Assembly: GCA_021792935.1 (NCBI GenBank)
Contig: JAJYTS010000005.1
Location: 1-45,688 of the forward strand
Source: Bacillota bacterium
GTDB lineage: Bacteria; Bacillota; Sulfobacillia; Sulfobacillales; Sulfobacillaceae
Length of the DNA: 45,688 nucleotides
Direction of reading: 5' to 3'
The translations under genes were made by a program, and so were the position numbers. This document shows positions 1-45,688 of this stretch, piece by piece (within the stretch, counting starts at the first letter, position 1; every line of letters begins with the position of its first letter). Under the pieces are notes generated by a model. The model saw only the letters and a list, made by a program, of their open reading frames with translations. It did no database searches and had not been told where the DNA came from.

Positions 1-9
1 TTCCGATCT

Positions 10-235
10 CTGACCATATTGTCCCCAAGCGGTTCGCTTGGCTCATGCATTCGCGCGTGTCAACCCAGCCTATATTACTGCAGATTTAGTCGACGCCGCC
101 AGCTATCCCAATATCTCTAACCAGTATGGGATTACCGGAGTTCCTGCCACCTTCGTTAATGAAAGGCATCAGGTAGTCGGAGCGGTGCCGGAAGGTCGGC
201 TCTGGAAACTAGCTAAGCAAGTTGTCGGGGTGTAA
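10..235 (+). CDS. Thioredoxin-fold protein (PDO / glutaredoxin-like C-terminal unit), 5'-truncated, in-frame TGA at first Cys of CxxC (predicted selenoprotein, UPYC)
   Basis: Frame 2 read through TGA at 11-13: U-PYCPQAVRLAHAFARVNPAYITADLVDAASYPNISNQYGITGVPATFVNE...GAVPEGRLWKLAKQVVGV*. CPYCPQAV and the cis-Pro GVPAT motif fit PDO/thioredoxin folds. The ORF track starts it at an internal TTG (38), inside the conserved helix. Confidence 0.75.
25..41 (+). promoter_or_regulatory. Candidate bacterial SECIS hairpin
   Basis: CCAAGC-GGTTC-GCTTGG, 17 nt, starting 11 nt after TGA (11-13); perfect stem with GGU in the loop, the same spacing and length as the minimal E. coli fdhF SECIS. Confidence 0.55.
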
Positions 236-246
236 GGAGGCCCGCG

Positions 247-522
247 ATGAGTAACACTCGAACGGTGTACTGGTCAGGCCGGGACCTTGAGCATCGCTTG
301 CGGCGGGTAGAAGGACAGATTCGCGGCATCGAGGCTATGGTGGCGCGTACGGAAACCTGCAAGGACATTTTGACTCAACTAGCCGCCATTCAAGGAGCTC
401 TGGCAAAAATCGTTAAGCTGGTCGAGGCTTGCCAGGTGGCGGAGGAACTGGTCGGAGAGAGAGAGGTCAGTGGCGCGGAGCTTGACCGGGTTCACAACGC
501 CATCCGCCGCGCGATTCGTTAG
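247..522 (+). CDS. CsoR/FrmR/CstR-family (DUF156) metal- or persulfide-sensitive repressor
   Basis: LEHRLRRVEGQIRGIEAMVARTETCKDILTQLAAIQGALAKIVKLV matches the DUF156 helical core. Confidence 0.85.
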   Translation: MSNTRTVYWSGRDLEHRLRRVEGQIRGIEAMVARTETCKDILTQLAAIQGALAKIVKLVEACQVAEELVGEREVSGAELDRVHNAIRRAIR

Positions 523-544
523 GGATGAGAAGGAGGTAGACGCG

Positions 545-781
545 ATGGTCACTATTTATACCACCCAGACTTGACCGCATTGCCGGACCGCGAAGCGCTA
601 CATGAAGGAACGGGGCATTCCCTTTCATGAGGTGGATGTTGCCAAGTCGGAATCCAATCTCAATGCGCTGAAGCGGAAATCCGGACAAACCGGCGTGCCG
701 GTGATTGATGTGAACGGAACCATTGTCGTGGGATTTAACCGCCCTAAGTTAGACCGAGCTTTAGGAATTCGGTCTGTTTGA
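545..781 (+). CDS. Glutaredoxin-like (NrdH/YruB type) protein with in-frame TGA at the catalytic Cys (predicted selenoprotein, 78 aa, U10-P-H-C13)
   Basis: AAGGAGG SD, ATG at 545, then MVTIYTTQT-TGA-PHCRTAKRYMKERGIPFHEVDVAKSESNLNALKRKSGQTGVPVIDVNGTIVVGFNRPKLDRALGIRSV*. All glutaredoxin motifs are intact apart from TGA for Cys. Confidence 0.88.
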
Positions 782-804
782 GGAAGTCGGAAAGGAGTGA
801 CGGT

Positions 805-1203
805 ATGAGCGAATTGATGTATCAGGTATCCACCCAAAAGTCGGTAGATGAAGCGGTCGATGCCGTGGGGCAATTGCTGAAAAAATATCAGTTCGGTGTC
901 CTTTGGGACCTGGACATTAATGAGAAACTGACTGAAAAAGGATTGGATCCTGAACCCGCGTTTCGTATTCTAGAAGTTTGCAGCGCCCCCCGGGCAAAAA
1001 AAGCGCTCAGCACCAATCAGATAGCAGGCTACTTTTTGCCCTGCAAGGTGCTTGTCTATCAGGATCGACAATCCGGCAAGACCCATATTGGATATGCCAA
1101 ACCGGATGAGCTGATAGAGCTTCTTGGCGATGATCGCTTGAATGAACTGGCCGTGGAGGTCAATCAATTGCTGAAGCAAGCCGTTGATGAAGCGGCTCAA
1201 TAA
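805..1203 (+). CDS. DUF302 domain protein
   Basis: MSELMYQVSTQKSVDEAVDAVGQLLKKYQFGVLWDLDINEKLTEKGLD...RILEVCSAPRAKKAL...FLPCKVLVYQD; typical DUF302. GGAGTG SD precedes ATG at 805. Confidence 0.85.
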   Translation: MSELMYQVSTQKSVDEAVDAVGQLLKKYQFGVLWDLDINEKLTEKGLDPEPAFRILEVCSAPRAKKALSTNQIAGYFLPCKVLVYQDRQSGKTHIGYAKPDELIELLGDDRLNELAVEVNQLLKQAVDEAAQ

Positions 1204-1710
1204 AGTGGCGCGTATTGGTCCCAGTTCTCCAAGGGGAGCTGGGGGGCACTCTTTAATGGCGTCACAAAAGCGAGAAGGCCCTTTAAACGGCCCCTAGGGC
1301 CCTAACCATGCCGCAAAAATTGGAAGCATGGCTTGGGTTCCCTGAAAAACTAGGGACGCACGACGTGCATACCCCGGATAGTATTCCGGGTCGATGTGGG
1401 AATGGAGGGACGGCTCCTTTTTCAATGCGGGGCGACAGTCATTGTCGTGTCACGGTGTCAGTGTGATAGGAGTTCCGATGACACGACTATGGGTGTCATC
1501 AAATCGTTGCCGCTCCGCCTTGAAGTAGAGCGGGGCCATCCGCCTCATTGGAGAGGCGCGTTGACATCGCTTCGACAATCTTTTACTCTGGATTAAAATT
1601 AAGTCCTACCGCTCCCTTTACGGAGAGACCACTCTCCCAGCTGACTTCCAAGTGCCCTCCTATTAGACGGAACCACAAGAGACGTCAGTTATTTCTTTTA
1701 CAGCCATGAC
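1204..1710 (+). other. Hairpin-rich intergenic leader upstream of crcB genes
   Basis: No convincing ORF; many perfect or near-perfect inverted repeats (1221-1242, 1306-1331, 1337-1356, 1373-1390, 1477-1500, 1510-1533, 1541-1558). Confidence 0.5.
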
Positions 1711-2088
1711 ATGAGGGACGGTGGTAGGTTGAATTACCTTTTGGTATTTTGCGGAGGCAGTCTGGGTGCTGTTGCACGCTACTGGGCAGGATCGACAATA
1801 CAAGGGCGGGGGACTGGCCGTTTTCCTTGGGGGACCCTCGTCGTCAATATTTTAGGGGCCACGATTATAGGGATTATCGTTGGGGATCGGCGGCTCGGTC
1901 TTCATACTCTGCTGTTTGCCGATATTGGTTTTGTTGGCTCCTTTACCACATTTTCCAGCCTTAGTCATGAAACCCTCGTGCTTTTGCAAAAGGGATGGTA
2001 TGGCCGTGCCTTTCTCAATCCTTTGGTCAGTTTGACCGTCGGCTTCTTGGGGTTGTGGTTGGGAATGAGGGTTGGGGTGGCACTATAA
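1711..2088 (+). CDS. crcB1: CrcB/Fluc fluoride ion channel subunit 1
   Basis: GGSLGAVARYWAG...PWGTLVVNILGATIIGI...GFVGSFTTFSSLSHETLVLLQKG: CrcB motifs. Confidence 0.93.
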   Translation: MRDGGRLNYLLVFCGGSLGAVARYWAGSTIQGRGTGRFPWGTLVVNILGATIIGIIVGDRRLGLHTLLFADIGFVGSFTTFSSLSHETLVLLQKGWYGRAFLNPLVSLTVGFLGLWLGMRVGVAL

Positions 2089-2501
2089 TGTTAGATTTCT
2101 TCTTGGTGGCCTTGGGTGGCGGTTTAGGATCGGTAGCGCGCTTTGGCGCATCGCAGATTTTTGGGGCGTCTCCCGGTGTCTATACCATTTTGGGTATTAA
2201 CCTTTTAGGCAGTTATATTATGGGTGCCGTAATGCCCTGGTCCTCCGCCCAAAAACAACGAGGCCGCTCGTTCCTGGGCGTGGGGGTTTTAGGCGGGTTT
2301 ACCACTTTTTCCACGTTTATCTTGGAAATGTACGGGTTGGCGCATGGCCCCGGCTTTATGCAGGCCTTTATCTATGGCGTAGGGGGATTAGGGTGTGGTT
2401 TAGGTGCGTGTTGGGCCGGGGCATTCTCCTTTAGTCTTCTTAACGCAAGATATGACCGAGCTGAACCGGAGACTGAACTAGAAAATGAGGAAATCTCTTA
2501 A
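2088..2501 (+). CDS. crcB2: CrcB/Fluc fluoride ion channel subunit 2
   Basis: ATG at 2088 overlaps the preceding TAA; MLDFFLVALGGGLGSVARFGASQ...GVGVLGGFTTFSTFILEM. Confidence 0.93.
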   Translation: MLDFFLVALGGGLGSVARFGASQIFGASPGVYTILGINLLGSYIMGAVMPWSSAQKQRGRSFLGVGVLGGFTTFSTFILEMYGLAHGPGFMQAFIYGVGGLGCGLGACWAGAFSFSLLNARYDRAEPETELENEEIS

Positions 2502-2577
2502 GATAACCAGTTAGCGTAGATAGCCCGCGAACTGATTGGCCTGACCCTATTGGCGCTCGTCAGTGAAAGGGCAGGTG

Positions 2578-3201
2578 TTAAATCAACCCCTGGCGGTAGG
2601 CAATCACAGCGGCTTCAACCCTGTTTTTGGCATGGAGCTGCTCTATCATCCGGGTGATGTGCACCTTTACCGTGTTTTCAGAGAAGTGCAGGGTCGCGCC
2701 AATTTCGCGATTGGTCCATCCTTGGGCGATAAACGACAGTATTTGCGCATCCACAGGCACCAAATGAACGCGACCGGGGCATCCTTCACGAAGCCAGCCA
2801 AGTACCTGCGAGGCCGCTCTTGGATCAAGCACCGCGCCCCCGGCTAGGATGCGGCGGATACTTTGAATCAGATCAGCCGGGCCTATATCCTTTATGATGT
2901 ACCCGCGCGCCCCATTTGCCAGCGCCGCGCCAAGAGGCTCTTCATCCGTGTAGCTGGTGAGAATAATGCACGCGGTGGTTAGTCCATGGGAAGTGATGAG
3001 TTGGCAGAGCGCCGGGCCCTGGATTCCTCCCATGCGCACGTCAATCAAAGCCACGTCTGGTTTAAGCGTCTGTACCAGTTCCCATGCCTCGATGCCATCG
3101 CCCGCTTCTCCAACCACCACGAAATCCGGGTCTTCGCACAGAACTTCGCGCACGCCTCGCCGCGTGAGCTCGTGGTCGTCCGCCAATAACACCCGAATCA
3201 T
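2578..3201 (-). CDS. NarL/LuxR-family response regulator
   Basis: MIRVLLADDHELTRRGVREVLCEDPDFVVVGEAGDGIEAW...ALIDVRMGG... with a C-terminal LuxR HTH (FIAQGWTNREIGATLHFSENTVKVHITRMIEQL). Confidence 0.95.
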   Translation of the reverse strand: MIRVLLADDHELTRRGVREVLCEDPDFVVVGEAGDGIEAWELVQTLKPDVALIDVRMGGIQGPALCQLITSHGLTTACIILTSYTDEEPLGAALANGARGYIIKDIGPADLIQSIRRILAGGAVLDPRAASQVLGWLREGCPGRVHLVPVDAQILSFIAQGWTNREIGATLHFSENTVKVHITRMIEQLHAKNRVEAAVIAYRQGLI

Positions 3202-4337
3202 GGGGCGGACGGGTAGGGAATGCGCGCCCTCACCGTAATTCCCCCTTCGTCATTGGCAAGCACTTGAAGTGAGCCAAAATTTCTCTCGATGAGCGATTTT
3301 AAGAAACGAAGTCCGTATCCTTGTTGACGGGGCATGCCGCGGTTAAATCCGACTCCCGCGTCGTGAACCGCCACGGCGACCGCGTCGGGATCCAATATGA
3401 GAGATACCGTGGCACTTGGGCTGTGGCTATGCTTGCGAATATTATTAAGAGCTTCTTGCACGACCTTGACCAGCGCCGCGTTAATCGCTCCCGTCAACTT
3501 GGTGTCGTCGCCGTGAATGAGTAGCTGGGTGGAGATGCCGCTAGCCTTTTCAAATTCCTCGGCCATATCTTGTAGCGTGGCGGAAATTCGCTGAGGGCGG
3601 GCAGGAGAGTGGGACAGCGAATCGATGGCGGATCGGACATTTTTAAGGCTGGCTGTCGCTAGCTGGTGTATTTGCTGAAGATGTTGGGCTTCTATCTCCG
3701 CCAAGGGCCCCAACCCCTCGTGCAGCCGTTCGATTTCCAGTTTCAGCAGGAATAAATTCTGGGCAACCAACGCATGCAACGTCTGGCTAATGCGTTCGCG
3801 TTCCTCAAATATTATCTGCCGCGCCCGTTGGTCAGGGATTCGCACGGTTTGGACCGCCCAGGCAACCCGGTCGGCCAGTGTTTCCAGCAATCTTTGCTGA
3901 TGAAGGGTGAACGGGTGGGTTCCGGGTCGGTTTATGACCACTATGCGACCGAGAGTGCCTGTTGCCGCAATAAGAGGGGCTGCCGCGACCGGCCACGCCA
4001 CGCCCGGTAATCCATGGGGCGGGTTGAGATGGACCGATTGCCCGGTTGCATGAAGGAGTTGAAAAACGGGATGATTTCGTGGTGCACAAGAGGTGGCCCC
4101 TTGGCCGGACACTTTGACGCGGTTCATCCCGGGGAGGTCAGCCGCTTCATCGCTAAGAATAACGGCGGCGATTTTTCCCTTGAGAAGTCTTCTCGCGGCA
4201 TCCGCCCCGGTTTGCAAGAGCCCACCCAAATCCGCGTTCGCGGCTAGACTCTGATAAATCGTTCGCAGTATTTTCCATTCACGAAAGCCGGGGGCCCGAG
4301 CAATGGAGAGGTGCCGACGCTTAAACCGCGCTTCCAT
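3198..4337 (-). CDS. GAF-domain sensor histidine kinase (HisKA_3/NarX-DegS type)
   Basis: GAF-like N-terminus, ERERISQTLHALVAQNLFLLKLEIERL dimerisation motif, ATPase motifs VVQEALNNIRKHSHS and VAVHDAGVGF. The ORF track starts at 4454; MEARFKRRHLS at about 4337 is the more likely start. Confidence 0.88.
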   Translation of the reverse strand: MEARFKRRHLSIARAPGFREWKILRTIYQSLAANADLGGLLQTGADAARRLLKGKIAAVILSDEAADLPGMNRVKVSGQGATSCAPRNHPVFQLLHATGQSVHLNPPHGLPGVAWPVAAAPLIAATGTLGRIVVINRPGTHPFTLHQQRLLETLADRVAWAVQTVRIPDQRARQIIFEERERISQTLHALVAQNLFLLKLEIERLHEGLGPLAEIEAQHLQQIHQLATASLKNVRSAIDSLSHSPARPQRISATLQDMAEEFEKASGISTQLLIHGDDTKLTGAINAALVKVVQEALNNIRKHSHSPSATVSLILDPDAVAVAVHDAGVGFNRGMPRQQGYGLRFLKSLIERNFGSLQVLANDEGGITVRARIPYPSAP

Positions 4338-4524
4338 AAACCACCTTCTCTGTATTGAGGTTCCACTAACGTTATGATAGCACTTAATATCCATTTTTAG
4401 GAAAAAGTACCGCAAATGATGGAAATGCGTACCCGGTTTGGTATCGCCGACCACTGTGGGATTGGAGCATGGTGAAACGGGGGAATTGGTAAGTGCCAGG
4501 AAAAATTATCTGGGAGGCGAGACT

Positions 4525-5412
4525 GTGTTTCCAGAGGCATTCGCGTATTATGCGGCCCACACTTTGGATGAAGCCCTAGACTACGTTGATCAGTATGGAT
4601 ATGACGCAAAGATTTTGGCCGGTGGGCAAAGTTTGCTCCCGTTAATGAAACTAAGGCTGGCCGCTCCGGCGGTGCTCATCGATATTAATGCCGTTGCCGA
4701 ATTAACCGGCGTGACGGAGACCGACGGGCAATTGCATTTGGGTGCCTTAACTCGCCATTCCACGATGGAATTTGGCTGTTGGCCTCAACACCCCTTAGTT
4801 GCCGAGGCAGCCCAGCAGATTGCCGACCCTATTGTGCGCAATCGCGGGACCGTGGCGGGTTCCCTTGCCCATGCGGACCCGGCGGCGGATTGGGGGGCGG
4901 TGTTGTTGGCCTTGAACGCCCGTGTGGAGGTGCGGGACAAGCACCAAAGTCGCGCGATGCCCATGCGGGAGTTCTTCATTGATACTTTTACCACCGCATT
5001 GCAGCCCACGGAAATCATCACCCGGGTGGAAATTCCCGCTCCGCCCGCTTTTGGTTATGTGGGCGGCCACTATTACAAGTTGGAGCGCAAAGTGGGTGAT
5101 TTTGCCGTGGTGGGGGTGGCGGTAACGGCCACGCTAGATCAGGGCGGGCGAGTGCTAAGTGCTGGAATTGGTCTATCAGCGGTGGGGACGACCTCTCTTA
5201 AGGCGACGGGCGCCGAGGAAATATTAGTGGGGCAGCGGCTTACACCTGAACTAATTAGTGAGGCGGCCCAGGTGGCGGCGTCGGAGTCAAGCCCCTTTGG
5301 GGACCGCCGCGGGAGTGAGGAGTACAAGCGGGCTATGGTTCAGGTGTTTGTGGAGCGTGGGCTTTTAGCCATCGCCGAGGGCGGGTCGCGCGTCACCGTC
5401 CATTCTGCTTAG
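4525..5412 (+). CDS. coxM: Aerobic CO dehydrogenase medium (FAD) subunit
   Basis: GTG at 4525 with GGGAGG SD; VFPEAFAYYAAHTLDEAL...AGGQSLLPLMKLRLAAP...RNRGTVAGSLAHADPAAD. Confidence 0.92.
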   Translation: MFPEAFAYYAAHTLDEALDYVDQYGYDAKILAGGQSLLPLMKLRLAAPAVLIDINAVAELTGVTETDGQLHLGALTRHSTMEFGCWPQHPLVAEAAQQIADPIVRNRGTVAGSLAHADPAADWGAVLLALNARVEVRDKHQSRAMPMREFFIDTFTTALQPTEIITRVEIPAPPAFGYVGGHYYKLERKVGDFAVVGVAVTATLDQGGRVLSAGIGLSAVGTTSLKATGAEEILVGQRLTPELISEAAQVAASESSPFGDRRGSEEYKRAMVQVFVERGLLAIAEGGSRVTVHSA

Positions 5413-5430
5413 GGGTTGAAGGGAGGGGCT

Positions 5431-5931
5431 ATGGAAAAGGTGGAATCGCGGGCGGAAGTGCCCGTAACGTTGACAATTAACGGGGAGACGCGGACAGCCT
5501 TGGCGGAATCCCGTACATTGCTGGCATATTTTATTCGTGAGAATCTGGAACTTACCGGGACCCACGTGGGTTGTGACACCACCAGTTGCGGCGCTTGCAC
5601 AGTGTTGGTGGATGGGGTGCCGGTGAAGTCCTGCACAATGTTGGCGGTGCAGGCCGACGGGCATGTGGTAGAGACGGTAGAAGGGCTGGACAAGGATGGG
5701 GTGCTGCATCCCCTGCAGCAGGCCTTTTGGGATAATCATGGACTGCAATGCGGATTTTGCACTCCTGGCATGTTAATGACTTCACTCGCCTTATTGCGGA
5801 AAAACCCCAATGTAACGGAAGACGTGGTGCGTCATGCCATTTCCGGAAATCTCTGCCGCTGCACCGGCTATGTCAATATTGTGAAGTCGGTTATTGAAGC
5901 TGGCCAAAAAATGGCGCTGGAGGAGGTGTAG
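5431..5931 (+). CDS. coxS: Aerobic CO dehydrogenase small (2x[2Fe-2S]) subunit
   Basis: LTINGETRTALAESRTLLAYFIRENLELTGTHVGCDTTSCGACTVLVDG...CGFCTPGMLM...GNLCRCTGYVNIVKSV. ORF opens at 5416, with ATG at 5431. Confidence 0.95.
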   Translation: MEKVESRAEVPVTLTINGETRTALAESRTLLAYFIRENLELTGTHVGCDTTSCGACTVLVDGVPVKSCTMLAVQADGHVVETVEGLDKDGVLHPLQQAFWDNHGLQCGFCTPGMLMTSLALLRKNPNVTEDVVRHAISGNLCRCTGYVNIVKSVIEAGQKMALEEV

Positions 5932-5934
5932 AGG

Positions 5935-8286
5935 ATGGCGCTGGAAGCAACCGAAAAAAGCCCTTTGGGAAAGGCGATTAAACGCAAGGAGGATCCCCGC
6001 CTGATTCGCGGTCAGGGTCGTTATTTGGATGATATTGTCCTTCCGCGGATGTTGTATATGGCCTTGGTAAGAAGTCCCTACGCCCACGCACGTATTAAGT
6101 CTATTCGCCTGGACGAGGCGCGCCGGGTTCCGGGAGTCAAAGCCATCATTACCGGGGAGGATTTAGCGGCAGCCAATCTCGCCTGGATGCCCACCTTGGC
6201 TGGTGACAAGCAGATGGTTCTGGCTGCCGGCAAAGTGTTGTTTCAGTATCAAGAAGTGGCGGCGGTCGTCGCCGAAACTCGGGCGGCGGCGGAAGACGGC
6301 GCGCAGTGTGTGGAAGTCGACTATGAGCCCCTGCAAGTCGTGGTGGACCCCTTCTTCGCCCTATCTTCCGAGGCACCGGTGCTGCGGGAAGATCGGGAGC
6401 AGAAAGATAATCATATTTGGCATTGGGCAGTGGGCGATCAAGGGGCTGCTGATGAGGCCTTGGCGAAATCCCCGGTGCGGGTCAAAGAAAAGATTCGTAT
6501 GCCGCGGGTTCACCCTGCCCCTATCGAGCCGTGCGGCTGCGTTGCCGATTATCAAAAGTCTACAGGAAAGCTGACTTGGTACGTAACGTCCCAGGCCCCC
6601 CATGCCCACCGCACCGTACTTTCCCTGGTTTCGGGGCTTCCTGAGCATCTCATTCATGTGATTTCCCCTGATGTGGGGGGAGGATTTGGCAATAAGGTCC
6701 CCGTGTATCCCGGATACGTGTGCGCGGTGGTTTTATCGTTGCAATTAGGACGACCCGTGAAGTGGGTGGAATCCCGCTCGGAGAATATTGCCACGACTAA
6801 CTTTGCCCGTGACTATCATATGACCGCTGAAATAGGGGCTACCGAAGAAGGAATTGTCACCGCGCTTAAGGTTTCAACCGTTGCCGATCATGGCGCCTTT
6901 GACGCGGCTGCCGACCCAACCCGATTCCCGGCAGGGCTCTTCAGCATTGTGACGGGGTCATATCGGTTTCCCCAAGCGTTTGCGGAAGTGGATGGGGTTT
7001 ACACCAATAAGGCGCCGGGCGGCGTCGCGTACCGTTGCTCGTTTCGGGTAACGGAGGCGTCTTTTCTCATTGAGCGCACCATGCAAAGCTTAGCCCTCAA
7101 GTTAGGCCTTGATCCGGTCGAACTGCGCCGCCGCAACTTTATCCGCCCCGAGGAATTCCCTTATAATTCGCCATTGGGGTGGACCTACGACAGCGGACAG
7201 TATGAAAAGACTTTACAAAAGGCTATGTCCTTAATCGATTACGATGGCTTGCGCGCCGAACAAGCACAGCGGCGGGAGCGGGGCGAACTGGTGGGCATTG
7301 GGGTATCCACGTTTACGGAAATTGTGGGCGCCGGGCCCAGCAATACCTTTGATATTCTTGGGATTAAAATGTTTGACAGCTGTGAAATTCGTATCCATCC
7401 TACCGGAAAGGCCATCGCGCGTTTGGGAACCCGCCATCAAGGCCAAGGGCATGAGACCACCTTCGCGCAATTGATTGCTCATGAATTAGGACTCTCCGCC
7501 GCCGATATTCTCGTGGAGGAAGGGGATACGGACACGGCCCCTTACGGGTTAGGCACCTATGCCAGCCGCAGCACGCCCACGGCTGGAGGCGCGGCAGCCT
7601 TAGCGGCTCGGCGAATCCGGCAAAAGGCGCAAAAGATTGCCGCGCATCTCCTCGAGATTTCCCCCGATGATACCGAATGGGATGGCATTCATTTTCATGC
7701 CAAGGGGCTGGAGAGCCGCCAGGTGAGCATGGTGGACGTCGCCTTGGCCGCCTACACAAACTTGCCCGAGGGTATGGAGCCAGGGCTGGAAGCGACCTTT
7801 TATTACGATCCCCCTAATTTGACCTTTCCCAATGGCGCTTATATTGCTGTGGTGTCAATTGATCGAGGAACGGGCCAAGTGAAAGTGGAACGGTTTGTGG
7901 CGGTTGACGATTGCGGCACCGTTATTAATCCCATGGTGGTGGAAGGGCAAGTGCATGGGGGGCTTACCGAAGGTTTTGGCATTGCGTTCATGCAGGAGAT
8001 AGCCTTCGATGAGGACGGAAATTGTCTGGCCCCTAATTTTATGGAGTATCTAGTCCCTACCGCCGTGGAAACCCCGAACTGGGAAACGGGACGGACCGAA
8101 ACCCCGTCGCCGCATCACCCCATTGGCGCCAAGGGGGTGGGAGAATCGCCCAATGTGGGGTCGCCGGCCGCCTTTGTCAATGCGGTTGTGGACGCGTTGT
8201 CGCCCCATGGAGTGACCAACGTGGAAATCCCCATGTTTCCCTGGAAGATTTGGGAGATACTGTCTCAGCACCATTTGGCCCGGTAG
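5935..8286 (+). CDS. coxL: Aerobic CO dehydrogenase large (Mo-Cu) subunit, form I
   Basis: 783 aa molybdopterin subunit containing GGVAYRCSFRVTEA, i.e. the form I active-site loop AYxCSFR (7027-7047). Confidence 0.95.
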   Translation: MALEATEKSPLGKAIKRKEDPRLIRGQGRYLDDIVLPRMLYMALVRSPYAHARIKSIRLDEARRVPGVKAIITGEDLAAANLAWMPTLAGDKQMVLAAGKVLFQYQEVAAVVAETRAAAEDGAQCVEVDYEPLQVVVDPFFALSSEAPVLREDREQKDNHIWHWAVGDQGAADEALAKSPVRVKEKIRMPRVHPAPIEPCGCVADYQKSTGKLTWYVTSQAPHAHRTVLSLVSGLPEHLIHVISPDVGGGFGNKVPVYPGYVCAVVLSLQLGRPVKWVESRSENIATTNFARDYHMTAEIGATEEGIVTALKVSTVADHGAFDAAADPTRFPAGLFSIVTGSYRFPQAFAEVDGVYTNKAPGGVAYRCSFRVTEASFLIERTMQSLALKLGLDPVELRRRNFIRPEEFPYNSPLGWTYDSGQYEKTLQKAMSLIDYDGLRAEQAQRRERGELVGIGVSTFTEIVGAGPSNTFDILGIKMFDSCEIRIHPTGKAIARLGTRHQGQGHETTFAQLIAHELGLSAADILVEEGDTDTAPYGLGTYASRSTPTAGGAAALAARRIRQKAQKIAAHLLEISPDDTEWDGIHFHAKGLESRQVSMVDVALAAYTNLPEGMEPGLEATFYYDPPNLTFPNGAYIAVVSIDRGTGQVKVERFVAVDDCGTVINPMVVEGQVHGGLTEGFGIAFMQEIAFDEDGNCLAPNFMEYLVPTAVETPNWETGRTETPSPHHPIGAKGVGESPNVGSPAAFVNAVVDALSPHGVTNVEIPMFPWKIWEILSQHHLAR

Positions 8287-8298
8287 GGAGTGTGTCAT

Positions 8299-9228
8299 AT
8301 GGATAGCGCACTGCAGGAAGCGGCCCGTCTAGATGCCTTGGGTGAGGCGTATGTATTGGTGACTGTGGTGCAAACCAAGCCGCCGAGTTCCGCGACTCCG
8401 GGGGCGCGGGCGGTGGTGCGGCCGGATGGCCAGGTGATTGGGTTTATTGGCGGGGAATGCACTCGCAACGTGATGCTAGAGATTGCGGGTGAGGCCTTAG
8501 GCGATGGCAAGCCGCGTCGGCTGCTGCTTTCGCCCGAGGTCGAGATGGGCACTTCCGACGTGGTGGTGCGCCGCATGACCTGCGATTCGGGAGGAACGGT
8601 TGAGCTATTTCTAGAGCCCCGGTTAGCGCTTTCTAAGTTGGTGGTGGTGGGTGATTCGCCGGTAGCGGGTTCCCTGATCTCCCTGGCGGAATCTCTGCCT
8701 TGGCGGGTACGGGGGTTTAAAGGGGATGTCACCGGTGACTTTGCCCATTTGGCGAAGGACTTGCAAGAAGAATTAGATGCGCGAACCTTTGTGGTGATTG
8801 CCACGATGGGCCTATTTGATGATTGGGCGGTAGAGGCTGTCGCTGGTATCCCGGTGGCCTACGTTGGAGTGGTGGCTAGCCGGCGCCGAGGAGAGTTGTT
8901 GCGTCTTCGGTGGTTGGATCACCAATCCGGGGCCGATTCCGCGGTATTTTCAGCTCCGGCGGGATTGGATTTAGGCTCGCGCCATCCGGGGGATATCGCC
9001 CTAAGCATTTTAGCGCAAATGACGGAGCTTCGGCAGAAAATGGGAGTGCCTAGTTCCCAGCGGAGATCTCCCGGTCTGGACATGGTGATCGACCCGGTAT
9101 GCGGGATGCACGTGGATTTGCGCAAAACCCCCTATCGCCTGGAATTGGACGGGATGGTTTATGGGTTTTGCGCGGCGTCATGCCGGGAGGACTTCATGAC
9201 CCATCCCGACCGTTATCGCGCCGGGTAA
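8299..9228 (+). CDS. XdhC/CoxI-family maturation factor fused to a C-terminal YHS domain
   Basis: XdhC_CoxI N-terminus (VVQTKPPSSATPGARAVVRPDGQVIGFIGGECTRN) and Rossmann part; C-terminal MVIDPVCGMHVDLRKTPYRLELDGMVYGFCAASCREDFMTHPDRY is a YHS domain. Confidence 0.9.
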   Translation: MDSALQEAARLDALGEAYVLVTVVQTKPPSSATPGARAVVRPDGQVIGFIGGECTRNVMLEIAGEALGDGKPRRLLLSPEVEMGTSDVVVRRMTCDSGGTVELFLEPRLALSKLVVVGDSPVAGSLISLAESLPWRVRGFKGDVTGDFAHLAKDLQEELDARTFVVIATMGLFDDWAVEAVAGIPVAYVGVVASRRRGELLRLRWLDHQSGADSAVFSAPAGLDLGSRHPGDIALSILAQMTELRQKMGVPSSQRRSPGLDMVIDPVCGMHVDLRKTPYRLELDGMVYGFCAASCREDFMTHPDRYRAG

Positions 9229-9251
9229 TACACGTCTGAAGGGAGCAGTGT

Positions 9252-9716
9252 ATGAAAACTTATTCAGGAACGCTTGTGGTGGAAGCGCCTATACCCCTGG
9301 TGTGGGACTATTTAATGGATCCTCACGAAGTGGGTGCGGCCATGCCGGACGTCATTGATTACCAGGTTGAAAGCCCGACCCGGTTGAAGTCAAAAGTGTC
9401 GGTGGGGGTTGGCCCGGTGCGGGCCAAGTTGGACTTGGGCGTGGAAATTCAAGAGTTGGAGGTGCCCGTTAGTGCCCGCTTACTCATGAGCGGGGGTGGA
9501 ATGGGAAACGGGGTGCAACTCGAGAGCACCATTGCCCTTTTACAGGATCAGGATGAACCTTCCCATACGCGTGTAGACTGGTCCGCTACTGTGACGGTGA
9601 GCGGCCCCTTGGCTGCTTTAGGAGCCCGGCTGCTAGATAGTCAGGTAAAAAAGACGACCGAGCAAGTGTTTGACAATATACGTCGGGGCGTTATGCAAAA
9701 ACACGTCTCCTCCTAA
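9252..9716 (+). CDS. coxG: CoxG/SRPBCC family protein
   Basis: MKTYSGTLVVEAPIPLVWDYLMDPHEVGAAMPDVIDYQV...; position in cox operon. Confidence 0.88.
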   Translation: MKTYSGTLVVEAPIPLVWDYLMDPHEVGAAMPDVIDYQVESPTRLKSKVSVGVGPVRAKLDLGVEIQELEVPVSARLLMSGGGMGNGVQLESTIALLQDQDEPSHTRVDWSATVTVSGPLAALGARLLDSQVKKTTEQVFDNIRRGVMQKHVSS

Positions 9717-9738
9717 CGATTGCCGCCGGAGGTTTTGT

Positions 9739-10599
9739 ATGGCAGAGTCACTTATTGACGAATGGATAGCGCGTTTGGATCAGGTAGGCTACGTGGCGGA
9801 TACACAAGTGGCCGCGGCATTGCATCTGGCGGTGTCCTTAGACCGGCCCCTATTAGTCGAAGGGCCTGCCGGTGTTGGAAAGACCTTGCTGGCACAGTCC
9901 TTGGCAACCAGTTGCGGACGTCCGTTGGTGCGACTGCAGTGTTATGAGGGGCTGGATTCCACCAAAGCGCTGTACGATTGGAACTATCCCAAACAGTTGC
10001 TGGCGGCGCGCGCGGCGGCTCATACCGAGTTTGACACCCATTCAGTTTATACCTGGGAATTTTTACTGGAGCGGCCTTTATTGCAGGCATTGCGCATGGA
10101 TCCCGCGCCCGTGCTTTTGATTGATGAGGTAGAACGGGCCGATGAAGAGTTTGAGGCCATGCTGCTGGAAATTTTGGGGGAATTCCAGGTTTCTATCCCC
10201 GAATTGGGGACCGTTGAAGCGCTTGCCCATCCGTGGGTTATTCTTACATCTAACCGCAGCCGGGACTTGTCGGATGCTCTACGCCGCCGTTGTTTATATT
10301 TGTGGCTGGACTATCCCAGCGTGGACCGTGAGATGGCGATTTTGCAACGCGCGGTCCCCGATCTGGAGTCAAGCCTGGCTCAGCAAATTGTGGCGGCCAT
10401 ACGTGAATTAAGGGGATGGAATCTACTTAAGCCTCCGGGAGTGTCGGAATCTATTGATTGGGCGCGCACCTTGTCCCAGTTGGCGGCTGGGCCGTTAACG
10501 GATGAAACCCTTAATTGGACTCTGGGATGCGTCGTCAAGACCCGGGAAGATTTATCGACGGTGGAGCGGAACGGGCTGGCGCTATTATGGCGGAGGTAG
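9739..10599 (+). CDS. coxD: CoxD-type MoxR AAA+ ATPase
   Basis: LVEGPAGVGKTLLAQSLA Walker A, VLLIDEVERADEEFEAMLLEILGEFQVSIPE Walker B/sensor; ATG at 9739. Confidence 0.93.
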   Translation: MAESLIDEWIARLDQVGYVADTQVAAALHLAVSLDRPLLVEGPAGVGKTLLAQSLATSCGRPLVRLQCYEGLDSTKALYDWNYPKQLLAARAAAHTEFDTHSVYTWEFLLERPLLQALRMDPAPVLLIDEVERADEEFEAMLLEILGEFQVSIPELGTVEALAHPWVILTSNRSRDLSDALRRRCLYLWLDYPSVDREMAILQRAVPDLESSLAQQIVAAIRELRGWNLLKPPGVSESIDWARTLSQLAAGPLTDETLNWTLGCVVKTREDLSTVERNGLALLWRR

Positions 10600-11699
10600 C
10601 GGGAGCCCTTGTGGCGGCATCCAGCGTTATGCAGCGGGCAACCGGATTTACGCAATTTCTGCGGATACATGGGTTCTCTTGCGGCGTGTCGGAAACACGT
10701 ATGGCTTTATCGGTTGTGGCAGGTGGCCGATTTAGCGATCTTGAGGCCATCGCCATGCGATGGCGGATAATTTACGCTAAGACTCCGCAACAATGGGCTC
10801 ATTTTGGCACGTTATTCGCCGCCTATTTTAAAGTAGAGGGTCCTCGTTTTCGCCAAACCGAACGGTTAGACCTCGAGGGCGGAGAGGGTAGGGGTCATAG
10901 GGTGTCCGCGAAAAATCCGCTTATGGTTCAGCCGTCCGCAAGGCCTCTTCTTGCCTACAGCCCTGATGCTGGAAGTCCCGTCTCTCTTGCCCTAGCGCCG
11001 GATTTGGATTACGGCAGCTTGAAACAGTGGAGCCGCCGGGCTTTTCGGCGCTGGTCCCATCCACGCGGAATCCGCCGCATGCCCTCCTCAGGCCGCCACA
11101 TGGATTGGCCAAAGACCATAAGCTCGGGAATACGCCACGCCGGCGAAGTGGTGGACTGGCAACGGGTACGCCGCAGGCCGCAAAAGCTCCGGATCGTTTT
11201 GCTTTTGGACGTTTCCGGGTCGATGCGCCCCCATGTGCCATTTTTTCTGGGATTGGCATGGCTTTGGACCCGGATGGGATTACGGTTTTCCTTATTTTTA
11301 TCTTCCAGTGATGTGGCCGATGCCACCACCGCCTTAAAGAGGGGACGTCCCGGGGGAAAGCCTTTGATGGAGTCGCGGGCCTTGGGAGGCGGTACACGGC
11401 TGGGACATGCCTTTGCCTGGCTGTGGAACCAGCGCCGGGTTGCCTTTGACCATAGGACTATATTCCTGGTGGCGTCGGATGGATTTGACCAGGGAGATTT
11501 GCGGCTGGTAATGGACTACTTTCCCCGGTTTGCCCAGGTGGTGGGACGGATTGTGTGGATGAATCCGTTGCTCTTGGAGACTGACTATGTCCCCAAGGCG
11601 CAGGCGCTATTGGCGGCTTTACCCTATTGCACGGAGCACGTGGGAGTCCGCGACCAAGTTTCCTGGGTCAGCTACGTGAAAACCTTGATAATGGCATGA
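10587..11699 (+). CDS. coxE: CoxE-type VWA domain protein
   Basis: IVLLLDVSGSMRPHVPFFLGLAWLW... MIDAS-like DVSGS motif; ATG at 10587 overlaps the coxD stop; ends in TGA. Confidence 0.92.
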   Translation: MAEVAGALVAASSVMQRATGFTQFLRIHGFSCGVSETRMALSVVAGGRFSDLEAIAMRWRIIYAKTPQQWAHFGTLFAAYFKVEGPRFRQTERLDLEGGEGRGHRVSAKNPLMVQPSARPLLAYSPDAGSPVSLALAPDLDYGSLKQWSRRAFRRWSHPRGIRRMPSSGRHMDWPKTISSGIRHAGEVVDWQRVRRRPQKLRIVLLLDVSGSMRPHVPFFLGLAWLWTRMGLRFSLFLSSSDVADATTALKRGRPGGKPLMESRALGGGTRLGHAFAWLWNQRRVAFDHRTIFLVASDGFDQGDLRLVMDYFPRFAQVVGRIVWMNPLLLETDYVPKAQALLAALPYCTEHVGVRDQVSWVSYVKTLIMA

Positions 11700-11804
11700 G
11701 GGCGCCGGACCTTTGGTGCCGTTGATGCGTGCCCCGGGCTGTGTGGCCGGCACTGCGGAAAGGTGAAATAGCGACTCCTGCCGCCCCTTTCAATGGGGTC
11801 GCCT

Positions 11805-12497
11805 TTACATGGTGAGTGCTTCGTGTCCGATGAGGCTGCTCAAGCTTTTGAGCCCTTCCTCGGTAAAGCGCAGAGCCCTGGATCCGGGTACGGTGCGCAT
11901 CCAATGCCGTTCAAACAATTGAGCGGCAAACGCGGCGCCGAGAGCTCCCGCCAGGTGATTTCGCCGCTCACTCCAATCCAGGCATTGACGGGCAAAGTGG
12001 CGGCGGCTTTTACGCAGTGCATCGGGTTTAATGCCGAAGGCCTGGAACCACTGTTCGCCGGCCTCGGTAAGAATAAAATTGGGGCCACTAGCTTTTAAGA
12101 GACCTTGGTTTAAAAGGGCGTCGGCAACGGCAACGCCTACTTGTCCTGCAAGATGATCGTAGCAGGTGCGGGCAAAGCGGAGAGATTGTAGTTGTTGCGA
12201 CTCGCGCAGGGAACGCACGGGTTTCATGGGGGCAATAACATTTAAAGACTCCAGTGCCTGCCCGACTTCAGGATTCGCCAGGCGATAGTAGCGGTGGCGC
12301 CCCTGCGCCTCCTGCCCTATAAGCCCGGCCTGCATCATTTTGGCTAAATGGGCGCTGGCGGTTTGTGGCGAGATGCTGGCAATTCGCGCCAATTCCGAGG
12401 CTAATAAGCTTTGGCCGCCAAGTAGGGCTGACAGCATCGCGGCTCTGGAGGGGTTGCCAATAATAGATGCCACTTTGGCTAAATCCGGCGTTTTCAT
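11805..12497 (-). CDS. ArsR-family winged-helix regulator
   Basis: VASIIGNPSRAAMLSALLGGQSLLASELARIASISPQTASAHLAKMMQAGLIGQEAQGRHRYYRL. Confidence 0.93.
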   Translation of the reverse strand: MKTPDLAKVASIIGNPSRAAMLSALLGGQSLLASELARIASISPQTASAHLAKMMQAGLIGQEAQGRHRYYRLANPEVGQALESLNVIAPMKPVRSLRESQQLQSLRFARTCYDHLAGQVGVAVADALLNQGLLKASGPNFILTEAGEQWFQAFGIKPDALRKSRRHFARQCLDWSERRNHLAGALGAAFAAQLFERHWMRTVPGSRALRFTEEGLKSLSSLIGHEALTM

Positions 12498-12595
12498 AGT
12501 TCTCTCCCTTCACTATAGCGACATGCATAATTCGATGATAGCCTTATCGTTTCGGTCTTACAATGCCTCTAGGAGAAAGATTGGAGGCAGGCAGA

Positions 12596-13216
12596 ATGAA
12601 TCAAAGCGTCAAGAGTCACGCGCCAATGGAAGTTCTATGGCCTAAAATTTTATATTTTGGGACCCCGGTGGTATTGTTAACCACCCTCAACGGGGACGGC
12701 TCCAGTAATATAACCCCGCTTTCGTCAGCTTGGGCGCTTTCGGATCGGGTTGTGCTGGGATTGGCTGAGGGCAGCCACGGATTGGATAACCTTAGGCGGA
12801 ATGGGGAATGTGTGGTGAACATCGCGAGCGCTGAGTTGTGGGGAAACGTGGAAGCATTGGCGCCGCTCACGGGCGCAAGTCCGGTGCCGAAATATAAGCG
12901 GTTGCGGTTTCGTTATGAGAGCGACAAGTTTGCGGCATCCGGCCTTTCCCGGATTCCTTCGCATCGGGTTCGCCCTTCCCGAATTGCCGAATGCCCAATC
13001 CAAATAGAGGCGCGGGTGACGGCTGTGCATCCCGGTGGCGCTGCCACGCCCTTTGCCATTGTAGAGGTTGAGTCTCTCATGGTTTATGCCCATCAGTCCA
13101 TCGTGCGGGATCCTCATCATATTGACCCGTCCGCATGGCATCCTCTTATTTATAGTTTCCGGCATTATTACGGTTTAGGGGACGAACTGGGAAAAACTTT
13201 TCGCGCGGAAATCTAA
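12596..13216 (+). CDS. Flavin reductase-like (FMN-binding split barrel) protein
   Basis: PVVLLTTLNGDGSSNITPLSSAWALSDRVVLGLAEGSHGLDNLRRNGECVVNIAS; divergent from the ArsR gene. Confidence 0.85.
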   Translation: MNQSVKSHAPMEVLWPKILYFGTPVVLLTTLNGDGSSNITPLSSAWALSDRVVLGLAEGSHGLDNLRRNGECVVNIASAELWGNVEALAPLTGASPVPKYKRLRFRYESDKFAASGLSRIPSHRVRPSRIAECPIQIEARVTAVHPGGAATPFAIVEVESLMVYAHQSIVRDPHHIDPSAWHPLIYSFRHYYGLGDELGKTFRAEI

Positions 13217-14094
13217 TCTGATTGATGTTGCGGCCACCGAGCGGCTAATATGTGGTCGGCCCAAGACAATACTGGGTTGGGTGTGGATTCGCGATTGGCA
13301 ATCCAATACACCGCGTCCCAAAGCGGCGTGATGCTGGGCCAAGGGGCGATGGCGAGGCGTCCTTCCAAAGTTTCCCTCTGGATGGCGGATTCGGGCAGAA
13401 ACGCCACCCCTACCCCTTCTTCCACCAGCCTTTTGATCACGGCGATCGGTTCCACTTCAATGAATTCAGGACGCAGACCTAGGCCCCGGCACTGCGTCAA
13501 CAGTGTTCCCATATAGGCGGCTGATGGATCGATAATGAGCCGGCTGGACAGGAGGTCTTGCACGTCCCAGGCGTCCTCATTGGCGGAGGTCATTAAGCGG
13601 ATAGGGTCATGAAACAAGAGCCGACTTGGCAAGCGGCCGGCTCGGGCCGGCAAACGGCTTAGCGCTCCGTCGGCGCCGCTTTTATAAAAGGCGTCGTCAA
13701 TGGCGGTCGAGGCATAGACCGAGACGGTAATTTCGAGACTGGCTTGGTGGCGGTATAGCGACTGGCACAGCCAGGGCAAAATGGTCTCCGCTAAAGAGGG
13801 CGATGCCGCCAAATGAATATGAGGCTGATGAGCTTGCGTCCGTAGAAATTGCGTTCCCTTATTTTCTAAGTCAAGAATTTGCTGCGCGTAAGCGAGATAT
13901 GACTGTCCCAAGGGCGACAACCGCACTCCCCGGCCGGAGGGTGAGAAGAGTTGAAAGCCTAATGACTCTTCTAGCCGGGCGATGTGGTGGGACACTGTCG
14001 CCTGGTTAATATAGAGGCGCTGGGCAGCACCGCGAAAGGTGCCCACACGGGCGGCGGCAACAAAGGTCTTTAACCATTGGGTTTCCATAGGCAA
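13213..14094 (-). CDS. citR: LysR-family regulator (CitR-like by context)
   Basis: METQWLKTFVAAARVGTFRGAAQRLYINQATVSHHIARLEESLGFQLFSPSGRGVRLSPLG; divergent from citrate synthase as in Bacillus citR-citA. Confidence 0.85.
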   Translation of the reverse strand: MPMETQWLKTFVAAARVGTFRGAAQRLYINQATVSHHIARLEESLGFQLFSPSGRGVRLSPLGQSYLAYAQQILDLENKGTQFLRTQAHQPHIHLAASPSLAETILPWLCQSLYRHQASLEITVSVYASTAIDDAFYKSGADGALSRLPARAGRLPSRLLFHDPIRLMTSANEDAWDVQDLLSSRLIIDPSAAYMGTLLTQCRGLGLRPEFIEVEPIAVIKRLVEEGVGVAFLPESAIQRETLEGRLAIAPWPSITPLWDAVYWIANRESTPNPVLSWADHILAARWPQHQSD

Positions 14095-14187
14095 CCTCCG
14101 ATTGATTGAAAATCTTAATTAAAGTATAGGCATTTTGATGTAGTTATGTCTTCGTAATCCGCTAGGGTTATTCTAGAGGTGAGAGAA

Positions 14188-15225
14188 ATGACTAAGATAT
14201 TTACGGCACCCGCGGGATTAGAAGGCGTGGTCGTGGCGGAAACTGCCATTTCAGACATTGACGGGGAAAATGGCCGTCTTAGATACCGTGGCGTGGCGAT
14301 TCAAGAGATTGTGGAACGATTTCCCCGCTGGGAAGATTTGCTGCCCTGGCTTGTTGCGGGTCCCTCATGGACTTATGGTCCCCTTTGCCCGCGCTTTAGC
14401 GCGGTTGGATTGAATCAGTCGGTGGCGCCCATGGTGCGGCTTATTCAAATTATTTTGGCCACTCACGAACAATGGACTCATCAACAAGAGGAGTTGGAAT
14501 GGCTTGCGGGTCTTCCTGCCGCCCTGGTCAGCCAGGATCCGCGATCCTATTCGTCGGTCGCTGCCGCCTATTTGACCGGTTTGCGCGACGGCTCTGCGGT
14601 TTCTTCTTTAGAGGAAAAAGCCCTTAACGCCTATTGGGTGATGGCAGCTGAACATGGTCTCAATGCTTCGACATTTGCCGTACGGGTTGCGGCCAGCACA
14701 GCCACCACTTTGCCTCTAGCTTTAGCGGCGGGCGTTGCTACTCTGGCGGGACCCTTGCATGGGGGAGCTCCAGAAGGGGTGCTTGCTTTGCTGGACGAAT
14801 CGGAATCCGTGGATAACCTGGAATCCTGGTTTGAGGAGAAGGTCAAGCGGGGAGAACGGTTAATGGGGTTTGGCCATCGCGTCTATCAAACCCGTGACCC
14901 GCGAGCGGAGGCTCTCTCCAAAGTGTATAGGCAATTGGCGGCCGAGAATGCCACCGCCCAGCGGGCGGCCCAGGTAGAACACGCCGCGCTAACAGTATTG
15001 GGCAAGCTGAAGCCCCATCGGTCGCTCGCCACCAATGTGGAATTTTACGCGGCTGTGGTACTGCGGGCTTTGGGCATTCCTCCAGAGTGGTGCCCCGCAA
15101 CTTTTGCCTGCGCGCGGCTCGCTGGCTATACCGCTCATTACTACGAGCAGCGGGAATACGGGAAACTCATACGGCCTTTATCTATTTATCGGTCACGAAG
15201 CACTATCGATCTAACGAATAGTTAA
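14188..15225 (+). CDS. citA: Citrate synthase (CitA-like)
   Basis: GVVVAETAISDIDGENGRLRYRGVAIQEI...GPLHGGAPEGVLALL...MGFGHRVYQTRDPRAEAL...NVEFYAAVVLRALGIPPEWCPATFACARLAGYTAHYYEQ. Confidence 0.93.
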   Translation: MTKIFTAPAGLEGVVVAETAISDIDGENGRLRYRGVAIQEIVERFPRWEDLLPWLVAGPSWTYGPLCPRFSAVGLNQSVAPMVRLIQIILATHEQWTHQQEELEWLAGLPAALVSQDPRSYSSVAAAYLTGLRDGSAVSSLEEKALNAYWVMAAEHGLNASTFAVRVAASTATTLPLALAAGVATLAGPLHGGAPEGVLALLDESESVDNLESWFEEKVKRGERLMGFGHRVYQTRDPRAEALSKVYRQLAAENATAQRAAQVEHAALTVLGKLKPHRSLATNVEFYAAVVLRALGIPPEWCPATFACARLAGYTAHYYEQREYGKLIRPLSIYRSRSTIDLTNS

Positions 15226-15342
15226 ATTGGCGCGGCCAGATCCATGAGCGGGTAGTGCGAGGATCTGGTGTTGGCCATGGCTCTCGGGGCGAAAGCAGCC
15301 ATGCGGTTAGAGAGTCTAGAGGCACTAGGGAGTTTTTGGCCG

Positions 15343-16200
15343 CTAATGCCAAAATTGCAGCGCCATCAACACGGCTGCCCACAAATTGAACCCTATGTGA
15401 ATGCCGATATTGCCGCTCATTGAGGCAGTCCGCACCCGAACAATGCCAAGGACCAGCGCCAGAGGCAGAATCGGGGCCCATATCCAAGGGTGGGCCATCG
15501 GGTGTGGCGAGTCGAATTCGTGGGCTAGGGCAAAGATGAGGGAAACGGCGCCGATGGCGGCAGGGGCTCCAATAACACGGGCGAGACTGGTTTGCAGGGT
15601 GCCTCGAAAGAACCATTCTTCCATAAAGGGGGCTAGCAGGGCAACAATGAGGAGCAGCGCGATGAAGGGGCCGGCGTGATGACCTGCGGGTCCCACCAAG
15701 TCTCGAGTGTCCGAGGGAAGCCCGTGGCCTAACCAGTACTGGAGTCCGACGCCGACTATGGTTAGTGCCGCGCCGAACGCTAATCCACCCGCCAATCCCT
15801 TCATCCATAGGCGCCACCGCCAGGTGCCGTCAAACCAGCGGTGCCGGGTGGCAACTGCCCATGCTACCCCGGCGGCCACCCCAAAGGATAACTCAGTTTC
15901 CCCCGCGTACGCGACGGCAGGCCATCCTTGGGTTAACTGGCTAAGGGTCGCCACATTCGCCAATTTCAGTGCCGTTATCACCATAACGGGGAGCACAACC
16001 CCCAAGGCCAATGCTAATAGGATCCCAAGGCCCCAGGCCATCCCCCATGTTGCCCATTCTCGTGATGTCGCTTGCGTAACAGACCCCCTCCATAGAGAAG
16101 AATAGCGAAACGGCGGGGCTTGGGCAATTTCTTGCTCTTGCCGCGAGGCTTTCGTGGGGGTTGGATTCGCGTTATTGAGGTAAGATTTGACGCCGCCCAT
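15343..16200 (-). CDS. CPBP-family (CAAX protease-like) intramembrane metalloprotease
   Basis: FMEEWFFRGTLQTSLARVIGAPAAIGAVSLIFALAHEFDSPH: EExxxR and downstream FxxxH motifs; multi-TM. Confidence 0.9.
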   Translation of the reverse strand: MGGVKSYLNNANPTPTKASRQEQEIAQAPPFRYSSLWRGSVTQATSREWATWGMAWGLGILLALALGVVLPVMVITALKLANVATLSQLTQGWPAVAYAGETELSFGVAAGVAWAVATRHRWFDGTWRWRLWMKGLAGGLAFGAALTIVGVGLQYWLGHGLPSDTRDLVGPAGHHAGPFIALLLIVALLAPFMEEWFFRGTLQTSLARVIGAPAAIGAVSLIFALAHEFDSPHPMAHPWIWAPILPLALVLGIVRVRTASMSGNIGIHIGFNLWAAVLMALQFWH

Positions 16201-16309
16201 TAGGGGTCTAAATCACCAGATAGCCATCCTATCTATGGGATAATTCAAGCGGAGCTCGCAATCATATCTTAGCTCGTGACAAATAATGTTTTTGGAAAGA
16301 GGCGACTGC

Positions 16310-17065
16310 ATGCTTTCGGAAAGTCTCCGTATTTGGCGCGGTACCATCGCAAAAAGCGCTGTTTGGAGCACGCTTATCTGGTCTATTGTATTTGTCGTTC
16401 TTTTTGTGGCCATTCTGGCCGCGGTCGGGGCTGGCACACTGGCATCCTCCTTCTATCATCCGACATTGCCTGGCACGGTGCCGCTGGCCCCGGCGCTAAC
16501 CGGTCGCGAATTGGCTGGCGTCGCTATGATGTATCTATTTGGCTTGGCGGCGGGCCCCTTTTTTATGGCGGGCTTGTATGGACTGCTTGGCCAAGCGGTT
16601 GCCGAAGTCCCGGTCACTTGGAAATCCTTTTGGACATTTTCGGCTCGGTTTTACGGCCGTGCCTGGGGGTCGTACTTATTCGCGTTCCTGTGGATGCTCG
16701 CCCTGTCTATAGTGGGCGGTATACTGGTCGCGATACTTCATGTCATTGGCGGGGTGATTGCTGGCCTGCTTTTTGTGTCGTCATTGCCATGGGCGCTTCG
16801 CATGGCCGGTGGACTATTCGTTGATCGTTTATCCTGGGGCGAAAGCTTTCGGCAGATGTTTCAAGGCCGCAGTTACGCAGGGCTTTTGGGGGGCCTATTT
16901 CTTATGCTGATTGTTTATGCGGTCTTGATAGGCCTTTCATTGTTGCTGGCCCGTGTTTCAATAATCGGCATCATTGTGTATTTTATCTTCGCATTGTTCT
17001 TCTCGGTCGCGGGTCCGGTTTGGGGATTTTCTCTATATCGCGCCGCGACTTGGCAGCGGTCATAG
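16310..17065 (+). CDS. Multi-pass membrane protein, unknown function
   Basis: ATG at 16310; several hydrophobic helices; glycerophosphoryl/DUF-like topology, no diagnostic motif recognised. Confidence 0.7.
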   Translation: MLSESLRIWRGTIAKSAVWSTLIWSIVFVVLFVAILAAVGAGTLASSFYHPTLPGTVPLAPALTGRELAGVAMMYLFGLAAGPFFMAGLYGLLGQAVAEVPVTWKSFWTFSARFYGRAWGSYLFAFLWMLALSIVGGILVAILHVIGGVIAGLLFVSSLPWALRMAGGLFVDRLSWGESFRQMFQGRSYAGLLGGLFLMLIVYAVLIGLSLLLARVSIIGIIVYFIFALFFSVAGPVWGFSLYRAATWQRS

Positions 17066-17580
17066 GGCGCGGCGCCCAATGGAGCCGACTTTCTGAAGTG
17101 TCGCAGTTCAATCGTTTATCCCCTCATGATGCGGTACGAGTCCATTGAAAAGTGGACTTGATTGATGGAGCGTAGGGCCGCGAGTGGGTGATTAGGTGTT
17201 ATGTGCCGAACGGAGACAGGTCGCTTGGTCGGGCGGTGTGGTACGGGCATTAAGGGCGAGTTGCCTCATTCCAATCGTACGGTTGTTTTTGTAACAGCTG
17301 TTCCCGCTGGAGTTAGTGCTTCCGCGTTATGCTGCTTCCGGTCGCGCCGTACAAAAGAGCGGCCTGTCTCCCGTCGGCGTTCTAGATATTCACGAACCGT
17401 GCTGCCAATATCAGGTTCTTAATAATGGATTCGTAATATGGCAATCAGGGGCATTAACGGTTGAGCGGGATCTATAGCGGGCGATGGTGGATTAGGATGC
17501 GGTTGTCCTTTTGTGTCCCACGACGTATCATCAGGCTCGAAGGGCAACCGAGTATTTCGTTTAATGCGGGGGGAACGGGT

Positions 17581-18285
17581 ATGCGGTTTATGATTGCTGA
17601 GGCGCTATTTCGTCAGGTGCCGGCTCTCTGCGTAGGCGGTGTGTTGGCATCCTCTGTCGATAATAGCAGGGAAGTGCCGGCAATCGCGTCGTTCTTGCAG
17701 GAAGCGGTATCCAGACTGGCCGCCTCGGACGTTGCCATCCGCGAACATCCTCATGTGGCCGTGTGGCGGGACGCATTTGCGCGTTTAGGAGTAAACCCCA
17801 ACAAGTACCCAAGTTCCATTGAGGCGCTGGGCAAACGGGTGCTCAAGGGCCAACCACTTCCCCACATCAATGCCGTAGTCGATTTGGTGAATGCTCTTTC
17901 GGTTAAGTACGTCATTCCCATGGGGGCACACGACTTAGATCTGCTTGCTGGGGATGTCGCGCTGCGTTTTAGCGAACCCGGGGACGTCTTTCTGGCTTGG
18001 GGGTCGGCCGAGCCGGAGGCGATTGACGTCGGAGAAGTTGTGTATGCTACTGGCTCTCATGTTCGGACTCGCAAATGGGTGTGGCGTCAGGGCGAACAGG
18101 CTAAGGTTGACTCCGCGTCTCAAACCATCTTTTTTCCTATCGACGCCTTCTATGGCCACACCGATGCCGCGGCCAGGGCGGCGCAGGAGGAACTGGCCGA
18201 TTGGCTTGCGCAACATCTTGGCGCCCAGGTGCAACTGTTCTGGGTGGACCAGCATTGCCCTGAGGTGACGCTGCGGTTGCCTTAG
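17581..18285 (+). CDS. B3/B4 (PheRS beta-like tRNA-binding) domain protein
   Basis: HPHVAVWRDAFARLGVNPNKYPSSIEALGKRVLKGQPLPHINAVVDLVNALSVKYVIPMGAHDLD: typical free-standing B3_4 domain. Confidence 0.88.
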   Translation: MRFMIAEALFRQVPALCVGGVLASSVDNSREVPAIASFLQEAVSRLAASDVAIREHPHVAVWRDAFARLGVNPNKYPSSIEALGKRVLKGQPLPHINAVVDLVNALSVKYVIPMGAHDLDLLAGDVALRFSEPGDVFLAWGSAEPEAIDVGEVVYATGSHVRTRKWVWRQGEQAKVDSASQTIFFPIDAFYGHTDAAARAAQEELADWLAQHLGAQVQLFWVDQHCPEVTLRLP

Positions 18286-18521
18286 CAAGATACCGGATTT
18301 AGAACGATCCACGAGTAGTAACTAATGCCGGGAGGCCCGTGCAATCGCCAACAGTGGCTAGTCCGATGGGCGCCACGAAATAGCAAAACACGACAGCCAA
18401 ATCGTATTATCACCAAAGAGATGTTGTAAAAATATCTTTATTGATTCGTGTTTTGTGTAGTGATAAATTTAATTTATTCAATAGTAAAGTATTATAATGC
18501 GATGATTGAGGTGTCTAATTT

Positions 18522-19760
18522 ATGTTTAAAGCCCTATCCGTTCCCAGCTTTCGTTGGCTCTGGACCGGCCAGTTGCTCTCTCAATTTGGGAATGCCGTAT
18601 TTTTGGTTATGGGATTATGGGAGATTCAATTAAAGGATCCCGTCTTGTTGTCGGTGGCTGGTCTAGCCATGATGCTACCACAGGTGTTGGCGGCGGTGGG
18701 CGGTGTGCTGGTCGATCGTTGGGACACGGGACAAATCATGTTGTGGACCGATGTGATGCGGGGCGCCACCGTCGTGCTGGGACTTCTGTTGCTGCTTTCA
18801 AGACCGGAATGGCAACCTTGGATTATTATTGCGCTTTTAGGAACGAATTCGTTGGGCAACGCTTTATTTAACCCAGCGGAAAACGTGATACTGCCACTTT
18901 TGGTCGAGAGCGCCGATTTGCCCTCCGCCAATGGCCTATATTCCATAACCTTTCAGCTATCTTCCGCTATCGGATCGGGAATAGGGGGGGCGGCCATTGC
19001 CGCGGCTGGAGTTACGGTCATTTTCGGGTTTGATATGGGGTCGTTTTGGTTTAGCGCGTTATCAATTTTGCTCATGATGCGGCGAACCATGGGACCGAAC
19101 GCATCAACGCGGCAAACGCATCGAGAGGCAAGCCCACGACTGGGATTTCGCGAGGGGTGGCAGGTCGTTTCACAAATGCGATGGTTCATGGTTCTGCTCC
19201 CCGTTGTGGTGCTCGCTAACTTTGCCTACGGTGGCGGATTCATTTTGCTTCCTTATTGGATGCACCACCACTTGGGCGTCACCGCTGGATGGTACGGAAT
19301 AACGGACGGGTCTTGGGCCATGGGAATGGTATTGGGTGGTTTATCAGCCGGGCTTTTAAGCCGATACGCACTGGGGCGCACGGTGAGTATTCTTGGTCTG
19401 GTGCAGGCCCTTATGATGGGAATTTTCGCGGGGGCGCATTCCGCTCCCCTCGCCTCTTTGGTTCTGCTTATCGCCGGGTACGGCAACGGCGCCGTAAACA
19501 CACTCATGCTAGCCTGGATGCAGCAAGTTATTCCTGAGGCGGTGCGCGGGCGGGCGTTTGGCCTTTTGATTACTCTTTTGACTTTGGCAAATCCCGTAGC
19601 CGCCCTATTGGCTGGCTTATCTTTAGGGGTGGTGCCGACTTTTTGGTGGTATGCCCTCTGCGCGATATCCGGGGTCGCTGTGGGATTGGCAATTTGGTGG
19701 CTGGTTCCCAAAAATAAGTCATCCTCATTGACCGAAATGGCCGGCGACGAATTTCTTTGA
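18522..19760 (+). CDS. MFS transporter (MFS_3-like exporter)
   Basis: LSVPSFRWLWTGQLLSQFGNAVFLVMGLW...; about 12 TM segments. Confidence 0.9.
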   Translation: MFKALSVPSFRWLWTGQLLSQFGNAVFLVMGLWEIQLKDPVLLSVAGLAMMLPQVLAAVGGVLVDRWDTGQIMLWTDVMRGATVVLGLLLLLSRPEWQPWIIIALLGTNSLGNALFNPAENVILPLLVESADLPSANGLYSITFQLSSAIGSGIGGAAIAAAGVTVIFGFDMGSFWFSALSILLMMRRTMGPNASTRQTHREASPRLGFREGWQVVSQMRWFMVLLPVVVLANFAYGGGFILLPYWMHHHLGVTAGWYGITDGSWAMGMVLGGLSAGLLSRYALGRTVSILGLVQALMMGIFAGAHSAPLASLVLLIAGYGNGAVNTLMLAWMQQVIPEAVRGRAFGLLITLLTLANPVAALLAGLSLGVVPTFWWYALCAISGVAVGLAIWWLVPKNKSSSLTEMAGDEFL

Positions 19761-19854
19761 GTTGTCTCTTTTTCGGATATTTTGTCGCCGAGATATGGTT
19801 GGAAACCGCGCGGCTTGGGCATATACTGGGTTCACCGAGGAAGGGGTGAACCCG

Positions 19855-20022
19855 ATGAGTCAGACCATTCACCTGGCGGAACACAAATGTTTTGATTGTG
19901 ACGAGGTCTTTTTAATTCGGTTTGGGGGCAAAGCAAAATTATGTCCCCGATGCGGGTCCGACCGCATTCAGTTTTGGGGCGATACGGTAATGACGCCCGT
20001 TGAAGAGTCCCGGGCGGAGTAG
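19855..20022 (+). CDS. Small zinc-ribbon protein (55 aa)
   Basis: MSQTIHLAEHKCFDCDEVFLIRFGGKAKLCPRCGSDRIQFWGD...: CxxC...CxxC. Confidence 0.7.
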   Translation: MSQTIHLAEHKCFDCDEVFLIRFGGKAKLCPRCGSDRIQFWGDTVMTPVEESRAE

Positions 20023-20039
20023 TCTCGGGATCCGTTCCT

Positions 20040-20260
20040 TGCACTATCGCTCCTTAGGGCTTGCGCCGTGCTTCCAGGGGAAGCGCTCCCCAGGGTTCGG
20101 GTGTGTACCGCCCTGTATAACGCCGCGCCACGGTGAATGGATATTGTTCGCGGCATCGTGGTCATGATGCCGTAGTTGGCGCAGGTCTCTACCGAATCCG
20201 CCACGGTGATAATAACAACCTTCCGATGATGCGGGCTTACTTGTCGAACCATGGAGTCTT
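20040..20260 (-). pseudogene. Possible remnant of an IS605/IS607-type TnpB C-terminus
   Basis: Minus-strand translation contains RHHDHDAANNI, resembling the TnpB RuvC-III motif (DxNAAxNI), followed by GTHPNPGERFPWKHGASPKE; frames are broken. Confidence 0.4.
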
Positions 20261-20417
20261 AGGTTCCAATAGGGTTGGGGTCGGGCTAAACTTCGCTCTT
20301 TTCTTTCCTTCACGGTATTTTGGCGGCTAAACGCGTGGAATTCCGGTGCAGGGGACGGAAACGGAGTTGGAACAGTTTCTTTAAACATTGTCTAATCTTA
20401 TGATATAAGATGTAGAT

Positions 20418-20740
20418 ATGTGTCGAAAATTGGCGCGTATTCGCCAAGCGGCTCAATTTTTTGGCGGGACTCCAACCATATTGCGCCGGTGGGAGGATGA
20501 CGGACGAGCGAACACGCGATGGGGATCGGCGCTATGATCTCAGCCGCTTGGGGGCTGTGCCTCAAGACCAGAACACTTTCGACCCTAAAACGGTCGTATA
20601 TGCGCGAGTCTCTGGTCGTGGTCGCGCGGAGGATTTAACGTGGCAAAAGCAAGTGCGGGAACTCTATTGTGGCCGACAAGGCTAGACCTTGGAGGTTGTC
20701 ACCGATAGATCGATTAGAAGAGCGGGACTCTGTTCGGTTA
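20418..20740 (+). pseudogene. Decayed IS607-family TnpA (MerR-like HTH + serine resolvase)
   Basis: RIRQAAQFFGGTPTILRRWEDDGR (HTH) in one frame, RRYDLSRLGAV...KTVVYARVSGRGRAEDLTWQKQVRELYCGRQG* then LEVVTD in a shifted frame; frameshift, nonsense codon and missing catalytic C-terminal part. Confidence 0.8.
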
Positions 20741-20789
20741 CAATTCCTTAAATCATAGCCATCAAGCTTTGGGTTGTACTGTCTTGTAA

Positions 20790-20816
20790 CCATAACGCCT
20801 GATACGGCGTTTTTTC
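20790..20816 (+). terminator. Rho-independent terminator-like hairpin
   Basis: AACGCC-tgatac-GGCGTT followed by TTTT. Confidence 0.55.
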
Positions 20817-20870
20817 GTTGTCAGCCGTTTTGGCTGTAAAGACTCGGGATTTACATTACTGGAAGGAACG

Positions 20871-21806
20871 ATGCGCATGGGTATGGCACAGTTAAGGCGG
20901 AGCGCGTGGGGTGTCATGGCCCTTTTGGCCGCGGCTCTTGCCGGATGTGGTCTATCGCCCACGTCTACGGCGGCTTCCTCGCATCAGTCGCATGTATCGC
21001 AAGCGCGGAACTCGGATCGGGTTTCGGCGTCAGATTCCCTCATGGCCCTTCGCGCCAAGCCTCGCAAAAGCGTGAGTCATTTATCGCGGCCCACGCCTGC
21101 CAATCCGCTCAAGGCGCTGGTGATCGGCGATTCATTGGGTGAGGATTTGCAATATGGGCTGGCGGACGTGGCCGGCAGCACGGGCTCCATACGGATTATT
21201 GAAGGGGCCTATGGCTCCAGCGGCTTGGTTAATGTCTCCTATTACAATTGGGACAAAGTTTTCGCGCGAGATTTAGCCACATATCATCCGCAGTTGGTAT
21301 ACGTGCTGTTTGGCGGCAATGACTCCCTGAGTTTTGATCAAGGAGGACAGTTTGTGACGTTTGGCAGCGCGCTATGGCGCCGCGATTATGGGGCCCGGGT
21401 TAACTTTATCATTACCGAGGCGGAGCGTGCTAAAGCTCGGGTTATATGGGTGGGCTTGCCGATCATGTCTCGCTCATCGGACTTGTCAAACGCCCGCATG
21501 GTCACCCTTAATGCCTTATACCGTGCCGAGGTTGCCAAGCATCCGGAGATGGCCGTGTTTGTGCCCACTTGGAAGCTTTTTCGAAATTCATCCGGCGGCT
21601 TTACGGAATATATGACGGACAGCGCCGGGGAGACTGTCATGGTGCGTGATCCCGATGGGGTCCACATTGCTCCGCCTGCCGGGGACGAGCTTATCGCCTC
21701 CGATGTCTTATACCAAACCGAACGGTTAGAGAAAGTCTCTTTATGCCTGTCGGGATCGGACTTGTGGAGTCAATACCCTATGCGCCGTTGTCCAACACGG
21801 CCTTAA
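20871..21806 (+). CDS. SGNH/GDSL-like hydrolase (DUF459-type) lipoprotein
   Basis: Lipobox LAALAGCG; ALVIGDSLGEDLQYGL and VLFGGNDSLSF; C-terminal PDGVHIAPPAGDEL. Confidence 0.85.
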   Translation: MRMGMAQLRRSAWGVMALLAAALAGCGLSPTSTAASSHQSHVSQARNSDRVSASDSLMALRAKPRKSVSHLSRPTPANPLKALVIGDSLGEDLQYGLADVAGSTGSIRIIEGAYGSSGLVNVSYYNWDKVFARDLATYHPQLVYVLFGGNDSLSFDQGGQFVTFGSALWRRDYGARVNFIITEAERAKARVIWVGLPIMSRSSDLSNARMVTLNALYRAEVAKHPEMAVFVPTWKLFRNSSGGFTEYMTDSAGETVMVRDPDGVHIAPPAGDELIASDVLYQTERLEKVSLCLSGSDLWSQYPMRRCPTRP

Positions 21807-21811
21807 GGGAA

Positions 21812-21848
21812 GAGAGCGGCGGCCCGGTTGTTATGGCCGCCGCTTCTC
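21812..21848. terminator. Bidirectional terminator hairpin between the SGNH hydrolase (+) and SelW-like gene (-)
   Basis: GAGAGCGGCGGCC-cggttgttat-GGCCGCCGCTTCTC; long GC stem between convergent genes. Confidence 0.6.
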
Positions 21849-21849
21849 G

Positions 21850-22086
21850 TTATTGATGCGATTCTATCCGGGCGACCGCCTCGCCTGGATTGGGGAATCG
21901 GCCCTCTTCCTGTTTATTGAAAAAGAGCGTGTCTCCGTCGACGCGCAATACAAACACGCCGCCGGTAGACGGCACCAATCGTGCCTCTTCCACTTGGTTT
22001 TTGTACTTTTTAAGGATTTCGCCGACCACCCGGGTGGCGTGTTCAAGGAAGCCTCAGCGGGTGCAGTACTCAATCTCTACTCTCAT
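21850..22086 (-). CDS. SelW-like (Rdx family) selenoprotein, CxxU motif encoded by TGC-ACC-CGC-TGA
   Basis: Minus strand: MRVEIEYCTR-TGA-GFLEHATRVVGEILKKYKNQVEEARLVPSTGGVFVLRVDGDTLFFNKQEEGRFPNPGEAVARIESHQ*. Hallmarks: E-x-E-Y-C-x-x-[C/U], LVPS-x-GG-x-F-V and K-x-E-E-G-R-F-P-x-P-x-E. The TGA is at 22056-22054. GGAGATG upstream of ATG. Confidence 0.9.
22020..22039 (-). promoter_or_regulatory. Candidate SECIS-like hairpin in the SelW-like gene
   Basis: Minus strand CGCC-ACCCGGGTGGTC-GGCG with internal CCACC/GGTGG pairing, 14-16 nt after the TGA. Confidence 0.35.
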
Positions 22087-22270
22087 GACATCATCTCCAA
22101 ATCGCGGTAAAACCAAGACTTGTCTATATTCTATCGCAGGTGGGGGAGTATAAGTCAACGCGGAAGTGGCCGCCGCTGCATTCCTCTGACCTGAATTTTG
22201 AAAAGAGGGCCTAAACGGCCTTCAGCCCTGGTACCATAGAGGCAAATGTAGGCTAGGGAGGTGTCCTCCC

Positions 22271-22597
22271 ATTAAGGTTATCATTGCGATCGTTCAAAAT
22301 GCCGACCGCGGCGAATTAACGGCGGCCTTGCGCGCCGCCCAGATTCCTCATACTCGCTTTAATACCATGGGAGGGTTTCTTCGCCAAGGCAACACCACGT
22401 TTTTAATGGGGGTTGGCGACGACCAGGTGGACCCGGTGCTGCGGGTGATTCATGCCCATTGTCATGAGCGCGAAGTGCTGCATCGTCCTGGGGTTGGGGC
22501 GCTGCATCCCGATGCCTATGTGGCGCCCGTGCATATTCGGGTGGGGGGCGCCACCATTTTCGTTGTGGAGGCGCATTCCCTGCCGTTTCCCATCTAG
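22271..22597 (+). CDS. PstA/DarA (YaaQ, DUF970) cyclic-di-AMP receptor, probable ATT start
   Basis: IKVIIAIVQNADRGELTAALRAAQIPHTRFNTMGGFLRQGNTTFLMGVGDDQVDPVLRVI; family members begin MK(L/V)IIAIVQ, placing the start on ATT 22271 behind AGGGAGGTG. Confidence 0.88.
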   Translation: MKVIIAIVQNADRGELTAALRAAQIPHTRFNTMGGFLRQGNTTFLMGVGDDQVDPVLRVIHAHCHEREVLHRPGVGALHPDAYVAPVHIRVGGATIFVVEAHSLPFPI

Positions 22598-22624
22598 CAT
22601 TGCCAATTAGGTTTTAGGTTGCCA

Positions 22625-23038
22625 CTAGTACATCATTTGCGGGTCCAAATAATATTTGAACTCAAGAATATTATTGGACGGGTCAATCAGCAAAAATGTC
22701 CAATGCTCCTCGACTAGACCCTCGAATCGGCGCATGGGCTCCTGAAAAAAGGGCAGTTCCCTTTTTTGAGCAAGATTTAAGAGCCTGTCCCAGTCTTCTC
22801 GATGCTTAAAGGTGATTCCAAAATGGCGCGGGTACATTTCCGGATCCTCGTCAATTTTTTGTGAGCGGTGGCACACCACCTGATCACCAAAGAAGTCCAG
22901 GGTGATGCGGTCAGGGTAGCGGCGTGCCAGTTTGCAGCCGAGCTTGGTCACATAAAAATCGAACGCATCGCCGAGATGACTGCAGGGTATAGCCAAATGG
23001 AAAACATTTTCCGAGTTTCTCACGAACATCCTCCTCAT
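22625..23038 (-). CDS. VOC-family (glyoxalase/dioxygenase) protein
   Basis: VFHLAIPCSHLGDAFDFYVTKLGCKLARRYPDRITLDFFGDQVVCH...HWTFLLIDPSNNILEFKYY. Confidence 0.9.
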   Translation of the reverse strand: MRRMFVRNSENVFHLAIPCSHLGDAFDFYVTKLGCKLARRYPDRITLDFFGDQVVCHRSQKIDEDPEMYPRHFGITFKHREDWDRLLNLAQKRELPFFQEPMRRFEGLVEEHWTFLLIDPSNNILEFKYYLDPQMMY

Positions 23039-23082
23039 GATGTCATTGTTGTCGCGTCACGGGTCTCAGTTCTTCCCGTGCT

Positions 23083-24066
23083 TTATCCGGGGGGCGGTTT
23101 TATGGCCTCAGGATTCAGCAAATCTCGGGGCCTGGCGCCACCCAAGGCTTGCGAGATGTTGGCGGCTGCCCGCAGAGCCATGGCCCGCCGGGTTTCGTGG
23201 GTGGCCGATCCAATATGGGGTGTGGCCAACACTCTCGGGTGTGAGGCTAAAGGATGATTTTTCCCCACGGGCTCATCCTTAAATACATCGAGGGCGGCCC
23301 CCGCGATTCGGCCCTGGTCTAAGGCACTCTTAAGGGCAAGTTCGTCAATAATAGCGCCTCGGGCGGTGTTGACGAGAAAAGCTTGTGGTTTCATGGCCTC
23401 GAACCAGGAGGCGTCCACGAGCCCTTGGGTGCTGACGGTCAGGGGGATATGAAGAGAAATAATATCCGCCTGCCCTAAAAATTCCGCCAACGGCAAGCGG
23501 GGGATGGACTTATCAAGACTTTGACGCGAGCCTTGGCTTTCCAAAGCGATAGCACGCATATTGAATGCGGGCGCACGGCGCGCCACTGCTTGTCCAATGC
23601 GGCCAAGCCCCACAATTCCAAGCGTCTTGCCTCCCAACTCCGTTCCCAAAAAACCGTTGGGGCTCCAATTTTTCCATTGCCCATCAAGCAATTGGCGGTG
23701 GGACGGTATGAGATTTCGCGCCTGGGTTAAAATCAGAGCCCAGGTCAGTTCGGCCGTGGCCTCGGTTAAAACGTCGGGGGTGTTGGTGAGCATGACCCCA
23801 TGGCGGTTGGCGGCCTGAACGTCAAAATTGTCGTAGCCCACCGCCATATTGCTAACGATCTTCAGATGGGGGGCCTGGCTTAACAAATCCTCGTTGATGA
23901 GTTCGGTCAGCATGGAAAGACAGGCTTGGGCGGTGGCCAGCCATTCCCGCAAGACGGCGGCGGGGATAGCCCGGTCCTCTTCCCAAACTTTGACGGTTCC
24001 AACCTTTTTCAATTGCTGGATTGCATCCGGATGTATGCGGCGCGTCACCACAATTTGAGAATTCAT
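23083..24066 (-). CDS. D-2-hydroxyacid dehydrogenase (glyoxylate/hydroxypyruvate reductase type)
   Basis: GGKTLGIVGLGRIGQAVARR Rossmann, FLVNTARGAIIDELALKSAL, ALDVFKDEPV, LATPHIGSAT. Confidence 0.95.
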   Translation of the reverse strand: MNSQIVVTRRIHPDAIQQLKKVGTVKVWEEDRAIPAAVLREWLATAQACLSMLTELINEDLLSQAPHLKIVSNMAVGYDNFDVQAANRHGVMLTNTPDVLTEATAELTWALILTQARNLIPSHRQLLDGQWKNWSPNGFLGTELGGKTLGIVGLGRIGQAVARRAPAFNMRAIALESQGSRQSLDKSIPRLPLAEFLGQADIISLHIPLTVSTQGLVDASWFEAMKPQAFLVNTARGAIIDELALKSALDQGRIAGAALDVFKDEPVGKNHPLASHPRVLATPHIGSATHETRRAMALRAAANISQALGGARPRDLLNPEAIKPPPG

Positions 24067-24161
24067 GGAGTTCCCCTTTCACCCAAGGACCCTTGCCAAG
24101 CAATATTGTAAGCCAAATATCAACGATAGATTGAGTCGATGATAAGATTTAGCCTCTGGCG

Positions 24162-25244
24162 CTATGTCCCCGGTCCTGATGTGTTCCGTTCTTTTCCCGC
24201 TGCCGCTAAGGGACGGTCCAGCCAGGGATCGCGGTTGCGGCGCATACGCCAGCGGGTGCGCGCCCACCATAAGATGGATTGGCGATCCAGCCCCGTCATC
24301 AACTTTCGCGGGGAACAGGAGATATTGTCCGGCAGTTCATAGCCATGTTGGCGAAGATATCGCCCGCATACCCGTGAAAAAATTCCGAGCTCATCGGGTT
24401 TAAGACCTTGGCGCCACTTCTCCCGATTTTCCGGGTCAATAGGCATTCGCGCCCGATTTTTCCAAGGTTCCTGGGACGGATCGAAGAGGGGCTGGCGGTG
24501 ATATTGCTCCAACATTTTTGGCTCGAATTTTAGTCCAATGTGCTGCATTAACCGCTCAAGCTCTAAGGACGGGTTTTGAATCAAGTCCTCGTATCGCAGT
24601 TGATAGAAAGAGGAACCGTAAAGCTTGATGTAGTGCTTTGCCATCACTTGGTATTCGCGCCATTGCAAGGCGTGGTTAAAAGCGTTGCCCCGGTTCCACG
24701 GAACTTTCGCTAGGGAAAGATGAACATCGCGGGGATCTCTCACGATAGATATAATTCGCGCGTCCGGGAATTCGCTTTTGATGGCGGGAACGTACATAAA
24801 GTGTTCGGGGCTTTTTTCTCCCCAAAACTCTTTTCCCTGGTTGGCGGCGTATCCGCCCAGTATGGACTCCAAAATTAGATGATGGGTAAGTTGGCCTTTA
24901 TCCCAGGCGTGATGAAACATTTCCATCGCCCCTGATTCCGCCAGCTTGAGGGGAGCCAAGGTTGGGCGTTGGAACCAGCGTTTAAGGTGGAATTCCACCA
25001 GATTCCAGCGCAAGAATCCGCCGGCTCGTTCAATAGGCTTCCACACCCAATTGAAGTACCCTGTTTCGGGTGCGACGGCAAGCCGACTGTGAGCGCTTAA
25101 TAGCCCAGCAAGAAGGGTGGTTCCAGAACGGGGCATTCCGACGATGAATAGAGATGCAAGCGAAATCATGGCGGCGACAGCCTCCTGGGCGTTTGTGGAT
25201 TCGACATATTTGGCCCATCGCGCCGGCAAATGTGTCGAATGCAC
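24162..25244 (-). CDS. Sulfotransferase family protein
   Basis: SLFIVGMPRSGTTLLAGLLSAHSRLAVAPETGYF PAPS-binding loop; IISIVRDPRDVHLSL. Start may be at MISLASLFIV. Confidence 0.9.
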   Translation of the reverse strand: MHSTHLPARWAKYVESTNAQEAVAAMISLASLFIVGMPRSGTTLLAGLLSAHSRLAVAPETGYFNWVWKPIERAGGFLRWNLVEFHLKRWFQRPTLAPLKLAESGAMEMFHHAWDKGQLTHHLILESILGGYAANQGKEFWGEKSPEHFMYVPAIKSEFPDARIISIVRDPRDVHLSLAKVPWNRGNAFNHALQWREYQVMAKHYIKLYGSSFYQLRYEDLIQNPSLELERLMQHIGLKFEPKMLEQYHRQPLFDPSQEPWKNRARMPIDPENREKWRQGLKPDELGIFSRVCGRYLRQHGYELPDNISCSPRKLMTGLDRQSILWWARTRWRMRRNRDPWLDRPLAAAGKERNTSGPGT

Positions 25245-25320
25245 AATGCAAAAAATAATTGCCTTTATTCTAAATCATAAACGGACCTAAAACGGTAAGC
25301 GTCGTGAAATTCAGACAACG

Positions 25321-26130
25321 CTAAGAGTTGGTCTCATGGCTGAATGGTTGTGAAAGTGTCTGAATCCAATAGCGGCCATCTGAGCGATGCACTTGCAAGG
25401 GTACCTCCAAAGCCTGGGAAAGCCGTGGTCCCGTAAACACTTCGGACAACACGCCCTGAGCGCAGGTGCGACCATTTTTTAGAATCAGGGCATGGGAGAA
25501 AGACGGAAGAATTTCCTCGGGATGATGGGTGACATAAATAAGTGGGGTGGAACGCTCCAGATATTGCTGAACAAACCCTAAGACGTGCTCGCGGCCTCTG
25601 ATGTCCAATCCCGAGCACGGTTCATCCAAGATCAGGAGATCGACCTGGGCTCGCCACGCGCGTGCCAACAACACACGGGTCTTTTCTCCTTGGGACAAGG
25701 TCTGGAACAGACTTTTGGCTAAATGGTCTAATTCGAATTGACGCAGAATTTGATGGGTTTGATTTGTGGGGCGCACGTCTCCCGCCTGCTTGCCAATGAC
25801 AGCTATTGTACCGCTCTCCACCAAGTCCTCAACCATGGTACGGCCATGCTCGCGCGATATCCATTCGGCTAAGTAATGACTGACCCAGCCAATGCGTTTG
25901 CGTAATTCCCGTGTGTCAACTCTGCCCAATTCATGGCCCAGCACGGTGACGCGCCCCCGCGAAGCCCATTCGTATCCCATAACCAAGGCTAGCAGAGAGG
26001 TTTTCCCGGATCCATTCAACCCCATAACCACCCATTGTTCTCCGGGATTGATTTGCCAGTTGATGTCGGACAGTATGGCGCGATTTTGCCTGATGAAGTA
26101 AACCTGGTCGAAATCGACGAGGGGAGTCAT
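25321..26130 (-). CDS. ABC transporter ATP-binding protein (stand-alone, YlmA/ModF-like)
   Basis: GLNGSGKTSLL Walker A, LSQGEKTRVLLARAW signature, LLILDEPCSGLD Walker B; no permease nearby. Confidence 0.9.
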   Translation of the reverse strand: MTPLVDFDQVYFIRQNRAILSDINWQINPGEQWVVMGLNGSGKTSLLALVMGYEWASRGRVTVLGHELGRVDTRELRKRIGWVSHYLAEWISREHGRTMVEDLVESGTIAVIGKQAGDVRPTNQTHQILRQFELDHLAKSLFQTLSQGEKTRVLLARAWRAQVDLLILDEPCSGLDIRGREHVLGFVQQYLERSTPLIYVTHHPEEILPSFSHALILKNGRTCAQGVLSEVFTGPRLSQALEVPLQVHRSDGRYWIQTLSQPFSHETNS

Positions 26131-26576
26131 GGACGTCTCCTTTCCGAGGGCTCATAAAGGATGTGAAAAGTATCATTCGCGAAGGAACGCGATATCCCTG
26201 CCGAATCGTGGTGCCAGGACGCGAAGTTTTGGAACGAGGCATGGCGCGTATACGGCTCTCTTGGTCTTGTTAGCTAGGGCGGACCTTTTTATTTGCGTGA
26301 ACCCTGTTACGCTTCGCATGTGTTGGCGCCTTGCCGCAATCGCTCCGGTATAGGTCGCTTTGGCGGCGGCGACATCCTCCCTCGCGTTCAAGGCGCGCTG
26401 GCAATGTCGTTTCGCCGCTTAAATTTATTCGGTTTTGGATGTTGCTTGTTGAGTCCGCCGTTTCGGGCCTTTCCCATTGATGCGCCGGACTTATCCAATC
26501 TGGACCACCTATGGGACGCAGCTATCCGGGCCATGTTCGAGGACTTATACTTCGGGTAGGGCATGGAGGTGCTGGA

Positions 26577-27073
26577 ATGGCAAATAACGTGGATGATGCT
26601 TTGTATGAAACTATTTTGCGCCGAGGTCGGGAATTTGACGGGAAAATATTCAGGTGTTTTTCACCGTTGATGAGGCGTTGGTAAAGGGGTATCGTCCCTG
26701 CAAACGGTGCCGTCCCGATGACCCGATGGGCCGCGTTCCCGATGCCGTCTTGGCCGACCAGGCGGAACTGCTAATACGAGCCCGATTTCCTCAAAAATTT
26801 ACGGCGGAGGAAGTGGCCGCCGCGCTCTACGTCAGTTCCCGGCATCTTTCGCGCACGCTGATTTCCGCATGGGGTATGACACTTTCCAAGCGGTGGCGCC
26901 AGCTATGGGCGGAGGAGGCCAAAAAGTTACTGCGCGAGAAGGGGTTGACCATCGCCCAAGTTGGCGCCAAGGTAGGGGTGTCAAGCCCGTCGTATTTTTC
27001 TCGCGTATTTTTTAGAGCGGTGGGCAAGACGCCGAGTGAATACCGGCGTCATGATGGCAGGAGGCTTATATGA
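26577..27073 (+). pseudogene. adaA: AdaA-like (methylphosphotriester-Cys domain + AraC HTH) gene with out-of-frame internal deletion
   Basis: Frame 0: MANNVDDALYETILRRGREFDGK; frame 2: ENIQVFFTVDEALVKGYRPCKRCRPDDP...SPSYFSRVFFRAVGKTPSEYRR. The intervening TTGIxCRPxCPAR segment is absent and the frame shifts at about 26645. Confidence 0.75.
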
Positions 27074-27582
27074 CTCAGTCATGGGCGGCGACAACCACAT
27101 GGAACGGGGAAGAATTTGGGCTTGTCGCCAGTGCGATAGGTCTTATGGAGGTCGCTCTTCCTAACGAATGGGGGGAAGAGAGGCGCGTCCAGTATCAGGA
27201 GAATCCCGAGATGTTGCGATTGTACCTGCAACAATTTGAGTTGTATTGGAACGGGCAGTTAAAAAATTGGAGCGTTCCCCTGGATATGCGGGGAACTCCC
27301 TTTCAAAAGGCGGTGTGGACGGCGCTTCTGGATATTCCATATGGTGACCTGGCGACCTATGGCGATATCGCCCGCCGCATAGGGAGACCATCAGCGGTGC
27401 GGGCTGTGGCCGCTGCGGTGGGAAAGAATCCTTTGGCGATTGTCGTCCCTTGCCACCGCGTGATTGGCGCGAACGGGGCGTTGACCGGATATTCCGGGGG
27501 CCTGCGCCTTAAAGAGCGGCTCTTGCGTTTGGAAGGGGTTACGTCCGTCAAACCTATTGGTCATTCCCGTTTTGATTTTTAA
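27070..27582 (+). CDS. ogt: Methylated-DNA--protein-cysteine methyltransferase
   Basis: GTPFQKAVWTALLDIPYGDLATYGDIARRIGRPSAVRAVAAAVGKNPLAIVVPCHRVIGANGALTGYSGGLRLKERLLRLEG. Confidence 0.96.
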   Translation: MTQSWAATTTWNGEEFGLVASAIGLMEVALPNEWGEERRVQYQENPEMLRLYLQQFELYWNGQLKNWSVPLDMRGTPFQKAVWTALLDIPYGDLATYGDIARRIGRPSAVRAVAAAVGKNPLAIVVPCHRVIGANGALTGYSGGLRLKERLLRLEGVTSVKPIGHSRFDF

Positions 27583-27648
27583 AGAGCCATAAAAGAGGCA
27601 TGAATAGGGGGAGCTGGTCAAAGAGAACGGCGAGGAGGTGCGGGTGGG

Positions 27649-28767
27649 ATGGCAGTCGAGGTGGTTGTGGTTGGAGGCGGTTACGCCGGACTTGCGGCTA
27701 TCGGCCAAATGCGGGGAGCCCGGGCGCACGGGCTGCGTATTCGCCTCATTGATTCCGTGGGAAGTCATGAATTGATTCCAGAACTTCCAGAGGCTCTCCG
27801 TGAAGGCGACCCGGTGGACGATCATGTGATTCCTTTTTCCGAAATTTTGTCCCGGGTGGGCGTGGAACATATTCAGGCGCATGCGGTCGCCGTGGAAACG
27901 GGCCGCCGCCGTGTGCTTCTCGCCGACGGATCTTTAGTTTCCTATGATTGGCTGCTGCTGTCGCCCGGCTCTGTCCCCGCCTATCCTCCGATTTTGGGGC
28001 TGGAGAAATATGCGCTTCCATTGCGCAATGCCCGCGACACCATGGCCCTCAAGCGCCGGCTGCACTCAGGGGTGCGCCAGCGGGTAGTCGTTGTTGGGGG
28101 TGGATTAACGGGAACGGAAGTGGCGGGAATTCTGGCACCGGATCATGATGTGTGGCTGGTGGAACGCATGGCCCGGCTTCTTCCGGGCCTGGGCATGGGA
28201 TTGGCGCGCTATGCCCGCGATCGATTGCGGGAGGCGGGCGTCACCTTTATGCTGGGACGGAATTTGCTGGCGGTGCGCGAACACCAGGTGGAATTAGAAA
28301 AGGATCAACTGCATTATGATGTTCTTATTTGGACGGGCGGCATTAAGGCGCCGCCCTGGCTTCGTCAGGGGGATTTGCCTCTGGACCGGGAGGGCTATCC
28401 GCTGGTTGATGGGAGAGGCCTGGTATCGGAACGGGTTTTTGCCGCCGGTGATGTTTGGCGCGTGCGGGTGGGGCCCGAACAAATTCCCCAAACGGCACAG
28501 TTGGCTCTTTTGGCGGGACGCTACACGGGAGAAAACTTGTTGCGGGCCATTCGCGGCGAGCCGCTGGCGGCACCGCTTCGGCCCACTATTCATGGCGTTC
28601 TGGTGTCTCTCAACCCCGGTGCCGGGGTGGGATGGGTCATTCGCGGCGGAATCCCTGTCCGAGGCATATCGGCGCGGGCTTTAAAGGAATTGTCATTCCG
28701 CCAGTATCGGTTGAAGCTGTCGCGGGTTTTTGGGCGCGGGCAAGCCAGCCGACAACCCCTCTCATAG
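27649..28767 (+). CDS. FAD/NAD(P)-dependent oxidoreductase (NDH-2-like)
   Basis: VEVVVVGGGYAGLAAIGQMRG; second GxGxxG VVVVGGGLTGTEVAGIL; RVFAAGDVWRV. Confidence 0.92.
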   Translation: MAVEVVVVGGGYAGLAAIGQMRGARAHGLRIRLIDSVGSHELIPELPEALREGDPVDDHVIPFSEILSRVGVEHIQAHAVAVETGRRRVLLADGSLVSYDWLLLSPGSVPAYPPILGLEKYALPLRNARDTMALKRRLHSGVRQRVVVVGGGLTGTEVAGILAPDHDVWLVERMARLLPGLGMGLARYARDRLREAGVTFMLGRNLLAVREHQVELEKDQLHYDVLIWTGGIKAPPWLRQGDLPLDREGYPLVDGRGLVSERVFAAGDVWRVRVGPEQIPQTAQLALLAGRYTGENLLRAIRGEPLAAPLRPTIHGVLVSLNPGAGVGWVIRGGIPVRGISARALKELSFRQYRLKLSRVFGRGQASRQPLS

Positions 28768-29682
28768 CGGGGTCACGGGGGTGAGGGCGGAAATGATGGA
28801 GAGCAGCGCCTGATGGGTCGGTGGCGGTATGGCAAGCTGGGAACCTTGTTGAACCAGGTATCCGTTAATGGCGAAAACTTCTGTTTCTCGGCCTTCGCGT
28901 ACATCCTGCAGCATGGAAGAAATATTTTCGTGGGTTTGGCGCAAGAGTTTTTCCACCCGTTCCAACATATTTTGAGGGAGTTTGACTCCCAAGGCCATGG
29001 CCACGGTGCCGGCTTCTTGCGCTAATCGCGGCGCCAGGCGCCAGAGGGGATGAGCGGGCAGATCCCCGTTGGGACAATCGGCTAAGGCGGTCAAGGGGTT
29101 AATGATGCTGTTTTGGACGAGTTTTTGCCAGCGAAAAAGCTGAGCCTCGTTAGCGGATGCCCAGTGCCAGCCCCATTGGCCGTTTTCATTGGCGGCCATG
29201 AGATGGCGCTCCAGAGGATGATGGGTGGCAGCCACCATGGTGGAACCCTCCGCCTTGAGATAGGTGTGGCGCTCGTCATTGGTATCTCGGCGCGTTGCCG
29301 CCATGGTGGTAATCCCGGCTGACAGGGTTATGCCGGGAATGTTGGCAAGAGCCTCTTCTTGGCCCATTCCATTCATCAAGGAAATGACCAGACTATGGGG
29401 GGCCCATTCCTTTATCCATTGCCGCGCTTTTTCCATACTGCGCCACTTGATGGATAGCAGGACGATTTCGGGCGATTTTGGCGGGGCGTCCTGCCAGGTC
29501 AAATGGAGGGGGGAGATAATCCGTTCCCCGCTATGGTCGTGAATGTGATAAGGAGGAGGGGCTTCACCAACGATTAAGGGATTGAGGGCGCCACAACGGC
29601 CCGCCCATTGGCGAGCCATCGCTCCGGTACCGAGGATGGCCACCGTTGGAGCGGTTATTGGCGATGACAAAAGGCGTCCCAC
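28762..29682 (-). CDS. panE: Ketopantoate reductase-like (PanE/ApbA)
   Basis: TVAILGTGAMARQWAGRCG; ISLMNGMGQEEALANI; WQKLVQNSIINPLTALADCPNG. Confidence 0.88.
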   Translation of the reverse strand: MGRLLSSPITAPTVAILGTGAMARQWAGRCGALNPLIVGEAPPPYHIHDHSGERIISPLHLTWQDAPPKSPEIVLLSIKWRSMEKARQWIKEWAPHSLVISLMNGMGQEEALANIPGITLSAGITTMAATRRDTNDERHTYLKAEGSTMVAATHHPLERHLMAANENGQWGWHWASANEAQLFRWQKLVQNSIINPLTALADCPNGDLPAHPLWRLAPRLAQEAGTVAMALGVKLPQNMLERVEKLLRQTHENISSMLQDVREGRETEVFAINGYLVQQGSQLAIPPPTHQALLSIISALTPVTPL

Positions 29683-30488
29683 TCTTTGTCGGTGACGTGA
29701 TAACTATGGCTATCGTCGGGGAAGGAACGGGCGCGCACTTCCGCCCCATATCGTTGCAGTCCCGCAATGGCCATCTCGCCTAAATTGGCAAACGGCTTAG
29801 CGAATTTTGGGTAGCGGGAGGACAGCCCTAGGCAGTCGTGAAAGACCAGCACTTGTCCGTCAGTCGCGTTGCCCGCGCCAATGCCAATGGTAGGGATGGG
29901 AATCTGCTCGGTCACGTGAGCGGCCACGCGGTCGGGAATCCCTTCCAGCACTAGCGCGGCAATTCCATGCTCGGCCAGAGCCTGGGCATCCTCAATTAAG
30001 GTTTGAATGGCGTCATGGGTGCGGGCCTGCACCCGGTAACCCCCCATAGCGTGCACGCTTTGGGGCGTTAGACCGAGGTGGCCCACCACCGGAATGTCAT
30101 GACGTATCAGGCTGTCCACGGCGGCGAGGGTTCGACGCCCCCCCTCAATTTTGACGCCGTCGGCCAATGTTTCCTGCATCAAGCGCCCTCCGTTGGCCAG
30201 CGCCTGTTCCGCGTTCGTGTAGGTCAGAAATGGCAGGTCAACCACCATCATGGTATTAGGGGCGCCCCGGCGCACCATTCGCGCATGATAGACCATGTCA
30301 TTTAATGTCACCGGAATCGTGGAGTCGTATCCCATGACCGTGGTTCCGGCGGAATCGCCCACCAGGATGACATCGACGCCACCTTGCTCCGCCAGCCGCG
30401 CTTGGGTGAAATCATAAGCAGTGACCCACACCAGGGGCTCATTCCCTTTCCATTCTTTAAGCTTGTAAGCCGACATTCGTTCACGCAT
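29655..30488 (-). CDS. panB: 3-methyl-2-oxobutanoate hydroxymethyltransferase
   Basis: VTAYDFTQARLAEQGGVDVILVGDSAGTTVMGYDSTIPVTLNDMVYHARMVRRGAPNTMMVVDLPFLTY; GHLGLTPQSVHAMGGYRVQ. Confidence 0.97.
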   Translation of the reverse strand: MRERMSAYKLKEWKGNEPLVWVTAYDFTQARLAEQGGVDVILVGDSAGTTVMGYDSTIPVTLNDMVYHARMVRRGAPNTMMVVDLPFLTYTNAEQALANGGRLMQETLADGVKIEGGRRTLAAVDSLIRHDIPVVGHLGLTPQSVHAMGGYRVQARTHDAIQTLIEDAQALAEHGIAALVLEGIPDRVAAHVTEQIPIPTIGIGAGNATDGQVLVFHDCLGLSSRYPKFAKPFANLGEMAIAGLQRYGAEVRARSFPDDSHSYHVTDKEWDAFCHRQ

Positions 30489-30669
30489 CGAGGACTCGAC
30501 CCCCCTGATTTCGCAGCGTTTGTGTATGAGCTTTCTTTCGTTCCGTTGCCATTGATGGTAGCATACTGGTGTGGAAAAGTTGGTTCGACAGGGTGAACAT
30601 TTCGTTTTTGACGACTGATATTGCCGCGGCAGAGTAGGGACAACTGGGCGGTGGCCGCGAGTAGTAGGG

Positions 30670-31845
30670 ATGGGTTGCGCCTATCACGGAGGGATTGGCT
30701 TGAATTTTGATTTGACAGCCGAGGAAATGATGATTCGGCAAACTGTGCGAGATTTCGCGGAATCTAGGGTCGCGCCCGCCGCCAAAGAGCGCGATGAAAA
30801 ATCGGAGTTCTCTTTTGATTTGATGAAGCAAATGGGTGAACTGGGCTTTTACGGACTCCCTTTTTCGGAAGACTGGGGAGGATCGGGGGCTGGCACTGTC
30901 AGCTACGCGTTGGCCGTCGAGGAAATTTCGCGGGTTGACGCCTCATTGGGGCTGGGGTTTGCCGCCCATGTTTCACTAGGATGTTCCCCGCTTTATTTTT
31001 TTGGCTCTGAGGCGCAAAAGTCGGAGTACTTGACTCAGGCGATTGCGGGAACTTATTTAGCGGCGTTCGGGCTGACCGAACCGGGCGCCGGTTCGGACGC
31101 CGGCGGAACCGCCACGTTCGCGCAACGCTCTAATGGCGCATGGTCCATCACTGGCGAGAAATGTTACATAACCAATGCCGGACATGCCGGCTATATTGTG
31201 GCCACGGCAAGAACCGCCCAGGATTCCCGGCGCATCTCCGCGTTTATTGTCCCCCGCAATGCCCCTGGCGTCAGCGTGTTGTGCGCGTATAACAAATTGG
31301 GGATGCGATCATCGGAAACCTGTGAAATCCACTTCGACAATGTGGTGGTGCCGGAAGATCATCTGTTAGGCGAAGAGGGGAAGGGCCTGCATCAATTTCT
31401 TGACATATTGGATGGCGGCCGCATAAGCATTGGAGCCTTGGGGGTCGGTGTGGCGCAAGCTTCCCTAGACGCGTCAATCGCGTATGCCAATCAGCGGCGT
31501 CAATTTGGCCGCTCACTGTCGGAATTTCAGGCCATTCAGTTCAAAATCGCGGATATGGCGATGGAAGTTGAAATGGCACGCACGATGGTGCTTAAGGCAG
31601 CCTGGCTAAAGGATCAACATCGGCCTTATGCCAAAGAGGCGGCCATGGGCAAGCTGTTCGCGTCAGAAGCAGCGATGCGGGCGGCTAATCAAGCGGTGCA
31701 AATTCATGGCGGGGCTGGCTATATGAAAGACTATCCGGTGGAACGTTATATGCGCGACGCCAAGCTGTTGGAAATTGGTGAGGGTACGTCTGAGATTCAG
31801 CGATTGGTTATCGCCCGGCAATTAGGTCTTGAGGGCGGCCGGTGA
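30670..31845 (+). CDS. Acyl-CoA dehydrogenase (isovaleryl-CoA DH-like by context)
   Basis: [28 protein letters not shown]-type motif [62 protein letters not shown]. Confidence 0.96.
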
Positions 31846-32504
31846 ATGACGGCATCCCGGTTGGGTCGCGAGGGGGCAATCTTGCTCCCTGGCCGTCAAC
31901 ATGGGATGCCCGCATAAATGGTTGGGCCCGTGGGCTGGCATTTCGCGTGGATTGGGGGCCAAGAGCGCTGGGGCCCGGAACAGCTCCGGCGGGTTCGCCT
32001 GGCCCTTTAATCACCACCGATCGCGGCGTACTGTCTCATCCCGCTTTAATTGGCCCCAACCGAGCCGGGCAATTAATGGCGTTTTCCACGAATGCCGTTA
32101 ATCAGGCTCGTGCCGCCTGGGAGTCGTGCGGTATGAATCGAGTTTATGCGCCCGCCTGGCACATGTCCTGGCTTAATGATCTCACCTTGGAAGGCGCCCA
32201 GGGGTTCTTGGCCCCCTGGGGAATAGCAGGGTTGGATGTTGTAGACTGCGGACAGTTTTGGGCGGTGTTTTGTCCAGAGATATTAGGGCCTTTGGGCCGG
32301 ATAGCAAGGGGTCAAGGGTGGTCGAAAGCCGGATTTGAAGCAAGCCCAGGGCTTGAGGTGCGGTTTGTGGATTCAGGAATCCTGGTGCGGGGTGCCGCTT
32401 TGTTAGACGGGTGGTGGCGGCATGGCACGATTGAGCCTTATCGCGGTGCGGACGGCTGGATGTTTGTTCCTATTCGTTCATCAACGGAGGAGGTTTGGCA
32501 GTGA
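31842..32504 (+). CDS. Unidentified 220-aa protein embedded in acyl-CoA/leucine operon
   Basis: GTG start overlaps upstream TGA by 4 nt and its own TGA overlaps the BCCP start; Trp-rich sequence without a motif I can name. Confidence 0.75.
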
Positions 32505-32713
32505 CGGAGGTTGTGGCGAGTTTGGCCGGGACAATATTTAAGGTGTTGGTAAAACCAGGCGATCACGTGGCCGTGGGGCAGGAAGTGGTCATCATGGAGT
32601 CCATGAAAATGGAAATTCCCATCGAGGCGGAAGCAGCCGGGACGGTGCGGTCAGTTTCGGCCAAGGAAGGCGATTTTGTTAATGATGGGGAAGTTTTGGT
32701 GGTTCTGGAGTAA
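32501..32713 (+). CDS. Biotin carboxyl carrier protein
   Basis: EVVIMESMKMEIPIEAEAAGTVRSVSAKEGDFVNDGEVLVVLE: MKM biotinylation motif. Confidence 0.95.
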   Translation: MTEVVASLAGTIFKVLVKPGDHVAVGQEVVIMESMKMEIPIEAEAAGTVRSVSAKEGDFVNDGEVLVVLE

Positions 32714-32770
32714 GATGCCGGGTCTTTGTTGCTAAAACAGTTTGGTGTCTATTCAAGGGGAGGTTTCCGG

Positions 32771-34288
32771 GTGAAAGCGGAAGAGTTACAGGAACTGCGG
32801 GAACGGGTGACGCTGGGTGGGCCGGAAAAATACCGGCGGCGTCTTGGCGATGTGGGCAAGCTGCCCGTGCGGGAGCGAATTAGCCGCCTTCTTGATCCCG
32901 GGTGGGTTGAGGATGGCCTTTTGGCCAACAATCAGGATGCGGAGCTGTCGTCTGACGGCGTAGTGACGGTGACGGGGCGCATTGAAGGCCGGACCGTTGT
33001 GGTCATGGCGAATGACCCGACCGTCAAAGCCGGTTCCTGGGGTGCCCGTACCGTCGAGAAAATACTGCGGATTCAAGAAAAGGCCTTAGAGATGGACTGC
33101 CCCATTTTTTATCTGGTGGACTCCGCTGGCGCCCGCATTACCGATCAGGTGGAGATGTTTCCGGGACGCCGGGGGGCGGGGCGCATCTTTTACAATCAAA
33201 TTAAGCTTTCCGGTCGCGTGCCGCAAATTTGCTTGCTATTTGGACCGTCGGCGGCGGGCGGCGCCTATATTCCCGCCTTTACGGACATTGTCATCATGGT
33301 GGAACATAACGCCTCCATGTATTTGGGATCGCCCCGCATGGCGGAAATGGTAATTGGTGAAAAAGTGACGCTGGAGGAAATGGGCGGGGCACGCATGCAC
33401 TGCACGGTCAGTGGCGTGGGCGATTTGCTAGCCTCCAGCGAGGTGGAAGCTATTGGCTGGGGGCGTCAATACTTAAGCTACATGCCGTCGAACTGGCAGG
33501 GGCATCCCCCCGCGCACTTGCCTCGGGGACCTAAAGAAAATGGGTGGGAGCGGGTCATTCCCGAGAATCAAAATGTGCCGTTTGATATGAATCGCGTGAT
33601 TGATCGCATTGTTGACCAAGAGTCTTGGTTCCCTATTAAACCGCTTTTCGCACCCGAGATTTTAACCGGGTTTGCCCGCATCGAGGGTGGTGCGGTAGGA
33701 ATCGTCGCCAATCAGTCGAAGGCCAAGGGCGGCGTTCTGTTTGTGGATAGCGCCGATAAGGCGGCCCGCTTTATTAACTTATGCGATGCCTTTAATATTC
33801 CCTTAATTTTTCTGGCGGACGTGCCCGGATTCATGATTGGGACCAAGGTGGAGCGGGAAGGCATTATTCGGCATGGCGCCAAGTTAATCGCGGCCGTTTC
33901 TGAGGCAACCGTCCCCAACATTAGCGTAATTGTGCGAAAAGCCTATGGGGCGGGGTTGTACGCCATGGCCGGTCCAGCCTTTGGGTCGGACGTCACCATT
34001 GCTTTGCCTACCGCGCAAATTGCCGTGATGGGGCCGGAAGCGGCTGTTAACGCAGTGCACTTTAACCATCTTCAGGAACTTGAGGGCGATGAGCGGCGCG
34101 CTTTTGTGCAGGACAAACAAAAGGAGTATCAACAAGATATTGATATTCGGCGCCTGGCCGCCGAGTTAATTGTGGACGAGGTAATCGTGCCCGCGGATTT
34201 GCGGGTGGAGTTGGCGCGGCGGCTTGCGTTATATGCGGACAAGAATAGGGAATTCAGCCGCCGCCGACACCCGGTTACCCCGGTTTAA
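32771..34288 (+). CDS. Acyl-CoA carboxylase carboxyltransferase subunit (methylcrotonyl/propionyl-CoA type)
   Basis: VRERISRLLDPGWVEDG; CPIFYLVDSAGARITDQVEMFPGRRGAGRIFYNQIKLSGRVPQICLLFGPSAAGGAYIPAFTD; C-terminal GAKLIAAVSEATVPNISVIVRKAYGAG. Confidence 0.95.
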   Translation: MKAEELQELRERVTLGGPEKYRRRLGDVGKLPVRERISRLLDPGWVEDGLLANNQDAELSSDGVVTVTGRIEGRTVVVMANDPTVKAGSWGARTVEKILRIQEKALEMDCPIFYLVDSAGARITDQVEMFPGRRGAGRIFYNQIKLSGRVPQICLLFGPSAAGGAYIPAFTDIVIMVEHNASMYLGSPRMAEMVIGEKVTLEEMGGARMHCTVSGVGDLLASSEVEAIGWGRQYLSYMPSNWQGHPPAHLPRGPKENGWERVIPENQNVPFDMNRVIDRIVDQESWFPIKPLFAPEILTGFARIEGGAVGIVANQSKAKGGVLFVDSADKAARFINLCDAFNIPLIFLADVPGFMIGTKVEREGIIRHGAKLIAAVSEATVPNISVIVRKAYGAGLYAMAGPAFGSDVTIALPTAQIAVMGPEAAVNAVHFNHLQELEGDERRAFVQDKQKEYQQDIDIRRLAAELIVDEVIVPADLRVELARRLALYADKNREFSRRRHPVTPV

Positions 34289-34300
34289 GGAGGATCCAGC

Positions 34301-35245
34301 GTGTTGGAACGAGCGGACTTGCCAGAACGGGTCGAGATTAAAGATGTATCGCCACGAGACGGATTGCAGTTTGAACCCAACGTGGTTTCTGTGGATGACC
34401 GGGTGCACTTGGTTGATTCCTTAACAGCGGCGGGTGTTCCCCATATTGAAGTCACCTCGTTCGTGAGCCCCAAATGGCTTCCGCAAATGGGTGACGCGGA
34501 AACCGTGATGACCCGGATTGAGCGTAAACCGGGCGTCACCTATGCCGCCCTGGTTCCCAACCCCAAAGGGGCGGAGCGGGCTTTGGCGGCTAAGCCCGAT
34601 GAACTCATGGTTTTTGTGTCGGCTAGCGAGACCCATAATTACAAAAATGTGCACTGTTCCGTATCGGAGTCGCTAGGCGGTTTTCATCGGATTTGCGAGA
34701 TGGCGCGGGGCGAGGCGGTGCCAGTCACCGCTGTCATCGTCACGGCATTTGGCTGTCCCTATGAGGGCAGGGTGCCTATTCACGCGGTTTTAGATTTGGC
34801 GGTTCGTCTGGAAAGCATGGGAATTGCCGATATTACTTTGGGCGATACCGTGGGCGTGGCCAATCCCCTGCAGGTGGCGGAAATGGTCAAGGCGTTTCGT
34901 CTGAACGCGTCGATGGTGCGGGTGGGACTGCACTTCCACGATAATCGCGGCACGGCGCTAACTAATTTGCTGGCCGGTGTGATTTCTGGTTGCACCCGGT
35001 TCGAGACCGCTTTGGGTGGAATCGGAGGATCGCCTTTTTCTCCGGGGGCCGGAGGCAATCTAGCCACGGAAGATGCCGTGTACTGTTTGCAGGAGATGGG
35101 GATAAAGACGGGGATTGATCTTGACCGGCTCATGGAAGCCAGCCGCTTTTTAGAAAAAATTGTCGGGCATCCGGTGCCCTCCCGCGTTTATCGATCCGGC
35201 GGGCGCATGGTTCCGGCGGGATATGGAGGATCGGCCCGTGAGTAA
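34301..35245 (+). CDS. mvaB: Hydroxymethylglutaryl-CoA lyase
   Basis: VEIKDVSPRDGLQFEPNVV; IEVTSFVSPKWLPQMGDAE; GLHFHDNRGTALTN; GGIGGSPFSPGAGGNLATED. Confidence 0.95.
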   Translation: MLERADLPERVEIKDVSPRDGLQFEPNVVSVDDRVHLVDSLTAAGVPHIEVTSFVSPKWLPQMGDAETVMTRIERKPGVTYAALVPNPKGAERALAAKPDELMVFVSASETHNYKNVHCSVSESLGGFHRICEMARGEAVPVTAVIVTAFGCPYEGRVPIHAVLDLAVRLESMGIADITLGDTVGVANPLQVAEMVKAFRLNASMVRVGLHFHDNRGTALTNLLAGVISGCTRFETALGGIGGSPFSPGAGGNLATEDAVYCLQEMGIKTGIDLDRLMEASRFLEKIVGHPVPSRVYRSGGRMVPAGYGGSARE

Positions 35246-36014
35246 TCTGGTAACAGCGCGGGGAGCCGTGACGGAAATTGCCTTAAATCGTCCAGAAGTT
35301 CGTAATGCCTTAAATACCGAGACCATAAACGAACTAATAGACCTTTTGCGGGATTTAGGCGACGATGCTTCAGTGGACGTCGTGATATTGACGGCCTTAG
35401 GAGATAAAGCTTTTTGCGCGGGCGCGGATCTGGGAGAAGTCCGCCAGCTTACCTCCAGCGATCAAATGCGGGCCTATTTTGGCAATATGGCTCGATTGAT
35501 TGGCGCGTTGCAACAATTGCCGCAGCCTGTTATTGGTGCGGTTTTTGGGCATGTCTTAGCCGGGGGAATGGGTCTGGCTGCCGGTGTTGATTTGTTGGTG
35601 GCATCGGAGGATGCCCGCTTTGGACTGCCGGAGGTGAAGGTGGGTCTCTATCCTATGGTGGTGACGGCCCCCATCTCTCGTCTTATTGGAGCCCGCCGCA
35701 CTCTAGAACTCGGTTTGACGGGACGCGTCATTGACGCCGCTACCGCGTTTGAATGGGGATTTGTCAATCGCCTGGTGCCGCAGGGTGCTGCCCTGGATGA
35801 GGCGCGCAAATTGGCCGAGGAAATTCGGGCGGGAAGCCCCTATATTGCGCGACTGGGCAAAGAGGGGTGGCGTTTGTCACAAGATCAGGCCATGCCAGAC
35901 GCTCTGGAAACCCTTAAAAATCTTGTCTCATTGGTGGCCCTTTCCGATGACTCGCGTGAAGGGGTGGCTGCCTTTACGGAAAAGCGCAAGCCGGTGTGGC
36001 CTTCTAGAGGATAA
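35238..36014 (+). CDS. Enoyl-CoA hydratase/isomerase family (methylglutaconyl-CoA hydratase by context)
   Basis: GTG at 35238 overlapping the lyase; ALNRPEVRNALNTETINELIDLL; DKAFCAGADLGE; VFGHVLAGGMGLAAGVDLLVASEDARFGLPEVKVGLYP. Confidence 0.94.
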   Translation: MSNLVTARGAVTEIALNRPEVRNALNTETINELIDLLRDLGDDASVDVVILTALGDKAFCAGADLGEVRQLTSSDQMRAYFGNMARLIGALQQLPQPVIGAVFGHVLAGGMGLAAGVDLLVASEDARFGLPEVKVGLYPMVVTAPISRLIGARRTLELGLTGRVIDAATAFEWGFVNRLVPQGAALDEARKLAEEIRAGSPYIARLGKEGWRLSQDQAMPDALETLKNLVSLVALSDDSREGVAAFTEKRKPVWPSRG

Positions 36015-36089
36015 GGTCGGGTTGGCAGCAACAGATAAGGACCGGGGGTAGTTTTCGGACGACTTATGCGAGCGCCCAAAAAATGCCAC

Positions 36090-37025
36090 TTACTTGGAAT
36101 GTAGACCGCTCTTATTGTTGGCGTGAAGATGGGTAATCCGTAAGCGGAAATCATCCCACACATTTTGCAAGCCGTCCGGAAGCGATACGATGGGATTATA
36201 TCCCATCGCCCGGGCGCGAGAAATATCAACCCGCACTGCTGGCATTTCTCCTTCTTGCGGCTCCAAATGCTTTGCCAGTATAGGCATGCCGCAAATATTG
36301 CTCGCCAATCCATGCAGTTGATTAACAGAAATGGAAACCCCGGAACCCACGATCAAGGGGCCATTCCAGGGATGATTTAAGGCCAATATAAACGCAGTGA
36401 TCACGTCATCCAAATAAACGTAGTCACGCTCTTGGCCACCACTCCCATAAATTCCAATGGAGGTGCGCTTATGCGCGGCCCACATTAGCCTGGCTATTAA
36501 GGTGTCTTTCATCTGCATCCCGGGCCCATAAACATTGGTCAGACGCAACACAGTCCCGGCCATCCCGTAGGCGGAGGCATAACCGGACACTAGCATCTCG
36601 CCCGCAGCTTTGGTGGCCCCGTATGGGGTTAGCGGATGTAATGGAGTTTCTTCATGAATGGTTTCTGTGCCGACATCGCCCACCACCGCATTGGTTGAGC
36701 AAAAGATAAACTGTGTGGCGCGAATGGTGCGGCAACGCTCCAAAATGGCGGCGGTCGCCATCACGTTATTGCGATATACTTCCGCCGGCCTCTCCAATGA
36801 CCCCAACACCGACGTTGTCGCGGCCAGATGAATCACCACGTCGGCGCCAGGGGGAATAGCTTTTTCTGCAGCACCTGCGTACGAGAGATCACCGGTCCAG
36901 CACGGAACCCTACAATGGGCAATAGGCACGCGGTCGGCCATCATAACGTGATGCCCCAACCTTATGAGCCGACGCACCAGAGGTTGGCCGATAAACCCCG
37001 CCCCACCCGTAACCACAATATTCAC
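36090..37025 (-). CDS. NAD-dependent epimerase/dehydratase (extended SDR)
   Basis: MNIVVTGGAGFIGQPLVRRLIRLGHHVMMADR; LTPYGATKAAGE (YxxxK); VLRLTNVYGPG. Confidence 0.94.
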   Translation of the reverse strand: MNIVVTGGAGFIGQPLVRRLIRLGHHVMMADRVPIAHCRVPCWTGDLSYAGAAEKAIPPGADVVIHLAATTSVLGSLERPAEVYRNNVMATAAILERCRTIRATQFIFCSTNAVVGDVGTETIHEETPLHPLTPYGATKAAGEMLVSGYASAYGMAGTVLRLTNVYGPGMQMKDTLIARLMWAAHKRTSIGIYGSGGQERDYVYLDDVITAFILALNHPWNGPLIVGSGVSISVNQLHGLASNICGMPILAKHLEPQEGEMPAVRVDISRARAMGYNPIVSLPDGLQNVWDDFRLRITHLHANNKSGLHSK

Positions 37026-37052
37026 GGCGTCCTCTCCTTGTAGACATTTCTT

Positions 37053-39620
37053 TTACCGCGTCGGATCAAAAGGTTCGGCGAATGTATATTCTGTCGGCCT
37101 CTGCCCTATTCCTATCGCACCCAGGCTAATCACCAGACCGGCGACTGTCACGGCGAGCCCTTCAAAAAACAAAGGCGGTTGATACACTAGACGAATCAGA
37201 TCGTGGCCGGGTGGCAATTGATAGCTTTGCACCACCCCGTAGGGTTTTGCCGGTACTACTAAAACAGATCGGGAAGGTCGGCGGATATAGGCCTTCCAGC
37301 CGGGGGAATAGGTTTGGCTCACCACTAATCGCAGCGAAGCTTGCGCATGCACTTGAATTGCCGGGCTTTCTTGTGGCGGATAAAAAAACTGATTAACCCG
37401 CGAGGATGGGCTGCCAGCCAGAGGTTTGAGCCATCCCCAGCCCTTGGCGTTTTTGTTGTAAAATACTGCCTGTCCATTGAGTTCGCTACGGTAGCGCCAT
37501 TGGGGATAGCGAACGAATGGCGTAAGCGGACCGTTCAGACAATACCAAATTCTTTGGCGGGTCATTAACATGACTTCTCGGATCATTAGCCGAGTGCCAC
37601 TGGAATCTATCAATTGCAATGCGATTGCTTTGTTTCCACCAAATTGCGGCAACACGGTCTGCCTTTGGTCCCGGTGGATAATAATCTGGCGGGAGGCAAC
37701 CACTGCGTTTGTAGGGCCTATGATCTGCAAACGTACGCGTGATCTCCTGGCGGTGGGCTGTACCGCTAACCACACGGTGCGGATTCCCAGGGGACGGCCT
37801 AAGTACATCCAGCGCGACTGATGCGGTTTAAGCCTAACCGACGCATGTGACGGTTGCCGAAACCCTTTGCCCAGGCGATAGGCGAAATCGTCTGGCCGGG
37901 CCAACAGAAAACGTAGATTAAGCACATTGGCCAGGCGGCCGGATAGTGCGCGCGGCTTGTAAGCCAATTGGGCATGCGCCCCAGTTGCGGAAAAATACCG
38001 TTGCGAGACCAGAGAACCATATCCTTGGACGCTATATGCTCCGGACAATAGATTAAGGTCTGGTTGTCCCAAATGATTCAGGGTACCACCGTGAGCTAAA
38101 GACGGGTCGTAGATAGCAAACCGGCCGTTGCCGTGAAGTGGGCGTTCCCAGTGCCGCCAGGGCTGCACCGCTGCTTTTAACACCCTCATGGGGACCGGAT
38201 GTGTCCAATATTGTCCCGCCGCGTAGATGCTGAGATCGACGGCCACAAACGCCGCCCAGACTGACAGGTTGCGCATGCGATGCCCTAACACTAGAAGAAC
38301 GCCAGCTGCCAGCGCCAAAACCCCAGTTGTCCATACCGCTGGAGCTACGGATTGAGCCAGGTGCAGAGGAACAGCCCGACCAGCGATTAGTTGTTCTACA
38401 AGCTTAGGTTCCATGATATATGCGCAGGCGATACTCCCTGCCACGGCCAAGGGAATAGCCGCTAAACCCCGATGGCTGGCATGGTTAGAAATTTTATTCA
38501 GCCATAGCGCCGCTAAAATCGCTAGCCCCAGATCAACTTCCAGCAAGTTGCGGCTCTGGTCACGAAGCAGGCCATATCCGGGCACGTGATACATTAACAT
38601 GCCTAAGGGCGTATTTCCGCCCCAGGTCAAAAGAAGTCCCCACACGACGACAACATGCCAGACTCTGGCTTGGCGAAACGAACTTTCTTTACGCCAGCCG
38701 GGTAAGGTGGCAAAAAAAGCCATTAGCGGCAATAACCCCACGTAGCTGCTAACTTCCGGGAGGTTGGACGAACCAAAATATGATGCGGCTGTCATCCCAT
38801 AGCCGTAGCCGCCCAGTAAATAGGGCGCCACCATTAGGATAGACAGCGATGGCAGCATGGCAAAGGAGTTAAAGAAGGTGAACGATCCTCGAGCACGCTG
38901 TGAATGGGCGATAAACGCCAATCCTGGCACCCATTGTACTGCGCCAATCATGCCCGCGACTATGATTGCCAAGAATCCTGCCGCCAGCAGTCGGCGACGA
39001 TTGCGGGACCGCGGCAGAACGGACAAAAAATAAAACGCTGCCGGGAATATCCCATATACCGCACCCTCGGGATTACCCGATAAAAGAACCATTCCTCCGG
39101 TAAAGGCTAAGATCACGCTAGATCGACGAATCTCAAGGGGAGACTCGGCCTTAACCATACATTCAATACCGTAAAGAGCCCAAGGCACCCAAGCAAAAGC
39201 TTGCACCGTGGCGATATGCACCCACTGCGCGCCAAACGCGCCTCCAATTGTCCAGGTGACACTGCCCATAATGGCGGGCCCAATTTTACATTCCAGGGCG
39301 CGCAGAAAATAGTAAAGCCCTAAGACACCGACACAAAATGTGATACCCTCACCCGCCGACCAAGCTAATTCCGGTGGCATCCCCGCGAATAGGAGAGTCA
39401 AGGGATACATGGCGCCGGCGTTAAATCCCGCCAGCAAGGGCGTTCCCGACCATAGGTACGCATTCCATAAAGGGAAATGGCCTGAGTCGATAAGGTGGCC
39501 CACCAGGAGTCGCAGGGGAAAGTTCTGAATGAGATCGTCGCCCCAGATCCCGATTCGACCCACTGCCAAAGGCGCCAGGAAGCACGTCAATCCCACCGCG
39601 ATTAACCCGGGCACAACCAC
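37053..39620 (-). CDS. Large multi-TM YfhO-like membrane protein
   Basis: 855 aa with about 12 N-terminal TMs and a C-terminal extracytoplasmic domain ending in SYQLPPGHDLIRLVYQPPLFFEGLAVTVAGLVISL, typical of YfhO family. Confidence 0.82.
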   Translation of the reverse strand: MVVPGLIAVGLTCFLAPLAVGRIGIWGDDLIQNFPLRLLVGHLIDSGHFPLWNAYLWSGTPLLAGFNAGAMYPLTLLFAGMPPELAWSAGEGITFCVGVLGLYYFLRALECKIGPAIMGSVTWTIGGAFGAQWVHIATVQAFAWVPWALYGIECMVKAESPLEIRRSSVILAFTGGMVLLSGNPEGAVYGIFPAAFYFLSVLPRSRNRRRLLAAGFLAIIVAGMIGAVQWVPGLAFIAHSQRARGSFTFFNSFAMLPSLSILMVAPYLLGGYGYGMTAASYFGSSNLPEVSSYVGLLPLMAFFATLPGWRKESSFRQARVWHVVVVWGLLLTWGGNTPLGMLMYHVPGYGLLRDQSRNLLEVDLGLAILAALWLNKISNHASHRGLAAIPLAVAGSIACAYIMEPKLVEQLIAGRAVPLHLAQSVAPAVWTTGVLALAAGVLLVLGHRMRNLSVWAAFVAVDLSIYAAGQYWTHPVPMRVLKAAVQPWRHWERPLHGNGRFAIYDPSLAHGGTLNHLGQPDLNLLSGAYSVQGYGSLVSQRYFSATGAHAQLAYKPRALSGRLANVLNLRFLLARPDDFAYRLGKGFRQPSHASVRLKPHQSRWMYLGRPLGIRTVWLAVQPTARRSRVRLQIIGPTNAVVASRQIIIHRDQRQTVLPQFGGNKAIALQLIDSSGTRLMIREVMLMTRQRIWYCLNGPLTPFVRYPQWRYRSELNGQAVFYNKNAKGWGWLKPLAGSPSSRVNQFFYPPQESPAIQVHAQASLRLVVSQTYSPGWKAYIRRPSRSVLVVPAKPYGVVQSYQLPPGHDLIRLVYQPPLFFEGLAVTVAGLVISLGAIGIGQRPTEYTFAEPFDPTR

Positions 39621-39666
39621 ACTATCGCGATATCTCTTGAACGTGCGTCGCGGATTGCGGATATGA

Positions 39667-40650
39667 TTACCCTCCTCTCAGCCAAGTTCCGACGATGACT
39701 CGCGCATAATGCCATCCGTACACAAGGGATCGCCCTTTTTTGGAGGTGCCGGCCTGACGGCGCAGCATTGTGATGGGACGCTCAACCACCCTATACCCTT
39801 TAAGAATGGATCCTATGAGAAGCTCTGAGGCGTGGTACTGGTCTTCTAAAAGCGTTAAGTGGTCAAGTATGTCAGTGCGGATGGCTCGAAAACCGTTGGA
39901 TGAGTCGGTAATAGAATGTCGGGTCAGCAACCGAATAACCCATCCAAACAGAAACATTCCCATGATGCGCAAGCGGCTTTCCAGTTCGTACGTTCCCAGT
40001 CTGCGCGATCCTTGCGTAAAATCAGCCTCGCCGTCCAGCAACGGTCGCAAAAGGATCTCCATTTCGCTGGGGATGTACTGTCCATCCGCGTCTAAAGTTA
40101 CTACGTACCGGGATCTGTGCCGCAAGGCCAAATGGTACCCGAGGCGCAGCGCCGCTCCTTGCCCGCGCTGCAGCGGAGAATGACACACATAAGCTTGCCT
40201 TTGAGTCGCTACAATAGGCGTGTCATCGTCGCTGCCGTCGCTGATAACAAGAGTGTGAACCGGCAATCCGCACACCGTGCTGGGGATGGCATTGAGAGTT
40301 TGCCGCAAGGTGGCCGCCTCATTGTAAGCGGGAATGATTACGGTTACCCCGTTTAAGTCTGGGTGGCTGTAGCTTTGGTTGAAGCGTTCTAAGGCTAGCC
40401 AGTCGGACAATACATTGAGCCTTCGCCATAAGGCGCGGGACCGTTTAATGTGATTTTGGAGCAGGCCAATACTCGCCCCGAGATAGAACACCCATATCAA
40501 TTTGGTGTCCAGCATGGCGAAAAGCAGGCGGGCCATTACAGCAAGAATTATGACCAGGAAGACAGCCATAACCCCAATAAGTAGCTTGCGGCCACTCCAT
40601 CGGCGGGTCGGCAAGGCTGTGGATGAGGTCGGGAACTGGTCACTTCTCAT
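39667..40650 (-). CDS. Family 2 glycosyltransferase (polyprenyl-phosphate sugar transferase-like)
   Basis: GVTVIIPAYNEAATLRQTLNAIP; TLVISDGSDDDTP; GQGAALRLGYHLA; YVVTLDADGQYIPSEMEILL. Confidence 0.95.
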   Translation of the reverse strand: MRSDQFPTSSTALPTRRWSGRKLLIGVMAVFLVIILAVMARLLFAMLDTKLIWVFYLGASIGLLQNHIKRSRALWRRLNVLSDWLALERFNQSYSHPDLNGVTVIIPAYNEAATLRQTLNAIPSTVCGLPVHTLVISDGSDDDTPIVATQRQAYVCHSPLQRGQGAALRLGYHLALRHRSRYVVTLDADGQYIPSEMEILLRPLLDGEADFTQGSRRLGTYELESRLRIMGMFLFGWVIRLLTRHSITDSSNGFRAIRTDILDHLTLLEDQYHASELLIGSILKGYRVVERPITMLRRQAGTSKKGRSLVYGWHYARVIVGTWLRGG

Positions 40651-40659
40651 AAACGGGTT

Positions 40660-41643
40660 TCACTCTTTCTGTCCATTCATTTGACGTCCATCAGGCAAGG
40701 TGGCTCGGCCATGCAGAAAGGGTTGGACCATTGGCCAAAACCCTACCAGTGTGAGCAAAAAAAGATTGCCCACATGAAAGGTAAGGGCAGCCAAGGCGGC
40801 ATGCGCCGCGCTGGCGCCTTCCGCTTTGAGAGATAACATCCACCAGGCCTCCGACGTGCCAAAACCTGCCAGCGTAGGAAGCGGAAGAACCATAAACAGC
40901 GAATACATGAGCATGGCACCAAAGACTTGATTAAATCCCAGGTCGAGTTTGAGCGATTGAGCTAATTGCCAATAAATCAGGGCGTTAAAGAGCTTCCACA
41001 TCAAGGTAAAAATTGCGACACGAATAAGTACTTGCCAAGAGCAGCGCCGCACTATCGCCAAAACTTCCGCCAAACTCTTTTGTATCCGCTCGTAAGCAGG
41101 CATAGCCCATTGGGCCACCCGTTTTGACAAGGGTTTATGGAGCACCCAAATGACACTTGTTAGGAAAGCACTACTTCCCAGCACGATCACGGCTATTTGT
41201 GCTACATCTGGAGAAACTCGCAAGAATGCGGGGATCCAGACCGCCACAAGAATAACGCTAACAACTACATCCGCCAATCTAGCCATTAACACCGTAGCCA
41301 ATCCCTGCATAGAAGTAACTCCGTATGGCTTTAGATATATAGGCAAGGTGAGTTCTCCAATTCCACCCGGCACCAGCAGACATGCAAGCGAATAGCCGGC
41401 GGTGGGTTTCCATAGCGACAGCGCGCTGCGCCCTAATATTGCCGCGAACCGTGCTGCCCGGATTCCAATGGCCATGGATATCAGCACCATCAACTGGCCA
41501 ACAGTCATAATTGATATGTCCCGCCATTTTTGTATAACCGATGCAATCGGCACAATACGCGAGAAGATTAACGCGACCAGGATGAATCCACCGACAATAG
41601 AAATCCATCGCCAAGCTTCTTTTGCCCCGACCCGGTTCGACAG
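40660..41643 (-). CDS. LPG-synthase-TM / UPF0104-type membrane protein (start uncertain, probably CTG at 41643)
   Basis: Multi-TM; APALAGF-like PLPTLAGFGTSEAWWML and PGGIGELTLP motifs. Frame upstream of the annotated GTG (41553) stays open and encodes a first TM (WRWISIVGGFILVALIFSRIV). Confidence 0.8.
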   Translation of the reverse strand: MSNRVGAKEAWRWISIVGGFILVALIFSRIVPIASVIQKWRDISIMTVGQLMVLISMAIGIRAARFAAILGRSALSLWKPTAGYSLACLLVPGGIGELTLPIYLKPYGVTSMQGLATVLMARLADVVVSVILVAVWIPAFLRVSPDVAQIAVIVLGSSAFLTSVIWVLHKPLSKRVAQWAMPAYERIQKSLAEVLAIVRRCSWQVLIRVAIFTLMWKLFNALIYWQLAQSLKLDLGFNQVFGAMLMYSLFMVLPLPTLAGFGTSEAWWMLSLKAEGASAAHAALAALTFHVGNLFLLTLVGFWPMVQPFLHGRATLPDGRQMNGQKE

Positions 41644-42029
41644 TCATCCCTCCCATCTTTTCCCGGGTAGCGTGTCCACAAGCACACCAACAACACTTGA
41701 ATATTTTGGCTTTAACAACAATTAATGACTGCTATAACCGTCCTCGTTGAGTATCGCCAAGCGCTTATCTAGATTGTAGACAGCTTTGCTCGCTTGGATA
41801 ATATGCTGAGGGACTATCACCTGCCCTGGGCAAGACAACTGGCGTTGTCGCGGGATTGGATTTGTAGATGAGTCCCGAACCAATGAGAACTGCTTGTGGC
41901 ATTTGCGTAAAAACGCAGTAATGATTCTCCAATACAACTTTCGTTGGATTGCACCTGGAATATTTCACTTCATTTCCACCGCCCTCTTTGGGGCAATTTG
42001 TGGGCTTAATGTGTCCTCGTGCTTGTATG

Positions 42030-43163
42030 CTAACGATGGTTATAGTGTTTATGTTCGAGCGTTTGTACGCTTATGGGGATGTCCGTTTCATCTGGGGTAA
42101 GAGCTCCATGCGCGGCACTCATAATGGGGGTGTCGCGGGCTGGGTCTTGTTCAAACTGATAGAGGGGGTGGGCCAGCGCCAAGGTGTTGAGAACGCGCTG
42201 ACGCCAGGCGGGGCGAGCGGGGGCTCCTCCATACCACCCTTTTTCCCAGATTTCTTCTTGTGCGTAGACGGTGGCAATGTCTTTCAAGCGGTCTTTTACA
42301 TCACCAAGGGAAAGCGCGGTGGTTAGAGCCCGGCGCTCTCCCGCCCAAGCCTTGTTCCAGATATCGGCCATGTACGGCTCAGACTTTGCGATAACGTGGG
42401 TGGGGCTTAAAGCCATCATCCCATGATCGGCAGAAACGATAATGGTGACTTTAAATGGAAATTGCCATTGGCTGACGGCGTATCCGTAAGCGGCATCAAG
42501 TTGGGTAATGGCCGCCTCGGTTCGTGGGGATGTCAAACCGGTGCGATGGGCGGCAGCATCAATATATGGCCAGTACACCCATACAAAACGACATCCCGCG
42601 CTTATCGATTCTCGCACGCGGTTGACCGCTTCCAGGGGAGACTTGACGGGATAAGGAACATAGGTAGCGCCTGAATATAGCCATTGGCTTAAGGAACTTG
42701 TTTGATATGGCGCGGGGCTTACCACCGCCGACGCGATGCCGTGGCTGGCTAGGCGGGTAAAGATAGTAGGCATGGGTGGATAGAGAATGTCGGGGGGAGC
42801 CTCCTGGCCAGTTTCGTCGCGGCCGGTCAACATATTAACGCTACGGCCAATTTCTGGAAGGTATATCCAAAACCCCAATGCCCCATGAATAGCCGGTGGC
42901 GCGGCAAATGCGTAACTGGCCAACCCTGCCGCGGTAGTGGTGGGAAAGATGCTGTGTCCAGGAAAAATGGTCGGATCTTGCTTGGAAATTTCGGGCATAA
43001 GCCCACGGTTGCTATAGTCGTGCCAAAGGTTTAGACCGAATCCGTCCGCAATCCACAATATGACGGCTTGGCTGTCGTCCGGTATAAAAGTTGGGCGCTC
43101 GTGGTCCGCCCCGAAATGTTGCAATATGGCGCGGCTGATATCAACTTGCGTGAATGAATGCAT
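42030..43163 (-). CDS. Alkaline phosphatase-superfamily protein (type I phosphodiesterase/nucleotide pyrophosphatase)
   Basis: QAVILWIADGFGLNLW; FPTTTAAGLASYAFA nucleophile region; FKVTIIVSADHGMM. ATG at 43163. Confidence 0.9.
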   Translation of the reverse strand: MHSFTQVDISRAILQHFGADHERPTFIPDDSQAVILWIADGFGLNLWHDYSNRGLMPEISKQDPTIFPGHSIFPTTTAAGLASYAFAAPPAIHGALGFWIYLPEIGRSVNMLTGRDETGQEAPPDILYPPMPTIFTRLASHGIASAVVSPAPYQTSSLSQWLYSGATYVPYPVKSPLEAVNRVRESISAGCRFVWVYWPYIDAAAHRTGLTSPRTEAAITQLDAAYGYAVSQWQFPFKVTIIVSADHGMMALSPTHVIAKSEPYMADIWNKAWAGERRALTTALSLGDVKDRLKDIATVYAQEEIWEKGWYGGAPARPAWRQRVLNTLALAHPLYQFEQDPARDTPIMSAAHGALTPDETDIPISVQTLEHKHYNHR

Positions 43164-43369
43164 GTGGAGTCCTCCTAAAGAGTGCGTCATATCAATTGAA
43201 TCGTTCCGATTTTAATTTTGCCGCCTACGGTGAATGTCTAGGGATATGGGCTGGCTGAATAGTCCAGCCTTCTTTTACTCGGGACGTAAGCGGATGGCTC
43301 ACTAATTTCATTAAGAAAAGTGTATCAGAACCGACCTTGTTCTTCCGAAAATATCCATGGTGCAAACGC

Positions 43370-43398
43370 TTGTTTTTTGGGTGAGGTCAGGGTAGACT
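43370..43398 (+). promoter_or_regulatory. Sigma-A-type promoter of mutagenesis cassette
   Basis: TTGTTT - 17 nt - TAGACT immediately upstream of the LexA box. Confidence 0.6.
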
Positions 43399-43405
43399 AA
43401 CAGAA

Positions 43406-43419
43406 CGAACAAATGTTCG
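43406..43419 (+). promoter_or_regulatory. LexA (SOS) box
   Basis: CGAACAAATGTTCG, exact match to the Gram-positive LexA consensus CGAACRNRYGTTYG; 30 nt before the imuB-like ATG. Confidence 0.88.
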
Positions 43420-43448
43420 CCAACCATGAAAGGCAGGCATAAGCACTG

Positions 43449-44540
43449 ATGGCTATTATCTATTGGAAGCTGGGGCATCTCACCACGGAAGGATTTCAGC
43501 GACCCTTAGATGCGTTTTTAGTATTTCGCGACGGCCTGGTTTTTGATGTTGACAGCCGCGGATGGGATCTTGGCATTCGGCCCGGCAACGGGCTGGCTGA
43601 AATGAAATGGAAGTATCCGGGAGCGATTTGGGTTCCCTGGCAGGCTAGCTATTATCATAAATTAACCATTTCTTTGCAAGAATGGCTACGCCATCACGCT
43701 GCCGCCTATGAACAGGCCGATCCCCGCGAAGGTTGGTGGGAGTGGCCGCGCCTAACCGAGTCAGAGTGGCGCAAGTTAATTGATCAAATTGTTCCCCGCT
43801 GGGCACAGCGGATAGATGCGGGAGTGGCCTCGCATCCCTGGCTGGCTCATTGGATTGCCGAAAACGGCGCTCAATTGCAGTTGCCTTATTGGTCCTCTTC
43901 TTTTTGGAGAACATACATTCTAAATCCTAAAAAAGAAAATGAATTTTGGCCGCGTCTGCCTCTGCGATTCGTGGAGGGGATTCCCGCGAAGACTCGCCAG
44001 CAGTGGCGCAAACGGCGGTGGGAACAGGTGGGGGATGTTCCCGGGCTTTTAGATCGGATACGTTCACATAATCTTTTGGGGTCATCGGTTCATCTCAAGG
44101 AAAAACTCTTAATTCGGCGATTTGACGAGCTAATAGGCGGAGGCGTGGGGGAGATTTTAGGTGATATGGCCGGTGAGTTGGCGGATATTTGCCGAATAGA
44201 GAGGCAGGGCATTCGTTTTTTGCGGCTCACATGGCTTCGGGGTGTCGGAATGGAGCGGAGAGAGCGGGAATGGCCGGTTGTGGCCGGAGACGGAAAATCT
44301 GTTAGAGCCCGCGTGTTGTCGCTTTTAAATCATCCCCCCTTGAATCCGTTTGACGAAGTGCGTTTAGAGGCGCGTTTGGAGCCGGTTGTGCCGGCCCAGA
44401 TATCTTGGTGGGATCAGGCTCAAGCGCGTCCCCGGCAAGTAATTGATATGGCTAACTTGATGCGGTTCGCTCCCGACCGCCGGGAATTGCTGCTGCGGCA
44501 TTGGGACTTGTGGCGAATGGCCGGAGGCGATCATGAGTGA
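43449..44540 (+). CDS. imuB: ImuB-like inactive Y-family DNA polymerase homologue
   Basis: VFDVDSRGWDLGIRPGNGLAEMKWKYPGAIWVPWQASYYHKLTISLQEWLRHHAAAYEQ resembles the Y-pol palm; IPAKTRQQWRKRRWEQVGDVPGLLDRI resembles the HhH/thumb. The N-terminal catalytic D is not evident. Operonic with a DnaE2-like gene. Confidence 0.7.
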   Translation: MAIIYWKLGHLTTEGFQRPLDAFLVFRDGLVFDVDSRGWDLGIRPGNGLAEMKWKYPGAIWVPWQASYYHKLTISLQEWLRHHAAAYEQADPREGWWEWPRLTESEWRKLIDQIVPRWAQRIDAGVASHPWLAHWIAENGAQLQLPYWSSSFWRTYILNPKKENEFWPRLPLRFVEGIPAKTRQQWRKRRWEQVGDVPGLLDRIRSHNLLGSSVHLKEKLLIRRFDELIGGGVGEILGDMAGELADICRIERQGIRFLRLTWLRGVGMERREREWPVVAGDGKSVRARVLSLLNHPPLNPFDEVRLEARLEPVVPAQISWWDQAQARPRQVIDMANLMRFAPDRRELLLRHWDLWRMAGGDHE

Positions 44541-44770
44541 AGCTTTTGGAAGCGGTTTGGGTAAAAAATCGGGTCCCACAGAAGTTTATCTGGCAAAAAC
44601 AGTTGGTGGTTATTCGACGCATTCTCGACTATTGGAGAGATATTGGGGAGTGGTGGCATAATGAGCCGGAATTGTGGTTTTGGAGAGTTCAAAGCGACCA
44701 GCAAGGCGTCTACGAATTGGCCTGGGATCCCTCAAAAAATCAGTGGTGGCTTTACTATATCTACGATTAA
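44537..44770 (+). CDS. DUF6504-like small protein
   Basis: IWQKQLVVIRRILDYWRDIGEWWHNEPELWFWRVQSDQQGVYELAWDPSKNQWWLYYIYD; resembles the DUF6504 module found with imuB/dnaE2; overlaps the imuB stop (GTGA). Confidence 0.75.
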   Translation: MKLLEAVWVKNRVPQKFIWQKQLVVIRRILDYWRDIGEWWHNEPELWFWRVQSDQQGVYELAWDPSKNQWWLYYIYD

Positions 44771-44780
44771 ACGGGGAATT

Positions 44781-44915
44781 GTGGTGCCTTTTCCCAGAGA
44801 GCGGATAGTTCAAAATTGGGAGGTGTTGGAGTTGAGAAGCCGTCAATATCGACTGCGCCCCGGATCGTGGGCTGATCGTTTTTGGCGGTTGATTTCCATG
44901 CCGATGGATCAATGA
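44781..44915 (+). CDS. Putative 44-aa microprotein translationally coupled to dnaE2
   Basis: GTG start 44781: VVPFPRERIVQNWEVLELRSRQYRLRPGSWADRFWRLISMPMDQ*; its TGA overlaps the dnaE2 ATG (ATGA). Confidence 0.45.
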   Translation: MVPFPRERIVQNWEVLELRSRQYRLRPGSWADRFWRLISMPMDQ

Positions 44916-45688
44916 GTGGGGCGCATCTTCATGTCCATTCCGCCTTTTCCTTTTTAGACGGAGCTTCTATGCCGGAGACGCTGGTCAGGGCCGCTTCCGA
45001 ACGGGGGATTGACACCCTGGCATTGACGGACTGTCATCGTGTTTCCGGTATCGTTTCCTTTTTACAAGCCTGCCGCCGCTATGGAGTAAAAGGTATTGTG
45101 GGCAGCGAGGTACAGGTGGAGTCTTTGGGAAGTTTAGTGTTATTGGCACCAAATACGGCCGCCTATGAAGATTTGATCCGGTTATTGAGCGAAGCTCATT
45201 TGTGTCACCCTCGTCTTGAACCCCGCGTGACATGGGAGGGGCTGGGTCGATGGGGTTCTTCATTGATAGCTTTGACGGGTGATCGCAATGGTATTTTGGC
45301 ACGTTTGATCATTGGAAAGGATGGTGAGGCGTTAAATCTCGTTGAAGATCGCCTGGATAATATTTTTGGTGCCCGTCGAATTTTTGTAGAGGTGACCGCT
45401 AGCCTTCTTCCTGGTGATCGTCGATTGTTTCAGCATCTTCACCAAATAGCTCAGCGCCGAGGATGGGGAGTTGTGGCGACGGGGGCGGTTCATTATGCCT
45501 ATAAAGAGGATTTTGGCCTATTTGATTTAATGATTTGCATTCGTTCGGGGAAGCGGATTGACGAAGTGTTTCCTGGACGCCGGTTAAATGCGGAAAATTA
45601 TCTTAAGCCCTGGCATGACTTTGAAAAGCTGTTTCGGGACTGGCCTGATGTACTGCGGACCACGTTGTCGCTGGCGGAGCGGTTGGAG
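44912..45688 (+). CDS. dnaE2: Error-prone DNA polymerase III alpha subunit (DnaE2-like), N-terminal PHP domain, runs off window
   Basis: MSGAHLHVHSAFSFLDGASMPETLVRAASERGIDTLALTDCHRVSGIVSFLQACRRYGVKGIVGSEVQV...VVATGAVHYAYKEDFGLFDLMICIRSGKRIDE. Open to window end, so absent from the ORF track. Confidence 0.93.
   Translation, partial: MSGAHLHVHSAFSFLDGASMPETLVRAASERGIDTLALTDCHRVSGIVSFLQACRRYGVKGIVGSEVQVESLGSLVLLAPNTAAYEDLIRLLSEAHLCHPRLEPRVTWEGLGRWGSSLIALTGDRNGILARLIIGKDGEALNLVEDRLDNIFGARRIFVEVTASLLPGDRRLFQHLHQIAQRRGWGVVATGAVHYAYKEDFGLFDLMICIRSGKRIDEVFPGRRLNAENYLKPWHDFEKLFRDWPDVLRTTLSLAERLE

Follow-up and report, generated by a model that had tools for sequence, protein, structure and literature searches.

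The first gene of the 45,688-nucleotide stretch of DNA analysed here (the window, which is the whole of contig C118 in a 60% complete, 2.02-Mb MAG of 141 contigs) is the truncated end of a protein disulfide oxidoreductase (PDO) gene, and comparison with its relatives indicates that its in-frame UGA at positions 11-13 is almost certainly read as selenocysteine (Sec) with a SECIS hairpin. The gene is a further member of the known Sec-PDO family, in a Sulfobacillaceae genome. The original prediction of a Sec-containing PDO is therefore supported in substance, although it mentioned neither the adapter bases at positions 1-9 nor that the family is already known. The features at the start of the contig are as follows:

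1-9, forward strand: non-genomic Illumina adapter remnant, TTCCGATCT (9-mer present at contig starts; residues at 2-10 unlike the TPT of relatives)
10-235, forward strand: 3' part of the Sec-containing PDO gene, C-terminal thioredoxin unit with U-P-Y-C (TIGR02187.2 and relatives; stop TAA 233-235)
11-13, forward strand: predicted Sec codon TGA, aligned with the active-site Cys of homologs (47 other loci share TGA; the 11 Cys homologs have TGC/TGT)
25-41, forward strand: predicted bacterial SECIS hairpin, CCAAGC (25-30), GGTTC (31-35), GCTTGG (36-41) (pairing statistics, fold, bSECIS model)

Reading frame and contig edge

The TGA at 11-13 is followed by CCA TAT TGT CCC (U-P-Y-C-P), and the frame stays open to the TAA at 233-235; frame and family match agree with the U-P-Y-C-P motif and the PDO-like thioredoxin unit first proposed. 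The ORF listing begins at TTG 38 (38-235), past the CxxC position, and, as had been pointed out, this start drops the catalytic motif. Short ORFs called from downstream starts of this kind can mask truncated selenoproteins at contig edges. The window fragment scored 77 bits against TIGR02187.2 (profile positions 140-204 of 209), which was also the best family for a full-length homolog from the same genus (PDO_seleno_TRX, 172 bits, E = 8.9e-51, just below the 185-bit equivalog cut-off). In a protein search of 61 genomes, most of those from the same genus, family or order proved to have this frame, containing a single TGA, at the identical codon.

An unrelated frame upstream of the TGA was looked for, and same-genus relatives were found to carry the same frame on into a complete two-unit PDO of ~210 amino acids. 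The 5' half of the present copy was not found in the MAG, where a search for the missing 5' two thirds (the N-terminal ~138 codons) returned only Cys paralogs on contigs C35 and C42. An alignment of 15 homologs had Pyrococcus PDO (1a8l) as its best PDB match over the full length (E = 1.5e-66). Of the two thioredoxin units, the window shows the C-terminal one (UPYC), and the N-terminal one is seen in relatives only; this first unit is without CxxC in the Sulfobacillus relatives and keeps it in some other phyla (L052, CEFC; L090, CQFC).

The 9-mer TTCCGATCT at bases 1-9 matches the 3'-terminal bases of the standard Illumina adapter. The MAG contains 12 copies of it, two of which open a contig at its very first base (C42 and C118), where ~0.001 such starts would be expected for 141 contigs; the longer adapter string CTCTTCCGATCT was absent from the MAG. 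Codons at 2-10 read S-D-L, and T-P-T precedes U in 27 of 27 TGA relatives inspected. Because bases 1-9 match the adapter and the relatives have TPT, the first three residues (SDL) are foreign to the gene, and by this comparison the first gene base on the contig is base 10, the third position of the codon before the TGA. The adapter left at two contig starts also indicates that the assembly was not fully adapter-trimmed.

Selenocysteine codon and SECIS hairpin

We compared the codon at 11-13 across homologs found by protein similarity. In 47 further loci from independent assemblies the same codon is TGA, with a frame that is otherwise open and is conserved on both sides, and 11 Cys homologs carry TGC or TGT at this position. 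The perfect 17-nt hairpin that had been described 11 nt past the TGA was seen at 25-41 (6 bp and a 5-nt loop, separated from the TGA by nucleotides 14-24). Counting both strands, the window has 1,235 TGA triplets, and a single one of them is followed at +11 by six Watson-Crick pairs in the same geometry; with G-U pairs allowed, six triplets are. Positions 14-41 fold at -9.1 kcal/mol (z = -2.87), a value matched by 2 of 200 shuffles. The fold of the whole segment 1-60 is unremarkable (z = -0.93), and the evidence for a SECIS is therefore comparative rather than energetic.

Pairing statistics were based on TGA homologs found by protein similarity, hence unselected for the hairpin. Loci found by the SECIS DNA pattern were excluded because the pattern demands the hairpin letters; public genomes contain 94 stretches that match it exactly (Sulfobacillus and other Bacillota, Rokubacteria, Chloroflexi, Acidobacteria and Zixibacteria). 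The stem is paired at all six positions in 41 of the 44 distinct TGA sequences; the corresponding figures are 1 of 11 for Cys homologs and 7.2% for random synonymous recodings. The two pairs just outside the 17 nt are formed in 0 and 5 of the 44, which limits the paired element to precisely these 17 nt, and in slid registers pairing falls to 15-51%. Compensatory changes on both sides were found at two pairs (0 of 500 shuffles as good), and the window itself holds one such change, its fourth pair being A-U where nearly all others have G-C. Taken together, these comparisons indicate that selection maintains the hairpin only next to a TGA codon. The loop GU is not independent evidence at the RNA level, because a conserved Val codon also fixes this invariant GU.

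The bSECIS model specifies an upper stem of 4-16 bp, a loop of 3-9 nt, a G in the first two loop positions and 16-37 nt from UGA to loop (PMC13188914). The window hairpin falls within it, with 6 bp, a GGUUC loop and a spacing of 17 nt, the loop having the form N-G-U-N-N' with a closing pair. A scan of the window against Rfam gave no family at its cut-off. As a SECIS, hairpin 25-41 would bind SelB and direct Sec insertion.

Selenocysteine machinery in the genome and its relatives

The same MAG encodes SelA (543 bits), SelB (354 bits) and SelD (360 bits), all over cut-off. Its SelD gene (G000:C26:25817-26731) carries one in-frame TGA itself, as do its relatives. The best tRNA-Sec candidate in this MAG (60% complete) reached 43.9 bits, short of the Rfam cut-off of 47; this fits an incomplete genome, because same-genus genomes have tRNA-Sec at 60-75 bits.

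The distribution of codon and machinery among relatives bears on the function of the hairpin. Both genomes of genus g4 carry TGC here, with SelA, SelB and SelD all under cut-off, and genome G050 has a Cys form with no SelB over cut-off. Two others (G025, 96% complete; G030, 63% complete) have a TGA-type PDO match yet no SelB over cut-off, which may reflect assembly gaps or recent loss of the Sec machinery. The joint retention of hairpin and UGA, with TGC in two related genomes that lack the Sec machinery, offers a clean natural test of SECIS function.

Alternative explanations

The contig breaks off at an assembly edge that carries adapter bases, and the ORF listing starts at TTG 38, as might be expected if the TGA were a real stop or a sequencing or assembly error and 38-235 a short separate ORF or pseudogene remnant. 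This is extremely unlikely: 47 loci from independent assemblies conserve both the TGA and the reading frame before and after it, and selection on the hairpin is seen beside TGA alone; for the PDO family, these comparisons already refute it. The same two observations speak against the possibility, raised with the original prediction, that a TGC had been turned into TGA by error. It is also very unlikely that the hairpin is a mere by-product of the conserved protein sequence PYCPRAVRLAH, with no RNA element. The region does encode a strongly conserved protein segment, and Val fixes the loop GU. However, full pairing arises in 7% of synonymous recodings and in a single one of the 11 Cys homologs, which have nearly the same residues, against 41 of 44 TGA forms, and locus L178 keeps all six pairs despite a different sequence and different residues.

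An in-frame UGA does not by itself name the residue, and a changed code or a suppressor could have it read as tryptophan or another amino acid. The chance of this is vanishingly small, given that homologs have Cys here, that Sec genes are present in the same MAG, and that the Sec-less genus g4 uses TGC. We infer that Sec is inserted at UGA 11-13 itself.

Gene neighbourhood and a second probable selenoprotein

The Sec-PDO gene is followed by a gene set that is conserved in part among relatives:

247-522, forward strand: CsoR/RcnR-type repressor, next gene of a probable operon (PF02583; same order in relatives)
545-781, forward strand: second probable selenoprotein, glutaredoxin-like, U-P-H-C, TGA 572-574 (TIGR02196, YruB family, 92.6 bits)
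805-1203, forward strand: gene for a DUF302 protein, last of the conserved set (PF03625)

The glutaredoxin-like gene, two genes downstream of the Sec-PDO, reads MVTIYTTQT-U-PHC, and its ORF listing starts at ATG 602, past the active site. Most relatives' copies also have TGA at codon 572-574, and two have TGC; the gene's hairpin is weak by folding. The same gene order was found in Sulfobacillus harzensis and one other genome, and several further relatives differ in arrangement but still place the glutaredoxin or the repressor within a few kb. No match to positions 1-1300 was found in a plasmid collection.

It is only the neighbouring genes that point to a possible role in reactive-sulfur or metal-thiol stress. 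That the Sec-PDO, the Sec-glutaredoxin, the CsoR-type repressor and the DUF302 protein form one regulated unit for such stress in acidophilic Sulfobacillus is a tentative proposal, and probably not the correct one; if true, it would represent a two-selenoprotein redox relay of Sulfobacillus, which is not described as such in the literature examined.

The repressor has a Cys at the first metal-site position, and its second Cys does not seem to line up with the classical His/Cys positions. CstR-type persulfide sensing was considered for this CsoR-like neighbour, and no claim is made for it because the second Cys looks out of register in the alignment. Further along the contig are a pair of CrcB-type (fluoride channel) genes that overlap in different frames (1711-2501), and a region (2578-8286) in which a two-component pair on the opposite strand (2578-4454) adjoins a three-gene molybdenum hydroxylase set of the CO dehydrogenase / xanthine dehydrogenase type (4438-8286; FAD, 2Fe-2S and Mo-binding subunits).

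Proposed mechanism

In the mechanism that we propose, SelB and Sec-tRNA would decode UGA 11-13 as selenocysteine with the help of the 17-nt SECIS that lies 11 nt beyond it. The product would comprise two thioredoxin-fold units, of which, judging from the Sulfobacillus relatives, the first would have lost its CxxC and the second would bear U-P-Y-C. The selenol(ate) of U would most likely attack disulfides (or sulfenic acids or persulfides), and the resolving Cys three residues past U would then free the reduced substrate. Sequence analysis shows the frame, the conserved TGA, the selected hairpin and the Sec machinery; redox direction and substrate are proposed by analogy with the PDO family.

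Comparison with known systems

The 17-nt upper stem-loop of the Escherichia coli fdhF SECIS lies 11 nt past its UGA and has G-U in the loop. The window hairpin resembles it in size, spacing and loop G-U, whereas its stem sequence differs and has no bulged U. AhpF has an N-terminal domain (PDB 1hyu, 1zyn) that is a related two-unit module (E about 1e-22 to 1e-24), in which only one of the two units is redox-active. In contrast to AhpF, the Sec-PDO is a separate protein, with no attached flavoprotein reductase. The Cys-containing PDO of Pyrococcus furiosus (1a8l) belongs to the same fold family over its whole length, the difference being that Cys stands in its C-terminal active site where the Sulfobacillus relatives have Sec.

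The closest known system is NCBIfam TIGR02187 (PDO_seleno_TRX, e.g. Carboxydothermus ABB15282.1), which likewise has two thioredoxin units, UxxC in the second, and a TGA with a bSECIS; it differs in that the first unit of the Sulfobacillus relatives is without the CxxC kept in some other phyla, and in that the window copy is truncated by the contig end. Sec-containing PDO has been known since 2006 as a 'homolog of AhpF N-terminal domain (Grx-like domain protein)' (PMC1794560; also PMC13188914, 2026), and Sulfobacillus is reported to contain Sec forms of formate dehydrogenase and peroxiredoxin (PMC4378227; PMC7409299). The present gene leaves knowledge of the family unchanged, while adding one well-supported selenoprotein and a probable second one to the aerobic, acidophilic Sulfobacillaceae.
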